DNA from: Kofleriaceae bacterium
GTDB lineage: Bacteria; Myxococcota_A; Polyangia; Haliangiales; Haliangiaceae
Length of the DNA: 61,125 nucleotides
Assembly: GCA_024762925.1 (NCBI GenBank)
Contig: JANTGM010000026.1
Coordinates: 1 to 61,125, forward strand
Direction: 5' to 3'
The translations under genes and the position numbers were made by a program. Every line of letters begins with the position of its first letter. Position 1 is the stretch's first letter. Shown in pieces: positions 1-61,125 of the stretch. The notes below the pieces were generated by a model that saw nothing but the letters and a program-made list of their open reading frames with translations, did no database searches and was not told where the DNA came from.

Positions 1-221
1 TCTTTGACAAGGCGCGAAGGACGACCTTGCTGGGGCAAGGAAGGATCTGAGCAACGATGAGCCGAAGGCGTTCAAAGGGCGAAGAACCGAGCCAGGGTGT
101 TCTATGCCTCTGGATCCCACACTAGGTCGTCTAGCAAGGTAAGGCTGCACCCTAGCAATTTGTGAGAGTAGTGAGTCGACAATGCATGCCTTGATTCACA
201 ACATTGGATGCCATGTGCCGA
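1..221. other. left edge, no gene assigned
   Basis: No convincing complete gene is seen here. A short open stretch on the plus strand (about 8-142) has coding-like composition but no recognisable domain and no start, so it could be a degenerate gene end. The terminator at 222-260 points leftwards into this stretch. Confidence 0.3.
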
Positions 222-260
222 AACGAAAAAGGGCCCGAAGCTCGCCAAAGCTTCGGGCCC
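222..260 (-). terminator. Rho-independent terminator of the 3038-286 operon
   Basis: There is a perfect 12-bp inverted repeat: GGGCCCGAAGCT at 231-242 pairs with 249-260 around a 6-nt loop. On the minus strand the hairpin is followed by a run of five T (complement of 226-230). It sits 25 bp beyond the stop of the CxxCH lipoprotein gene and ends the two-gene minus-strand unit. Confidence 0.9.
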
Positions 261-285
261 AATCGCTAGGTAGGTCGTGTTTGCG

Positions 286-1161
286 CTAGAAACGCGGTGG
301 TTGGCACTGTCCGGCGAGTTTTCGAGAGACAGTGAGGTCATAGAAGTTCTGAAGAGCTTCCATGGCATTCCCATCAACTTGAAAGGCGCCGTGTGCCTCG
401 TGTGGTGACAGCTGGTTTCCAACTTTCTCAAGACGAGCTCGGTTGATAACGACGCTGGTTCCATCAATGGTTTGCGTGAAGTACGAAGGCATCAGACTAG
501 GATTGGTCGTGATGTTTTCGAAGACGCGAACAGAGTCGTTACTTGCCATGAAGCCATCAGCTCCAAGGTTGTGGCAAGCATCGCAATCACCTTGGTTTTG
601 CGCATCCTTATCTGCCCAAAGAGAGGCAACATTCTGTGCTTCCCAGTCGTCGAGGTTCATGCAACCGGACCACTCTTGAAGAGCAGAGATTACCTGACCA
701 CCACCACCAGCTTCCGCGTCCAGTTTCTCTTGAGCAAGCCAAGCTTCAATCGTGATGACATCATCGGGTGTGTAGACTGCGCCATAGTGGCCACCCTCTC
801 CGTTGATGAGAAGACGTGATGTTGCTGGGTCAAAGCCTGTGTAGAGGCGGTCTTTGTGGATACCAATCGTGTCGTATGCAGAGTTGGGGTCTGCAGTTAT
901 GAATGCAGGGTCCTGCGAGGCGTGACAAGCACCGCCAGGGTTACATGCAGAACCAATGATGGGTCGGACGTTGTTCTCGAATAGCGCCTGAGCTGTTCCG
1001 ATATCAGAAGAGTCCCCACCCGCGTCTGCGGTTGGGATATCAGCTCCAGCATCTACGCCAGCGGGTCCCGGCCCGTTACCATCTCCTGGCTGGAACTCAC
1101 CCGCGCAACCTACGGCTGCGAGAGAGAGTGTGCCAAAGAGAGCTAGATACTTCACGTTCAT
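286..1161 (-). CDS. secreted lipoprotein with CxxCH haem-type motif
   Basis: This is a predicted 291-aa lipoprotein. The signal peptide ends in a lipobox with Cys19, followed by an Asp/Ala/Gly-rich linker typical of delta-group surface proteins. Two cytochrome-c-like sites are visible: a CxxCH (CDACH) in the C-terminal half, and an earlier CNPGGACH, which has five residues between the cysteines and is a weaker haem candidate. I infer a surface-anchored cytochrome or haem-binding protein; no named family is recognised. The start is set at 1161 because this ATG shares one base with the TAA of the upstream gene (TAATG), a translational-coupling arrangement, and because it directly begins the signal peptide. 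An in-frame extension to 1251 would add a non-signal-like N-terminus. A strong terminator follows. Confidence 0.8.
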   Translation of the reverse strand: MNVKYLALFGTLSLAAVGCAGEFQPGDGNGPGPAGVDAGADIPTADAGGDSSDIGTAQALFENNVRPIIGSACNPGGACHASQDPAFITADPNSAYDTIGIHKDRLYTGFDPATSRLLINGEGGHYGAVYTPDDVITIEAWLAQEKLDAEAGGGGQVISALQEWSGCMNLDDWEAQNVASLWADKDAQNQGDCDACHNLGADGFMASNDSVRVFENITTNPSLMPSYFTQTIDGTSVVINRARLEKVGNQLSPHEAHGAFQVDGNAMEALQNFYDLTVSRKLAGQCQPPRF

Positions 1162-3038
1162 TAGAGGCTCCGCTTGCGACGAATTGCGAACATTGCGAGA
1201 CCCATAAGAAGCATTCCGAGACCACCGGTGCTGCTTCCACCAGTTGAGCAACCACCAGAGGATGCGAATCCGCTGTTGTTGTTGCCGTTACCAGTTCCGT
1301 CACCAGGCTCGTCACCAGGCTCGTCACCAGGCTCATCACCGGGCTCTTCACCAGGCTCACCGGGCTCTTCAACATTTGGAGTCTCAAGAGAAGTCCAAAT
1401 TTCGAAGAAGAGGTCGGGCTTCATTGATGGGATGCCAGCCGAAGTTAGCTTACCAGTCATTGCGCACATGTTGATAAATGGGACGCCAGCTGTGGTTGAA
1501 CCCGGAGAAGCCATGAAGGGGTTTGGAACCATGTGGCAATCGGTGTAGTTACGGCCCTGGTTGTTCGGGTTGTTGCCAAGGTACTTTGCGTACTTCTGGC
1601 CATCAATTGGACCGCTCATCTGCTGTGCCTTGACGTTTCCAACAACGTCGTTTGCAAGCTCAACATTCAAGATGGAGGAGTTCACGCCACCGCCACCGTT
1701 GTGGTTAGGAGCAAGGAATCCGTAGGTTGGGATGGGGTTCTCAGTAGAGCCGGTGAAGGTCTGGAACATGACCGAGTGAGTCATCTCAGTTCCAGCAGCG
1801 ATGACACCATTGGTGATGTCTTGTGCAGGCTGCATGTTGAGACCATTGCGGTCTGGGGTAGAGACAGCAACCATCACGTTGGCGTCGTAGCCACCCTTCT
1901 TGTTGTTGTTGTTGTTACCGCGGTGCATTTGGTACTCGAGAATGACCTTGCCGGTTTTCTGGGCTGTGACCGTGCGCTCAGCAAGCATCTTGATACGCAT
2001 TGCGTAGGTACGCTGGCCAGTTCCGGTTTCACCGCGGTATGCGACTTGCTCTTTCCAGAGAAGCTCGCCGCTAGCCATGTCGGCGCCTGCACACCAAACG
2101 CCGTCACGCTGAGGCTGGCTATTCCCCTCGGTACCGCAGCAGACTGCAAGGTCCTCTACGCCACTGTTATCAGAGTCGACGATCTCACAACGTCCACGAG
2201 AGCGTTCTTCTTGGTCAATGAAAGACGTGTCCCACTGCTTCTCAACAGCGCAACTGGTGCCAAGCTCATCGCAGCTAATCGTGAAGTGGTTGATCCAACC
2301 ATCATCGCGACCGTTGCCGTTACAAAGCTCAGCGGAGAGTAGCGTTGCGGTTCCGTCTGGAGCGATGGAGACATCACCACCACCTGCAGCCTGGCGGCCT
2401 GAGCAGTTGTCGTTGTTCTTCGCCATGATGACGCCCGAGGTGTTGTTCTCCCGGAGCGTTATGCTGTCACTGGTAAGAGGAATCAGATTGCACTGGCTAT
2501 CAACAACTTGAACGTAGCGCTCGGTGTTCGTGTTGTTGTTGCGATCCCAGTTTGCGGTGATGGCAAAATATCCACCGCCAATGGCCTCGACCTCTGGGTG
2601 GTGGTACGCGCGGTTCTCATCGGAGTCGCGCTGAGAGACATACTTGAAGTTTGCGACATCAGGGATGAGGGAGATGCCGGAGTCTGCAGAGGTGTCTTGC
2701 ACCATGCTGATAGGCATGCAAGCGCCTTGGATGTTGCCAACTTCGATTTGGTCGCCAAGGTTGCGTCCTGCGGGGCCATCAAGACGTCCCGTGTTCATCA
2801 TGACAACAATGCCTTTGTCCTTAAGCACTGGATCGAACGCGAAGGATGCCTGCTCTGGTGTGTGCTCTTCATCGGTAGGACGAAGCACTTCAATGCCGTT
2901 GCGAATCCGTGTGCGAGCAGTATCTTCCATGTCCGCTGGCTGGATTAGTACATTGTTCGCTTGTGCATCTTGAAGGCCTGGAAGCGCGAGCGCTGCCGTA
3001 CCAATCAACATTCCGAGGGTTGTTACCTTGTTCATCAT
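1161..3038 (-). CDS. exported protein with MYXO-CTERM-like sorting tail
   Basis: This is a 625-aa protein with an N-terminal Sec signal (start MMNKVTTLGMLIG; the second Met is an alternative start). The body of about 530 residues matches no family I recognise. The C-terminus has a linker of GEPG/GDEPG repeats, then a GGCSTGG cysteine motif, one hydrophobic helix and a terminal RRKR cluster. That is the organisation of the MYXO-CTERM sorting signal, in which the invariant Cys is thought to be processed and lipid-anchored at the cell surface. The gene is the first of a coupled pair with the CxxCH lipoprotein (TAATG overlap). The GDEPG stretch is encoded by near-identical tandem codons around 1300-1365 and could vary in copy number. 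The tail assignment is confident; the function of the body is unknown. Confidence 0.85.
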   Translation of the reverse strand: MMNKVTTLGMLIGTAALALPGLQDAQANNVLIQPADMEDTARTRIRNGIEVLRPTDEEHTPEQASFAFDPVLKDKGIVVMMNTGRLDGPAGRNLGDQIEVGNIQGACMPISMVQDTSADSGISLIPDVANFKYVSQRDSDENRAYHHPEVEAIGGGYFAITANWDRNNNTNTERYVQVVDSQCNLIPLTSDSITLRENNTSGVIMAKNNDNCSGRQAAGGGDVSIAPDGTATLLSAELCNGNGRDDGWINHFTISCDELGTSCAVEKQWDTSFIDQEERSRGRCEIVDSDNSGVEDLAVCCGTEGNSQPQRDGVWCAGADMASGELLWKEQVAYRGETGTGQRTYAMRIKMLAERTVTAQKTGKVILEYQMHRGNNNNNKKGGYDANVMVAVSTPDRNGLNMQPAQDITNGVIAAGTEMTHSVMFQTFTGSTENPIPTYGFLAPNHNGGGGVNSSILNVELANDVVGNVKAQQMSGPIDGQKYAKYLGNNPNNQGRNYTDCHMVPNPFMASPGSTTAGVPFINMCAMTGKLTSAGIPSMKPDLFFEIWTSLETPNVEEPGEPGEEPGDEPGDEPGDEPGDGTGNGNNNSGFASSGGCSTGGSSTGGLGMLLMGLAMFAIRRKRSL

Positions 3039-3498
3039 CTGTATCTACCTGCTTGTTCCCGGTGAAAGAGTTACTCCCGTCATGACCACAACCTGTCGAT
3101 TCACGCCCTGGTTTGTATTGAGCCGCTTGGCGACTCGGCTCAAAGAGCGTTGGTCTGTGTTTCGGCTGGGCATGAGGTTCACGATGGGGGACAGACGACC
3201 TGTCTGACAAGACCTGACTAGTGCAACTGCCATGCCCCAAAACTGTGATCGAGATTTCAGCACCTTGCGTTCCACAGGATCCCTCGATCTGGGACTATGG
3301 TTCCCGATCTATGGGTTGCATCCCCCCGAGATCCCGGAGACTTGTTAGAACTGTATAACTCCCTACAGTTGCTGCGAAAGTTCAGTGAACTGAGACGTTT
3401 GGACAGCACCCACGAGCAGCCTCGGGCTGCGCCAAACACAACAGCTGACTGGGGCTCCCTCCAAGAGTTGCGCTTCGTTCGGTTCTGTGGCTCTGTAG
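3039..3498. other. intergenic region between divergent genes
   Basis: This 460-bp stretch lies between the MYXO-CTERM gene (leftward) and the TonB-like gene (rightward) and must carry both promoters. A clean inverted repeat is visible: TTGAGCCG at 3118-3125 pairs with 3136-3143 around a 10-nt loop. It could be an operator or a hairpin in the leftward leader. No ORF here looks real. Confidence 0.45.
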
Positions 3499-4089
3499 GT
3501 GAGCATGATCAAGTGGATTGTAGTGCTCATAGCTCTGGTTGGTGCACTTGGAGGACTTCTGTGGAAGCTATCCTCTAGTAGTGAAACACCTGAGGTCGTC
3601 ATCCCCACATTCGACGCGGCCCCTAAGGTGACTGCCCCCACTGTGGTTGCCAAACGCCGCAGCCCCCCTCAGCAGTTTGATGCAGCACCGTCTGTCACGA
3701 CTCGTGAAGGTGTGCTCGATGCCACCAGTGAGGAATTCTCAGCACGAATCGACGTCGGCATCCCTGATCGCTTTCGCGCCAGCCTAGCGAGCTGCAATCG
3801 TGAGGATTTTGACCCCGACGCTAAAATCTCGCTTACTTACACTCTGCACATCGAGAACGGAGAGGTTTTTGCCAGCAACGTGCAAGTCGACAAGAGCGAC
3901 CTTGGTGATCGCGAGCTTGAGCGCTGTATGGTGCAAGCGGTTCAGGAAGCTCGCTGGGAAGCCAAGGATCTACCGGACTTCCGGGAAGAGCAGGACCTTT
4001 TCATTCGAATCCGGTCGCTCGACAAGTACCTATCCAAGGATGAGCAGGAGGCGAACAAGGCGAACCGGCGAGTTTCGCAGGACGAATGA
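3499..4089 (+). CDS. AgmX/PglI-like TonB-type C-terminal domain protein
   Basis: This is a 196-aa protein with one N-terminal membrane helix (residues ~5-21), a Pro/Ala-rich periplasmic linker and a C-terminal domain of about 90 residues. The domain resembles the TonB-C/AgmX-type fold used in myxobacteria: a conserved Cys at the SLASC step, a strand containing YTLHIENGEV, and a second Cys in LERCMVQAVQEARW. I infer an envelope-spanning or energy-transducer-like role. Start choice is open: GTG at 3499 gives MSMIKW and ATG at 3505 gives MIKW; a GTAGGTGAG sequence overlaps the GTG. The gene ends 2 bp from the stop of the convergent gene at 4092, so there is no room for a separate terminator. Confidence 0.7.
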   Translation: MSMIKWIVVLIALVGALGGLLWKLSSSSETPEVVIPTFDAAPKVTAPTVVAKRRSPPQQFDAAPSVTTREGVLDATSEEFSARIDVGIPDRFRASLASCNREDFDPDAKISLTYTLHIENGEVFASNVQVDKSDLGDRELERCMVQAVQEARWEAKDLPDFREEQDLFIRIRSLDKYLSKDEQEANKANRRVSQDE

Positions 4090-4091
4090 GG

Positions 4092-4664
4092 CTAGAACGG
4101 ATCTTCGTTGTAGACCGAGTAGGTCCCATTTCCGCTCAACGTGCCATCTGCCTGTAGCGTTGGATGCAGGGCCCAGACAGAGTTGTCCAAGCCAAAGTGC
4201 TCCATGCTGCCATGACAAAGCCCATCTCCTGCGGTTGAGATCTTCAGATTGACCCGCTCATCATCCGGGTTATTGGCCCACAACACGTTGATCGTAGTTG
4301 TTTCATCATCATAGGTGATGTCATAGACGTGATCTGCAGGTAATTCGGGCTGCGTTGTACAGCCGAGGCGGTCCACCGTTGCAGTAACGGTCCAGGTTCC
4401 AACAGGCCAGCAGCCGTTGTGATCATCTGGAGGTAGCGCGCCTGGCGCATAGGTTCCGGTGACATTCAGGGTGCTTTCGCAAGCAATATCAAGAGCATCA
4501 AGGCGCTCATCGATGGCAGGGTCATCCGCTGGGATACGCAGTGGATTGTCACCGTCAGAACCACCATCATCCACACCATCCAATCCGCAGGCCCCAAGAC
4601 TCAGGAGCCCTAGCCCAACAACAACGGAAGAGAATGAACGGGATAAACGGTAAGCCAGGGTCAT
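4092..4664 (-). CDS. hypothetical lipoprotein
   Basis: This is a predicted 190-aa lipoprotein with a signal peptide ending LSLGAC (Cys26) and a short Asp/Gly-rich linker. The rest is a probable beta-rich extracytoplasmic domain with several cysteines (CEST, NGCW, LGC, GLCHG). The single CHG is not a CxxCH haem site. No family is recognised. The start at 4664 is chosen because it places the signal peptide at the N-terminus; longer in-frame readings to 4793 add an implausible leader. The gene converges tightly on the TonB-like gene. Confidence 0.7.
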   Translation of the reverse strand: MTLAYRLSRSFSSVVVGLGLLSLGACGLDGVDDGGSDGDNPLRIPADDPAIDERLDALDIACESTLNVTGTYAPGALPPDDHNGCWPVGTWTVTATVDRLGCTTQPELPADHVYDITYDDETTTINVLWANNPDDERVNLKISTAGDGLCHGSMEHFGLDNSVWALHPTLQADGTLSGNGTYSVYNEDPF

Positions 4665-4820
4665 TGCCACAAAGCATAGCACTGACTGTGCCGACACCAG
4701 GACCAGCCAACGCGACGAAATGCCACATTGATACGGCGGCTCACTGCCCCCAAGTGGTGACTCGTCCCCCATGTTGCCCCCCATGCCGCTCAAGCACTTG
4801 ACCCTTTATACTTGTTCCTA

Positions 4821-5852
4821 ATGCTGCCTCGCGTCGTACTCATTCTCCTCTGTGTTGTTGCTTGCGGCAAAGGCAAAGACAAAGAGCAAGCCACTGCAAA
4901 GACCAAAGACACACCTCCTAGCGTGCCCATCGATGCTGCTGTCACACCTGAGACCAAGTCGCACTCTGGTGGAATGGAGCGCTTCAAAGATCCGGGGGTC
5001 TACGTTGATGGCGTTCCGACTTCGGTTCTGCGCTTCGGAGAATTGCCCGTGACGCTCAAGCCTGTGTGGATCGAAGAACGCGCAGCGGTCGCCTTCAAGA
5101 AGGGCGACAATGGCCCGCGCTATCGCATCACCAAACAGCGACGCTATCGCTTCTCAGAGTATTTCCGAGAGCTTGGTGTGGACGTCGAGAAGATCAAGGA
5201 GCTGCACATCTATGGTGGCAATCAGAAGGCAGCGGCCGTGGTTATTTCAGGCAAGAACCTTCGAGAGTTTGATGATTTCCTCTTTCGCTTTGGCGGCGCG
5301 ATTTGGGGTAAGCCTCTTCCGTCATGTCCCGAAAAGGTTGGAGACGGAAAATGTCCAGATCAAATTGGGACGCTCGCTCTTTACGTAGACAAAGAGCCAC
5401 CAAAGCGCGAAGGCGGCCACTTCTACTTTGAGGGGAAACGCGTTGAGGGCATCCCCTATTTCGGCGAACCAATTCGCGGCGGAATTCGCGTGTACCTGGA
5501 CGGCACGCTGGCAGCCACCATCAAACGAAACAAACTCGTTGCGAGCAAAATCAAAGCAACAGGAACCCCTGGCAACGAAGAGTACAGCCTCTTTGAGTTC
5601 CTCACATCACAAGGCGTCGATACCGACAAGATTCAAGAAGCGTGGCTCATCGAGTACGAACGCCGAACCAAGAAGATCTCTCGAGACGATCTCCTGCAAC
5701 TGCGCTTCAAGGCCGGCGCAGGCGGTAGTGGAGAAGTACTCGTTGGCCCAGATGAAACGCCTGCACAGGCAATCTCCCTTCATAGCAAAACTCTTAGCCC
5801 AGAAGAGTTGCCTCAGCTACTTCCTGAAGAAATCGAGAAAGCCGATGGATAG
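4821..5852 (+). CDS. hypothetical lipoprotein
   Basis: This is a predicted 343-aa lipoprotein with a short signal peptide and lipobox ending VVAC (Cys15), then a Lys/Thr/Pro-rich linker. The mature part is a two-part domain in which a motif recurs: PGVYVDGVPTSVLRFGELP near the start and an EGKRVEGIPYFGEP/IRGGIRVYLDG block in the second half. This suggests an internal duplication of about 170 residues. ATG 4821 is preferred over the in-frame TTG at 4812. The 3' end overlaps the next gene by 8 bp (ATGGATAG), so the two are co-transcribed. Function unknown. Confidence 0.75.
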   Translation: MLPRVVLILLCVVACGKGKDKEQATAKTKDTPPSVPIDAAVTPETKSHSGGMERFKDPGVYVDGVPTSVLRFGELPVTLKPVWIEERAAVAFKKGDNGPRYRITKQRRYRFSEYFRELGVDVEKIKELHIYGGNQKAAAVVISGKNLREFDDFLFRFGGAIWGKPLPSCPEKVGDGKCPDQIGTLALYVDKEPPKREGGHFYFEGKRVEGIPYFGEPIRGGIRVYLDGTLAATIKRNKLVASKIKATGTPGNEEYSLFEFLTSQGVDTDKIQEAWLIEYERRTKKISRDDLLQLRFKAGAGGSGEVLVGPDETPAQAISLHSKTLSPEELPQLLPEEIEKADG

Positions 5853-6510
5853 ATTTGGAAACTCGGCGCTCGTCGCACTTCTCTTTGCAGCATGCGGTGG
5901 CACAACCGGCCCTCCTCCACCAAAGGCGGACGCAGGGCCTCGCTCTGATGCTGATGTAGGGCCTGTTGCCGATGCGATGCCCCAGAATGTGTGCACTGAC
6001 ATTGAAGCGATGTATGCGGATCTTGGCGAGGTCACTGGCATCGCCCTCATTGGCCCTGTGGATGAGGACATGCCCGACGGACCCAAGAGGCTCGTTGCGA
6101 CAATCCCCTTGAACGCCGATGCCGAGCCCGATGTTCTCTTTCTCGAGTTTTGGGAGACAGAAGAGCCGTTCCTCAGCCAAGGATTCGTCCCGCTATCTCA
6201 AACCCTCAATGGAGATCAGGCCGACCTCATCACCTGTGGTGCGTGTGCTTTCATCGCCGCAGACTACGAAGAAGGTGAGCCCATCGCTTTCAACATGGCC
6301 TACGGTGGTGAATTGGTCATAGATGGCATTGACGTCACTCCTGAAACGGGTTCTGTCACAGGCACGCTTGCTGACGTCAAGTTTCGCGCGGTCACCGTTG
6401 ATGAGGCAGGACAGGAAACTGTTGAAGACGGCTGTCGCTCCGAACTGGAAGCAGTACAGTTCAACTTCACGGTTGAGGCCGCTCCTGGCCCACAAGATCC
6501 GCCAATCTAG
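5845..6510 (+). CDS. hypothetical lipoprotein
   Basis: This is a predicted 221-aa lipoprotein with a lipobox at FAAC (Cys17) and a Pro then Asp/Ala-rich linker. The mature domain carries a CGAC motif near its centre and a late Cys, and looks like a small beta-rich extracytoplasmic domain. The ATG at 5845 lies inside the end of the upstream lipoprotein gene, so expression is probably coupled. The frame stays open far upstream (to 5428), but that region is the shadow of the upstream gene. No family is recognised. The gene converges with the SpoU methyltransferase gene 7 bp away. Confidence 0.75.
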   Translation: MDRFGNSALVALLFAACGGTTGPPPPKADAGPRSDADVGPVADAMPQNVCTDIEAMYADLGEVTGIALIGPVDEDMPDGPKRLVATIPLNADAEPDVLFLEFWETEEPFLSQGFVPLSQTLNGDQADLITCGACAFIAADYEEGEPIAFNMAYGGELVIDGIDVTPETGSVTGTLADVKFRAVTVDEAGQETVEDGCRSELEAVQFNFTVEAAPGPQDPPI

Positions 6511-6517
6511 CTCGCGT

Positions 6518-7120
6518 TCAACAAAGGGCGTAGGCGGCTATGCCCATGGCTGTGGCAACGTTTAGAGACGCTTTGCTGCCCCGCATGGGTATGTGAACAC
6601 AGCGTTCACAATGCCGAAGAATTCCGGGGTCAACGCCAGCGACTTCGTTGCCAAGCACCAGCACCAGCGAACCTTCCGGGCGCTTGGGAGCGGCAACAAA
6701 GAGATCTTCTGAGCCTTGGGTTCGCTCGAGGGCCCACAAGGTGTGCCCTCGGTCTGCAAGCTCCTCTGCCAGTTGTGCGCCGTTCTTGTGCGCGCTCCAA
6801 GAGATCCACGATTCGGCTCCAAGCGCTGTCTTTCGCATCGCCTTGTGATCGGGCGTTGGCGCAATGCCTGCTAGGTAGATATGCCCTGCCCCCACGCCAT
6901 CTGCGCTGCGGAAGATAGACCCCACGTTAAACACACTGCGCACATTGTCGAGCAAGAGCGATAGCGGCGCCGTGGAATTCGAAACATCTGCATCGGGCTC
7001 GGCACAGCGCTCCGAGGCCAGTTGCGTCTCGATCTTGCACAAGGGGCACGGCACGCCAACCTCGCCGGGAAAACGCAAGCTGCAAGCTGGGCAGACTACG
7101 AAGCGATATGCCTCGGGCAT
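6518..7120 (-). CDS. SpoU/TrmH-family RNA 2'-O-methyltransferase with zinc ribbon
   Basis: This is a 200-aa protein. Residues ~9-29 hold two CPxC knuckles (CPAC and CPLC), a small zinc ribbon. The rest is a SpoU methyltransferase domain with the family motifs in order: NVRSVFNVGSIFRSADG (motif 1), LVLGNEVAGVDPGIL (motif 2) and IPMRGSKASLNVATAMGIA (motif 3, trefoil-knot S-adenosylmethionine site). The family methylates the ribose 2'-OH of tRNA or rRNA in the cytoplasm; the exact target cannot be read from sequence. An N-terminal zinc ribbon is an addition to the usual minimal enzyme. The gene lies 12 bp after the MBL hydrolase at 7133-7966 and is probably the last gene of that operon. Confidence 0.9.
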   Translation of the reverse strand: MPEAYRFVVCPACSLRFPGEVGVPCPLCKIETQLASERCAEPDADVSNSTAPLSLLLDNVRSVFNVGSIFRSADGVGAGHIYLAGIAPTPDHKAMRKTALGAESWISWSAHKNGAQLAEELADRGHTLWALERTQGSEDLFVAAPKRPEGSLVLVLGNEVAGVDPGILRHCERCVHIPMRGSKASLNVATAMGIAAYALC

Positions 7121-7132
7121 TGAGAACTCTTC

Positions 7133-7966
7133 TCAGACCGTTACGTCGTGGCCCTCTTGGGCCGCGAAAAGAGGAACCGAGGATGCTTCGGCAGCGTCCT
7201 GCACCAACATGTCGAGGCGGTCGTCACTGGAATCGGGACTGTGATGAAACAGCGCGAGTCGCTTGGCACCGACAGCGTGCGCTGCAGCAATCGCCGAGCT
7301 TATGGAGGAATGCCCCCAACCAGCGCGAAGGGTATACTCGCTGTCGCTAAACATGGCGTCGTGCACCAAGAGGTCGCAGTCACGAGCCAACTCTGTGAGC
7401 TCGCTGGAGATACCTTCGGGTGCATGTTCCACATCCGTCATGATAACGACGCTCTTGCCATCAGCCGTAATTCGGCAAGCGACCACCGATGTGCTGCCGT
7501 GTGGCGCGAGCTGTGTTTTTACTTCAAAGCCTTCGGCCGGCCAAGACGACCCGGCTCGCAGCGTCTGCACCTCAAGACCTGCTGCGAGATTTTCTAATCC
7601 GTAAAGCGGGCTGTAGTGACCATTGAGCTGGTCCTGCAAGACCTCTTTTAGGGAGGCGCCTTCAAGCTCACGCCCCATGATTCGAATCGAATTGCCGCGA
7701 ATGAAGAGTGGGGTAAAAAACGGCAGTCCCTGAATGTGGTCCACGTGGGTATGAGTTAGCAGCACAGGCAATTCGCCTCGCCCTTGCCCAAACTCCGCTG
7801 CCATGAGCTCTTTTGCAAGCTCTGTGACGCCCGTGCCTAGATCGATCAAGATACGGTGGCCGCTGGCAGCGCGCACTTCGATGGCCGTGGTGTTGCCGCC
7901 GTAGCGCAAGTAACGTCCACCAGGAGTGGCGCACGAGCCACGTACGCCCCAGAACCGAACCTTCAT
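7133..7966 (-). CDS. MBL-fold metallo-hydrolase (copy 2)
   Basis: This is a 277-aa metallo-beta-lactamase-fold enzyme. The zinc motif HTHVDHIQG (HxHxDH) is intact. Downstream metal ligands are visible as the His of LAPHGS, an Asp in IMTDVEH, and a C-terminal ALFHHSPDSSDD block. It belongs to the group of small MBL proteins beginning with WGVRGS, often annotated as cyclic-nucleotide-phosphodiesterase-like or RNase Z-like; the substrate is unknown. The start at 7966 overlaps the stop of the upstream paralogue as ATGA. The pair clearly arose by tandem duplication (shared WGVRGS, RYGG and DHIQGLPFF). A longer reading to 8029 would run into the upstream gene. Confidence 0.9.
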   Translation of the reverse strand: MKVRFWGVRGSCATPGGRYLRYGGNTTAIEVRAASGHRILIDLGTGVTELAKELMAAEFGQGRGELPVLLTHTHVDHIQGLPFFTPLFIRGNSIRIMGRELEGASLKEVLQDQLNGHYSPLYGLENLAAGLEVQTLRAGSSWPAEGFEVKTQLAPHGSTSVVACRITADGKSVVIMTDVEHAPEGISSELTELARDCDLLVHDAMFSDSEYTLRAGWGHSSISSAIAAAHAVGAKRLALFHHSPDSSDDRLDMLVQDAAEASSVPLFAAQEGHDVTV

Positions 7967-8898
7967 GCGACAATTCCCGGGTTGGTCACTTCGCCCATCG
8001 TAAGGGTCATCTTCTCTTTGGCGACGCAAACAACCACGTTTGCCTCTTTGCCGAGAAGCCCGAACTTCTCCGCGATGCGATCCATCATGTCGTCATCGTG
8101 GGCTGGAGCGTGGTGATACAGCACAAGTTGACGAACGCCGGCTTCTTGGCAAATCTGAAGCGCATGCTCTGGCGTTGAGTGTCCCCAATGCGGAAACTGC
8201 TCGTATTCCTCACTAGTGAAGTGGGTATCGTAGATGACAGTGTCCACTTCTCGCAGTGACTCGACGAGGTTTGCGCGCATGGTTTTCAGAATTTCTCTGT
8301 CTTCATCGCTTGGTTCTTCGATACCAGCTGTGAAGTGTTGCTTGTGCAGCATGCGATCAAAGGGCGCAGTATCACTAACATAAGCCATGCTGCTGCCGTC
8401 GGCATCAACGCGATACCCCACGGCTCCAAACGGATGGTTGAGTCCAATAGGAAGTACGGTGAACTCATCAATTTCAAACGCACTACCAGGCACCACTTCG
8501 TGAAACTCAAAGTCCGCAGGAACGGCATCCAGGTCAACGGGAAAGAACTCATGGCGCGTGATGCCACCAATAACCTGCCGCAGTTCTTTGGCGGCAGCTC
8601 TTGGTGCGTGCACAACGATCTTGGTGTCGCCGATGTAGGCAGGTTCAAAAAAGGGCAGTCCTTGAATGTGGTCCCAGTGCACATGGGAGAGGATCAAGTT
8701 GTAGGTTGCTCCATCGGGTTTGCGAAACTCTTGTGCGAGTTTCTTCCCAAGCCCGCGCAATCCGGTACCAGCATCGATCACCAAGCATTTGCCGCGATCA
8801 GAACGCAACTCTACGCACGAAGTGTGGCCGCCATAGCGCACAGTCGCGGCACCAGGAACTGGATAGCTCCCGCGTACGCCCCAAAAGGTCAAATACAT
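7963..8898 (-). CDS. MBL-fold metallo-hydrolase (copy 1)
   Basis: This is a 311-aa MBL-fold enzyme starting MYLTFWGVRGS. Its zinc motif HVHWDHIQGLPFF is intact (HxHxDH), followed by a conserved Asp in VSDTAPFD and a C-terminal LVLYHHAPAHDDD stretch. It is the first gene of a minus-strand unit with its paralogue (4-bp ATGA overlap) and the SpoU methyltransferase. It differs from the paralogue by an insertion in the middle third (residues ~185-215). Substrate unknown. The relatives are soluble cytoplasmic hydrolases. Confidence 0.9.
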   Translation of the reverse strand: MYLTFWGVRGSYPVPGAATVRYGGHTSCVELRSDRGKCLVIDAGTGLRGLGKKLAQEFRKPDGATYNLILSHVHWDHIQGLPFFEPAYIGDTKIVVHAPRAAAKELRQVIGGITRHEFFPVDLDAVPADFEFHEVVPGSAFEIDEFTVLPIGLNHPFGAVGYRVDADGSSMAYVSDTAPFDRMLHKQHFTAGIEEPSDEDREILKTMRANLVESLREVDTVIYDTHFTSEEYEQFPHWGHSTPEHALQICQEAGVRQLVLYHHAPAHDDDMMDRIAEKFGLLGKEANVVVCVAKEKMTLTMGEVTNPGIVA

Positions 8899-8977
8899 TC
8901 TTTCGTGATCCTAGCTGATTCGCTTGGCAGTCATAAGTTTACATCCGAGAAAAACGCCCACAGAGGTGCTTCCTGCG

Positions 8978-10057
8978 ATGAGGCGCATTTTGCTAGCGTC
9001 TAGGAGCATGAGCAGCAGCAAACCACCCAAGATCCTCATCGTTGGTGCTGGCGGCATTGGAGGAACCGTGTGTGGCTACCTGTCCGAAGTCGGTGCCGAT
9101 GTAGTTGCTTCAACGACCAATGAGAGCATCTATCAGGCGGTCTCTCGAAACGGATTTGGCCTCGCAGGTGATGGCAATCCACGCCATGTGCATGGGCGGA
9201 TTTGCCTTGGCACTCCGAAAGAGGAGTCGTTTGACTACATCTTGCTCGCCACGCAGCCGCCACAAGTTGAAGCTGCGGCGAAGGAAATGGCGCCACTACT
9301 CGCCGAAGACGGCCGCATGGTGGTGTTTCAAAACGGGCTTTGCGAAGAACGCATCGCTCCGATTTGCGGATCTGAGCGCGTCATCGGCGGAATTATTGCT
9401 TGGGGCGCTTCGATGACTTCACCGGGCAACTACGACCGCACATCATCGGGCGGATTTCAGGTCGGAACTCTTAGCGGTCTGCAAGACGAAAAGCTCCGCG
9501 AGCTGCGAGGTCTTCTCGAGACCATCGGGCCAGTTACGCAAACCGGAAATCTTCTGGGTGCACGGTGGAGCAAACTTGCGCTTAACTGCTGCATCTCTTC
9601 GCTCGGAACGCTTGGTGGCGACAGACTCGGAGCTCTTGCCAAAGTGCGGCGCTACCGACGTCTTGGACTTGAGATTTTTGCTGAGACAGTCGCTGTTGCA
9701 AAGGCGGAAAACGTGCGATTAGAAAAAGTCTCAGGGACACTGGATCTCAATTGGATCGCAATCACCGATAAGGAGCGCGCCAGTTCAGGTTCTCCAAATC
9801 TCGCGGCCAAACACGCCATGCTTCTCGCTGTTGGGATGCGCTATCGCAGGCTTCGGTCGTCGATGCTCTCTGCGCTCGAGCGCGGTCGCCCACCCGCCAT
9901 TGACTTCTTGAACGGTGAAGTCGCCGCACGAGGCATGGCGCATGGCATTGCAACACCCGTCAACACGCTCATCACCGAGACCGTTCACGCCATTGCTCGA
10001 GGCGAGAAACGCTCGAGTCGTGAGACCCTCGACGCAGTCTTCGCTGCAACACGCTAA
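8978..10057 (+). CDS. 2-dehydropantoate 2-reductase family (PanE/ApbA)
   Basis: This is a ~359-aa member of the ketopantoate reductase family. The N-terminus has the Rossmann motif ILIVGAGGIGGTV (GxGxxG). The family's central Asn/Lys region appears as ARWSKLALNC, and the C-terminal helical domain includes the PPAIDFLNGEV segment with a catalytic-type Glu. The classic enzyme reduces 2-dehydropantoate with NADPH in pantothenate synthesis. Paralogues with other substrates are common, so the substrate is not certain. Two starts are possible. ATG 8978 has GAGGTG 9 nt upstream and is preferred; ATG 9008 would begin just before the Rossmann strand. The gene is divergent from the MBL operon with 79 bp between. 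Confidence 0.8.
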   Translation: MRRILLASRSMSSSKPPKILIVGAGGIGGTVCGYLSEVGADVVASTTNESIYQAVSRNGFGLAGDGNPRHVHGRICLGTPKEESFDYILLATQPPQVEAAAKEMAPLLAEDGRMVVFQNGLCEERIAPICGSERVIGGIIAWGASMTSPGNYDRTSSGGFQVGTLSGLQDEKLRELRGLLETIGPVTQTGNLLGARWSKLALNCCISSLGTLGGDRLGALAKVRRYRRLGLEIFAETVAVAKAENVRLEKVSGTLDLNWIAITDKERASSGSPNLAAKHAMLLAVGMRYRRLRSSMLSALERGRPPAIDFLNGEVAARGMAHGIATPVNTLITETVHAIARGEKRSSRETLDAVFAATR

Positions 10058-10261
10058 CGATGCAGGAACAACGCTGACAGCAGTGTCCGGATCTGGGCGC
10101 GTTTTCGTTGGTTCTCGCGTGCGCTTGGGCACGGCGAATGGCATTGCGCATGGCAACGGCCCAGATTCGACACATTGCCTTGCTACAACACCACCGCTTG
10201 CATGAAGATCGAAGAGTCCGTTTCGTCTATCCGTTACTAAGAACGTTTGGAGCTTAAGACT

Positions 10262-10936
10262 ATGCAACGATACCTACTTGCCCTCATCGCCCTTGCCGCC
10301 ACCGCCTGCAACGTCAGCACCGATGGTGCCAATGGCAATATCACGTTTACCCCGACAGACTGTGGACGCTTTGGCTGTGACTTCGACGATTCTATTGGCG
10401 TTGGTGGAGTGATCAATGTGCAAATCGCAGGGGTTGATGGTGTGAGCACGGCGGGCGCCGATCTCATTAGCGACGATCCTGACCTTCTTAGCGTGACGCC
10501 CATTGCCGATCAGGGGCAACCGACATGGGAGCTGAAATCACTGGCGGCCGGTGTCGCAAGACTCACGGTGCTAGACTCACAAGGTGCCGACCTCGACTTT
10601 CTTGAAGTCCCGATGCAAGAGCTAACAGGCTTGATCGGTAGCAACGTTCTCGGCAATGCAGTTGGACCTGCAGATGACCCTTCCTTTGACGAGGTCTGGA
10701 CCGTGAATGCCGATGAAGCGGTTTCCTTTCAGGTCACCCCAGTCATCGGAATCGACGTTCCAACAATGGGCAGATATGTCTACACAGCAACCGTCGACGT
10801 CGGGCTCGAAGCGGGGCTCATCGAAACTGACTTGAGTGAGGGCTACCTCTACTTCGAAGTCCCAGCTGGCGAGTACACCGCATCGTTTGAAGATGACTTC
10901 GGCCACTTCATCGACATGCTGATCATTGCCGAATAA
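10262..10936 (+). CDS. hypothetical lipoprotein
   Basis: This is a 224-aa predicted lipoprotein with a signal peptide ending LAATAC (Cys16). The mature protein begins with a short beta domain containing CGRFGCDFD. The middle part has an immunoglobulin-like or BIG2-like look (GADLISDDPDLLSVTP, LAAGVARLTVLDSQG), consistent with a bacterial Ig-like domain, but I would not assign it firmly. GGAG 9 nt upstream supports ATG 10262. The gene converges with the 244-aa gene at 10961. Confidence 0.7.
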   Translation: MQRYLLALIALAATACNVSTDGANGNITFTPTDCGRFGCDFDDSIGVGGVINVQIAGVDGVSTAGADLISDDPDLLSVTPIADQGQPTWELKSLAAGVARLTVLDSQGADLDFLEVPMQELTGLIGSNVLGNAVGPADDPSFDEVWTVNADEAVSFQVTPVIGIDVPTMGRYVYTATVDVGLEAGLIETDLSEGYLYFEVPAGEYTASFEDDFGHFIDMLIIAE

Positions 10937-10960
10937 ACACTTCGCGATCACAATCCATAT

Positions 10961-11695
10961 TCATCGACCACGCACTAGCGCTTGCAAGCGACGAGTGAGT
11001 TCCACTCGGTCGGCGTCTCCTATCCACGGAAGAAATACGCCGGCGACATGCTCACCATCGGGATGGCAGAAGCTAATGCGATCACCGCTCGCGATCACCT
11101 CCATGCCTTTCGCCATGGGAATAACTCGGTCGCGCTGGCGCCCGGGAAGCGCGAGAGAGCCATCATCGCGAAGCTCGATAATGCGCCGCGGTTTTTCGCG
11201 AAAGACCTTGCGCGCATACACGATGAACTTACTTGGATAGCGGAGGGCAAACACTCTGTGCTGCCCGTTGCCAAACTCAAAAGCCCGCGCTCCAGCACCA
11301 TAGTCGATGAGGGCGTCTTGAAGCTTGGTCGCGAGCCGCTCCAGATCCCGCCATGCTTTGACCACATCCTCGTCCATTCCCGGCAGTGGCGGCAACCCAA
11401 GCATTCGCTGAACGATGCCGGGTTTGCGCTCTAGCCACAGACTCACCTCATTGGTCGGCCAGGCGCGAGCCACATAGAGACTAGCTTCTCCCAAGCGAAT
11501 CGAGCGTTTTTTGGCCTTTCGCTTGCCCTGGGTTGCAACCACGAGATGGTCATCGGCAATCGTCCAAACCTGAGGTCCGACCATAAGCCGTGTGCTTTTG
11601 GGCCCTAGGACCAGCTTGACTGGGCCCACTCCGGTCTCAGCATCATGCTCGCTCTGCGAGACGGCCTTGCGATACGGAGACACACTCTCAAGCAT
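10961..11695 (-). CDS. hypothetical protein
   Basis: This is a 244-aa soluble-looking protein with no signal peptide and no membrane helix. It is rich in Arg/Leu and alternates beta-like stretches ([27 protein letters not shown]) with a central amphipathic helix (residues ~105-135). I do not recognise a family. It is transcribed divergently from ettA, and the 76-bp gap must contain both promoters. Codon usage resembles the neighbours. Confidence 0.6.
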
Positions 11696-11771
11696 AGTCG
11701 CTTTTTCCCTTGGGTGCTATCGCGCACCCTGGCGTTGGCCGGAGCGGACCCCTGCTGTAAGGTCCGCAGCT

Positions 11772-13445
11772 ATGGCACAGCAATTCGTCTTCACCATGAA
11801 AGAGCTCGGCAAGACCGTGCCTCCAAAGCGTCAAATCCTCAAAGACATTTGGCTCTCGTTTTATCCTGGCGCCAAAATCGGCGTGCTTGGAAACAATGGC
11901 GCAGGCAAGTCAACGCTGCTTCGCATCATGGCCGGTGTCGATAAGGAGTTCACTGGCGAAGCGTTTCCGATGGAGGGCCTCAAGATCGGCTTTCTACAAC
12001 AGGAACCGGGCCTCGATGAGAGCAAAGATGTCTTGGGCAATGTTGAAGACGGCGTAAAGGATAAGCGTGCGCTTCTGCAAGAGTTTGAAGACCTCAGCAT
12101 GAAGATGGCCGAGCCCATGAGCGACGATGAGATGAACAAACTCATGGAGGAGCACGGCAAAGTGCAGGACGCGATTGATGCCGGTAATCTTTGGGACCTC
12201 GACCGCGAAGTTGAACTAGCGATGGACTCGCTTCGTTGTCCACCAGGCGACGCGAAGATTGAGAATCTTTCTGGTGGCGAGAAACGTCGTGTCGCGCTTT
12301 GCCGCCTCTTGCTTGAGAGGCCCGACATGATTCTTCTCGACGAACCAACCAACCACCTGGACGCTGAGTCGGTGCAATGGATCGAGCACTTCCTTGCCGA
12401 GTTCACGGGCACCGTCGTCGCTGTCACGCACGATCGCTATTTCTTGGACAACGTGGCGGGTTGGATTCTCGAACTTGATCGCGGAGCAGGAATTCCCTTT
12501 GAGGGCAACTACTCAGGTTGGCTTGAGGCGAAGGAGAAGCGCCTTGCATCGGAGGAGAAGGTGAAATCGGCGCGTGCCCGAGCTATGGAACGCGAGCTTG
12601 AATGGGTGCGACTCTCTCCTAAAGCACGACACGCAAAGAACAAGGCGCGACTCAATCGCTACGAAGAAATGGTCGCTGAGTCTGACAAAGAGAGCATTGA
12701 TACTCTCGAGATCGTCGTGCCGCCCGGCCCTCGCCTTGGCAACGAAGTTGTCGAAGCGGTTGGGGTACGGAAGTCCTTTGGGGACAAGCTGCTCATGGAC
12801 GACCTGAGCTTCCGACTGCCTCGCGGCGGCATCGTTGGCATCATTGGAGCCAATGGCGCAGGCAAGACAACACTCTTTAAGATGATCATGGGCCTAGAGC
12901 AGCCCGATGAAGGCGAACTCAAGATTGGCGAGACCGTGAAACTCGCGTATGTTGACCAAAGCCGAGATGCTCTGGATGACGAAAAGTCGATCTACGAAGA
13001 GATCAGTGAAGGCTCCGAGTTTGTCGAGCTCGGATCGCGAACGATGAACGCACGAGCCTACTGCTCAACATTCAACTTCAAAGGCTCCGACCAACAGAAG
13101 AAGCTGGGCACTCTCTCAGGCGGTGAACGCAACCGAGTGCACCTTGCCAAGCTCATCAAGAGTGCTGGCAATCTGTTGCTTCTCGACGAACCGACAAACG
13201 ACTTGGACGTGGACACACTTCGAGCGCTTGAGAACGGCCTTCTCAACTTCCCAGGATGTGCCGTTGTCATCAGCCACGATCGCTGGTTCCTCGATCGCAT
13301 TGCCACCCACATTCTCGCCTTCGAGGGCGACTCGAAGACGGTGTGGTTTGAGGGCAACTACCAGGACTACGAAAAGGATCGCCGCAGACGACTTGGCGAC
13401 GAGGCAGACAAGCCCAAGCGCCTAGCCTACAAAGCGCTGACCTAG
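11772..13445 (+). CDS. ettA: EttA, ABC-F translational throttle ATPase
   Basis: This 557-aa protein has two ABC ATPase domains and no membrane segment. Walker A sites are GNNGAGKST and GANGAGKTT. Signature motifs are LSGGEKRRV and LSGGERNRV, and the Walker B strands end [13 protein letters not shown] and [13 protein letters not shown]. Length, the arm insertion in domain 1 and the linker between domains fit EttA of the ABC-F family. EttA binds the ribosomal E site and gates entry into the elongation cycle according to the ATP/ADP ratio. The start at 11772 gives the usual [14 protein letters not shown] opening. An open frame further upstream is non-coding extension. Confidence 0.96.
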
Positions 13446-13470
13446 CTCTGGCTTCCGAGAGTGGCCGCTG

Positions 13471-13902
13471 CTACTCGGCAAAGATGCAGCTGATGTAGTC
13501 GGCACACTCGGGGCTTTGAAACGCGAGACATGGGTCATCGCCAACTTCGAGCATGCACAGCTCAACTTGCGCGACAGTGAGATCACACACCGGAAGATCA
13601 GCATAGTCCGCCGTGCACTCAGCTACGGTCCCGGTGTCCACAGAGAGGCCGTCACCGCACTCTGTTTCGATGTTCTCACCGCCTTGAATGTCGATGATTG
13701 CCCAAGAGCAAAACGTCATGACTTGTGCTGGTGTGAGATCGCTTAGCTGTGTGGCTCCAGGTACGCCAGAGCCATTGCCACCACCACCGCCACCGCCACC
13801 GCCATTGCCACCGCCACCGCCAGAACCGTCACCACCACCACCGGTGCATGCGGGAAAAGAAAGAAGTGCGAGGGTAGCGAGAAGAATCGTCGATTTGATC
13901 AT
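13471..13902 (-). CDS. small Cys-rich lipoprotein with poly-Gly linker
   Basis: This 143-aa lipoprotein has its lipobox at SFPAC (Cys19), directly followed by an almost pure Gly tract with a few Asp/Ser/Asn (residues ~20-45). The C-terminal domain has seven cysteines, presumably disulphide-bonded (FCSW, ETECGDG, AECTADY, PVCDL, LCMLE, PCLAF, ECADYISCIF). No family is recognised. The Gly tract is encoded by repeated GGT/GGC codons (about 13770-13850) and may be length-variable. The gene lies 101 bp downstream of glgP on the same strand but reads as a separate surface protein. Confidence 0.7.
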   Translation of the reverse strand: MIKSTILLATLALLSFPACTGGGGDGSGGGGGNGGGGGGGGGNGSGVPGATQLSDLTPAQVMTFCSWAIIDIQGGENIETECGDGLSVDTGTVAECTADYADLPVCDLTVAQVELCMLEVGDDPCLAFQSPECADYISCIFAE

Positions 13903-14003
13903 AGGTGAGTCATTCAGTTTGAGTTCGAGAGGAAGCTTCGCACACGCAAGCTACGAAAGGCCCGCAGAAATTGCCCCGATGGTTGGGCCGACGTGGAAAC
14001 AGT

Positions 14004-16517
14004 CTAAGCCTGCTGGCGAGGTGCTGGGGCAATGGGATTTGACTTCCAAATATCGCGATTGTACTCGCCAATGGTACGGTCGGTTGAGAAGCGACCGCTC
14101 GATGCGGTGTTGAGAATGCTCATGCGCGTCCAACGTTCTTGATCTCGATACGCCTCGGCAACGCGCTCTTGCGCATCCACATAGCTGCGGAAATCCGCTG
14201 CCGTCATCCACATATCGCCGGGGTTGCGAATTGTGCTCACAATCCAATCAAAGATGCCTGCCTCAAACTGGCTGAAGTGACCGCACTCAAGCATCTCCAT
14301 CACTCTTGCGAAATCGGGGTCGGCGGCAATGATGCCATTGGGATCGTAATTGCAAGCACGTACTTTCACTTCATCCGCGGTGAGCCCAAAGAGAAAGAAG
14401 TTCTCATCACCGACTTCCTCGCGAATCTCGATATTCGCGCCGTCGAGTGTTCCGATCGTGATCGCACCATTCATCATGAACTTCATGTTCCCGGTGCCGG
14501 ATGCTTCTTTCCCTGCCGTTGAGATTTGTTCTGAGAGGTCAGTTCCCGGACAAATGATCTCCATTGCCGAGACTCGGTAGTTCGGCAGGAACGCCACCTT
14601 GAGAAGATCCCCAACATCAGGATCATTGTTCACGACGTAGGCGACGTTGTTGATGAGCTTGATGATGCGTTTTGCCATCGCGTAGCCCGGGGCTGCTTTG
14701 CCTCCGATTAACACACAGCGCTTGGTCCAGTTTTCGGTGTCACCGGCTTTGATGCGGTTGTAGAGGTGAATGGCGTGAAGGATATTGAGCAGCTGGCGTT
14801 TGTACTCGTGGATGCGTTTCACTTGCACATCAAAGAGCGCATCTGGGTCGAAGGTCACGCCACAGTCCTGCTGAACGAGTTGAGCGAGCCGCACCTTGTT
14901 GTTGCGTTTTACTGCTGCCCAACCTGCGCGAAACTCTGCGTCATCCGCACAGGGTCTTAGCTCGGCTAGTTGTGGCAGGTTGGCAACCCAGCTCGTTCCG
15001 ATCGTCTTGTCGATGCATGCACGGAGTTGGGGATTGCAGTTGGCCAACCAACGCCTAGGAGTCACACCATTTGTCTTGTTGTTGAACTTCTCAGGCCAAA
15101 GCTCGTAGAAGTCGCTAAAGAGCCCCTCTTGCAACAGTTGCGTATGAAGTGCAGCAACGCCATTGACCGAGAAGCTTCCAACTAGAGCCAAATAGGCCAT
15201 GCGAATCTGCCGTTCATGCCCCTCTTCGATGATGGACATGCGCTGGAGCCGCATCGTGTCGGATGGCCAGTGCTGAGCAACCTCCGAGAGGAAGCGCCCA
15301 TTGATTTCGTAAACAATCTCGAGCAGGCGCGGCAAGAGCACCTCAAAGAGCCGCACAGGCCACGTTTCGAGAGCTTCCGGCAATAGCGTGTGGTTCGTAT
15401 ATGCCATGGTCGCAGTGGTGATTGCCCATGCTTCATCCCAGGCCAAGAGCTTGTCGTCCATGAGCTGACGCATGAGTTCTGCCACAGAAACACTTGGATG
15501 CGTGTCGTTGAGTTGAAAGCAATTGTGCTCGGCAAAACCTGAGAAGTCAGAGCCGTGGCGCTCTTCCCAGTCACGCAACACGTCTTTGATGCTCGCGCTT
15601 GCAAGAAAGTACTGCTGGCGCAGGCGCAGCTCTTTGCCGTTCTCGCTTGCATCATTCGGATAGAGCACCATCGTGATGTGCTCGGCAGCATTTTTCTGAG
15701 CTACAGCTTCCGGATAGCTACCCGCGTTAAACTCTCCAAGATCAAACTCTTCAGTGGCTGCGGCCTTCCAAAGGCGAAGAGTGTTGACAGTCTCGTTCTG
15801 AAACCCTGGAATGGGAGTATCATAGGGAACCGCGAGCACATCTTGCGTCTCGACCCAACGCATACGCTGCAGACCGTTTGCATCTTGATAGCTCTCAGAG
15901 CGTCCACCAAACTGCACACGCTGGGTGAATTCCATGCGCTCTAGTTCCCACATGTTGCCATCACGCAGCCAATGGTCGGGCGCCTCAACCTGCGATCCGT
16001 CAGCGATGTACTGACGGAACATGCCGTACTGGTAACGCAGCCCATACCCTGTCACCGGCAACTGCAACGTAGCGCAGCTGTCCAAAAAACACGCGGCGAG
16101 GCGGCCGAGTCCGCCATTGCCAAGCCCAGCATCGGGCTCAACTTCGCACAGCTCCTCAATCCGTAGCCCCAACTCGTAGAGGGCGCGCTCCACCTCGTCG
16201 GTTATTCCTAGATTGAGCATCGCGTTGCTCAGAGCGCGCCCCATCAAGAATTCAAGCGAGAGGTAATGCACTCGCTTACAACCTTGCTGCTCATATGCGA
16301 GTTGGCTCTGATTCCAACGTTCAATCAAACGCTCGCGAAGAATCGATGCCAGCGCTTTGTACAGATCATGTTGAGACTTGCTGTTGTACAGCCCACCAAG
16401 AGTGCTGCTCAGGTGGCGAAGGAAGTCGTTCGTGAGGTCACTGGCCTGCATTCCCAAAGGAGGCAGCTCGGCGATGAGTTTGGAGGAAGGCGATGGCGAG
16501 TTATCTTGCTTGCTCAT
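14004..16517 (-). CDS. glgP: glycogen/alpha-glucan phosphorylase
   Basis: This is an 837-aa glycosyltransferase-family-35 enzyme that releases glucose-1-phosphate from alpha-1,4-glucans in the cytoplasm. Typical motifs are present: the N-terminal HYLSLEFLMGRAL, the NGGLGRLAACFLDS loop, and the pyridoxal-phosphate site EASGTGNMKF (Lys is the PLP ligand) followed by LDGANIEI. Length is normal for the bacterial enzyme. The start at MSKQDNS is the only sensible one. The next upstream gene is the divergent TonB-type receptor, 386 bp away. No other glycogen gene is adjacent. Confidence 0.97.
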   Translation of the reverse strand: MSKQDNSPSPSSKLIAELPPLGMQASDLTNDFLRHLSSTLGGLYNSKSQHDLYKALASILRERLIERWNQSQLAYEQQGCKRVHYLSLEFLMGRALSNAMLNLGITDEVERALYELGLRIEELCEVEPDAGLGNGGLGRLAACFLDSCATLQLPVTGYGLRYQYGMFRQYIADGSQVEAPDHWLRDGNMWELERMEFTQRVQFGGRSESYQDANGLQRMRWVETQDVLAVPYDTPIPGFQNETVNTLRLWKAAATEEFDLGEFNAGSYPEAVAQKNAAEHITMVLYPNDASENGKELRLRQQYFLASASIKDVLRDWEERHGSDFSGFAEHNCFQLNDTHPSVSVAELMRQLMDDKLLAWDEAWAITTATMAYTNHTLLPEALETWPVRLFEVLLPRLLEIVYEINGRFLSEVAQHWPSDTMRLQRMSIIEEGHERQIRMAYLALVGSFSVNGVAALHTQLLQEGLFSDFYELWPEKFNNKTNGVTPRRWLANCNPQLRACIDKTIGTSWVANLPQLAELRPCADDAEFRAGWAAVKRNNKVRLAQLVQQDCGVTFDPDALFDVQVKRIHEYKRQLLNILHAIHLYNRIKAGDTENWTKRCVLIGGKAAPGYAMAKRIIKLINNVAYVVNNDPDVGDLLKVAFLPNYRVSAMEIICPGTDLSEQISTAGKEASGTGNMKFMMNGAITIGTLDGANIEIREEVGDENFFLFGLTADEVKVRACNYDPNGIIAADPDFARVMEMLECGHFSQFEAGIFDWIVSTIRNPGDMWMTAADFRSYVDAQERVAEAYRDQERWTRMSILNTASSGRFSTDRTIGEYNRDIWKSNPIAPAPRQQA

Positions 16518-16903
16518 GATCGTTGAGTCTCTGTAAGGCTAGACGACGCTATCAAGAATGACCGGGCTGCATAAGCCAGCACTTCTCAAAACCTTCGAAA
16601 GATGAAGACACGAGCAAAGGGCGCGAAAACTGATGCTTTTTGCAACGAGTGATGCGCGAACACCGCGAATGAATGCGTTGCGAATCGCAACATCACTTCA
16701 CTCCTAACAGTCTGCTCCCCAATCGTCTCGCAAACCGCGGTCGCGAACACGGTCGCAACGTTGTGAAGAGGCGATAGGCGCTTCCGATTCCCAGTCACGG
16801 GTCCCAATGCTACTCATGATCATGGAGGCGAACCTATGCCTTCAGAACGGCGGCCCGGCGTGCTGCACGGCGGAGCTATGCCCAAACTCAGCGAGACACT
16901 TCG
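16518..16903. other. intergenic region between glgP and the TonB-type receptor
   Basis: This 386-bp divergent intergenic region carries the promoters of both neighbours. I see no ORF with coding character, no clear hairpin and no riboswitch-like element. Confidence 0.4.
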
Positions 16904-19900
16904 ATGCAACTAAGAACAATACTTACAATTGTAGCAATCACAATCGCCTGCACTTGGAATTCTAGGAATGCAGATGGCAATGAAGGGCAAACCGGATCCA
17001 TCGCGGGCACCATCCGCGATGCGGGCACTGGAGAGGGGCTAGCAGCTGCCACGATTGCGGTGGTTAACTCACAAAGACAGAACTACTCAGCCACAAGCGA
17101 TGAACTTGGGCGCTTTAACGTAGCCCCGCTACCGCCTGGTACCTACCAGCTCCTTGTGCTCTATGGGGAGGAGTCTGTTCGGGTCAAGAACGTGCGCGTG
17201 GCGCCAGGAAAGGCAACCATCGTCAATCGAAGTATTGGCGTGAAAGGCGAGGACATCGTTGTTCACGCCAAGAAACGTGTCGTTGAAAGCGATCGCAATC
17301 GCCTCGTTACGAGCGTTGATCGAGAAGCGATGGAACGCCTGCCAATCCCAGGCTCGAGCTTTGAAGGGCTTCTCGATCAGTCTCCCACCGCCATATTCGA
17401 TGGTGAAGGGTTCGCCGTAGGCGGAACCTCGTCCCTCGAAAGCCGATACATCGTGAACGGCCAGGACACCACGAGCCTCACTGATGCACGGGTTGGTTCG
17501 CCCATTAGTATGGAGCTTCTCGAGCAGGTGGACGTGGTAACTGGCGGCTACGCAGCAGAGCACGGTCGCGCAACAGGTGCGATCGTGAACGTTGAGACTC
17601 GTACCGGGAGCAACGAGTTTCACGGCACAATCTTCAGCCAGTTTACGAACGCATTTCTACAAAAGCGCACAGCGCGCGCCCCGCTTGAGAGTTGGATCGA
17701 TGTGGAATCGAACCAGGCCTATGACCTCACCTTGGGCGTTACCCTTGGCGGACCAATCATCAAAGACAAACTGTGGTTCTTTGTTGGATTGGTTCCAAGA
17801 CTCATCGCAACAGATACCGATCGCATTACAAAGCGACAGACCGACTGCCGCACAACGCTCCCAGATGGCTCACTCTCGTCCTGTGAGCCTCGCGACGCCA
17901 ACGATCCCAACGCGGGATTTCTCTATGAAGATGGTGTCGCCGATGTCGATGAAAACGGCATTCAGATATACGAGGAGCTTGATCGTAAGACACTTCGGTC
18001 TCAAGCCACGGAGTACCAGTTCGTTTCGAAAATCAATCTCAAGCTCGACGACAACCACTCGGGACAAGTGACGTTTTCCGGAACGCCGTTCTCCCGTCAG
18101 AACGTAGGAGTCTTGGGGGAGCTTCAAGCAGTCAGTCGAAACATCCAGGTTCTAACGACCGACCTAAGTGGCCAGTGGATGTCAAAGCTCGACGAGTCCA
18201 AGACCCGATTGGAGGCCCAGTTTGGCGTGCATCGAAGTACCTTCACATCGGGCTCAATCGATGAGAATGCTGACAGCATTCCCCACGAGCGCCTGGTCTT
18301 TGGCAATTTTGGCGACTGGGCTGCAGGCACGAATTCAACAAATCCATCCCAACCTCGGGAGTCTTTTGCAACCATCACGGGCTGTCAGGATTCGATGGAC
18401 GCCACCCGCGACCCCTACCGACTCTTGGAGAACTGCCCCGATACTGGCATCGGCTACTCAGTTGGTGGAATTGGGTTTCTACGCGATGAAGAGGAGCAAC
18501 GAACCTCGGGGAAACTCTCAGTCACACAGCGAATCGATGCCTTTGGCAACCACCAAATCAAAGCTGGAGTCGATTCGGAGAGCGGCTTTCTCAACAAGAA
18601 GCGCCTCATATCTGGGGATGTCTACTTCACCAACGAGCAAGGCGGAAGAAATCGAATTGAGGTATTTCGGTATGTAGCACTCGCGCCTGAGGGAGCTGCC
18701 GCCGAGGCATTTCCCAATCAGTGTGGACGCGGTCAAGAAGCGTCCGACGAAATCGCTTGCAACTACACGCCGCCAGGAGACGTTCGAGGACAAACCCTCA
18801 ATCTCGCAGGCTACCTTCAAGACAGCTGGCAACCAATTCCCGCGCTGACAATCAACGCCGGTGTGCGCTACGAGGAACAGCGATTGCGCAATGCAGAACA
18901 TCTCCGAGGCACAACAGCGGTGGGCACAGGCGAGACACTGGGAAAGAACGCCATGGTCCTGCGCAACATGTGGGCTCCGCGCCTGGGCGTGACATACGAC
19001 TGGACGGGCGAAGGACGCTCGAAACTCTATGGCAGCTGGGGGCGCTTCTACGAGTCGATTCCCATGGACATCAACGACCGCTCTTTTGGTGGCGAGAGCT
19101 GGATGCGCTCGACCTACGATTCAGGAAATCTCGATCAATGCGGCCCACCGGATCCGTCGCTAGGCGGTGCTTCGGCTACTCCCAGCGGCTCTGGTTGCGT
19201 TGCAAATGGCGAGGCTCCCGCGTTTGGGGACGCGCTCACCGGAGCAGGCATTCTCGTTGCGAGCGGAATCGAGGCACAATACCTAGATGAGGCGATCTTG
19301 GGAGTTGACTACGAAGTCTCCAAGGATTTCCGGGTGGGCGCGAGTGTGCAGAACCGACGCCTAGGCCGGGTGCTCGAGGATCTCTCAACAGACAATGCAA
19401 ACACCTACGTATTGGCAAACCCGGGAACTTGGTCCACCGAGGAAGAAGCAAAACTCTTAGAGCAAATTGACGCGGAAGATGACCCCGCAACGAAAGCTCG
19501 ACTGAGCAAAATGCTGCGGCAGTTCCAAGGCATTCGAAACTTCGATAGTCCAAGGCGAGACTACAACGCCGTGACAGTGACCGCCGCCAAACGCTTCTCG
19601 CGCGCGATTGGCGTAAAAGCGAGCTACACCTACTCCACAACCGATGGCAACTATCAGGGATTGTTCTCAAGCGACAACAGCCAGGTCGACCCAAACATTA
19701 CCTCGCTCTTCGACCTGCCAGAGCTAATGGCGAACCGGGATGGCGCCTTGCCCCAAGACCGCCCCCACCTCTTCAAGGTTGACAGCTACTACAGCTTCGA
19801 TCTCAAGCGCGCGGGGACAATCTCGACGGGTCTGAGTGTTCGCGCAATCTCCGGGGCGCCTGTGAACGTAACGGGTGCGCACTATCTCTACGGGCGCGAC

Positions 19901-20269
19901 GAAACCATGCTCTTGCCGCGCGGCAGTTTGGGACGCGTCGACTTCGACTTGAACGCGAGCGCAAAGATTGGCTACCTCCGCAACCTTGGTCATGGCATGC
20001 GCTTTGAGGGTTTCATCGACGTCTTCAATCTCAATGCATTTGGCTTCCTTGGTGGACAGGGGACAGCAGCCATCGAAGGGCGCTACACCCGATCCAACGT
20101 GAACCCAATCGTTGGGGGCAGCTATGAAGATCTCGTATTCTTGAAGCAGTTTGATGGATCCTCTGGCGCTGAGACCGGACGTCCAGTTGAGCGCAATCGC
20201 AATTTTGGCAACGCTCGTGAGCTCTATGCCGCGCCATCGGCCCGGTTAACAGCAAGACTCAGTTTCTAG
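16904..20269 (+). CDS. TonB-dependent receptor with carboxypeptidase-regulatory-like domain (Oar-like)
   Basis: This 1121-aa outer-membrane protein has a signal peptide (residues ~1-25). Residues ~30-115 form a CarboxypepD_reg-like beta-sandwich (GSIAGTIRDAGTGEGLAAAT, LPPGTYQLLV). A plug domain follows (residues ~125-240, with SLESRYIVNGQDTT and VDVVTGGYAAEHGRATGAIV). The rest is a large beta-barrel ending in ARLTARLSF with a terminal Phe, the usual barrel signal. The architecture matches the Oar/TonB-like receptors of Bacteroidetes and myxobacteria, which take up or export large ligands; the ligand is unknown. No dedicated TonB gene is adjacent, though the AgmX-like protein at 3499 has a TonB-type C-terminus. 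Confidence 0.93.
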   Translation: MQLRTILTIVAITIACTWNSRNADGNEGQTGSIAGTIRDAGTGEGLAAATIAVVNSQRQNYSATSDELGRFNVAPLPPGTYQLLVLYGEESVRVKNVRVAPGKATIVNRSIGVKGEDIVVHAKKRVVESDRNRLVTSVDREAMERLPIPGSSFEGLLDQSPTAIFDGEGFAVGGTSSLESRYIVNGQDTTSLTDARVGSPISMELLEQVDVVTGGYAAEHGRATGAIVNVETRTGSNEFHGTIFSQFTNAFLQKRTARAPLESWIDVESNQAYDLTLGVTLGGPIIKDKLWFFVGLVPRLIATDTDRITKRQTDCRTTLPDGSLSSCEPRDANDPNAGFLYEDGVADVDENGIQIYEELDRKTLRSQATEYQFVSKINLKLDDNHSGQVTFSGTPFSRQNVGVLGELQAVSRNIQVLTTDLSGQWMSKLDESKTRLEAQFGVHRSTFTSGSIDENADSIPHERLVFGNFGDWAAGTNSTNPSQPRESFATITGCQDSMDATRDPYRLLENCPDTGIGYSVGGIGFLRDEEEQRTSGKLSVTQRIDAFGNHQIKAGVDSESGFLNKKRLISGDVYFTNEQGGRNRIEVFRYVALAPEGAAAEAFPNQCGRGQEASDEIACNYTPPGDVRGQTLNLAGYLQDSWQPIPALTINAGVRYEEQRLRNAEHLRGTTAVGTGETLGKNAMVLRNMWAPRLGVTYDWTGEGRSKLYGSWGRFYESIPMDINDRSFGGESWMRSTYDSGNLDQCGPPDPSLGGASATPSGSGCVANGEAPAFGDALTGAGILVASGIEAQYLDEAILGVDYEVSKDFRVGASVQNRRLGRVLEDLSTDNANTYVLANPGTWSTEEEAKLLEQIDAEDDPATKARLSKMLRQFQGIRNFDSPRRDYNAVTVTAAKRFSRAIGVKASYTYSTTDGNYQGLFSSDNSQVDPNITSLFDLPELMANRDGALPQDRPHLFKVDSYYSFDLKRAGTISTGLSVRAISGAPVNVTGAHYLYGRDETMLLPRGSLGRVDFDLNASAKIGYLRNLGHGMRFEGFIDVFNLNAFGFLGGQGTAAIEGRYTRSNVNPIVGGSYEDLVFLKQFDGSSGAETGRPVERNRNFGNARELYAAPSARLTARLSF

Positions 20270-20435
20270 CTCTTGAAAGCCACGGCTTGTAACGATCGCG
20301 CGACAACTGCATTGCGGATGCGCACACTTGAACGACAAAGTTGCAACGTGTTCCGACACCGATTGACGGCAACAGGCGCTAGACTGCCATCGTCCCTCAA
20401 CAACGAATAAGCCGGGGGAGTAAGGATATCCAAAT

Positions 20436-20951
20436 ATGATCAAGAACAGTCTTCTACTCGTTGCACTCACGTCCCTCCTCTCAGTCTCCGCTTGCAAGAA
20501 GGACGACAAGAAAGAGGCCGCTGAGCCCGCTGCAAAGACCACCGAAACACCTGCTGCTGACAAGGCTGCTGCTGACAAAGCCGCAACTGCTCCAACCGAT
20601 GCTCCCAAAGCTGACGAAGCTCCTGCTGCTGACAAAGCCGCTGCTGCTGGCGACATGAACCGAGACGAAGTTGCTGAGAAAGCCATCGCTCTCTTCACCA
20701 AGATGAACGAGACTGTCAAAGCTGGTGCTGGCGACTGCGACAAAATCGGTGCCGACCTCACCGCTGTCATCGCTGAAGGCAAAGACGTGATGGAAGCTGG
20801 CAAGAAGTTCGACGAAGATCCAGAAGCGAAGAAGTGGTTCGACGAGACCCACGGCAAGACGATCGAAGGCATCATGACCGAGATGATGGGCGGACTTTCG
20901 ACCTGCATGGACAACGAAGCTGTCAAGAAGGCATTCGAAGGTCTCGAGTAA
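20436..20951 (+). CDS. lipoprotein with Ala/Lys/Asp-rich linker
   Basis: This 171-aa predicted lipoprotein has its lipobox at SVSAC (Cys20). A low-complexity linker contains repeated AADKA units (residues ~35-72). The C-terminal helical domain of ~95 residues has two Cys (GDCDKIG and LSTCMDN) that may form a disulphide. No named family is recognised; similar small helical lipoproteins are common in delta-group genomes. The leader contains a purine-rich GGGGGAGTAAGGA just upstream. A duplicated terminator follows, suggesting a strongly expressed monocistronic gene. Confidence 0.75.
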   Translation: MIKNSLLLVALTSLLSVSACKKDDKKEAAEPAAKTTETPAADKAAADKAATAPTDAPKADEAPAADKAAAAGDMNRDEVAEKAIALFTKMNETVKAGAGDCDKIGADLTAVIAEGKDVMEAGKKFDEDPEAKKWFDETHGKTIEGIMTEMMGGLSTCMDNEAVKKAFEGLE

Positions 20952-20977
20952 CACCAACGCATTCCCTGATGCTGTGA

Positions 20978-21051
20978 GGAGCCCGCCTATCGCGGGCTTC
21001 TTTGCGTTTTGCCCGGAGCCCGCCTATCGCGGGCTTCTTTGCGTTTTGCCC
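20978..21051 (+). terminator. tandem perfectly duplicated Rho-independent terminator
   Basis: Two identical 37-bp units abut (20978-21014 and 21015-21051). Each contains the stem AGCCCGC-CTATC-GCGGGCT followed by TTCTTTGCGTTTT. Both copies are complete, so the lipoprotein transcript meets two terminators in series. Confidence 0.9.
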
Positions 21052-21417
21052 AGCGCCTGTGAAGGCAGATTACTCGCATGGAGCCACGAGCAAGGCAGCC
21101 ATGGGTAGAGCAAGCGTGTGATGTAGGTAGGATTCTTTTCGTTTGTCTGATGCTCCGCAGGGACCAGCTGCTTGGGTCCTCATCGGCACCAACGGAGCCA
21201 TCGTCGGGATTGAGAACCCCTCGGCAATCTTCGCGCGGGCGACGTTCTTCACGAGGGCGAATTTGCCAAAAACTTGGAGCGATGCTGTGGCTCCTGCTAC
21301 CTATTGAGCACCCACTATGAAACAGCTCTACAAGCCCGCTCTCGTTCTTTTCGCCACCTACGCAGTCTCCGCGCTGTCCATCTGGACTCACGGCTAGCCA
21401 CTAGCCACTACCAAGTT
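21052..21417. other. 366-bp region without a confident gene
   Basis: The segment lies between the duplicated terminator and the stop of the convergent gene at 21418. Open frames of 60-134 codons exist on both strands but show no family resemblance, signal or ribosome-binding site. The only mildly interesting one is the 26-codon hydrophobic ORF at 21317-21397. The direct repeat tagccactagccacta sits at about 21396-21411. Confidence 0.4.
21317..21397 (+). CDS. possible 26-aa hydrophobic small protein
   Basis: A short ATG frame encodes a basic start (MKQLYK) and one hydrophobic helix (PALVLFATYAVSALSIW) before a TAG. That is the look of a small membrane protein. No strong ribosome-binding site is visible, so it may be chance. 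Confidence 0.2.
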   Translation: MKQLYKPALVLFATYAVSALSIWTHG

Positions 21418-24400
21418 TCACCTATATAGCTCATAGCCACCATCAACAAGGCGATACGTCGCAATCAGCCCACGGGGCTCAGAGTTCTTCAAGAGCGCCT
21501 TCTTGGGCCGAAATCCGTCACTCATAGGCAGTTCCGACACAACATGGACGGTGGTTGGCCGCTCGCCTTCGCTAGCCTCACCAAATGCTCTGTCGAGATC
21601 GTTCGCACTAAGCTGCGCAGCATCTCGCAGAACAATCGATGCTACGAGTTCTTCGTAAGCGTCGTCGGAAGCCCCTTCTCCGTAGGCCGCAGCCAACGAG
21701 ACTAGCCCCGTTTCATACAAGGCGTCTTCAATTGGAATGCAAGCAACGCGTCCAACGGGTGTTCGCACAAGGTCGGCAATTCTCGCAAGGAACCAAAAGT
21801 CACCGTCAATGTCTCGCTTGAGTAGATTCCCGGTTGAATACCAGCAGTCAGGTTGCGAGAAGACTCCCCGAAGCACGCGCGACTCTAAGAGCGTGTCCCC
21901 CTGAGCAGGAGAAATTCTGATCAGCATGAGACCAGCCTCGTCGCGCGCACAGGGAACGCAGAATCCACCCGCACCTCGAACCAATTCTCCGCTATCACAG
22001 TCAAAACGCACAAGTGCGACCCGACTACTCCCCGGCATCGGACTGCCAACCGCTCCCGGTTTCTGTCCCGACGCATTCGCCAAAACTGCGTGCGTTTCGG
22101 TAGCGGCGTAAAACTCGAGCACACCAATTGGGCCAAAGCGCTCAGTGAGTCGCTGCCAAACATCGCGACGCATCCCGCTGCCAGCAAAGAGGCGGATAGG
22201 GTGTCGGTTTTCGCTCCGGTCGTGAGGCGCGTCTACTAGCTGCCTGCACATTTCTCCGGCGTAGAAGACCACTGTAGCGCCATAGCGACGTGTCTCCTGC
22301 CAGAAGGTCTCTGGAGAGAATCCTTCGGCCAGAGCGATTCGAGCGCCCGAGACTAGAGCAGATCCAACAGAGACCATCGTGCCTGCTGCGTGATGCAAGG
22401 GTAGACAACAATAGACCGTGTCCTTCGCGGTCAAGGTGGCTGCTGCTCCTGCACCATAGGCAGAAAACGCCCAACGGTGATTGGTGATGTGCAATGCGCG
22501 GGCTTCGTCTCCAGCAGCGGAAATGATGACCATCGCAAGGTCTCGAGCGCGGCCAGGGTTAGGCTGATACCACGCAGGGAGTTTCACCGCGTTGGGCTCA
22601 ATATCCTCCATGTCAACAACATCTTTGGGTAGTCCATCGCGAGCCCCTGAGCCACCACCAAGGACCAGCACTTCCCCCGGAAAGATTTCGTTGCCACGGT
22701 GTGCACGCGCCGGATCGACAACCAACAACGCAACCTCTGCGCGTTCGAACGCGTCCGTTAAGAGCACATCAGAATATTTCGGATCCATGAGCACTGCGAC
22801 TGCTCCGATTCGATTCAGCGCGGCGACCAGCGAGAGGTAACTTGGCCGCCCCTGCATCAGAACACCGACTCGCTGGGTCGGCATTACACCGCAAGCGATG
22901 AGTCCCTTCACAATATTGTCGACGCGCCCGTTAGAGTCAGAGTACGCGAACGCTCTTCCCTTCCACAGAAAGAACGTGCGTTCCGGAATCGCAGCCGCTT
23001 GCTCCTCGAGCGCAAGGGCAAAGCTCACGCGCGTACCAGGTTCGATCCTCCGCAACCTTGAGAGCCTTGGAATCTGATAGCGAAGATTGGTTGCAGAATC
23101 ACTCAGATTCTCGGCGATCTCTGCGGTGCGTCCCCAAGCGGATCTGGCTACCTTAGAAACTACGTCCATTGCTAGGTCGAAATCCAGAACATCGTTATCG
23201 AGGGACTCAAAATCGTGCACCTCGTGTCCCTCGTTCTCGCGAAGCGCAAGAGGAACGTCACCTTGCCCATCACGCCACCTCACCCATTCCGAGACAGTCG
23301 GCCATGTGAGCCGCAATGATTCGGAACCAACGACCAATCCAAAGTGTCCCGCGACCACAGGAACCTCCGAGATTTCCGCATTGGGAGCCGCAGTGTGAAT
23401 CGCCCGGACGGCGGCAGGCGAAGCCATTTCATCTCGCTCGCCGACAAAACACAGCACTGGGCAGGAAATGTCTGCAAGCGACACAGTTCGCCCATCAATG
23501 ACGAATCCGCCCGTTGCCATGCGATTGGCGACGATAAACTCGTCCACGAATGTTCGAAACGCCGGCCCGGGCCACGCAACAAAGCCATCACCACGCAGAA
23601 AAAGGCGTTTCGCTTCGCGCTTCTCGAGGGCCTGCCTATCGTGAAGTTTGCTCAGAAAATCACTGAATTGCCCGAGCTCTTTGCGCATGCCGAGCATCTT
23701 GAAGCCAAGGCTGGTAAAGGCGCCGGGCAAGCCCTCCACGCGTGCGAGTGGACCACCGAGAACCGTGCGCATGGTCTGTGTTACCTTCTCGGCAAAGGCG
23801 TCGCTAAAGTTGGGCACTGTCCGATGAATGTCGACAGGGCTGCCAAAGGTGATAACGGATGCTATGCCCTTGGTCCTTCGGTGTGCAGCGCATTGGTAGG
23901 CGAACATGCCACCTTGCGAGTAGCCAGCGAGATGCACATCTCGTCTTGTGATCTCTCGAATACGATCGATGGCGTCACCAACAGCCATCACATGGTCGTC
24001 GAGAGTGCGCGCGAGCCCACCCTCCTCCGCTTCTGGCGTGCGAAAATCAGTGACCCATACATCGACACCCTCTCGAACCAACGTGGCTGCTGCTGAGAGT
24101 TCTTCTGATATATCGTAGATCTCAGCCGTAAGCATGAGGGGTGGAATCAGTAGCAAGGGCGCACTCACTTGCTTGTTTGTGGCAAGTGTCCCTTGATAGC
24201 GCCTCAAGGAGTAGCGGGCGTCGGAATGCAGGACGTCATACCCAGCGCTGTACGGCTCCGAGAGTCGACCTGCCTGGATTAGCTCAAGAGCGTTCTGAGC
24301 GGCAAGCGTGACTCGCCGAACGGATCCTTGCCATTTTCTCTTGTTCCACATGCGTCGTGACACAGCGAGAACACCATAACAAACGGCCTGCACACCAACA

Positions 24401-24465
24401 TGAGAATCAATCGCTTCCAGGTCGATGGCAGGCCGAAGTGTTGTGGGTGCGAGCTCGAGTGGCAC
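21418..24465 (-). CDS. fusion of PhaC-like alpha/beta hydrolase and AMP-binding (acyl-CoA synthetase-like) domains
   Basis: This 1015-aa protein has an N-terminal half (about 1-400) like PHA-synthase-type alpha/beta hydrolases: the nucleophile elbow GYSQGG (Ser183, where true PHA synthases have Cys), a conserved VWVTDFRTP and a late His in VVAGHFGLVV. The C-terminal half (about 480-1010) is an AMP-binding-superfamily fold with FYAATETHAV, a YSTGNL motif, FLARIADLVRT and a C-terminal Lys in DGFRPKKALL. The usual Ser/Thr/Gly-rich P-loop is replaced by MVIISAAGDEARALHITN, and the TGD Asp is Asn, so adenylation may be weak or altered. The family otherwise activates fatty acids or modifies acyl chains; the substrate is unknown. 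It starts 15 bp after gdhA on the same strand. Confidence 0.8.
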   Translation of the reverse strand: MPLELAPTTLRPAIDLEAIDSHVGVQAVCYGVLAVSRRMWNKRKWQGSVRRVTLAAQNALELIQAGRLSEPYSAGYDVLHSDARYSLRRYQGTLATNKQVSAPLLLIPPLMLTAEIYDISEELSAAATLVREGVDVWVTDFRTPEAEEGGLARTLDDHVMAVGDAIDRIREITRRDVHLAGYSQGGMFAYQCAAHRRTKGIASVITFGSPVDIHRTVPNFSDAFAEKVTQTMRTVLGGPLARVEGLPGAFTSLGFKMLGMRKELGQFSDFLSKLHDRQALEKREAKRLFLRGDGFVAWPGPAFRTFVDEFIVANRMATGGFVIDGRTVSLADISCPVLCFVGERDEMASPAAVRAIHTAAPNAEISEVPVVAGHFGLVVGSESLRLTWPTVSEWVRWRDGQGDVPLALRENEGHEVHDFESLDNDVLDFDLAMDVVSKVARSAWGRTAEIAENLSDSATNLRYQIPRLSRLRRIEPGTRVSFALALEEQAAAIPERTFFLWKGRAFAYSDSNGRVDNIVKGLIACGVMPTQRVGVLMQGRPSYLSLVAALNRIGAVAVLMDPKYSDVLLTDAFERAEVALLVVDPARAHRGNEIFPGEVLVLGGGSGARDGLPKDVVDMEDIEPNAVKLPAWYQPNPGRARDLAMVIISAAGDEARALHITNHRWAFSAYGAGAAATLTAKDTVYCCLPLHHAAGTMVSVGSALVSGARIALAEGFSPETFWQETRRYGATVVFYAGEMCRQLVDAPHDRSENRHPIRLFAGSGMRRDVWQRLTERFGPIGVLEFYAATETHAVLANASGQKPGAVGSPMPGSSRVALVRFDCDSGELVRGAGGFCVPCARDEAGLMLIRISPAQGDTLLESRVLRGVFSQPDCWYSTGNLLKRDIDGDFWFLARIADLVRTPVGRVACIPIEDALYETGLVSLAAAYGEGASDDAYEELVASIVLRDAAQLSANDLDRAFGEASEGERPTTVHVVSELPMSDGFRPKKALLKNSEPRGLIATYRLVDGGYELYR

Positions 24466-24480
24466 GCTTCCAGCGAGGAA

Positions 24481-25836
24481 TCAGGTCACTCCATAGGCCA
24501 TCATGCCATTGGCGACCTTGAGAAAGCCCGCCACGTTGGCCCCCTTCACGTAGTTGACGTAGTCGCCCTCTGTCCCGTGCTCAACGCACTTTGCATGGAT
24601 GTCTTCCATGATTGTATCGAGCTTGTGATCGACTTCTTCTGAAGTCCAGGAGAGGCGCTGGGCGTTTTGACTCTGTTCCAATCCAGACACCGCAACACCA
24701 CCGGCGTTGGCCGCCTTTGCTGGACCAAAGAGCGTTTTCGATTGAAGAAAGACGTGCATTGCATCAAGCGTGCTCGGCATGTTTGCTCCCTCGGCCACGC
24801 AAATACAGCCGTTCTTGACGAGGTCCTCGGCATCTTCTTTATTCAACTCGTTTTGTGTTGCACAAGGCAGAGCAATGTCACAGGGAATCTGCCACGGCCG
24901 CTTCCCTTCAAGATACTCGGCTCCGAACTTTTCTGCGTACTCGCTGATTCGACCGCGACGCACTTCCTTGAGGTCTTTGACGAATTCCAGCTTCTCTTGG
25001 GTAATGCCATCTTTGTCGTAGATCGTGCCGCCCGAATCGGAAAGCGTCATCGGAGTTCCACCGAGCATAATCACTTTCTCGGCAGCATACGTTGCCACGT
25101 TCCCTGAACCGGAGATAGCGACCTTCTTGCCCTTGACCTCGTGGCCCCGGGTCATGAGCATGTCTTGCACAAAATAGACAGCACCGTAGCCTGTGGCTTC
25201 CTTGCGAATGAGGCTGCCACCAAAGTCTAGGCCTTTGCCTGTGAGTACTCCGACAAAGCGGTTCTGCACCCGCTTCCACTGCCCAAAGAGATAGCCAATC
25301 TCACGCGCACCAACGCCAATGTCACCAGCCGGCACATCAGTATCTTCACCAATGTGACGGCTGAGCTCGGTCATGAGGGCTTGGCAAAAACGCATTACTT
25401 CGCGATCAGACTTTCCCTTCGGATTGAAGTTTGACCCACCCTTGCCTCCACCCATCGGAAGGCCAGTCAAACTGTTCTTGAAGATCTGTTCAAAGCCCAA
25501 GAACTTGAGCACCGATTCTGTGACGGATGGATGAAATCTCAGGCCTCCCTTGTACGCCCCAATCGTGTTGTTGAACTGAACGCGCCAAGCTCGATTCGCA
25601 CGGTAGTTGCCATCGTCGTCTTGCCAACACACGCGAAACGAAATCACCCTGTCGGGCTCCGTTAGACGTTCCAGAATCTGTGCCTCCTGGTATCCCTTGT
25701 TGGCGAGAACTGTCGGCATGACAGCCTCCACAAACTCCTCCACAGCTTGATGAAACTCAAGTTGATGCGGATTGCGCTTCCGCAGTCCTGACATGAATTT
25801 CGCTACGTTTTCCCCAGACGTACCTGTCATTATCAT
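24481..25836 (-). CDS. gdhA: glutamate dehydrogenase, NADP-type
   Basis: This 451-aa hexameric-type glutamate dehydrogenase interconverts 2-oxoglutarate plus ammonia and glutamate. Motifs in order: YKGGLRFHPSV, the substrate-binding GGGKGGSNFNPKG (catalytic Lys), DTDVPAGDIGVGAREIGYL, and the Rossmann fingerprint VAISGSGNVATYAAEK. Length and motifs fit the small GdhA class usually using NADPH. ATG 25836 (MIMTGTSGEN) is chosen. An in-frame ATG at 25887 would add 17 unusual residues and begin 9 bp from the upstream stop. It sits between the FHA/multihaem/flavoprotein gene and the hydrolase/AMP-binding fusion with short gaps, so co-transcription is likely. Confidence 0.96.
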   Translation of the reverse strand: MIMTGTSGENVAKFMSGLRKRNPHQLEFHQAVEEFVEAVMPTVLANKGYQEAQILERLTEPDRVISFRVCWQDDDGNYRANRAWRVQFNNTIGAYKGGLRFHPSVTESVLKFLGFEQIFKNSLTGLPMGGGKGGSNFNPKGKSDREVMRFCQALMTELSRHIGEDTDVPAGDIGVGAREIGYLFGQWKRVQNRFVGVLTGKGLDFGGSLIRKEATGYGAVYFVQDMLMTRGHEVKGKKVAISGSGNVATYAAEKVIMLGGTPMTLSDSGGTIYDKDGITQEKLEFVKDLKEVRRGRISEYAEKFGAEYLEGKRPWQIPCDIALPCATQNELNKEDAEDLVKNGCICVAEGANMPSTLDAMHVFLQSKTLFGPAKAANAGGVAVSGLEQSQNAQRLSWTSEEVDHKLDTIMEDIHAKCVEHGTEGDYVNYVKGANVAGFLKVANGMMAYGVT

Positions 25837-25896
25837 CTTGGGATTGTACCTAGCTTCTGCGAAAAGCAGAAGGCAGCACAGAGCCATTGCCGGGCT

Positions 25897-28800
25897 CTAG
25901 AGGTTCTGGCTGCTCTTTACGAGCTCATCGCTGGCAGGTGGTGACCAGCTGTGAGGGCGCTCGATATACGGCACCCCAATCGACTCGAGGAACTTGACTG
26001 GCGGATGCCCACCGATCATCGCAAAGATGACATCATTCGGAATCGTCGTCTGCTCCTTGTTCGTCCTGTGCTCAACCATGGCAGTGCCTTCAGCAACCCC
26101 TTTGACGGCTGTCGACCACAGAGCCGTGACCTGGCCACTTTCGATCGCCTCGGTGATTAGCTCAAGGTTCTTTGGCTTCACTCGGTCGAACTTCGCACTT
26201 CTACATGAGAGCCAGACTTTGTTTGTGTCTTTGAGCGCCATGACCACCTCGATCGCGGAGTCAGTACCACCAACGACAAGAACATTTCGCCCTTGGAACT
26301 CATCTGGGTCGACGAGTGAATTGCGAACCTTCTCCATGTCCTCACCAGGACAGCCAAGCTTTCGAGGGTTGCCCATTGTGCCAATTGCCAAGATAACGCG
26401 GGCCGCTGTATAGCTACCCGCTTCGTTGCCTTTGGGATCCGAGACGGTGACAGTGAAGAACTCACCGGTCTTCTGAACGTTTGTGACGTCCTGCTGAAAA
26501 GCGATCGGCATTTGCACCTCCGCCACTTGCTGCTGCCAATGGGCGAGCAAGTCTTCTCGGTTGGTGTCCCAGTGATGCAAGTGACCGAGCATCTCGATCT
26601 TGTTGGGCTCAGCCATCACGGGCTTGCCTTTGTGATAGTAGTTGCGAATCGTCCACGAGAACTCTCGTTGCTTCTCGATAACGATATAGCTGAGCCCCTG
26701 CTTTGCACAGGTGAGTGCCGCACTGAGACCCGCAGGACCGCTTCCAGCAATAACCACATCATAGGCGGCGCCAGTGCGCTGCCCGAGACCAGGTGCAAGC
26801 CCGTGCGCCAAGGCGTGATGTACAACGGCAGTGCCCACGTTGGACGCGTTCTTCACTTGTGGCGTTCCTGCCGCTTGGCCAATGAGATACATGCCTTTGA
26901 CCGACGTCTGGTACCAGGCGTCCACATCGGGCATCTTGATCGAGGGTGGAGGCTTGTCAGCGTCGTGCATGCGCAGGGCGTCGAAGGCACAGGCACCTTC
27001 GCAACGCTTGCACTGAATGCAGGCATCGAAGTTGACGACGGTTGATTTGTGGTTCACAAGCTCAAGCACCGACGCTGGGCAGGCTTGCACACACAAACGA
27101 CAGCCCACGCATTTGTCGACGTTAATGGAGTGCACCAGCCGCTTGACGGTCTCCACCGGGTACTCGTTGAGCTTCTTGACGAGCTTCTCTGCATCCTTCT
27201 TGCGACGCCCACGACGGAAAGCTGCCACCAAGAAGAGCGGCGCTACGAGAACAACGAGGTACCCTGCAGCAAGCGTCGCTGAGCGTTTTGGCGAAACTTT
27301 CGCTACCGCAGCTTCATGCAGTGGATCGTCGTCGGGGAGTCGAACAAAGCGTGCTCCAACAGCATGCTCTTGCTCGTGACATGAGAGGCACTGCTCATCA
27401 ATAGATGCCGTTGCATCGCCACCTGCCCCTGGCGCTTCATGACATCGAAAGCACGACTTGCCAGGATCGACTTCTTCTTCGGTGAGGTCACCATGCTCGT
27501 CAACGCCTCCATGACACGAGCGACACCCAAGCTCTTCACCGCTTTCGGTTTTGGGAAGCACTGCGTGTTTGACGTGCAGCTCCTTTTGACCGAGCGAAAA
27601 TGACGACAGCGCTGGCGCGTCGACAAGGTGGGTGTCGGACGTTGAGAAGTCTTGCTCGCCATGTGGATTCTCGTGACAACCTTTGCATGCGGTTGTCGCT
27701 CCCAGGAGATTGGGTGGATGATCGCCTACTGCGCGAGCTTGCCCTTTGTGCTCCGAATGGCATCTGGCGCAGTCCGATCCAGGTTGGTGCCCATTGCTTC
27801 GACCATCCCCAGACGGCTCAATCCCGCCGTTGCTCACCAGCATGTGAGCCGAACGCGTTGTTTCAAATCCTTCGTGACAGGTGGTGCACGTTGCTGTGCC
27901 GTTGCTGCGCCCCGCATCCCCGCTGCCATGACAGGCTCGGCAATCCGTTGGCAACCCAACATCTTGGGCCCGACTCATGAAGCGCTTGCTCGAGTGCACC
28001 TCAGAAAGCGGGTGATTCTCTAGGTGACCACGGGAGTCGCTGAGCAGTGCAAAGACCAGAAGCGCGATCGAGGCAACCATGCCGATCGCCACCATTGGGC
28101 GAACCAGCGGATTGCGTTGCAAATCCGAACTCGGGCGCCAAGCGGGAGCTCCTTGGTGAAAGCTGTCTTTGCGCTCTTTGACCATCGCATCGACGTTTGG
28201 AACGTCCATGCTGAACATGGTCTTGTAGGCGCTCTGGCCGATGCCACCCCCCTCGTTTGCATCAACTTGCGCCTTTCCGAGGTCGAACGCGGTTTCTCGG
28301 GCCACTTGGACAGCAGCACGCGCCATGGCCTTGTCGATGACATCGAGTGTGCAGCGCTCACCGCGAATGCTCACATCAATAAGAGTTTGTCCAATGCGAA
28401 TGACCTGCCCGCTAAGCAGGTCTTCGCTCACGATGCGCCGGTCGTTAACATAGGTGCCAGTCTTGGAGGCATCTTCGATAACAAAGCCATCCTTGTAGAG
28501 AATGCGCGCGTGAACGGCTTCGACCCGATCATCATCCCCGATAAAAAGACTGGTCTGCGGCGACGAACCGATTTCGAATCGGTCGGTACTCTCGACAGCA
28601 CCGCCAACGACAAACTTTGGATTGCTCTTAACTTGGTAGGCCCCGTCGGCCATGACCAATTCACCAAGCAGAGTCATGCCGCCATCGATGGGCGCTACAC
28701 CACCAGCAACTCGGAATTCGGCGATGCTGTCCCCAACCGAGATGAGATCACCGGTGCGCAGGAGTTTGGTACCAACCAGCGGCTCATTGTTGAGCAGGGT

Positions 28801-29658
28801 ACCGTTCGACGACTGCAGATCGGTAATGTGATACTGGTTATCGATGCGGGTGATGCCAAAGTGAATCCCCGAGATTCGAAGATCGCTTAGTGTGACAAAG
28901 CAGCTCGGCCGACGACCGAACATCTGCTGGTCTTCTTTGAGCTCGAACTCTTCGCCTTCGCGAGTTCCCGCTAGGAATGCCAGACGCGCGAGAACCGTGT
29001 CTCCCTCGCCCTTTTCTTTGTCGTGCGCTCCCCAGTCGTACTCTGAATCGTCATCGCTCTCGGAATCGACGAGAAAGCGGAATTCGGATTTGCCAATGTG
29101 AACAGAATCGCCGTCGGAAAGCAGATGGTTGGAAACGCGGGTTGCGTTGACCCAAGAGCCATTCGTCGAGCCTTGGTCCTCAAGGGCAAAGCCCTGGGCT
29201 GTGCAGCGAATCACTGCATGGTAAACAGATACGTCGGGGTCTTTGAGCTCGAGCGTGTTGTCGGGCGCACGGCCAATCGATACAAGCTCTTCTCCGAGGA
29301 CGAGTTCGCGGCCTGAGTGGACACCAGCGACACTGATTAGGCGCACTTTGCAGAGCTGAATCTCAACTTCGGTATTGCCGATGCGGAAGCGATCTTGCGG
29401 GCTCAATCGAGCCGAGGTCTGCCCTGCCCCGACATTGAGTTGCACACCATTGACAAAGATACCGACCGGTCGGCCAGCGGTCTCGACGGTGAACGTGCCA
29501 GCAGAAGCAACCGAGAGCACGCAATGTGCGTCAGCGAGCTCGGGGTCATCGAATCCAATATCGCACTGTTGCGGATTGGATCCGATAAGAATTCTTCTAC
29601 TGGCAGTTACGAGTTCTCGTCCCGCCCAAGGACCACTATGTACGATGAGCTTGAGCAT
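25897..29658 (-). CDS. FHA x4 - TM - heptahaem cytochrome c - TM - 2[4Fe-4S] ferredoxin - FAD/NAD(P) oxidoreductase fusion
   Basis: This 1253-aa protein carries a whole electron path with signalling domains. Four FHA-type domains lie at ~20-95, 120-195, 240-315 and 345-430; the second and third keep the GR, Ser/His and NG core residues, while the first and fourth are degenerate. A helix at 521-541 is followed by seven CxxCH haem sites (starting at Cys573, 591, 630, 658, 712, 736 and 757), then a second helix (797-814) with an RRGRRKK cytoplasmic flank. Next is a two-cluster ferredoxin (Cys850/853/856/860 and 880/883/886/890), then a TrxR/YpdA-like flavoprotein with GSGPAG (972-977) and an NAD(P)-type VVGGTDSA; no CxxC redox pair is seen. 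Topology implies FHA and flavin inside, haems in the periplasm. The start shares one base with the stop of the upstream gene (TAATG). Function is inferred. Confidence 0.88.
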   Translation of the reverse strand: MLKLIVHSGPWAGRELVTASRRILIGSNPQQCDIGFDDPELADAHCVLSVASAGTFTVETAGRPVGIFVNGVQLNVGAGQTSARLSPQDRFRIGNTEVEIQLCKVRLISVAGVHSGRELVLGEELVSIGRAPDNTLELKDPDVSVYHAVIRCTAQGFALEDQGSTNGSWVNATRVSNHLLSDGDSVHIGKSEFRFLVDSESDDDSEYDWGAHDKEKGEGDTVLARLAFLAGTREGEEFELKEDQQMFGRRPSCFVTLSDLRISGIHFGITRIDNQYHITDLQSSNGTLLNNEPLVGTKLLRTGDLISVGDSIAEFRVAGGVAPIDGGMTLLGELVMADGAYQVKSNPKFVVGGAVESTDRFEIGSSPQTSLFIGDDDRVEAVHARILYKDGFVIEDASKTGTYVNDRRIVSEDLLSGQVIRIGQTLIDVSIRGERCTLDVIDKAMARAAVQVARETAFDLGKAQVDANEGGGIGQSAYKTMFSMDVPNVDAMVKERKDSFHQGAPAWRPSSDLQRNPLVRPMVAIGMVASIALLVFALLSDSRGHLENHPLSEVHSSKRFMSRAQDVGLPTDCRACHGSGDAGRSNGTATCTTCHEGFETTRSAHMLVSNGGIEPSGDGRSNGHQPGSDCARCHSEHKGQARAVGDHPPNLLGATTACKGCHENPHGEQDFSTSDTHLVDAPALSSFSLGQKELHVKHAVLPKTESGEELGCRSCHGGVDEHGDLTEEEVDPGKSCFRCHEAPGAGGDATASIDEQCLSCHEQEHAVGARFVRLPDDDPLHEAAVAKVSPKRSATLAAGYLVVLVAPLFLVAAFRRGRRKKDAEKLVKKLNEYPVETVKRLVHSINVDKCVGCRLCVQACPASVLELVNHKSTVVNFDACIQCKRCEGACAFDALRMHDADKPPPSIKMPDVDAWYQTSVKGMYLIGQAAGTPQVKNASNVGTAVVHHALAHGLAPGLGQRTGAAYDVVIAGSGPAGLSAALTCAKQGLSYIVIEKQREFSWTIRNYYHKGKPVMAEPNKIEMLGHLHHWDTNREDLLAHWQQQVAEVQMPIAFQQDVTNVQKTGEFFTVTVSDPKGNEAGSYTAARVILAIGTMGNPRKLGCPGEDMEKVRNSLVDPDEFQGRNVLVVGGTDSAIEVVMALKDTNKVWLSCRSAKFDRVKPKNLELITEAIESGQVTALWSTAVKGVAEGTAMVEHRTNKEQTTIPNDVIFAMIGGHPPVKFLESIGVPYIERPHSWSPPASDELVKSSQNL

Positions 29659-31940
29659 TATCCAATCACCATCAACATCGTGACAATGTGAGCAACGAGG
29701 AAGACGACCAACATGCCGGTGATAGCAAGGTGGGCGACGAGCCAGGTTCGGAGACTGCGGTGTAAGCGGATTTGTGTCCGCACATCACCATGGGTGCAAA
29801 GGTCTTGAATCAAGCGCTCGAGTGTTGGGCGCGATCGCATGTCTGCGCCATCGAGATTGACGCGCTGGGTGACGTCCAGAAGCAGCGCGTTGCGATCGTA
29901 GTTTTTGGAAAGTCTGGTCGACATGGCCAGCGCCCTGCCTCGCACCGATGCAACAACCGCTTGCAGCTTTGCGGGCAGCGAGTTCTTGAGTTCCTCGATG
30001 GAAGCGGAGAGGCTGATGTCCTCTTCGAGCAAGTCCTCGATCAGTTTTGCCTGGCCGTCCTTTTCCAATCGAGTGAGCTTGGAGGGCACTGTCATGTAGA
30101 TGTACTGGCCCAAAACACCAGTAATGACCTCAAGTCCAAAGAGCAGAAGCAAGAGCGCAGTAAGAACACCAGTGATTTGAAAGCCCGCATGTGCCAGCGC
30201 CGCGGCAAAGCCAACAGTGCCAATGACCATGTGAAACTGCGTCCACCACTCGAGTGGCCCCCAGCCGACGTTTCGCATTTTCTTGCGCGCACCGTAGAAG
30301 AGCGCCACACCGATCATGCCTGCAGAAACAATCCCGTACGCCAAGCCCAAGGGACTTCCTCCCGTGTGCGGCCCTGGAGACAGGACGAAAAGACCCACGA
30401 TGCCGCCGAGCCCTAGGATGCCGAGAAGAAGCGACACAAGGACGAAGGTGGTAGACCGTGGCTTGATGCGCTGCTTGCTCTCGTCTTTTGATGCCGCTTC
30501 CTTCATCCGAAGATGAGCTTGCTGCTCAGCTGACATCACCATCGAGAGTTCGTCGAAATAGCGCAGCGGATCGACGCGGAGGATTGCGCCCCGGGGACAC
30601 TCGTGCACACAGTTGGAGTAACTGTGACCGCGACAAAGGTTGCACTTGATCGCTTTTTTGGTGACGCCATCCTTCTGGTCCTTCTCAGGCAGAGGCATCA
30701 TCGAAATATTGCCGTAGGGGCACTTTCGAGCACAGTTATCGCAACCGATGCAGTTGTCGTTGATGCCAACATCACCATCGGGAAATCGCTGGATGGCACC
30801 AGTGGGACAGCCAATCATGCACTCGGGGTCGCGACAATGCCGGCACGAGCCAGGCACCAAGATGTGCTCATGCTGCTTGGACTCAAGGGACTTTCGCCGT
30901 TTGAAAATTGGGCCGCGGCGGGCCAAGCGGGTGTAGTCGTGTCGCGAGTGACAGGCCCGCACGCAGTTGCCGCACCGAACACAGCGGTCGAGGTTGATGA
31001 TCAGAAGCGATTCGGCCTCGACGCCTTCTTTGAGCATGCTTGCAGCAAATCCCATGACGGTGTTGCTGTCGGCGTTCATATCGTCGCCCATGACGCTCTT
31101 GCCAAACTTTGCGTAGATCTCTGGTGCGGTCTTTTCGAGCGCGTCGAAGAGGGTGCGATCGAGGTAGATTATTTCGACCTGTCCAAGCGCGACGAGATCG
31201 TAGCCACGGCGATGCAAGTCACCTGCGCCCACAAGATCGTGCGTGTTGAAATAGGCGAGAATTGACAGGTCTCCCGAGGAGCTTGGACGCACTGCTTTGA
31301 GCACACCGTCCTTGACGATCATCACAGTGTCAGCCGGATCACCTAGACGACATACCAAGTCGTTTCGAGCAAACTTGCGCATCGTCGCGCCTTCGATCAG
31401 CTTGCCGAGTTGATCGGGTGGCAAAAGACCAAAGAAGTCATGCATGCCCAAGTAGCTGGAGATCGCACGCTGGTGATAAATCGTCTCAAGGTCGGCGAGC
31501 ACCTTTGCGTAGCGCCGCGTGAGAAGTTCAAAACGTCGCTTCTCAATCTCGAGAAGGGTGGACTGCTGCTCACTGTGCACAGTGGCTGAGCGCTGGCCGC
31601 GCCCTAAGAGAGCGAATTCTCCAAAGAACTCTCCCGGCTGACCTAGGCGCCCCAAAAGTTTCCTTGTGCCATCCTCAAGTTGTGCTGAGATAGAGAGAGA
31701 CCCAGTCATCACGATAAACATCGAGTGACCAAAGTCGCCTTGTTCAACCACGGGTTGACCGGGGGCATAGGTTCGCACCACCGAACTCTCAACGAGAGTT
31801 TCTAGATCGTGCTCGTCCACTCCAGCAAGAAACGGCACGTGCCGCAAAAGCTCTGTTTGAGGGCTTCCTCCTCCCCCCTGCTCCGATACAGCCATCGTCC
31901 GCTGCGACGCTATCATAGGTCGCCGCGCATCGCGCTTCAT
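29658..31940 (-). CDS. cNMP-binding x2 - four [4Fe-4S] ferredoxin - membrane protein
   Basis: This 760-aa protein has two cyclic-nucleotide-binding-type domains (~30-150 and ~165-280). The first keeps a phosphate-cassette-like FFGEFALLGRGQRSATV with its Arg; the second is degenerate. Sixteen cysteines follow in four ferredoxin quartets (Cys320/323/326/330, 366/369/374/378, 397/400/403/407 and 433/436/444/448), as in DmsB/HycB-type electron-transfer subunits. The C-terminal third has about five membrane helices (~498-520, 530-549, 568-590, 592-612, 735-758) with His570, His584 and His751 as possible haem-b ligands. I infer a membrane electron-transfer partner of the next gene, to which it is coupled by TAATG. 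The start may be Met1, Met9 or Met16. Confidence 0.85.
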   Translation of the reverse strand: MKRDARRPMIASQRTMAVSEQGGGGSPQTELLRHVPFLAGVDEHDLETLVESSVVRTYAPGQPVVEQGDFGHSMFIVMTGSLSISAQLEDGTRKLLGRLGQPGEFFGEFALLGRGQRSATVHSEQQSTLLEIEKRRFELLTRRYAKVLADLETIYHQRAISSYLGMHDFFGLLPPDQLGKLIEGATMRKFARNDLVCRLGDPADTVMIVKDGVLKAVRPSSSGDLSILAYFNTHDLVGAGDLHRRGYDLVALGQVEIIYLDRTLFDALEKTAPEIYAKFGKSVMGDDMNADSNTVMGFAASMLKEGVEAESLLIINLDRCVRCGNCVRACHSRHDYTRLARRGPIFKRRKSLESKQHEHILVPGSCRHCRDPECMIGCPTGAIQRFPDGDVGINDNCIGCDNCARKCPYGNISMMPLPEKDQKDGVTKKAIKCNLCRGHSYSNCVHECPRGAILRVDPLRYFDELSMVMSAEQQAHLRMKEAASKDESKQRIKPRSTTFVLVSLLLGILGLGGIVGLFVLSPGPHTGGSPLGLAYGIVSAGMIGVALFYGARKKMRNVGWGPLEWWTQFHMVIGTVGFAAALAHAGFQITGVLTALLLLLFGLEVITGVLGQYIYMTVPSKLTRLEKDGQAKLIEDLLEEDISLSASIEELKNSLPAKLQAVVASVRGRALAMSTRLSKNYDRNALLLDVTQRVNLDGADMRSRPTLERLIQDLCTHGDVRTQIRLHRSLRTWLVAHLAITGMLVVFLVAHIVTMLMVIG

Positions 31941-31975
31941 TCCAGACCAAAGCTGTGCCTATCATTCCCACATCG

Positions 31976-32959
31976 ATGGCTCTCCGATCTCACAGAGTTG
32001 CAATTGTCGCCATGGTCCTTGCCCTCCCATGGATTGCGATCAGTGTCGCCGATGACAAGGCACCCGCCGATTCTGCTGCTGGAAAAACGACGAATAGCAA
32101 GACCGTCTTCAGTCACACCTCCCACGAGGACAAACTTGACATCGCCAAGTGTGATGCGTGCCATCAGGCCGCAGAGGCCGAAACACGAGCACCTGCGCCT
32201 ACGACCCGAAGCCACTCCCCGTGTCTCGCTTCCGGTTGTCACATCGACGAGTTTCTGAGCACGGGCCCACGTACAAAAAAAGAAGAGCCAGAAACCTACG
32301 CGAACGCAGCGAAGTTTTGCGGAGTCTGCCACGCCAGCAAGTCAGGAGCCCCGCCAAGCCGCTTTGCCAAGGCCAAGGCCAATGCACTTTTCGAATCCAA
32401 AATTGGCGCAAATTTCCATGTGGAGATGAATCACCACAAACACACAACTCGCACATCGTGCAGTGGCTGCCACACCGTCGACCCAACCAGCTTCCAACTC
32501 GATGAGAACGGTCCTGGCCACAAAGAATGTGGAAGCTGTCACGACACGGAGCATGCGATTCCCATGTCGGACTGCTCGACCTGCCACAGCGCTCCAGGAA
32601 CCAATGAGTATTTTACCAAGACCCGCAAATCGTCTGATGTGAGGGTCTGTGAAGTGACGCAGGACTCAAAGAAGCCCTGTTTTAAGCACGAGCGCACCGA
32701 ACACCGCTTCGCCAAAGACAAGCCTCTGGAATGCTCGTCGTGCCACTACATGTTCAAGAAGAAGAAGCACAGCGGCAAGAGCTATGTGAGCCTGGCGGAT
32801 GTCAAGTCCGCCCCGATGATGGACAATGCACGCGACCTCGCCCACAAGAACTGCGGCGCGGGAGGGTGTCACAGCCGAGATGTTGACGATAGCAAGGGCA
32901 ACGCCCGCTGTGGCGCCTGCCATTCGAAAAAGTTCATGTCCAGCAGCCTCTTCGACTAG
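31976..32959 (+). CDS. secreted multihaem cytochrome c (seven CxxCH plus two CX4CH)
   Basis: This 327-aa exported protein has a signal peptide (residues ~1-26) and then dense haem sites in the order CDACH, CLASGCH, CGVCH, CSGCH, CGSCH, CSTCH, CSSCH, CGAGGCH, CGACH. Seven are standard CxxCH; two have four residues between the cysteines (CX4CH), a spacing known in cytochrome c3 and some other multihaem proteins, giving up to nine haems. Extra histidines such as FSHTSHEDK, NHHKHT and HDTEH can serve as distal ligands, as in the c7/c3 classes. It is divergent from the cNMP/Fe-S gene with a very short shared promoter region and is a likely periplasmic partner. ATG 31976 is preferred over GTG 31955. 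Confidence 0.9.
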   Translation: MALRSHRVAIVAMVLALPWIAISVADDKAPADSAAGKTTNSKTVFSHTSHEDKLDIAKCDACHQAAEAETRAPAPTTRSHSPCLASGCHIDEFLSTGPRTKKEEPETYANAAKFCGVCHASKSGAPPSRFAKAKANALFESKIGANFHVEMNHHKHTTRTSCSGCHTVDPTSFQLDENGPGHKECGSCHDTEHAIPMSDCSTCHSAPGTNEYFTKTRKSSDVRVCEVTQDSKKPCFKHERTEHRFAKDKPLECSSCHYMFKKKKHSGKSYVSLADVKSAPMMDNARDLAHKNCGAGGCHSRDVDDSKGNARCGACHSKKFMSSSLFD

Positions 32960-32981
32960 CTGAGCAAGGTACAACGCAGTC

Positions 32982-33875
32982 GTGCTCTACGTCCTTGTCG
33001 GCATCGGTGCAGGCATCATCGTCGCGATTTCCCTATTGGCGATGCGGCACCTTGCGCCACCAGCAAATCAAGACTGGCTTGACCTAGCAAAGCAGCGCAA
33101 AGCGCTCGAAGCGAAACTCGGTGCAACGATTGTCGCCTATGGCCCCTCTGAGTCCCACGAACCATCTTGCTCTCATCCCAAAGCTGCCGATGTTTGGGAA
33201 TTGCTAGCAGACGGCAAGGCGAAGCAAGCTCTCGAAATCGCAGAAGAGGCCATGGCGACCGCTCGAGAAAATCCTGATGCCAGGCTCCTACTTGCAGCCG
33301 CGCTTCTAGCTAATGGCGATTATGCTGCGGCCGGTGCTCAAGTTCAAAGCAGCGAAGACATGGGCGCTGACAGTGCACTCATGCACTACCTATCCGGACG
33401 CATCGAGATCGAGCAGTATCTGCACTCGATCGCGGGTTCTTCGGGAACGCATGGTGGAGAAGTGCTCATGCCCGCGGAACTACTCGCACTCGATTTGCAT
33501 GTGCGGCTGGGCGACAGTGGTGACGCCAGCGCACTTTGGATGCCGGGCCAAGGCGAAGTCACACAAGAGCAGGCCCGAGAATTCGTCCTGGTGCACTTCG
33601 GGGCTTACTATCGAATCTTAGATAAACTCTTAGACATCACGAAGCAAGAGCCGTTTGGTGACGGCCTCTATCATGTTGGCCGGCTCGCAATGAAGTGTGG
33701 GTTCAGCGAGGATGGAGCCGAGTTGCTCGCTTCTCTCGAAGACAGCATGGTTGGCAGTGCCCACAAGAAGGACTACGACCGCGTCATGGCCACGCTACGG
33801 GGCGAAAAGCCCGTGGCCAAAGAAGCCAATCTTGATTCGGGCCGCAAGGTTGTCAAGCTCAAGGTCCTCAACTAA
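32982..33875 (+). CDS. membrane-anchored TPR-like protein
   Basis: This 297-aa protein starts with GTG. It has one N-terminal membrane helix (residues ~2-20) and then a helical repeat domain resembling tetratricopeptide repeats (VWELLADGKAKQALEIAEEA, PDARLLLAAALLANGDYAAA, ALMHYLSGRIEIEQYL). The gene follows the multihaem cytochrome by 22 bp and is probably in one transcript with it. It may act as an assembly or scaffold factor for the redox proteins, which is inference from position only. AAGG lies 13 nt upstream of the GTG, so the ribosome-binding site is weak. Confidence 0.7.
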   Translation: MLYVLVGIGAGIIVAISLLAMRHLAPPANQDWLDLAKQRKALEAKLGATIVAYGPSESHEPSCSHPKAADVWELLADGKAKQALEIAEEAMATARENPDARLLLAAALLANGDYAAAGAQVQSSEDMGADSALMHYLSGRIEIEQYLHSIAGSSGTHGGEVLMPAELLALDLHVRLGDSGDASALWMPGQGEVTQEQAREFVLVHFGAYYRILDKLLDITKQEPFGDGLYHVGRLAMKCGFSEDGAELLASLEDSMVGSAHKKDYDRVMATLRGEKPVAKEANLDSGRKVVKLKVLN

Positions 33876-33882
33876 GCCCCCC

Positions 33883-35361
33883 TTAGGCCCTAGCAGGGCA
33901 CAAAGCGCGAATATCTGCACAGTAGCCATCGGGAGCGGAAGCGAAGCGTATCCCGTAGCCAACGCCATCTACAATGCGCACCACTTTCCCCGAGAGGCGG
34001 TGCTCTGAAAGCGACCACTCATCGGCTCCGGGCAATAGCACGGCGAGCTCAACATCTTCCCCTAGTTTCAGCTCAAGATCACACGCCAAGAATAGCCCGG
34101 TCTCGCTCATGTCTCGTGTCATGCCAGAGACGTGCCCTGCCTTCGAAGACACGTTTGCGCGAACGTTCACGTCTGCAGCCACAAAAGCCCGCTCGGCCAC
34201 ATTCTCGCTGAGGCCTGGGTGATGGTTTCGTTTCGCAACTTCGCCATCAATCTCAGCAGCAACACTTGCCGCGATCGATCTAGGTGTGGAGGCCAACAGA
34301 GTTTCTCTTAGCATCTTCAAGTTCGCTACAGTTCGTCGAAAGGCCGGTTCATCTCCTGCAAGCCACAAACCTCGATTCACGATCCACATTGCCTCGTCGT
34401 CGGACCGAGGATGGGCGAGCGCTTGCCCCAAGAGCCGAATGGCCGACGGACCACTTCCTGCCAGCTCCAAGCGATCTGTTAGCAGCCCAAGCATGGCGAC
34501 CAGCTGAGGTATCGATTCCAGGTCTTCCTGGTAGATGATCGCAATCGCCTGTTGCAGCAAGCGCAGTCCCGTCGCTTTGCGAACGCTGCCAAGAATGAGA
34601 CGCGTCCCGGAGAGCCGATAGGCCGCGACCTTCTCTTCCGAGGTGGCAGCGCTATTGGACCGCATGCGATACAGCACGCTCAGCCGATCCCACTCTCTCG
34701 CTTCAAGCCAGGCGTTCTCTAGCGCCGCAAAGGCCGTCGCCTCTTCTGGTACGGCCTCAAGCGCGCCTAAGAGCATCGTCTCGCGCTCGGCCGGCCTTTC
34801 CGCGATGTGGGCAACACGTGCGGCTGCGAGGAAGTAACTCGCCTTCTCCTCCCCAGTCGACGCTTCTAGCGCTCGTGCCTCGAGGTTCCGAAGCAGCACA
34901 GAAGAACTCTTATGGGTGGCACCAAAGGCAGATTCGATCGCTGCAAGGCACACACATTCTATGCCCGCGGTTCGGGCCCGGTGCACAGCGTCTTTCGCCA
35001 TCGACATCTCCCCCGCGTCGACGTGCGCGTATGCAGCGGCTTTCAGATGTGTTGGTGCTGGGGCAGCGGCGTAACGCAGGCTAGCAACGCTCGCGATAGC
35101 TGCGAAGTCCCCGCATTGCCTTGCGAGAACAATGGCGCGCTCACAACACCAGTCGCTTGCCCCAGCAGCATAGGCCCTTGAGTACAGCGCGATGGCAAGC
35201 TCGGGCGAGGGCACAATGGCTTCACAGGCAGCTGCTGCTTCGGCGAACGCTTCAGGCGTTGCCCCGTGTGCCATCAGTTCTTCTGCGAGTTCCTCTAAGG
35301 CTAGGGACCAGTCATCGCGCTGCCACAGCAGTTGCCGATATTGCGACGAGAGAGAAATCAA
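33883..35361 (-). CDS. TPR-like helical protein with C-terminal PilZ domain
   Basis: This 492-aa protein is mostly alpha-helical, with Ala/Leu-rich repeats (residues ~1-370) that look like TPR or Sel1-like helical hairpins. The last ~95 residues have the shape of a PilZ domain: a strand ending GMTRDMSETGLFLACD (the D/NxSxxG motif), a hydrophobic sheet, and VVRIVDGVGYGIRF near the end. The N-terminal RxxxR of true c-di-GMP binders is not clear here, so ligand binding is uncertain. No signal or membrane segment. Convergent with the TPR-like gene at 32982. Confidence 0.7.
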   Translation of the reverse strand: MISLSSQYRQLLWQRDDWSLALEELAEELMAHGATPEAFAEAAAACEAIVPSPELAIALYSRAYAAGASDWCCERAIVLARQCGDFAAIASVASLRYAAAPAPTHLKAAAYAHVDAGEMSMAKDAVHRARTAGIECVCLAAIESAFGATHKSSSVLLRNLEARALEASTGEEKASYFLAAARVAHIAERPAERETMLLGALEAVPEEATAFAALENAWLEAREWDRLSVLYRMRSNSAATSEEKVAAYRLSGTRLILGSVRKATGLRLLQQAIAIIYQEDLESIPQLVAMLGLLTDRLELAGSGPSAIRLLGQALAHPRSDDEAMWIVNRGLWLAGDEPAFRRTVANLKMLRETLLASTPRSIAASVAAEIDGEVAKRNHHPGLSENVAERAFVAADVNVRANVSSKAGHVSGMTRDMSETGLFLACDLELKLGEDVELAVLLPGADEWSLSEHRLSGKVVRIVDGVGYGIRFASAPDGYCADIRALCPARA

Positions 35362-35594
35362 GGCATTTGGATACGATAGGTGCGATCTAGGTGTGGTGAG
35401 AATTCAATCCCTGCACCATGGCGCCGACATCAAACACCACGCAATATAGCACGGTTGAAGATGCTCAAGCCTCGCTCACACCGCCCACCGCTGCCATACA
35501 CGTGACTTTCTAACGACGTTTTCGCTTTGTCACTCTAGCTGCACACACAAGCTACCGATACGTCCTCTGAGGCTGGTGTCACGAGGAGTATGTC

Positions 35595-36002
35595 TTGAAG
35601 AACAGCGACAAACATCTATTGAGATTGCGCATCACGGGATGCCCAAAGGACGGCGATGATACTTGTGAAGACCTGCAAGATGAGTTCGAGGAAGAACTAG
35701 GCGATATATATGAAGCTGACAACTTTGCTACCGGAACCTGGGCGGGCGCTGGACACCAGGTTTTTGATGTGATCATTCACTACCGAGATCCACGCGCTGG
35801 CCAACTATCCGAACCGCGCAGCTGGTGCCTTGAAGTGTCTGCTCTGAGCCGACAAGAAGCCAAGCGCACTGCCACAAAGGACTTTCGCCTCGTTGAGAGC
35901 TTATCGAGCGGGCCATGGCAACGGGAGATCCTCGCCATCGAGGTCGTCGGCGAGGATTCATCCGAATTCAGGAATCCTGAGCAGTCTCCACACCTCTCGT
36001 AA
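35595..36002 (+). CDS. hypothetical acidic protein
   Basis: This 135-aa cytoplasmic protein is acidic with an alternating beta/alpha pattern (HLLRLRITG, VFDVIIHYRD, EILAIEVVGE). No family is recognised. The start is TTG at 35595: GAGGAG at 35583-35588 lies six bases upstream, while the nearby ATG at 35590 opens only a two-codon frame. It is followed after 18 bp by the PilZ/DUF4388 gene, so the two are probably one operon. Confidence 0.6.
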   Translation: MKNSDKHLLRLRITGCPKDGDDTCEDLQDEFEEELGDIYEADNFATGTWAGAGHQVFDVIIHYRDPRAGQLSEPRSWCLEVSALSRQEAKRTATKDFRLVESLSSGPWQREILAIEVVGEDSSEFRNPEQSPHLS

Positions 36003-36020
36003 CGTGATAAAACAGCGAAT

Positions 36021-37124
36021 GTGGATGAGGTGCAACGTGAGCCGCGTCGCGGTGCCAGAATCGCAGCGAGCTTCTGGATCGGAATCGAAGGAATCGATAG
36101 CCGACCAATACTTCGCCAGGGCAACCTGAGTTCGACGGGGATGTACTTCGAGACCGAGGAGTCGATTGGGCCAGCAGGCTCGGTTCAATTCCTTCACATC
36201 GAATCAGAAGATCACCGAGTTGTTGTACAAGTTCTGGCTCGCATCATTCGCACGAGCAACATCACCGACATTGTAACTGGCGACAGTGTGGGGCTCGCGA
36301 TGGAATTCATGCCGTCCTCCGCTGAAGGCCGTACGGGGCTTGAGCGCCTGGTCCGGCATGTTGTCGAACTCGGCCTTCGCCACGAGTCGACGATCGATCA
36401 TCGATTTGATGTTGATGTGAGTGGCACCCACCAAAGTGATCGAACGAGCCTTCAGCACCTGAGCGTTCAAAAACTCACGCTGGAGACTGACTGGAGAGCC
36501 AATGTTGGTGAGTCCATGCTCCTGCAAATTCGATCGCCCCATGCCGGTGCGCGAATGGTTCCGCTACAAGGTCAAGTTACAAGTGTAAACCCCGCAGAGG
36601 AGGGCTTTAGAGTGGAAGTTCGCATCACGGGCCTTGTGGACCAAGAAATAGATGAGCACACAGAGCCATCCGTGAGTCACCCACCAGAACTCGATCAGGA
36701 AGTGAGCGTGTTCACAGACCTGCTCACCCAGCCCGTCGAGGACTTCCACCTCCCAGCCCCGCAACACCTATCGGGTCAGCTTTCGCGGATCAAACTACCT
36801 ACGATCTTGGGGCTCATTGAAATGGAGCGTATGTCAGGCGAACTTCGGTTCAACGCCTACGAGGAGAATGAGCTTGTGCTCTATGTGGACGCCGGTCGAC
36901 CTGTTGATATGGTGGATGTCAGCAAAGCGTCAACCTCACCTCGAGAGCTGCTGACCCGGCTTATGGGCTGGGCAGAGGGCGAATTTCAGTTTGTGGTAGA
37001 AGAGGTTCAACGAGAAGATCGCTTTGGCACAAGCATGACCAGCCTCATCCTCGATCTTGCGCGAGCGGAGGATGAAGCGACGCAGGATGTCGATATCGAC
37101 ATCAGCGAATCGGACTACTTCTAA
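36021..37124 (+). CDS. PilZ domain protein with C-terminal DUF4388 (PATAN-like) domain
   Basis: This 367-aa protein starts with GTG. Residues ~5-110 form a PilZ domain with the c-di-GMP-type RRGAR motif near the N-terminus and NLSSTGMYFE (NxSxxG), so nucleotide binding is plausible. A second, degenerate PilZ-like sheet may occupy ~130-210. The C-terminus (~248-345) is DUF4388-like: HLSGQLSRIKLPTILGLIEM, then SGELRF, ELVLYVDAGRPVDM and GWAEGEFQFV. DUF4388/PATAN domains are common in myxobacterial signalling proteins. I infer a cytoplasmic second-messenger adaptor. It is the second gene of a pair with 35595-36002 and is followed by the PEGA gene after 45 bp. Confidence 0.85.
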   Translation: MDEVQREPRRGARIAASFWIGIEGIDSRPILRQGNLSSTGMYFETEESIGPAGSVQFLHIESEDHRVVVQVLARIIRTSNITDIVTGDSVGLAMEFMPSSAEGRTGLERLVRHVVELGLRHESTIDHRFDVDVSGTHQSDRTSLQHLSVQKLTLETDWRANVGESMLLQIRSPHAGARMVPLQGQVTSVNPAEEGFRVEVRITGLVDQEIDEHTEPSVSHPPELDQEVSVFTDLLTQPVEDFHLPAPQHLSGQLSRIKLPTILGLIEMERMSGELRFNAYEENELVLYVDAGRPVDMVDVSKASTSPRELLTRLMGWAEGEFQFVVEEVQREDRFGTSMTSLILDLARAEDEATQDVDIDISESDYF

Positions 37125-37169
37125 CGAGCTGAATACAGCTCATGGCCGTTTGAGGGAGTGATCTGACCA

Positions 37170-38681
37170 GTGGATCCCCCTCAGTTGTCGGAAATGGCTG
37201 GACAGGCAGCGGAGATTCGAGCAACTCTGCTGCAAATTCTATTGGGGGATAGAAAACATATGGATAACGAAGTAGTACGCGAAGATAGCGACTCTACAGA
37301 AAGACGCTCGTGGACAGCAGCTGAGGCTGCACATCCGGCTCTAGGCCTAGGTTCCACTGAGCCACTCTCACGCAAGCCCCGAGGAAGCCAAGCACCAGCT
37401 GTCTCAGAAACCGTAGTAACGCCAGCGCCACGATTTGATGGTTCTGGAGAGCGAATCGATGCATCGAGCTTGGTGATGAGCACTGAGTCTGAGCAAGACC
37501 TAGACGGAATTGTAGAACTCAGTTCAACCATGCTGGTTGAAGAGAACGACTCAGGCGAAGTTGAAATGCTCTCGGACGACCTTATTGAAGAGGTTACGGA
37601 GGATGTTGAGCTACTCGATGCTTCTGATGTGATTGAGGAAGTCGACTCTGGCCTGCTCTCCTATGTCGAAGCGCGCGGAGAAATCATCGACAAACCCCAT
37701 CCTGCGCCTGCGCCAATCGAAGGCTCATCTGTGAGTCTTGCGGCACTTCACGAGACGCTTCACAACCAAGCCGTGGACAGTGGCATGGCAACCTACAGCA
37801 CCGGGGTCCCCGTTCACTCCCTGGACCGCGATTCCACCGGCAAGACACAGCAGATTCAGAGGCCTACCCCAGCTTCCAGTGTCTGGACAATCAGAAATAT
37901 TCTGATGGCGATGGTCTTCCTCGCAGGAATTGGCGCTGGTGTCTTCTTTGGACGCCCAGGGTCGTCTTCTGCCAAGGCAGCACCAGGGACTTCACGGGCA
38001 GCCGTGATCATCCCGGAGGATGCCTCCGCAAAACCACTTGCTGCACAAGCTAACAACGTTCCTGTGGTGGCTCCACTTGTCGAGAGTACTGAGGACCCGC
38101 AAGCAGGTGAGGACCCGCAGCTCACAGATCCTGCGCTGGCAGTAGGCGATCTTGCGACAGAAGAAGGCGATCTTGCGAGAGCAGGCGATCTTGCGCTAGG
38201 AGAAGGCGATCCTGCGCTAGGAGAAGGCGATCCTGCGCAAAGAGCGGAACTTCCCACTGTTGAAACTCTGGCAGATTCATCAGAAGAAGTCGCAGAAAAA
38301 ACGCCCAAAGAGACTCTTGCGGAAAGCAAGGTTGAAGTGCGACCGCTAGAGGTCGCCGCACCTACCAAGCCCAAGGTCCGCACTCCGTCCAAGCCTGCAC
38401 GCCGGGCCCGCTCCAATGACGTTGATGACATCGCCCCAAAGAGCTTTGGAAGTGGCGACCCTGGCGTGCTCATGCTGGGGGCGAAGCCGCCTTGCGATAT
38501 CTTTATTGATGGCAAGAAGACCGGTCTCAAGACGCCACAGCGTGTTCTTCGACTTCCACCGGGCAGGCACAAGATCACGCTCATCAATCGCGAACACAAG
38601 TTGCGGGACAGCTTTCGCGTGTCGATTCAGTCGGGCAAGAAGACTCGTATCATCCGTGACATGACAAGCAAGATTCGCTAG
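37170..38681 (+). CDS. membrane protein with C-terminal PEGA domain
   Basis: This 503-aa protein has a long acidic N-terminal region rich in Glu/Asp/Ser (~40-180), one membrane helix at ~245-262 (WTIRNILMAMVFLAGIGAGV), a linker with five GD(L/P)A-type repeats (~326-359), and a C-terminal PEGA domain (~432-498: VLMLGAKPPCDIFIDGKKTG, LPPGRHKITLIN). PEGA domains are extracytoplasmic beta-sandwich modules of surface proteins. Topology is N-inside, PEGA-outside. The start is uncertain: GTG 37170 is used, with ATG 37194 and ATG 37260 in frame. It probably belongs to the PilZ operon. Confidence 0.75.
   Translation: MDPPQLSEMAGQAAEIRATLLQILLGDRKHMDNEVVREDSDSTERRSWTAAEAAHPALGLGSTEPLSRKPRGSQAPAVSETVVTPAPRFDGSGERIDASSLVMSTESEQDLDGIVELSSTMLVEENDSGEVEMLSDDLIEEVTEDVELLDASDVIEEVDSGLLSYVEARGEIIDKPHPAPAPIEGSSVSLAALHETLHNQAVDSGMATYSTGVPVHSLDRDSTGKTQQIQRPTPASSVWTIRNILMAMVFLAGIGAGVFFGRPGSSSAKAAPGTSRAAVIIPEDASAKPLAAQANNVPVVAPLVESTEDPQAGEDPQLTDPALAVGDLATEEGDLARAGDLALGEGDPALGEGDPAQRAELPTVETLADSSEEVAEKTPKETLAESKVEVRPLEVAAPTKPKVRTPSKPARRARSNDVDDIAPKSFGSGDPGVLMLGAKPPCDIFIDGKKTGLKTPQRVLRLPPGRHKITLINREHKLRDSFRVSIQSGKKTRIIRDMTSKIR
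38145..38246 (+). repeat. five-unit 21-bp coding repeat in the PEGA protein
   Basis: Units beginning GGCGATC(T/C)TGCG occur at 38145, 38166, 38184, 38205 and 38226. Four units are 21 bp; the second is 18 bp. Each encodes GD(L/P)A plus two or three residues. All lengths are multiples of three, so copy-number change would keep the frame. Confidence 0.85.
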
Positions 38682-38732
38682 CGAATCTCACCATTGAAGC
38701 TCCGGAGGTAAGAAGCTGGGCTCCTAGGAGCC
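38671..38732. terminator. paired palindromes at convergent gene ends
   Basis: A perfect 18-bp palindrome (AGATTCGCTAGCGAATCT, 38671-38688) spans the stop of the PEGA gene. A perfect 14-bp palindrome (38719-38732) spans the stop of the formate dehydrogenase gene. Both can form hairpins on either strand. Neither has a long T run, so a bidirectional terminator role is plausible but not proven. Confidence 0.5.
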
Positions 38733-41510
38733 TGCGGCTGGATCTCGGTAGAACGATCCGGGAAAGTGCTTTGACTCGGACTTCGTCGCGGCCTCAGCGC
38801 GGGCAATCTGCGCTGCGCATACTTTGAACTCAGCTGTTCCAGTGATCGAATCGCCGACATCGTTGGTGAGCAAGTTGGCACGGGCTTCCGCAAAGTGTAG
38901 CGGCATCCAGATGCAGCCCTTCTTCACTTGCTTCGAAATGATGACCCGGCACTCAACTTCGCCTCGGCGAGTCCACACCCGAACCATCTCTCCATCTGCG
39001 ACACCTCGTTGCCTTGCATCAAAGCGATGCATCTCGACAAAGGCCTCGGGTTGCTTCGCATCGGTTCCGGGATCACGTCGCGTTTGGGTCGCTGCGTTGT
39101 AGTGATAGAGAGTTCGACCCGTGGACATGATCAGTGGGAACTCTTCTGTTGGCAGCTCAAGGGATGGCCGATAATGAACGGCTTGGAACTGCCCTTTGCC
39201 GCGCAAAACCCCACCTTCGTGAAGAAATCGAGTTCCATCACTCTCGGCATCTTGGCACGGCCACTGAAGTCCAAGCGCTCTCGAAGCGATGCGGTCATGC
39301 GATATGCCGGCAAACTGCGGTGCATCCTTGGCCATCTCGTCGTAGATCTCGGCGGGACTTTCATACTTCCAGTCGGCTCCACAGGCGTTGGCCAGAGAAA
39401 CCAGAATCTCCCAATCCGCCCGCGCTTGTCCTGGCGGTTCGACGCCTTTCCGCACAAGCTGAACTCGGCGCTCGGAGTTGGTGAACACCCCATCCTTTTC
39501 AGCGAAGCACGCAGCAGGGAAAATAACGTCGGCAAAGCGCGCTGTCTCATTTAAGAAAATGTCTTGCATGACGACGAAATCGACATTGTTGAGCCCCGCC
39601 TCAAGGCGGCTCACATTGGGCTCCGAGAGCACCACGTCCTCACCCATGATGAAGAACCCCTTTATCTCGGTTCCTGCCTTCTTCATCAGTTCGTTGAGAT
39701 TGTAGCCGGGTCGGTCAGAAAGCGTGACGCCCCACGACTCTTGGTATTTGGCCTGGGCCGCCGGATCATCAACTCGTTGGTAGCCTGGATAGAACACGGG
39801 CGACGCACCGGCATCATTCGCGCCTTGCACGTTGTTTTGTCCTCGCAACGGGTTCAGCCCCGCGGATGCATAGCCCAAGTGTCCTGTCATCAGAACGAGG
39901 TTTGAGAGCGCGTAGACGTTGTCGGTGCCATGACTGTGCTCAGTGATGCCAAGCGTGTAATAAATGCCCGCCTTCTTGGTCGTTGCATATGCACGGGCGA
40001 CCTTGCGAATTTGCTCGGCAGGAACACCAGTGATCTCCTCACCCTTCTCGGGTGTGTACTCAGCCACCGCTTCCCGCACGGACTCAAAGTGCTCGGTATT
40101 TTTCTCAATGAAAGCCTGGTCCGTGAGACCTTCATTGATAATGACGTGTGCCATTGCATTGAGCAACGCAACATCGGTACCTGGGTGCAAGGCCAAGTAG
40201 ATATCGGCAAGTGTGCTCATCCAAATGGCACGAGGATCTGCCACGACAAGAGTTGCTCCGCGATGCACGGCGCGCTTCATCTCCATGGCAATAATTGGAT
40301 GGGCCTCAGAAGTATTACTACCTATCACGAATAGAAATTCTGCGTCGCGAATCTCGTCGATCGAGTTCGTCATCGCACCAGCGCCGAACGTTGTGACCAG
40401 ACCGGCCACGGTGGGAGCGTGTCAAGTGGCCGCGCATTGGTGCACGTTGTGCGTGCCAAAGACTGCCCTCGACAGTTTCTGCACAAGGTAGTTTTCTTCG
40501 CCAGTGCAGCGTGATGATGAGACAAAGCCGAGACTATCCGGCCCATGTCGCTTGGCTACCTTCTTAAGGCCTTCAGCGGCGATCTGCAGCGCGTTGTCCC
40601 AGCTGGTTTCCTCTAACAGCCCCTCCTGATTGCGCACTAAGGGCTTTGTGAGGCGGTCCTTGTGATCAATGAACTGATAGGCAAAGCGTCCCTTGACGCA
40701 GAGATTGCCATCGTTGGGCAAAACGCCAGCATCTGGTGACGTGATTTTTGCAACCACCCCTCGCCCATTGTTGGCTGTTCGATCAACATTGAGATCCATT
40801 TGGCAACCAACACCACAGTAGTTGCAAGTTGTGCGAACCTTTTCGAGTTTGCGTGCTGGCAGTAGCTTGAGAGCCAAGGGCTTCTTCTCGGTCATGGCAC
40901 CCGTTGGGCACACATCAACACAACCACCGCAGAGCTCACAGGTTGTATCGAGGAGCGAGCGGGCATCGGCCGTTGCGATGGTGGTCTCTGCTCCACGTCC
41001 CGCAAGCGTGATCGCTGACACCGACTCAACCTCTTCGCAATACCGCGTGCAACGTGCACAAAGGATGCAGCGATCAGCTCGATACTCGATATAGGGATTG
41101 CGATCATCTGCGCGCTGAAAGCGCTTGTGCTGCATTCTTGGCCACGTCGTTGGAGCTTTGACTCTCTCTGCCAGAGCGTGCAGCTCCGATGGATCCGACG
41201 AGTCATCGGTTTCCGAAGCATCCACATTGTCTGTCATGTAGAGAGCGAAGAGAGCTTTTTGATGGCGTTCGATGCGCGCATTGGCCGTTGTGACAGCGAT
41301 ACCTTCTTCGGCCTTTGTTGCACATGAGGGCACCAAGCGCCGAACTCCTTCGACTTCCACCAAACACGTTCGACACGCCCCAACAGCCTTAAGCCGAGGA
41401 TCGTGACAGAGGCTGGGGATTTCCTGCCCCATTCGGCGCGCCAATTCGAGCACGCTTTCTCCCGCTACAATCTCAACCTCATCGCCATTTAGCTTCAGTG
41501 TTTTACTCAT
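38724..41510 (-). CDS. fdhA: formate dehydrogenase catalytic subunit, selenocysteine-containing (TGA at 40424-40422)
   Basis: Two open frames (41510-40422 and 40409-38724) lie in the same reading frame and are separated only by one TGA. Read through, they give a 928-aa molybdopterin formate dehydrogenase alpha subunit. In order it has a [2Fe-2S] domain (~1-80), a region where NuoG-type relatives carry a His/Cys cluster but this protein lacks the cysteines, a two-[4Fe-4S] ferredoxin (CILCARCTRYC and CELCGGCVDVC), the Mo-site cluster TTCNYCGVGCQ, then QCAAT-U-HAPTVAG with U at residue 363, and the C-terminal molybdopterin-binding domains. The Sec-His pair matches the active site of known selenoenzymes (E. 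coli FdhF has Sec140-His141). It overlaps the flavoprotein subunit gene by ATGA. Start MSKTLKLNGD. The family oxidises formate to CO2, or runs in reverse, with NAD as partner. Confidence 0.95.
40393..40424 (-). promoter_or_regulatory. bacterial SECIS-like hairpin with the UGA selenocysteine codon
   Basis: On the minus strand the UGA (40424-40422) is followed by 12 nt and then a hairpin: GUGGCC (40409-40404), loop GGUCU (40403-40399), GGUCAC (40398-40393). All six pairs form, with one G-U. The GGUCU loop starts 18 nt after the UGA, the same distance and loop sequence I recall for the E. coli fdhF SECIS. This supports insertion of selenocysteine by SelB and tRNA-Sec. Confidence 0.88.
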
Positions 41511-43099
41511 TTGCGCTTCTCTCCGCCAAAAGCTCCTGGAAAGTGCTGTAGGGCCGACGTAAGGGGCAACGCGGCCGCCTGTCCTAGCCCGCAAATGGAG
41601 CCCTCATTCATTTCCCAAGCGACTTCCGCCACCTCACCTAGTGATTGTTCCGAGGGCTTGCCCTGCAAGTCCCGATCGAGTGCTTCGCGCAAGTAGCGCG
41701 TCCCAATGCGACAAGGCGCGCACTGACCACAGCTCTCATTCTCGAAGAAAATTAGTTGCTCTCGAACCAACTCGCGGATATCCGACTCGGTGTTCATTAC
41801 CACGACTCCAGCCGATCCCAACATCGAGCCAATTTTGGACAACGCAGCGAAGTCGAGTGCGCGTTTTCGCTCGCTCGCAGGCAGAAATCCAGAGCTCGCG
41901 CCTCCCGGGGAAAATGCAAGCAACTCACCAACATAGCCGCCAGCTGCAGCCGCCACATCATCCAGTGTTGAACCTAGGGGAAGTTCGTACGTTCCCGGTT
42001 CCTTTACGTCGCCACTTATGGAGTACAGCTTTGTACCTGGCTCGGTCGCGCCCATCGCCTTAAACCACGCTCCACCCTGCAGAACAATCGCGGGAACGCA
42101 GGCAATGGTCTCCACGTTTTGAATCAATGTCGGCTTGCCCCAGAGCCCGTTCTCATGGGGGAAGGGTGGCTTAAGGCGTGGCATTCCCCGCTTGCCCTCT
42201 AACGCCTCTAGCAGTGCCGTTTCTTCGCCGCAGATATAGGCTCCGTGACCCGAGTGCAGGTGAAAGGAGACTCCTTCAAAGAGCTTGTTCTCAGAAAAAC
42301 TCGCAATGGCCTTTTCGAGAGCAATCCAGGGTCCCGTGAATTCGCCACGCAAGTAGAGATACACATCTTGCGCCCCGAGGCAAAAGGCAGCAATCGCCAA
42401 CCCTTCCAACACGAGATCGGGGCGGCGGAGCATGAGTTCTCGGTCCTTAAACGTACCAGGCTCGCCCTCATCGGCGTTGAGCACGACGTAGTGTGGCTTT
42501 GCTTCTTGCGCTCGCACACCACCCCACTTAATTGCCGCAGGAAAGCCCGCGCCGCCGCGTCCCTGCAATCCAGACTCGTCGATGGCTGCGATCACTTCAT
42601 CCGCCCCGATGCTCTGCGCCTTGGCAAACGCCTCACCAGAAAAACTCGGAGTCCCGCCTAGATTCATTGGCAGTTCGGAATTGTTGGAACCAACTCTGCC
42701 GTTCCAGTCGTCGGCTAGCTCGGCGCCTTGCACGTTCCGCCAATCGCCTCCTGCAGACTTCACATTTTCTTGGGTAACGTCAACAAGAACACTGCGATCT
42801 TTGAGCAGAGCGGGAGCTCTATCGCATGCGGCCAAGCACGAACACTCTGCCACAGGCATGTCTGCATCTTGGGCAAGTGCTAGCAGTTTGCGACCACCGC
42901 GCATCGCACATGAGAGCCCTGTGCAAACCCGAAGCTTGGTCTCGGAGTCGCCAAGCAAGTGATAGAACGATCCAGCTCCATAGACTTGCGCTTCTGGAAC
43001 GCCAAGCTCCGCACTGACCTTAGCCGCTGCCCCAGGCGTGAGCCCACCGGCCTTGTGCAAAGCTCCGAGAAGCTGCTCCCTCTTGTCATTTGCTGCCAC
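41507..43099 (-). CDS. fdhB: NAD-dependent formate dehydrogenase flavoprotein subunit (NuoE-NuoF fusion)
   Basis: This 530-aa protein begins with a NuoE-like part (helical segment then thioredoxin-like [2Fe-2S] site CTGLSC...CSCLAAC, ~1-110). A NuoF-like part follows: FMN/NADH site GRGGAGFPAAIKWGG with NADEGEPGTFKDRE, HSGHGAYICGEETALLEALEG, and a C-terminal [4Fe-4S] motif ESCGQCAPCRIGT. It corresponds to the diaphorase arm of NAD-linked formate dehydrogenases (FdsB-type): electrons from the FdhA clusters reach FMN and NAD+. Start is GTG at 43099. Its stop overlaps the fdhA start (ATGA), so the genes are coupled with the flavoprotein first. No fdhD or fdsG-like gene is in this window. Confidence 0.93.
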   Translation of the reverse strand: MAANDKREQLLGALHKAGGLTPGAAAKVSAELGVPEAQVYGAGSFYHLLGDSETKLRVCTGLSCAMRGGRKLLALAQDADMPVAECSCLAACDRAPALLKDRSVLVDVTQENVKSAGGDWRNVQGAELADDWNGRVGSNNSELPMNLGGTPSFSGEAFAKAQSIGADEVIAAIDESGLQGRGGAGFPAAIKWGGVRAQEAKPHYVVLNADEGEPGTFKDRELMLRRPDLVLEGLAIAAFCLGAQDVYLYLRGEFTGPWIALEKAIASFSENKLFEGVSFHLHSGHGAYICGEETALLEALEGKRGMPRLKPPFPHENGLWGKPTLIQNVETIACVPAIVLQGGAWFKAMGATEPGTKLYSISGDVKEPGTYELPLGSTLDDVAAAAGGYVGELLAFSPGGASSGFLPASERKRALDFAALSKIGSMLGSAGVVVMNTESDIRELVREQLIFFENESCGQCAPCRIGTRYLREALDRDLQGKPSEQSLGEVAEVAWEMNEGSICGLGQAAALPLTSALQHFPGAFGGEKRK

Positions 43100-43308
43100 G
43101 ATTCCAAGTACATACTACGCGGCCGAGTGTGCGCAAACTTGAAGCGAGATCTGGGGTGAGATGGTGGTGACAAGCGACCGATCCGGGCGCTCAAGTCCCG
43201 GGATCTCGGGGACTCCAGTCGGAAACGTAAAGACGAAACACAATCTAACCAATTGATTTTAAACAAGTGAAACGGTTGGCACGTGACTCGCAGTGAAATC
43301 GCTCCAAG

Positions 43309-43869
43309 ATGTCCTCTTTCATCCCCAAAGCGCTGGCTTCCCTTCTCCTCTTCGGAGCCGCCTGCACCACCCAAGTTGGCGGCCCCGATGGCGTGGGCGG
43401 AATTGATGACAAAGAAGACAACGTTGATGTCATTGGCGCCGATGCAGCCCCCACACCAGATGCCTTTACCCCCTTTGACGGTCCCTGTGGTGAGGGCGAC
43501 GCCTTCTTCGAGACTGGCGATGGCATCTGCTTTGAGTACTTCTTTGAGAGTTCCAGCTGGGCTGGTGCACGACTCAAGTGCCAATTTCTCGGTGGTGATC
43601 TTGCTCGTGTCGATGATTCTGCCACCAACGGCATCCTCTCCTCCCTCGTCCCAACCGCATTCCCCCAAGCCTGGCTCCTCGGTAGCGACTCGGAAACCGA
43701 AGGTGTTTGGACCTGGGATGGCGAGCCAATGAGCTATGGCAACTGGCGACCAGGTGAGCCAAACAATGGCAATGGCGTCGAGAACTGCCTTGTCCTTGTA
43801 TCTGACCAAGGTGGCGCTTGGGATGACAACAACTGTAACGATTTGAAGAGCTACATCTGTCAACGATAG
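43309..43869 (+). CDS. lipoprotein with C-type lectin-like domain
   Basis: This 186-aa lipoprotein has a lipobox ending FGAAC (Cys19) and a Gly/Asp/Ala-rich linker, then a C-type lectin fold (~60-186): CFEYFFESSSWAGARLKC, WLLGSDSETEGVWTWDG, the Ca/sugar-site EPNN (in WRPGEPNNGNG), WDDNNC and a final YICQR. The EPN-type motif and WDDN (WND-like) are the residues that bind calcium and sugar in animal lectins, so carbohydrate binding is plausible. It is 11 bp from the vWA lipoprotein gene; the pair shares one terminator. Divergent from the formate dehydrogenase operon. Confidence 0.88.
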   Translation: MSSFIPKALASLLLFGAACTTQVGGPDGVGGIDDKEDNVDVIGADAAPTPDAFTPFDGPCGEGDAFFETGDGICFEYFFESSSWAGARLKCQFLGGDLARVDDSATNGILSSLVPTAFPQAWLLGSDSETEGVWTWDGEPMSYGNWRPGEPNNGNGVENCLVLVSDQGGAWDDNNCNDLKSYICQR

Positions 43870-43880
43870 GAAAGAGAAGC

Positions 43881-44867
43881 ATGTCACCACGCACCCAATC
43901 GATTCGCACAACACTTCTGGCCATCGCCGTTCTTGGCGCCGCTGCATGTAGCCCTGAGATTGGTGGGATGGTTGGCGAACCCGATGGACCTGATGCGAGC
44001 GACTTCGTTCCAGAGCCTGAAGTATGCGACGAAGCGGTTGCGATTACGTTTGAGCAGCGTCAGATCATTCCCGACATCATGCTTGTCCTCGATCGTTCAG
44101 GTTCGATGGGTGACCCCCTGGTCAATGGCAGCAACACCAGCAAGTGGGATGTCATGCGCAACGCGATGGCAAGCATCGTTGCCAACAATGGGGATGCCGT
44201 GAACTTCGGTCTCTCGATGTTTCCTTCGAACAACAACTGCGACACCAACCCTCCCAATGTCACACCTGCACTTAACAACGTTGGTTCAATTCTTAGTCAA
44301 ATGAACAGTGTCGGACCAAATGGCGGCACTCCAACACACCAAAGCCTTCGACGCGCCCGCGACTTCTTTGATGCCCAGCCCGTCAATCCTGATGGACGAA
44401 TCGTCATTCTGGCCACTGATGGCATCCCTACCTGTGGCTCTTCTACAGGGGAATCCGTAAACGTCATTCAAGCCCTTGGACAGCGAAGCATCAAGACCTA
44501 CGTCCTTGGCTTTGGCTTTGGCAATGCTGACGTGAGTGGCCTGCTTGAAATGGCTATCGCAGGCGGAACAAACCAACTCTACAGTGCCGACTCTCCAGAT
44601 GAGCTCAATGTCGCGCTGGATTCGATTCTCGGTGACGTCACGGTTCCAAGCTGTGAGTTCGAACTCCAGCAAACGCCAGCGAATGCCGACGATATCAACG
44701 TTGTCATCAACGGTGTTGAGCTTGCTCGCGACGATCCCAACGGTTGGAGCTACGACGAAGCAACCAAGACCATTACTCTCAACGGCGCAGCTTGTGAGTC
44801 TGTGCAGAGCGGTGGCACCAACGGCATCGAAGTTGACCTCGGCTGCGAAGGCGAAATTATCGAGTAA
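43881..44867 (+). CDS. lipoprotein with von Willebrand factor A domain
   Basis: This 328-aa lipoprotein has its signal ending LGAAAC (Cys23). A vWA domain spans ~60-255 with the metal-ion (MIDAS) motif DRSGSMG (DxSxS), a Thr in GGTPTHQ and an Asp in ILATDGIPT, so metal binding looks intact. A short Cys-containing C-terminal domain (SCEFEL, AACESV, LGCEGE) follows. vWA domains mediate protein contacts; the surface location suggests adhesion or assembly. It is transcribed with the lectin-like lipoprotein 11 bp upstream and ends before a strong terminator. Confidence 0.9.
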   Translation: MSPRTQSIRTTLLAIAVLGAAACSPEIGGMVGEPDGPDASDFVPEPEVCDEAVAITFEQRQIIPDIMLVLDRSGSMGDPLVNGSNTSKWDVMRNAMASIVANNGDAVNFGLSMFPSNNNCDTNPPNVTPALNNVGSILSQMNSVGPNGGTPTHQSLRRARDFFDAQPVNPDGRIVILATDGIPTCGSSTGESVNVIQALGQRSIKTYVLGFGFGNADVSGLLEMAIAGGTNQLYSADSPDELNVALDSILGDVTVPSCEFELQQTPANADDINVVINGVELARDDPNGWSYDEATKTITLNGAACESVQSGGTNGIEVDLGCEGEIIE

Positions 44868-44890
44868 TCAGCATTCCCATAGAAACGAAG

Positions 44891-44916
44891 AAGCCCGCAC
44901 TCAAGCGGGCTTTCTT
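44891..44916 (+). terminator. Rho-independent terminator after the lectin-vWA pair
   Basis: An 8-bp perfect stem (AAGCCCGC at 44891-44898 pairing with 44905-44912, loop of 6) runs into TTTCTT. It lies 23 bp past the vWA stop codon. Confidence 0.9.
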
Positions 44917-44957
44917 GCGCCTCCGGCATACGACCAGAACAGTTCTTAGAACCACTC

Positions 44958-45533
44958 TCACCTGGGCCTTTTGCCGAACCTTCCTTCCGTCTCCGAGACA
45001 AGAGTTTCAACCCATGTTGACAGAGAGCTGGCTAAGAATTCCCCCCAGGCACGCAGATCGGCTTCGTCGACAAAGGCAAACCAATAGTCCAAATCTGAGA
45101 GCTCATCGATCGGTTGAAAGAACCTCGTCTCGATCTGCTCGTTTGTATAGATGTCCCTCAAGTAATGGTGACTTGGTGGCATGCGCCGCTTGGCAATAAC
45201 CCGATTGTGAATGTCGACAGCCTGTGCTTGCTCACTCGGCGAAAACAGGCTGGGCAAGCGGGTTGTGCGTAGGTCGACGCCTTCACAAGAGTCGACACCC
45301 AGCATCGCAGCCTCGCCAATTTGAATCGCAACGGTAAACGTGCCACCAAGGGTCTGGGCATCCACTCCTCCGCTTGAGCCAACAGCGAACAAGGTTAGGA
45401 AGCCATTGGACAAGGCCTGTCCATATGCTGGTGGCGAGGATTTTAGCCGCTTGAAGTTAGCACTCTTGGCCCAACGTGCCAAAGCGGGCCTCAGGTGCTT
45501 CCATGCCTCGGCAGTCTTGGTGATTCGCTCCAT
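44958..45533 (-). CDS. hypothetical protein
   Basis: This 191-aa soluble protein has no signal or membrane helix. The visible parts are a basic N-terminal helix (residues ~1-40), a central beta-rich part (GFLTLFAVGSSGG, GTFTVAIQIGEAAML) and an acidic tail region (IDELSDLDYWFAFVDEADL). No family is recognised. It starts 3 bp after the RluE-like gene and so is the third gene of that operon. Any role in RNA modification or translation is only inferred from this position. Confidence 0.6.
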   Translation of the reverse strand: MERITKTAEAWKHLRPALARWAKSANFKRLKSSPPAYGQALSNGFLTLFAVGSSGGVDAQTLGGTFTVAIQIGEAAMLGVDSCEGVDLRTTRLPSLFSPSEQAQAVDIHNRVIAKRRMPPSHHYLRDIYTNEQIETRFFQPIDELSDLDYWFAFVDEADLRAWGEFLASSLSTWVETLVSETEGRFGKRPR

Positions 45534-45536
45534 CGG

Positions 45537-46064
45537 CTAAGCGATTCTATACGAGCCCGAATCGATGCCATCGATGGTCCATTCACCAATGGAATAGCGA
45601 ATGAGTCGCAAGGTTGGGAAACCCACCTTGGCGGTCATCCGTCGCACTTGTCGGTTTCGGCCTTCTCGGATTGTCAGGGAAATCCACGATGTTGGTATGG
45701 ACTTGCGCTCGCGAATTGGTGGTGTACGAGGCCACACGTCTGGCACAGCCATGCGTGATGCTTTGGCGGGTTTGCTCATACCGTCCTTGAGGCGTACCCC
45801 GCTTTGAAGTGCTTCGAGTGCCTTGTCTGTGGGTTCGCCTTCTACCTGCACCCAATAGGTCTTGCGCATCTTGTGTCTGGGCGAGGCAATGCGATCTTGC
45901 AATGCGCCATCATCGGTGAGCACCAACAGTCCTTCTGAATCCTTGTCCAATCGTCCAGCGGCATAGACGTGAGGAACGTCGACATAGTCCGCCAAGGTGG
46001 CAAAGCCCTTATCGCTTGTGAACTGACTCAGAACGCCATACGGCTTGTTTAGGAGCACCAGCAT
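45537..46064 (-). CDS. rluE: RluE-like 23S rRNA pseudouridine synthase
   Basis: This 175-aa RsuA-family pseudouridine synthase lacks an S4 domain, as RluE does. Motifs: [12 protein letters not shown] at the N-terminus, the catalytic [11 protein letters not shown] (Asp), KTYWVQVEG, and [15 protein letters not shown] near the C-terminus. Known RluE modifies one uridine of 23S rRNA; the exact position cannot be read here. The short length and missing S4 domain argue against RsuA, RluB and RluF. It sits 10 bp after the RluF-like gene. Confidence 0.88.
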
Positions 46065-46074
46065 AAACGCCTAT

Positions 46075-46809
46075 CTAGTCCTCATGGGTCTTTGCGGAGT
46101 CGGCAGAGAGACGCAGAATCTCACTGAGTTCTGTCTCTGTGAGGTCACGCCATTGACCAACGGGCAAATCGAGTTTCACGTTCATGATGCGGACACGCTT
46201 AAGTTTGGTGACGCGATAGCCGAGATACTCACACATTCTACGAATCTGCCGATTGAGACCTTGAGTGAGAATTATTCTGAATTGACTCTTACCCTCGCGC
46301 CTGACGATACAGTTGCGAGTCACGGTATCGAGGATTGGCACACCGTTGCTCATCGCATGAACAAACTCGTTGTCGATGGGCCTATCAACCCACACTACAT
46401 ACTCCTTTTCGTGGTTATTGCGAGCACGCAAGATCTTGTTGACGATGTCTCCGTCATTGGTGAGAAAGATCAATCCCTCGCTGGGCTTGTCGAGGCGCCC
46501 GATCGGGAAAATTCTCACAGGATAGCCGATGTAGTCGATGATGTTGTCGGGCTCCACTTGGGTGTCGGTGGTGCAGACAATTCCGACGGGTTTGTGAAAC
46601 GCCAGGTAGACTCGCTTGTCCTCTGATGGCGAAACCAACTCGCCGTTGACACGCACCTCGTCGCCTGGAGCCACTTTCGTTCCAAGCTCAGGCACGCTTC
46701 CATTGATCGTAATGCGCCCTTGAGCGATAAGCTTGTCGGCTGCCCGGCGTGAGCAATAGCCCACTTCGCTGAGGTACTTATTGATCCGTGTCTTCGGCAA
46801 TTCGCTCAT
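46075..46809 (-). CDS. rluF: RluF-like pseudouridine synthase with S4 domain
   Basis: This 244-aa enzyme has an N-terminal S4 RNA-binding domain (~8-65, [20 protein letters not shown]) and an RsuA-type catalytic domain: [12 protein letters not shown], the catalytic [17 protein letters not shown] and [19 protein letters not shown]. The [13 protein letters not shown] stretch is typical of RluF, which modifies 23S rRNA (and in E. coli also tRNA-Tyr). Start MSELPKTR at 46809 is preferred over 46827. First gene of a three-gene unit with RluE and a 191-aa protein. Confidence 0.88.
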
Positions 46810-47059
46810 ACAAGAGCCACCCATCATCGGGGGCTCTATCGCGAAAGTACAGGCCTGAAATCATAGCTATCATATTGGTATTGCAGGAAACGACAGATCG
46901 CAAACGGTAAGACCACGCCTAAAAATGGGTTGCAATTCTTTGAGGATTCTTCTAAATGTCACTCCAGCGTCACCCAAATGGGTCTTTGTAGCCAAAAAGG
47001 GAGAGACGTAAGCGCAACCCCTGTTTTCTTGTAATCACGCCATTGCCCAGGAGCCACAC

Positions 47060-47896
47060 TTGATCAAACTAGCCCCTCTTCATCGCTGTCTTGCACTTTC
47101 TTTTCTCCTAGCCGCCTGTGGTGGAGCTACAGGCACCGATGAGGACAACAGTGGTGCAGGTGCCGATGGTGGTGCTGGAGCCGAATGTGTCGCGACCGCA
47201 GACGATGAAGCGAGCTGCTCCGACGGTGTGGACAACAACTGCGATGGCAAGACCGACTGCGAGAACGTCGAGTGTGCCTTTGACTCCTACTGCACAGGGG
47301 GTGGTGGCGGCGGAAACACAGATGGATGTGGCGAAGCAACCTTTGGTGGCGCTCCCCTGGCAATTCCCGATGGTGTTGGCATGTCTTATGAGACCGCCGT
47401 TACAATCACGGGCTTCGATGATGGTCAGACACTTCTCGCAGCAGACGGATTTGTCTCAGCATGCGTCACAATGGAGCACTCTTGGCTTCGTGATCTCCAA
47501 ATCGAAATGATTTGCCCATCGGGCGAGTTGGTGGTCTTGCAGCAATTCCTCGGAACTGAGGGGGGCGAAGTCTACATGGGCATGCCAAACGACAGCGATG
47601 GCACCGACCCAACCCCAGGTGTTGGCGCTGAGTACTGCTGGAAAGCTGACGCTCCCAACGAGCCAATGCTCGAGTGGGCGAACAACAATCCACCGCCTCT
47701 CTTCGAAACCCTCACCCTGCCCGCAGGCGACTACCGACCAAACTCATCATTTAATGACCTTGTAGGTTGTACTCTCAATGGTGACTGGTCCATTCGCGCC
47801 ACCGACGACTGGGGCATCGACAACGGATACATCTTCGAGTGGCGTGTCACATTCAACGAGAACATCATTCCTGACTGCACCGATTGGATCGACTAG
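47060..47896 (+). CDS. lipoprotein with proprotein-convertase P-like domain
   Basis: This 278-aa lipoprotein has a lipobox ending LLAAC (Cys20), then a Cys/Asp-rich segment with the calcium-type DGVDNNCDGKTDCENVEC and a Gly tract. The C-terminal domain (~95-275) is a P/Homo B-like beta-sandwich: LRDLQIEMICPSGELVVL and DLVGCTLNGDWSIRATDDWGIDNG are characteristic. P domains flank secreted proteases, but no protease is seen here. Start is TTG at 47060 with AGGAG six bases upstream (47049-47053). The DxxDNxxDG motif is typical of myxobacterial surface proteins. Confidence 0.85.
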   Translation: MIKLAPLHRCLALSFLLAACGGATGTDEDNSGAGADGGAGAECVATADDEASCSDGVDNNCDGKTDCENVECAFDSYCTGGGGGGNTDGCGEATFGGAPLAIPDGVGMSYETAVTITGFDDGQTLLAADGFVSACVTMEHSWLRDLQIEMICPSGELVVLQQFLGTEGGEVYMGMPNDSDGTDPTPGVGAEYCWKADAPNEPMLEWANNNPPPLFETLTLPAGDYRPNSSFNDLVGCTLNGDWSIRATDDWGIDNGYIFEWRVTFNENIIPDCTDWID

Positions 47897-48138
47897 GGCG
47901 TGAATCATTGGCATGGGTCATCTGAAACGAAGAGAGTTAAGTGACCGATGGCCGAGCGAAGAATCGAGTTTGCTTGGTCAATGTCAAGGCAGCTGGCACT
48001 AGGCCACTTCCAGCTTCGGTAAGACTAAATAGCGAACCAATGCGGCGACTGATGTAGATCGGTCGCCGCTTTTGTATTCGGGACCACGAGAAACTTGTTA
48101 CTTGGCAGTTTGGCGAGAAGCACCTACAGTCCGCAACC

Positions 48139-49869
48139 ATGAACCTCCTCCTCCGCCTACTCGCCCTTGCCGCCCTCCTAAATGCAACCGCTTGTAGCGG
48201 TGGATCAAATGGAGATGACAATGGAGGCCAAGCCAACGCTGACGCTAGCGTATCCGGTGATGGCGATGGCGATGGCGATGGTGACGGTGATGGCGATGGT
48301 GACGGTGATGGCGATGGCGATGGCGATGGCGATGGCGATGGTGACGGCGATGGCGATGGCGATGGCGATGGCGATGGCGATGGCGATGGCGATGGCGATA
48401 ACACCCTTGGCCTCCGCTCCGTCTACGGTGTCGTAAACGCCGACGATGATGACAACACGGGCAATCCCGATTGGTTCCAGCAACCGTTCGCAAGCGACAA
48501 CGACCTATCGAGCCTTCCACTGCCCAACCACCCAGGGCACACCATCGAGCTAACACTCAGCGGTGAGACCCAATACCTTCGCCTATGGAACGCAAGCAAT
48601 CAGATGTTGCTCGGCACCGACATCGACGATTCCGTCACAACCCAAGTTACTCTTCCTGCCGATGGCTCCACGCTTCGCGTTGAGTTTGGTTGGTACCTCG
48701 CAAAAGCATCGCTGAGCGCTCGACTTCTCGACAGCAGCGGAGCCGAAGTTGATACCGACCTCATCGACCTTTGGTCGTCACCGCTAATTCTCAACCACCA
48801 CTTGCAGCCTTCCGAGCACGTCTATGTGACGAACACGCCCAACGGTGGATCGAACAACACTGCCATGGTTGGAGCCTACCAATCGGTGCTCTCACCCAGC
48901 GCTTTCACCGCTGTCCCCGGAAACCAAGTCGGCTTTGATATCTGGATGCAGGACGAAATCGAGTTTGGCACAAGCACCGGTGATGACGGTCAGCGCATGG
49001 ATACCGTCATTGATTCCATTCGAGATCGCGGTCTTGATGTGATGCCCGAGGCGTACTTCAGCGGCCCCGAGTACTACGTCGGAACGTGGGGCAACGCTAC
49101 CCCGAATAGCTACGACTCCTTCGGCAACCTCGAAGTGTCACCGCCGGTCACGGTAAACGGTGTCGAGTACCCATTCGGCCGCGTGTACTATGGAGATGTT
49201 GGCAACCAGGGGCCAAATGGAACCGTTGGGCAGTTCCTTGAAGAACAAAAGATTCAAGATCCCTTCACGGTCAACACTTCTTGGCTATGCGTTGGGCACA
49301 TCGATGAGGTGACGAGCTGGATTCCCGATCCAAGTTCTGCACTTGGCTACAAGCTGCTCATCGCCGATGTCCCATCGGCCTTTGCTGCTCTCGACGGCAC
49401 CAACCAAAGCCTATCGAGCAGCCGATACGGAGCAAGTGGCTTCTTCAATACCAATGACTTCGAAACGGATATCGCGTTCCGCAACGAGAACATGGACATC
49501 CAGGACGATTACCTAACGCCCATGACCAACGCCTTCAAGGCTGCAACCGGAATCACCGACGCGGACATCATCAAGGTGCCGGCGCTCTTTGAAGATGTTG
49601 GTTGCGGTATGGCGGCGCTCATCCCAGGCACGGTCAACCTTATCGTCGCTGACGACGCCCAGGCCAACACCCACCTCTTCATCCCCAAGCCGTTTATCGA
49701 TTCGCTCGAGACCGTTTACGCGTCAATATTTCCCGCTGGCTCCAACATGCACTTTGTGGACGACTGGTTCAGCTACCACGCGCTCCTTGGCGAAGTTCAC
49801 TGCGGCACAAACGTCGAACGCACTCCGCTTGCCAACTGGTGGGAAGAGGCCATGCACCTGGTGCAGTAA
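48139..49869 (+). CDS. protein-arginine deiminase (PAD) homologue, lipoprotein
   Basis: This 576-aa lipoprotein has its lipobox at NATAC (Cys19), a linker of 24 Gly-Asp pairs (~40-87), a PAD middle-domain-like part ([17 protein letters not shown], Asp-rich as in calcium sites) and a C-terminal PAD catalytic domain. The match to animal PADs is clear: [47 protein letters not shown] and EVHCGTN. All four catalytic residues are present: Asp272, His387, Asp389 and Cys555 (PAD4: D350, H471, D473, C645), plus Trp269. PADs convert peptidyl arginine to citrulline, usually needing calcium. A surface-anchored bacterial version could act on host, prey or its own proteins; the target is unknown. No PAD_N-like domain is seen. 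Confidence 0.93.
48256..48399 (+). repeat. (GGN-GAY)24 hexanucleotide repeat encoding Gly-Asp
   Basis: Twenty-four in-frame GGN-GAT/GAC units lie inside the PAD homologue. Most are GGC-GAT, with GGT and GAC variants clustered around 48289-48306 and 48340-48351. The purity suggests slippage-prone DNA; any change in copy number keeps the frame. Confidence 0.95.
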
Positions 49870-49933
49870 TTTGCCAATCGAGAACCACGATCGATAAGCC
49901 AACACGTTCGACCCCCCAGCCCCGGAGACAATC

Positions 49934-50755
49934 ATGAGCCGCTTTCTAACCCTCGCACTCGCACTTCCCCTCATCCTTACCGCCTGCAATGACGCATCAA
50001 CCTCGGACACCGCATCTAAGACGGAGGCAGCCATCATTGCCCAAACGCAAACCGAGCAGGCCGCAACAGAATCGGCAAACACGCTAGCCAGCACAGACCT
50101 AGCAGAGCTCGTTCGCACAATCGAGCCACAGCTCGCTCGCAATGGCAGCCTTCGCTTCAGCGATGAGAAACTTGTGCAACCCGCCGCAGCACCACTCTTG
50201 CTTGCGCGTTTGCAGTCGGCAGGTGACGACGAAGCAACGCGTCACGCCCTCATCGTTGCGCTTCCACAGACCCAGGGAGACTACGCAGCCGAGGCCGTAT
50301 CCATGCTTCGAAACGAGCGCAGCGAAACGCTTCGGGCCGCCCTGGTTGACTCCCTTCGCCTGGCTAAGGACGGCAAGGCTGCTCTTGAAGGCCTAGCGCT
50401 TGGCATGAGCGACGCTGCCGCCTCGGTTCGCATTCGTGCAGCCTTTGCGATTGGCCGGCGTGCTGATGGTCTCGACCTGAGTGATGCACTCGTAGCGGCG
50501 CTCTCTGATAGCAATTCTGAGCTGCAAGCTACTGCAGCACGGGCTCTGGGCAACCTCGGAGCATCGAAAGCCTTCGACAACCTTGCTTCCCTCACTCAGA
50601 GTCGTGACGCTGATGTTCGCCTCGAGTCGCTTCGCGCCTTGGCCCGAGTGGATGCAGACCGCGCAGCTGTCCTGCCCGGCCTCTCGAAGTTCACGCAAGA
50701 TAGCGACGAGCGCATCCGCACCGCCGCTACCAAAGTTGCCAACAAAGCCTACTAA
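49934..50755 (+). CDS. lipoprotein with HEAT-like repeats
   Basis: This 273-aa lipoprotein has a lipobox ending ILTAC (Cys18), then a Ser/Thr/Ala-rich stretch and about five HEAT-type helical repeats (~70-270), for example VRIRAAFAIGRRA, LQATAARALGNLG, VRLESLRALARV and IRTAATKVANKA. HEAT repeats act as protein-binding scaffolds. GGAG 6 nt upstream supports ATG 49934. It follows the PAD homologue by 64 bp and may share its transcript. No specific partner can be named. Confidence 0.85.
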   Translation: MSRFLTLALALPLILTACNDASTSDTASKTEAAIIAQTQTEQAATESANTLASTDLAELVRTIEPQLARNGSLRFSDEKLVQPAAAPLLLARLQSAGDDEATRHALIVALPQTQGDYAAEAVSMLRNERSETLRAALVDSLRLAKDGKAALEGLALGMSDAAASVRIRAAFAIGRRADGLDLSDALVAALSDSNSELQATAARALGNLGASKAFDNLASLTQSRDADVRLESLRALARVDADRAAVLPGLSKFTQDSDERIRTAATKVANKAY

Positions 50756-50799
50756 AAGGCAGCTGGTTGATCCCCAGCTTTCGTCGGGCTCGCTTCTAC

Positions 50800-51465
50800 C
50801 TAGAAGCTCATGCGTCCCCAGTTGATTCCGAAGTGAAACATGAAGCTCACGTCGGTGCTGGATGGTGCGGTCGCTCGATCACAGGGCCCGCCGCAAGTGA
50901 CTTCGTCATTGGATTCAGGGCCCTGGCCAATCAGGGTTCTCAGGGCGAAGTACGGCCCTAGGTAGCGTGGATGGTCACTGTGTTTGTCCATCACGAAGTT
51001 CGATTGCCACCCGAAGCCGAGCGCAAGGTCGGGGCGATCCAACACTCCGCCGCTGCGCCACGATACATGCTCCCAGCCAACGCCGCCTTCAAGCCAGATG
51101 TCGCTGGTGGCAAAGCTCTTTGGGTCTCCAAGCGGAACAAGGCTGTAGCGAGATGTGAGGCCCACACGCGTCATAGTGCCTCGCTCATCTGCCCGCAAGC
51201 TGAAGTAGTCGAGCTCACCAAGAATACTCAGCTCACCAAGGCGCACACCCGTGTTGACAGAGAGCCCGGTAGCGGACGCATGGGTTGTGCCCATGTTGAG
51301 CCCACCAACCAACATACCGACATCGAACTCCAGGCGCTTGGGAATGGGCTTCTCAGGAGGCGCCGCCAGGGCCAACGTGCTGGCTCTTGCGGCAGTTGGG
51401 GCCGAAGCAAGGAGAGCGGTAGCGGTGAGGATGGAGGCGAGGAGAAGCGGAGCTTTGCTAGTCAT
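50800..51465 (-). CDS. outer-membrane beta-barrel protein
   Basis: This 221-aa exported protein has a signal peptide (~1-28, ending APTAARAS). The rest is made of alternating beta strands ending in Phe (FHFGINWGRMSF, the terminal Phe barrel signature), with strands such as LEFDVGMLVGGLNMG, LGELDYFSLRA and WLEGGVGWEHVS. An 8-10-stranded OmpA/OprF-type barrel is plausible. Function unknown. Downstream of the HEAGH membrane gene by 49 bp on the same strand. ATG 51465 is preferred over 51552. Confidence 0.8.
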   Translation of the reverse strand: MTSKAPLLLASILTATALLASAPTAARASTLALAAPPEKPIPKRLEFDVGMLVGGLNMGTTHASATGLSVNTGVRLGELSILGELDYFSLRADERGTMTRVGLTSRYSLVPLGDPKSFATSDIWLEGGVGWEHVSWRSGGVLDRPDLALGFGWQSNFVMDKHSDHPRYLGPYFALRTLIGQGPESNDEVTCGGPCDRATAPSSTDVSFMFHFGINWGRMSF

Positions 51466-51514
51466 GCTGGCAAAACGCTCCTCGACCGTTTGGCTTACAC
51501 AACAATTGTTTTTT

Positions 51515-52228
51515 TTAGTCGGCGGTGAAGCCCTCGGCGAGTTCATCCGCATTTGGGCGGATCGTCACATACACAAGATAGCCGAGTGTAACCAGCATGA
51601 GGACCGCACCAACCCAACGCACGTTGTCGGCGATGTCGCGGGCCTGTTGCATTTTATCCCACTTCGTAAAGAGGTAGACCCAATCGTGAGTGTCACCGCC
51701 AACGAGCGGCAGCTCCTCGACCGGCGCGTCATGCATGTAGCGGGCAATGTTGATGAGATTCTCGCCAAACCACCAAGCGCATGTGACCGCTGCAAAGCGC
51801 TGCTGCTTCTTGAACCAAAAGTAGAGCCCAAGCCCAAATGGCCACATCAGTTGTCCAAGCGTGCCGCCAAGAAAGTGAAGCGTTTCGCCACCAAAAGAGA
51901 AGATGTAGTGGCCCGCTTCGTGGAAGACCAAGTTCACACCATCAATAAAAACCCACTCCGACGATAGCCAGAGGTGGGATGCTGTGAACCAGGCCAACAA
52001 CACCAACACCGGAATGCGGGTAAGCGTCCAATACAGCCTGCGCGTCGATTCTTCCTTCTCAGCATAACTCTGAGGCTCTCGAATACCAGAGATGTCCTTC
52101 GCCTTCTTTATGAAGTCCGCATGCTGATTCACGGTTGCACGGCGCTCCTGGAGTTCGAATCCATCGGAGAGTTCGAGGGATACTTCTGCATCGGGAGCAG
52201 GGGCGAACGGATCGTCTGGCGTACTCAT
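51515..52228 (-). CDS. multi-pass membrane protein with HEAGH metal motif
   Basis: This 237-aa protein has a soluble N-terminus (~1-65) and several membrane helices (~70-90, 95-115, 120-140, 205-225). One helix carries HEAGH (His103-Glu104-His107), the HExxH zinc-binding motif, in VFHEAGHYIFSFGG. This resembles membrane metallopeptidases of the M50/site-2-protease type, where HExxH lies in a membrane helix, but a third zinc ligand such as NPDG is not clear, so peptidase activity is a hypothesis. Its start overlaps the stop of the eight-haem cytochrome gene (ATGA), so it is co-translated with it. Confidence 0.7.
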   Translation of the reverse strand: MSTPDDPFAPAPDAEVSLELSDGFELQERRATVNQHADFIKKAKDISGIREPQSYAEKEESTRRLYWTLTRIPVLVLLAWFTASHLWLSSEWVFIDGVNLVFHEAGHYIFSFGGETLHFLGGTLGQLMWPFGLGLYFWFKKQQRFAAVTCAWWFGENLINIARYMHDAPVEELPLVGGDTHDWVYLFTKWDKMQQARDIADNVRWVGAVLMLVTLGYLVYVTIRPNADELAEGFTAD

Positions 52229-53949
52229 TGCGGTGTTTCTCTCAGCTCTTTCCCCTTGCGACGCAGCGCCTTGGCTTGAGCGCTACGGACCTGTGGCGCG
52301 GCAGTTAGATCGTACTCGTCTTTTCGCAACTCGCGACCCAGTATTTCTTCGACGGCCCAAAGAAATCGCAAGCGGTCGTAGGCAACTGGAGCATCGAGTA
52401 TCGAGAGGAGGTCATCTAGGAAGTTTGCTCCATCCTTGCTGTACCCGATGGCCGAGGCCGCCGTTAGCCTGAGTATGCGCTCATCGCTCATGAGCCAGAT
52501 GTGTGCTGCGGACTCGGCTTGCTCAAGTGTAGGAAGATTGGGCAGCGACACGCCATACTGTCCTCGCAGCTGCTCTACCGTCCAGGCGAGGCTCTTTTCG
52601 AGGTGGCAGAGATTGCACGCGTTGAGGCTGGTGGCCAGCATCTCTTCATCCGCGGGTGAGCTGATGCGATGGCTGCGAATGAGCTCGTCAACGCCCTGCA
52701 CGATACGTGGCATATGGCAGTCAAGACACGTGACTGTGGGCTCGTGAAGGCTGTGACTGAGAGCGAGAACAGGATCTGCCAAGTTTTGATGGCAACCTAA
52801 GCAAGCGCCAATGTGGTTGGCTTGATCCTCTGCGAGTGCACCAGGCCCGGGAATATGAGGATCGTGGCAATCGGTGCACTTGATCTTTGTTGCGCATGCG
52901 CCGCTAAGCAAATCGAGCGCTTCGCTCGAGTTTCGCGTTCCAGCGCCATTGGGATAGAGCGCGGTCGGTGTGCTGTGGCATTGGGCGCAAATCGCATTGA
53001 TGGTTCGAGGGTCCCTGCGATCGCCAGCAACCGCTATTGACTGAGAGTTTTTCGTAACCCCCTCACCTGCGGGCTCAAAGCGTATCGGCTTGCCTAGTAT
53101 CGCGTGTTCCCTGCCGCCAAAGTGGCAGGACTCACAGCTAATGCCCACGCTCACTAAGTCCTCAACGGGCAGGAGATTGTCTGGTGATGCTGGCGCTACA
53201 ACCGAGTCGTTGTAGAGAAGCTCAATCCCGCTGCCGATTTGCTGTGCTCCTTGAAGGCGAGCCAAGCGCTTGTCGAAGGAATAGGTGTTGTGGCACCAAG
53301 CACAGCGTCCTCGCCAGGGCGCTTGCTCTGGGTCAAAGACGCTGGTGGCAATCGTTCCGCCCTCGTCGTATTCCGCTCCATGCCAAGAATCGAAGTACTG
53401 TTGGTGCAGCCAGCGTTCTTGGCTAAGAAGAAATCCGAAGGGCAAACGAATCTCACGGGAGTAAATCTCGTGGCCCTTCGGTTCTGGTCCAAGCTCTTGC
53501 ACACCTACGTACTCCTGCATGTAGCGTGAGCCTATGGTGCGAGTAATCCGATATCGCCGATAGACGTGGCCCTCACGGACAAAGCTCATCGCGTACTCAT
53601 TGCCGCGTCGGGCAAACAGTACCTCGCCGCCTGCATAGCTCTCCCGATGTTGCTCAAAATCGCCAAGCACAGCGCCGGGTTCGGTGACCAACCGATTCAT
53701 GCGACGGTGAAGATTGCCCTCCCACTGCTTGAAGCGCTCGTCATGGCACTCACCGCAAACCTGCGGCCCTACATAGTCCTCCTTGCGAACATTGCTGTAG
53801 GTCGCACCCAACTCAGCGGCCTGGGCTTCCAGGCCGGCGTGCGCGCTTGGCTCCACGCCCTGACGCTGCCACCAGAGCGCAGCGAGAGCGATTGCGATGA
53901 GCAGCATCGCACCCCCCACAAGTCGACTCGTGCTGCCCATGGCTCTCAT
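52225..53949 (-). CDS. membrane-anchored octahaem cytochrome c
   Basis: This 574-aa protein has one N-terminal membrane anchor (~9-27) and a periplasmic part with eight CxxCH sites in order: CGECH, CAWCH, CESCH, CAQCH, CTDCH, CLGCH, CLDCH and CNLCH. The last ~110 residues are helical (EQAESAAHIWLMSDERILRL) and may form a HEAT/TPR-like tail. The family resembles the broad cytochrome c554/multihaem group; no catalytic site of NrfA or hydroxylamine oxidoreductase is recognised. It is coupled to the HEAGH membrane protein. Start Met1 or Met4. Divergent from the gene at 54014 with 64 bp between. Confidence 0.9.
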   Translation of the reverse strand: MRAMGSTSRLVGGAMLLIAIALAALWWQRQGVEPSAHAGLEAQAAELGATYSNVRKEDYVGPQVCGECHDERFKQWEGNLHRRMNRLVTEPGAVLGDFEQHRESYAGGEVLFARRGNEYAMSFVREGHVYRRYRITRTIGSRYMQEYVGVQELGPEPKGHEIYSREIRLPFGFLLSQERWLHQQYFDSWHGAEYDEGGTIATSVFDPEQAPWRGRCAWCHNTYSFDKRLARLQGAQQIGSGIELLYNDSVVAPASPDNLLPVEDLVSVGISCESCHFGGREHAILGKPIRFEPAGEGVTKNSQSIAVAGDRRDPRTINAICAQCHSTPTALYPNGAGTRNSSEALDLLSGACATKIKCTDCHDPHIPGPGALAEDQANHIGACLGCHQNLADPVLALSHSLHEPTVTCLDCHMPRIVQGVDELIRSHRISSPADEEMLATSLNACNLCHLEKSLAWTVEQLRGQYGVSLPNLPTLEQAESAAHIWLMSDERILRLTAASAIGYSKDGANFLDDLLSILDAPVAYDRLRFLWAVEEILGRELRKDEYDLTAAPQVRSAQAKALRRKGKELRETPQ

Positions 53950-54013
53950 CTTGCGCTCTTTTCCCCCAGTGAGCGTGATTCGCTCAGGCGGATCGGCTGC
54001 ATGTGGGCCGAAA

Positions 54014-54667
54014 ATGAGTAAGGATGCGGGCGTGAGCCTCGACTACCTCAAAGAACTCCTCACCAAAGGCAACGAAGCGGCCGACAAAACGGCCCGCAGT
54101 AAGAAACTCGCGTCCGAAGCGACCGAGAAAGTACTGCGTCCCATCGAGGAGCGCGTTGAAAAACTCACTGGTCCTGAGACCCGTGCCCTTGGTGGAACCT
54201 CCAGCGCAAAGCCACAGTTCATCGCGGAGTATCGCCTTGAACTTCCTGAGCGAAAGCACTGGATTCCGCAACTGCGCTTCGCCCTCGAAAACGAGAAGAA
54301 GAAGCATGCCGAAATTGAAATTGGCGTGACAATCGGGCAAGCATGGACGGACCCAAAGACCGAAGAGCACTACCCTGCGCACATTCGCTGGGGCACGTTT
54401 TGCCTCGCAGCCGACAAGGTCAAGCGAGTGCAAGGGCCGCTTCGCATCATGAACCGCGCCATTGACGAGACCCTCGAGGTTCTCTCGCCGCGCCCGGTCA
54501 CCAATAAGACGGCTGGCATTCTCTCCATCGTTGGCAAAACGATGACCATCGATGATCTTGAGAGTGTGGAATCGTTTGATGCGTTGGCCGACGAGATCGC
54601 TGCCGATCTCTTCAAGCTCTACGGTGTTCTCGTGCCGCCACCCGTCGAGGAAGAGGACGAGGCCTAA
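54014..54667 (+). CDS. hypothetical coiled-coil protein
   Basis: This 217-aa soluble protein has a charged N-terminal helix likely to form a coiled coil (~5-60) and a beta-rich C-terminal part (KPQFIAEYRLELP, HIRWGTFCLAADKVKRVQGP). No signal or membrane segment. No family is recognised. ATG 54014 is chosen over 53897, which would run back into the divergent gene. It may be followed by an RNA hairpin at 54735-54764. Confidence 0.55.
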   Translation: MSKDAGVSLDYLKELLTKGNEAADKTARSKKLASEATEKVLRPIEERVEKLTGPETRALGGTSSAKPQFIAEYRLELPERKHWIPQLRFALENEKKKHAEIEIGVTIGQAWTDPKTEEHYPAHIRWGTFCLAADKVKRVQGPLRIMNRAIDETLEVLSPRPVTNKTAGILSIVGKTMTIDDLESVESFDALADEIAADLFKLYGVLVPPPVEEEDEA

Positions 54668-54679
54668 GCTACCCCCCAT

Positions 54680-54764
54680 CGATCCCGACCTCTCGATCCC
54701 GACCTCTCGATTCGACCTCTCGATGCGAGTTCTCGATGCGAGTTTGCCGACGCGAACTCGCATC
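54680..54764. repeat. five short tandem repeats ending in a hairpin
   Basis: Units CGATCCCGACCTCT (54680, 54694), CGATTCGACCTCT (54708), CGATGCGAGTTCT (54721) and CGATGCGAGTTTG (54734) follow one another at 13-14 bp. The last unit forms a perfect 10-bp stem with 54755-54764 (10-nt loop). The structure lies between two plus-strand genes and could attenuate or terminate the upstream transcript. Confidence 0.75.
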
Positions 54765-54832
54765 TTGCGTTTCGGAGCCGAATCTTTCGCGCCACGCGGT
54801 TCCACGCGCCTTGATGCGCTACCTTCTGCGGC

Positions 54833-56539
54833 ATGAGCGAGACACTTGAGACCATTGCCGCAGACCTGCACAAGCATTTCACAAGCGACGCCAACGCCAG
54901 GCTAAACGCGGGACTCACAGAAAACCTCGGCACCTTGCCGGACCCTTCGCTGGCTGCCTCGGCAGAAGTGCAGCGCGAGGCCAAGGCGCTACTGGCGCGC
55001 TTGGAAGCCCTCGACCCAAGCACACTCGACTTTGACGACACGCTCGACCTCGACCTCGCCAAACTGATCGTTGGCTTCGAGCTTCATGATCACAGCTACG
55101 TCTTCAACGGCAAGAGCAAGCGGCAGCAGATGCCAAAAGCTGGTGATGACATCGGCGACGGAATTTTTCTGCTCTTCATCAACGACCCGCGCGAGGACAA
55201 GGTCCGCCTTGATGACATCGTTGGTCGTCTCGAAGCCGTTCCCGAGCACACCGAGAAGATGCTTGCTCGATTGGACACACCTGTAGCGCGCTGGGTGAAG
55301 ATGGACCTAGAGACCGTTGAGGGGCTACCAAAGCTCTTTGCAACGGTTGAGGGCTGGGCAGAAGAATGCCAATACGGAGACCTCACGAGGCTTCAGAAAG
55401 CGCGAGCGTCCGCCGAAGCAGCACTCTCGAGCTACTCAGACGAACTCGCAGCGATGCCAACCACAGAGCAACTTCACATTGGCCCCGAAGTGGCTAGGCG
55501 CATCGTCGACTTGCGCGGAATCGACAAGAGCTTCGATGAGCTTCACACGATGGCCACAACATTCTTGGCGGAGACCACTGAGACGATCGAAACCTTGCGT
55601 GCCAAGCTCGTGACCAAGCACGAGCTCGCTCCCGACACAAGCACCGAGGACCTTCAGCAGTTTCTTCTTAAGAAATACAAAGTGGACCTGCCCACCGGCA
55701 ACGTCGAGGACATCTTGGTGCACTACGAAAAATGCCGAGAAGAGATCCTCGAATTCATCAATGAGCGCGACCTCTTCCCCATTCTCGACAACCAGGACAT
55801 GAAGATTATGCGCACACCGTCGTTTATGGCGCCAAGCATCCCCGCTGGAGCGATGATGCCGCCACCCGCCTTTCGCGAAGGCGTGCGCACCAGCATGGTG
55901 TACCTCACGCTATCAGAAGAACTCGTAGACGAGCACACACACCTTGGAATCCCCGGCATGATGGTGCACGAAGGCATCCCCGGTCATCACCTGCAGCTCG
56001 CCACGGCAAGCACTCACAAGAGCATCATCCGCCGCCACGTAGAAGCCAACGAGCACGCCGAAGGCTGGACCACCATGCTCGAAGACTACATGATCGACGT
56101 TGGCTTTAAGGCTGACATCGCCGACGAGATTCGCTTCATCGGCAAGCGCGACCTCAGTCGCATCGGTGCCCGCGTTGCCATCGACCTCTTTTTCATGACC
56201 GGCGAGAAGAAGTACCTCGATGTTGGCGTCGACTGCGACCTGAGCTCCGCCGATCCATTCATTGCTGCCGGCGAATTGCTCCGCGCCGTGACAGGCTTTG
56301 TCCCAGGACGTGTGCAAGCCGAGCTCAACTGGTACTCCCAAGAGCGTGGCTATCCCCTCTCGTACCTCACTGGCAACCGCCTGGTCTGGGAGCTTAAGGA
56401 CGACCTCAAAGCGGCGCAGAAGGGCAAACTCGAGGGCCTAGAGCTCGACAGGCGCTTCCACGACATCTACCTGCACAGCGGCAACATGCCCGTGACCTAC
56501 CTTCGCCGTGTCTTTGAGCACGAAGGTCTACTGGCCTAG
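54833..56539 (+). CDS. DUF885 family protein (putative metallo-hydrolase)
   Basis: This 568-aa protein has no visible signal peptide. The DUF885 core is recognised by MMVHEGIPGHHLQLA (HEGIPGHH, His379/Glu380/His385-386), AEGWTTMLEDYM and a C-terminal WYSQERGYPLSYLTGN. DUF885 proteins are thought to be zinc-dependent peptidase-like enzymes with HExxGHH-type metal ligands; many are exported, but this one appears cytoplasmic. The N-terminal ~330 residues are mainly helical. The substrate is unknown. The gene is followed by tRNA-Leu 67 bp downstream. Confidence 0.85.
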   Translation: MSETLETIAADLHKHFTSDANARLNAGLTENLGTLPDPSLAASAEVQREAKALLARLEALDPSTLDFDDTLDLDLAKLIVGFELHDHSYVFNGKSKRQQMPKAGDDIGDGIFLLFINDPREDKVRLDDIVGRLEAVPEHTEKMLARLDTPVARWVKMDLETVEGLPKLFATVEGWAEECQYGDLTRLQKARASAEAALSSYSDELAAMPTTEQLHIGPEVARRIVDLRGIDKSFDELHTMATTFLAETTETIETLRAKLVTKHELAPDTSTEDLQQFLLKKYKVDLPTGNVEDILVHYEKCREEILEFINERDLFPILDNQDMKIMRTPSFMAPSIPAGAMMPPPAFREGVRTSMVYLTLSEELVDEHTHLGIPGMMVHEGIPGHHLQLATASTHKSIIRRHVEANEHAEGWTTMLEDYMIDVGFKADIADEIRFIGKRDLSRIGARVAIDLFFMTGEKKYLDVGVDCDLSSADPFIAAGELLRAVTGFVPGRVQAELNWYSQERGYPLSYLTGNRLVWELKDDLKAAQKGKLEGLELDRRFHDIYLHSGNMPVTYLRRVFEHEGLLA

Positions 56540-56606
56540 CCTGAGCATCTCGCCTGCCTCGGATCTTGTCGAGGCGCGCGTGGGTGTGGTATCTGACCTG
56601 CGCTCT

Positions 56607-56687
<81 letters not shown>

Positions 56688-56715
56688 CTAGCTGGAATCA
56701 TTCGAGATTCCATGG

Positions 56716-56751
56716 AATCCCCGGGGTCGCCACCTCGGGGATTTTGCTTTG
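56716..56751 (+). terminator. Rho-independent terminator after tRNA-Leu
   Basis: The stem AATCCCCG (56716-56723) pairs with CGGGGATT (56736-56743), followed by TTGCTTT. It is placed to end the tRNA-Leu transcript. Confidence 0.85.
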
Positions 56752-56764
56752 TGTGGTGAAGCGT

Positions 56765-57350
56765 GTGGTGACTTCATTTGATGCCACCCGCGAGCACCGC
56801 GAGGGCCGAGCGCGCGCCGAGAAGCTGCGGTGCATTTGCAAGAAGAGTTCGGAGCGAGCGAACGTCGCTCGTGCGCCGTATCTGGTGACAGCGCGACAAC
56901 CAATGACGGTCCCCGACCATGTTAACGATGTATGGGCGATCGATCTCGCCTCAGACCGAACCGAGCAAGGTCTCTCGTTTCGTATCTTCACGGCGATGGA
57001 TGTGGCCACCAGAGAATGTCTTAGTTTGCGGCCGGGCACCTCACCCGAAGGCAATCAATTGCGACAACGGCCCAGAGTTTCGCGCCAAACATTTTCAGAC
57101 TTGGGCTGCGAAGCACGGAATCGACATTCAATACATTGAGCCCGGAAAGCCAACGCAGAATGCCTTCATCGAACGCTTCAATGGGCGGCTCCGAGATGAG
57201 TTTTTGAACACCCATTTCTTCCCATCGCTTGACGCAGCTACGGAGTTGCTTCGAGGCTGGAAATACAAATACAACCACCGGCGAGGGCATTCCTCCCTTG
57301 GTGGAAAATCACCTAGGCAGAACGCGTTGACCTTGGCTGTTGCCGCGTTC
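56765..57350 (+). pseudogene. IS3-family transposase (OrfB) remnant
   Basis: Two overlapping frames encode pieces of one DDE integrase core. The first (56744 frame) reads [13 protein letters not shown]...[13 protein letters not shown], containing the first catalytic Asp. The second (+1 frame, entered near 57040) reads INCDNGPEF and the third-position [19 protein letters not shown]. The ~25-30 residues that normally lie between are missing, so there is an internal deletion with a frameshift. The 5' end is also truncated. No OrfA or inverted repeat is recognised. It begins just past the tRNA-Leu terminator. Confidence 0.85.
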
Positions 57351-58113
57351 AGTCCCAGCCCAGTCGCCCGTCACCAAAGGGCACAATCAGGGCGGGCGGC
57401 CACAGATCGACGCCGACAGTGGTGCCGAGGGCGTGTAGCTCCACTCCTTCGCGAATGCCGATGACCAAGCCAAGTATACCGGCGACCTCTACTTCGAGAC
57501 CTGTTCCCTGGCGACTGGAGCCCACAAAAAACCAGCCCTGCCAGTCCTTGCCGACAGCGGTCCCGGTCATCGGGGCTCCAAGCTGACAGCGCCGAATCAT
57601 CGTGTCGGTAAAGGTATTGGAGTTTGGCCCCGGCCACACCCGATAGTCGTTCCGCTCTTGGTATGCCGGCGCCTCACGGCGCACGCACTCGACAGCCGCT
57701 TGTGTTCCCTCTCCGACCAGGAGCCACTCAACACTGGCCTTTCCTGCCCCCACACCCTCAAGCGGCTGGAGCAAGTCTCGGTGGACGTGACCCGCGGCGC
57801 TGGCGGTCAGCCCAGCATCCTGCCACATCTCCCAGCGCTCCCAGCGGCTCTCCCCCGCCCCGCGCACCAGCAGCCAGGTGTGGCGAGCAACGAGGCCAAT
57901 CTTGGGAATAGGCGCACCGACGAGAGCGACCGCCGGCCCCTCGCTGGGGATGGAAGGCTCAGGCTGGGCTAGCTCCAGCACCGTGCAAAGAAGAACCCAG
58001 GCTGCAGCAAGGCCAAGGACCCATCGTCGACGCCACATCAAGAGCGAACTCCCCCTTCCGCGCTTTCGTGCACGCAGAAAGCAGAAAGGCGTCCGGCGGC
58101 GACGAGGGCTCAA
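57349..58113 (-). CDS. DUF3750 family protein
   Basis: This 254-aa protein has an N-terminal hydrophobic segment (~30-47, after a basic [18 protein letters not shown] leader) and the DUF3750 hallmark GPNSNTF (in [19 protein letters not shown]), with [16 protein letters not shown] earlier. DUF3750 proteins have no known activity; the Asn-Ser-Asn-Thr motif suggests a catalytic or binding site. The start at 58113 overlaps the upstream small ORF as ATGA, favouring it over Met 58038. The stop touches the IS remnant. The gene has high-GC codon use compared with the window average. Confidence 0.75.
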
Positions 58114-58211
58114 GGCTCCAGGCTCAGTGCGTCGGCGATCGCGATGGCCTCATCGCCACGACGGCCAGCGAAGACGTAGTGGTAGGGGGGCTTTTTGTCA
58201 AACAACGTCAT
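58110..58211 (-). CDS. 33-aa small ORF upstream of DUF3750 gene
   Basis: This short frame (MTLFDKKPPYHYVFAGRRGD..., 33 residues) overlaps both neighbours by ATGA: its start lies in the stop of the 67-aa ORF, and its stop lies in the DUF3750 start. The coupled layout is the main evidence that it is translated. No family is recognised. Confidence 0.4.
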   Translation of the reverse strand: MTLFDKKPPYHYVFAGRRGDEAIAIADALSLEP

Positions 58212-58411
58212 GTCCTCTCGAAGAGCAACTTGGATGCCGAATCCGCGGAGCCACCCTCATAGCACATTTCACAAAGATCGAGCCCAGACGCAAAGGTCAC
58301 AGGAACCCTCTCGATCGCCGGGTGTCGCCCCCACTTCAAGAGAACAGAACGTGACTTCCACCAAGGAGGGCTATCGGGCAAATACCGAGTGCTAGTCGCA
58401 TTGTCTTCCAA
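58208..58411 (-). CDS. 67-aa small ORF, first of the DUF3750 cluster (or gene remnant)
   Basis: A 67-residue frame starting with TTG at 58411 reads PDSPPWWKSRSVLLKWGRH and contains CEMC. The start is weak and the N-terminus uncertain. The composition looks coding and the stop overlaps the next start (ATGA), so it may be a real small gene or the tail of a truncated one. Confidence 0.35.
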   Translation of the reverse strand: MEDNATSTRYLPDSPPWWKSRSVLLKWGRHPAIERVPVTFASGLDLCEMCYEGGSADSASKLLFERT

Positions 58412-58886
58412 GTTCGCACGAGCACTAAATGTCGCGCCAACACCCCTTCATACAATCGCTATTCATCTGAACCTCGCGCGCCAAACAGCCCATGTGTCTC
58501 ATGGAGCTAGGATCCCAAATCCTGCGGGCCCTAATCCCCAAAGCGAACCACTTGTCGCAATTTGCCACGCACTTGGCAACAGCGCCATACGCGCTCTGCT
58601 TTGCGCCACTACAAAGGCCTGGTCGTATGGTCACTGCCAATGGCGGCCCCCAATCGCCCAGCTGTGGGACGCAACAATACTCAACGCCACGGCCGATATC
58701 TGGTCTTGTTGAAGTCCTGAGTGTCTGGAGCAGCATGCTGCGGAATGGCCGCTTCGTTAGGGAGCCGGGAGTATCGCCCCTCTCTCGACGAGAGTAGTCG
58801 TGGCTCTCTATGACGGCCCTAGTCTCGGATTTGGACGAGTGTCCGTAGATTGCCGGCCGCGGGCGGTCTGGGATTGCTATGATGAG
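58412..58886. other. 475-bp region without a recognisable gene
   Basis: Open frames exist on both strands, but none has a signal, ribosome-binding site or family motif. The very long minus-strand frame crossing this region (58425-60380) is the shadow of the lipoprotein gene and OrfA. The promoter of the fibrinogen-like gene must lie here. Confidence 0.4.
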
Positions 58887-59978
58887 GTGGTGGCAAGAAG
58901 GGCCAAAACGAGTGCCGTAGTCGCTGGGCTGCTGGCTCTGGCAATCGGCGGGTGTTTCTCCCCCGACTACCAGGCTGGCCTCGCGTGTACCGAGAGCGGC
59001 CTGTGTCCATCGGGCCAGTCGTGCCAGGACGGCATTTGCGTGGCCGGCACCGAGCAGCCCACTAGCTCCGATGCGGCAACAACGCCCGCCGCCGATGGAG
59101 CCGCGCCAGGGTGCGGCAATGGAGTCATCGACAACGGGGAGACCTGCGATGATACCAACACCGACTCCCTCGATGGGTGTTCCGAAGCCTGCGCTATTGA
59201 AGCGGGCTATGACTGCTTCGACGAGCCTTCGGTGTGCAGCCTCTTGGCGGCATGCCCAACCCAGGACATCGTGTCGGGCGCCGCGAGCTTTGCCTCCTGC
59301 AAGGAGTATTTCGACGCTGGGTATCGAGCATCGGGGCGCTACCTCATCGATGTCGATGGTGACGGCACCAGGCCCGCCTTCCCGGTGCTCTGTGATATGG
59401 CCACCGCTGGAGGCGGATGGACCATTGTCGTCAACAACGTTGCCGATGCAGTAGAGCCCGATGGCTGCCTGCCACGTCTGGCGACGGTGGATGGCTTTGT
59501 CTGCGGCACACCTGGCTGCGATGAGGACTTTGCCGTCCCGGTTCACGGCGTGCCATTTACCGAACTGGTCTGGGCCGAACGCGATGCGGATTTGCAGGTG
59601 CTCGCCCACAATCGATTCTCGTGGGCCGCTCCGCAGACCTTGCCCAATCAACCGCTGTGGTCGCTGTCGGCGGAGGTCTCCAACCAATTTCTCGTGGGGC
59701 TGGAAGCCCAGGGCTTGATCGAGTGTCGCTACATGAGTGGCAACGATGGTCTGGTACGGGTAGCAAACGAAAACCCGAGGAACAACAGAGATGGCTTCAC
59801 CACCAGTGACGTGGTCACCTTCTTTGACCAGGACAACAACACCACCAATCCCGGCAAGATGAGCTTTACCGATACCAACACTGCCGGTCTCGATGACTTT
59901 CAGGATGGCTTTGGTTGTGAGGACGATTGGCAGCCCATTGCCAAACGCGGTGCCGCAACCATGGTCATGATTCGCTAG
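58887..59978 (+). CDS. lipoprotein with DUF4215-like repeat and fibrinogen-like domain
   Basis: This ~363-aa lipoprotein has a signal ending LAIGGC (Cys23 from a GTG start at 58887). A Cys-rich part follows (ESGLCPSGQSCQDGICV), then a DUF4215-type repeat (CGNGVIDNGETCDDTNTD, DGCSEAC). The C-terminal part (~140-360) begins like a fibrinogen C-terminal domain: SCKEYFDAGYRASGRYLIDV, PVLCDMATAGGGWTIV. These surface modules are known from myxobacteria and eukaryotic lectins. The gene lies between two IS3 remnants, consistent with transfer or rearrangement. The start is uncertain: GTG 58887, GTG 58890 and GTG 58800 are all possible. Confidence 0.8.
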   Translation: MVARRAKTSAVVAGLLALAIGGCFSPDYQAGLACTESGLCPSGQSCQDGICVAGTEQPTSSDAATTPAADGAAPGCGNGVIDNGETCDDTNTDSLDGCSEACAIEAGYDCFDEPSVCSLLAACPTQDIVSGAASFASCKEYFDAGYRASGRYLIDVDGDGTRPAFPVLCDMATAGGGWTIVVNNVADAVEPDGCLPRLATVDGFVCGTPGCDEDFAVPVHGVPFTELVWAERDADLQVLAHNRFSWAAPQTLPNQPLWSLSAEVSNQFLVGLEAQGLIECRYMSGNDGLVRVANENPRNNRDGFTTSDVVTFFDQDNNTTNPGKMSFTDTNTAGLDDFQDGFGCEDDWQPIAKRGAATMVMIR

Positions 59979-60020
59979 CGAGTTTTTGTCCCGAAAAGGA
60001 CAAGAACCAGCTAATGGGCT

Positions 60021-61050
60021 TGATCTGTTTCCGTAGACACTTTCTGTCGTGCGAGTTAGTACGGCACCTAGAGAGGTCTCAATCATGGGAACACCCCGAT
60101 ATAGCAAGGAATTCAAAGCGGAGGCGGTTCGGCTTTTTAAGGCCGGCAACAAGCCCGTCGCGCAGCTCGCGAAGGAGCTGGGCGTAGCAGCCAAGTCGAT
60201 TCGGGACTGGGCAAAGCAAGCCGATGCCGATGCGGGCCGCGGAGCGCCCGGTGTTTTGACTACGCCTGAACGCGATGAGCTCATCGCGCTTCGAAAAAAG
60301 TGTCGCGAACTCGAGAGGGAACGGGATTTTTTGCAGGATGCGGCGACATACTTCGCAAAGACGAAAAAGTGAGATTTCACTACATCTCGTCGAAGACAGG
60401 CCAGTACCCGGTGGCTTGGATGTGTCGTCGACTTCGGGTTTCTCGTTCAGGCTACTACGCGTGGCGAGTTCGCAAACCGAGCGCGAGAGCGAGCCGCGAT
60501 GTGTATCTCACGGCAAAGATTCGTGCGCTCTTCGAGGAGTTTGAGCACACCTATGGGAGTCCTCGAATCCTCGACGAACTCAAGGAAGCCGGCGAGCGCA
60601 TCGGCCGTGGTCGCGTGATTCGAATCATGCAGCAAGAGGGCCTGTGCGCTCATCTTCCGAAGAAATTTCGGAAAACTACTGATTCGGAGCACAACTTCAG
60701 AATCGCACCCAACGTGGTCAACCGAAACTTCTCCCCCGACGCCCCAAACAAGCTCTGGGCTGGCGACATTAGCTACGTGAAGACGTGGGCAGGTTGGAGC
60801 TATTTGGCGGTCGTCATCGACCTCTATTCGCGTCGAGTCGTCGGCTGGGCGGTTGCCAACCACATGCGCACTGACCTGCCTCTGGATGCGCTCAAGATGG
60901 CCATGCGGCTTCGCAGTCCAGATGAAGGCCTCGTTTTTCATTCGGACCGTGGCAGTCAATATGCGAGCGACGACTACCAAAAGTTCTTAGATTCCAGCGG
61001 CATCGTATGCAGCATGAGCCGAAGGGCGAACTGCTGGGACAGTGAGATGA
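60021..61050 (+). mobile_element. IS3-family element, 3'-truncated
   Basis: The element carries overlapping orfA and orfB in -1 relation. A left terminal repeat is suspected at about 60021 (TGATCTGTTTCCGTAGACAC), which ends in the TAGACAC pattern seen at IS3 tips. OrfB loses homology at about 61050, before the third catalytic residue, and no right repeat is seen up to 61125. The boundaries are therefore approximate and the element is inactive. Confidence 0.75.
60085..60372 (+). CDS. IS3-family OrfA (helix-turn-helix)
   Basis: This 95-aa protein starts MGTPRYSKEFKAEAVRLF and has a helix-turn-helix (VAQLAKELGVAAKSIRDW) followed by a leucine-zipper-type helix (LIALRKKCRELERERDFLQ). The typical IS3 slippery heptamer AAAAAAG lies at 60294-60300 in the right phase (A_AAA_AAG), so a -1 frameshift can fuse OrfA to OrfB. 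The stop TGA (60370-60372) overlaps a GTG at 60369 (GTGA). Confidence 0.92.
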   Translation: MGTPRYSKEFKAEAVRLFKAGNKPVAQLAKELGVAAKSIRDWAKQADADAGRGAPGVLTTPERDELIALRKKCRELERERDFLQDAATYFAKTKK

Positions 61051-61079
61051 TACCGCGGTGCTACAAAGCAGCAGCCTGA
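60369..61079 (+). pseudogene. IS3-family OrfB transposase, C-terminally truncated
   Basis: This 236-residue frame has the HTH_21-like part (KIRALFEEFEHTYGSPRIL) and two of the three DDE residues: Asp in LWAGDISYVKTW and Asp in VFHSDRGSQYAS. After SRRANCWDSEM the sequence departs from the family, so the catalytic Glu (normally in the following N-x-x-x-E segment) and the C-terminus are lost. Transposition is not expected. Expression would use the OrfA frameshift or the GTG at 60369. The last 46 bases of the window (61080-61125) hold no feature. Confidence 0.88.
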
Positions 61080-61125
61080 CCCTTGCTTGGGATCGACCAC
61101 CTTGTGTCCTTGTGTTGATTTGTCG

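Follow-up and report, generated by a model that had tools for sequence, protein, structure and literature searches.

A probable lipoprotein of the peptidylarginine deiminase family and its conserved HEAT-repeat partner gene in Myxococcota

Citrullination of proteins is considered rare in bacteria, and animals are believed to have acquired it from cyanobacteria. One exported bacterial enzyme that citrullinates proteins is PPAD of Porphyromonas gingivalis, which is generally reported to be calcium-independent. PPAD is an extended agmatine deiminase (PMC8826395), and its similarity to the protein described here is functional only. Peptidylarginine deiminases (PADs or PADIs) occur in less than 1% of bacterial species and in 0.43% of the proteobacterial species with UniProt proteomes (PMC8826395). 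The three-domain PADI of Cyanothece 8801 is active and calcium-dependent, and clade Ai, which comprises animals and late cyanobacteria, was stated to be the only one with calcium sites 2 and 4 and with the switch Asp, which is Asp389 in PADI2 and Asp388 in PAD4 (PMC8826395). A search of the available literature returned nothing relevant on PADs in myxobacteria or on a PAD-HEAT operon.

In the present study, we analysed a gene of a Kofleriaceae bacterium (Myxococcota). The window, that is, the whole stretch of 61,125 nucleotides that was analysed, is one contig of a 6.8-Mb genome that is 98% complete. The initial annotation had described the gene product as a surface lipoprotein related to animal PADs, and had passed over the conserved HEAT-repeat partner gene directly downstream. 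The features are given below with the evidence for each.

48139-49869, + strand: gene of the 576-aa PAD-family protein (signal peptide, Cys19, (GD)24 linker, divergent PAD_M, PAD_C), ATG start at 48139; Pfam, solved-structure and profile matches
48139-48192, + strand: signal peptide of 18 residues, followed by the presumed lipidated Cys19 (codon 48193-48195); sequence and homologues
48256-48399, + strand: (GD)24 linker in mixed codons, residues 40-87; sequence
48436-48504, + strand: N-terminal calcium loop of the divergent PAD_M, 23 residues (100-122), with equivalents of PAD4 N153, D155, D157, D165, D176 (Asn here) and D179 (Ca3/Ca4)
48754-49845, + strand: PAD_C catalytic domain, residues 206-569 (PF03068 positions 4-395 of 395); Pfam
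48952-48954, + strand: catalytic Asp272 (PAD4 Asp350) in WMQDEIEF; alignment
49297-49305, + strand: catalytic His387 and Asp389 (PAD4 His471 and Asp473); alignment
49801-49803, + strand: catalytic Cys555 (PAD4 Cys645); alignment
49934-50755, + strand: partner gene for a 273-aa exported HEAT-repeat lipoprotein with lipobox LTAC and an invariant Arg69 before the solenoid; Pfam, neighbourhood and alignment evidence

Judged by its domain and catalytic residues, the protein is a member of the PAD family. The match to PF03068 (8.3e-65, 219.7 bits) extends over the whole 395-position model and lies far above both chance and the curated cut-off of 25 bits, and searches of solved structures returned PADs only (human PAD1 at 3.7e-49, PAD4 at 8e-45). 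It is not an agmatine or free-arginine deiminase, a distinction already drawn in the initial annotation. The numbering given there for the four catalytic residues is also correct, and both blocks said to be identical to animal PADs, one of 13 residues and EVHCGTN, do occur in the protein and agree with human PAD4. When 30 homologues were combined into a profile, it matched PAD4 at 8e-86 over PAD_M and PAD_C, from about PAD4 Asn153; thus, a divergent PAD_M is present, though uncalled by Pfam. The cupredoxin-like PAD_N domain had no Pfam match in the protein, and only the signal peptide and linker precede PAD_M. The AlphaFold2 model of the PAD computed from one sequence had a pLDDT of 35, too low for use.

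The PAD is probably exported and probably a lipoprotein, as suggested by its own N-terminus and by homologues with clear lipoboxes. The anchoring proposed initially is therefore upheld as probable, with the reservation that the lipobox at the end of the first 19 residues, NATA|C, is imperfect, Asn at -4 being non-canonical. Lipoboxes or signal peptides were found in most PAD homologues, and some of the lipoboxes are clear. The cell-surface location claimed initially narrows to probable export. The (GD)24 stalk is exactly as had been described, but it is one version of a variable element. In the homologues the linker from Cys to PAD_M is of low complexity and of many kinds, so that the GD composition itself is not conserved; arrays of at least six GD pairs occur at one further site only in the genome. 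A TrAA12-like Pfam match (1.9e-8, residues 32-98) is in all likelihood an artefact, caused by the low complexity of the GD run. Composition gave no sign of horizontal acquisition, as the GC content of the PAD gene without the stalk (56.2%) equals that of the window (56.3%).

PADs had been described in the initial annotation as best known from vertebrates and some cyanobacteria; this is too narrow, since fungal, actinobacterial and proteobacterial PADs have been published as well (PMC8826395), and 72 of 284 Myxococcota genomes have PF03068 above the cut-off, in most cases on probable lipoproteins. None of 14 control genomes has it. With PADs in a quarter of the sampled Myxococcota genomes, the host is not exceptional. 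Most PAD-bearing genomes have one or two copies, and within the family of the host the distribution is patchy (6/30 genomes, including two of the same genus). The nearest PAD is that of the same-genus genome G284, the sole relative recovered when contigs were scanned with the window protein. No PAD was found in viral contigs and phages, and thus there is no phage link. A tblastn search of plasmids with human PAD4 found PADs in Streptomyces and Embleya only. On the plasmid of Streptomyces sp. NBC_00984 (L041, 2320-6388), the PAD gene is directly followed by genes for a histidine kinase and a response regulator.

Calcium dependence had also been proposed for the window protein, and it is likely from the residues, though in an altered form: the ligands of sites 1-4 are mostly kept, while site 5 is partly lost, the segment of site 6 is missing and Glu replaces Asp at the switch. 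Allotting PAD4 positions to calcium sites according to what is established for PAD4, we found that the protein keeps Q349, E351, E353, D369, S370, F407, L410, E411, N153, D155, D157, D165 and D179. The changes are D176 to Asn, N373 to Asp, D388 (the switch position) to Glu, and loss of D168/E170 (Ca5). In addition to the catalytic Asp, WMQDEIEF holds the Ca1 ligands Gln271 and Glu275 and the Ca2 ligand Glu273.

We classified 82 Myxococcota PADs and three Streptomyces plasmid PADs by tree and residues into three groups. Group I (33 rows, including the window protein) shares E351, D369, S370 and R372, numbered as in PAD4, with human PADs. In group II (30 rows), where the Streptomyces PADs fall, position 351 is mostly aromatic, 369 is Arg and 372 is mostly Asn. 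Group III (18 rows) has Q353, lacks the Ca2 ligands and carries SHGNHD in place of SFGNLE. Among the three groups, the Ca2 ligands and Arg372 are common to animal PADs and group I only. The catalytic Asp, His and Asp are present in 33/33 rows of group I and the Cys in 32/32 readable rows. The Ca1 and Ca2 ligands are conserved in group I (Glu351, Asp369 and Ser370 in 30-33 of 33 rows and in the window protein), those of Ca3/4 (N153, D155, D157, D165, D179) nearly so, and the peptide-contacting Arg374 is found in 22 of 33, the window protein included. Residue 388 varies (Asp in 18, Gly in 9, Glu in 3, the window protein among these, and others in 3), and Asp at this switch position was found in 25 of 30 rows of group II. 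Groups II and III have an extra DxNRDGxVDxxDP segment ahead of PAD_M, which corresponds to the Ca6 segment of human PADs and is missing from group I. As group I also lacks PAD_N, has an incomplete Ca5 and is variable at 388, its calcium control may differ. In the group III PADs (18 rows; L058, L067, L092 and other loci), the Ca1 ligands F407, L410 and E411 are replaced by His, His and Asp together with Gln353, and SHGNHD looks like a different site, perhaps for a transition metal. One further row, L101 (G231:C103:26000-30164), has lost the catalytic Asp350, Asp473 and the Cys region and is a probable pseudo-enzyme.

In a tree of the catalytic domain (LG+C20, 84 rows, human PADs included, cyanobacterial sequences not included), group I formed one clade (100/100) with the human PADs as its sister (100/99), both on long stems (0.8 and 1.0). 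This grouping stayed when the active-site and Ca2 columns were removed (SH-aLRT 99), although an alternative tree with the human PADs beside three group II sequences was not rejected (AU p 0.097). By residues and tree, the group I branch appears unusually like animal PADs. The window protein shares with animal PADI1-4 the PAD_C domain with about 33% identity over it, the catalytic residues, the Ca1 and Ca2 ligands, most of the Ca3/4 ligands and Arg372/Arg374. It differs from them in the absence of PAD_N and of the Ca6 segment, in the incomplete Ca5 and in its M-C linker, which reads NHH and departs from the human sequence; moreover, animal PADI1-4 are intracellular, whereas the window protein is a probable exported lipoprotein with a HEAT partner gene. 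The cyanobacterial three-domain PADI resembles it in being bacterial, in having PAD_M and PAD_C, and in the Ca2-type ligands reported for its clade (PMC8826395), but has a degenerate PAD_N where the window protein has none. The two-domain PADIs of fungi and actinobacteria (clade B) likewise consist of PAD_M-PAD_C only, and NHH partially resembles the triple-His M-C linker reported for them; however, clade B is reported to lack the Ca2 and Ca4 ligands (PMC8826395), whereas the window protein keeps those of Ca2. Neither the full triple-His linker nor the loss of Ca2 ligands was thus found in it. The Streptomyces PADs, which fall with Myxococcota group II, differ further in having no HEAT partner. 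The window PAD shares the Ca2 site with clade Ai but has neither PAD_N nor the switch Asp, and does not belong to that clade as it was published. The published exclusivity of site 2 to clade Ai does not fit the alignment of group I, and Asp at the switch position, likewise called exclusive, is kept in the 18 of 33 and 25 of 30 rows of groups I and II counted above.

The partner gene begins 64 nt past the PAD stop codon. Of 76 Myxococcota PAD loci with at least 700 bp downstream, 69 have a homologous partner 3' of the PAD and in the same orientation (group I 29/31, group II 23/28, group III 17/17). Overlaps of about 4 or 22 nt between the two genes are common, the exact starts being uncertain. 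The two group I exceptions are L089 (G092:C110:20700-26900), with tandem group I PADs and one HEAT partner behind the second, and L042 (G300:C61:3400-14500, - strand, about 4600-6860), which belongs to the same family as the window and is a PAD-HEAT fusion with a truncated HEAT partner: a single frame of 750 aa is PAD to about residue 622 and HEAT sequence thereafter. In L008 the HEAT gene is upstream of the PAD. Pfam HEAT_2 was found in 27/27 and 26/28 of the partners scanned, and the partners of group I and groups II/III are distant as profiles (hhalign probability 88%). Beside the sampled Streptomyces PADs no HEAT partner was found; thus, PADs do not generally need one. The gene just 5' of the PAD (47060-47896, + strand) codes for a lipoprotein that combines a proprotein-convertase P-domain with a weak MopE-like motif, and had no match beside other PADs. 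On the 3' side of the pair (52225-53949, - strand) lies a gene for a multihaem cytochrome c-type protein (Cytochrome_C7, paired CXXCH).

A two-sequence AlphaFold2 model of the partner is an alpha-solenoid from about residue 85 (pLDDT 80.6), and among solved structures it comes closest to designed HEAT/alphaRep binders. The sole invariant column in 27 group I partners is Arg69, which lies in a loop of low confidence ahead of the solenoid. The 28 partners of groups II/III likewise have a single invariant column, an Arg (Arg83 in the first row) in a similar pre-solenoid place, the alignment between the two being only approximate. For a protein paired with an arginine deiminase, an invariant Arg hints at a presented arginine.

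The PAD-HEAT pairing suggests an undescribed two-protein citrullination module. A reading that we hold to be somewhat more probable than its negation is that an active PAD, exported and lipid-anchored through the flexible, acidic (GD)24 tether, would be kept loaded by the calcium outside the cytoplasm and would turn arginine side chains of exported or external proteins into citrulline. Within this reading we infer that the PAD would be the enzymatic half of the module, positioned at the cell surface, and that the downstream HEAT lipoprotein would bind it as a dedicated adaptor, substrate or regulator. Arg69 would be the foremost candidate for presentation to the active site.

One alternative is that the PAD is exported and acts alone, deiminating arginine in peptides from the environment as a source of nutrients or ammonia, and that the HEAT protein is a periplasmic chaperone or stabiliser of a generic kind that plays no specific part in citrullination. 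The patchiness within the family fits such an accessory metabolic trait, and the genome has many HEAT stretches (32 matches). However, the only full-length match to the partner family in this genome is the one beside the PAD (262 bits), the next (60 bits) covering repeats only, and four of 56 related genomes have full-length matches, in each case beside the group I PAD that they carry; one of the remaining two carriers has the fusion, and in the other the contig stops within the PAD. As the carrier genomes are related to each other, these co-occurrences are not independent events. The existence of the fusion also argues against a generic chaperone. Furthermore, no third gene widely common to PAD-HEAT loci was found, for example for citrulline catabolism; other clusters were shadow ORFs of the pair or sets of at most three loci. 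We consider the nutritional role unlikely.

A toxin-immunity pair, in which the PAD lipoprotein is passed to neighbouring cells by outer-membrane exchange or contact and harms them by citrullination while the HEAT protein confers immunity, seems less probable still. The small, often overlapping gene directly behind the enzyme fits such a pair, HEAT immunity proteins are known (Imm-HEAT, PMC3482391), as is outer-membrane exchange of lipoproteins in myxobacteria (PMC3325183), and the partner diverges faster than the enzyme (43% against 62% identity to the same-genus relative). Yet the catalytic domain is conserved phylum-wide, neither swapped toxin domains nor a delivery domain were seen, most PAD genomes hold only the one or two copies noted above, and the available text of the polymorphic toxin survey (PMC3482391) does not mention a deiminase. 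Finally, an inactive or re-purposed PAD fold serving as a binding protein or metal-regulated scaffold is very improbable in view of the invariant Asp350, His471, Asp473 and Cys645 of group I, despite the catalytic losses in L101 and the altered switch residue and Ca5/Ca6.

Returning to the citrullination module, we regard as evenly balanced the broader reading that Myxococcota hold an undescribed extracytoplasmic system in which a lipoprotein PAD acts with a HEAT partner that presents, receives or blocks citrullination, and that group I is a third PAD lineage, without PAD_N and with the Ca2 site as in animals. As part of this reading, the presence of the animal Ca2 site in group I would mean that the site arose before or outside the animal-cyanobacterial clade. 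The PAD family itself is already known; the proposed PAD-HEAT module and third PAD lineage are the new parts. The occurrence of probable exported PADs in a quarter of the sampled Myxococcota, one lineage of them with calcium-site residues called exclusive to animals and late cyanobacteria, bears directly on the history of citrullination. The PAD-HEAT pairing is a concrete lead to a dedicated partner, perhaps a natural substrate, of a bacterial PAD.
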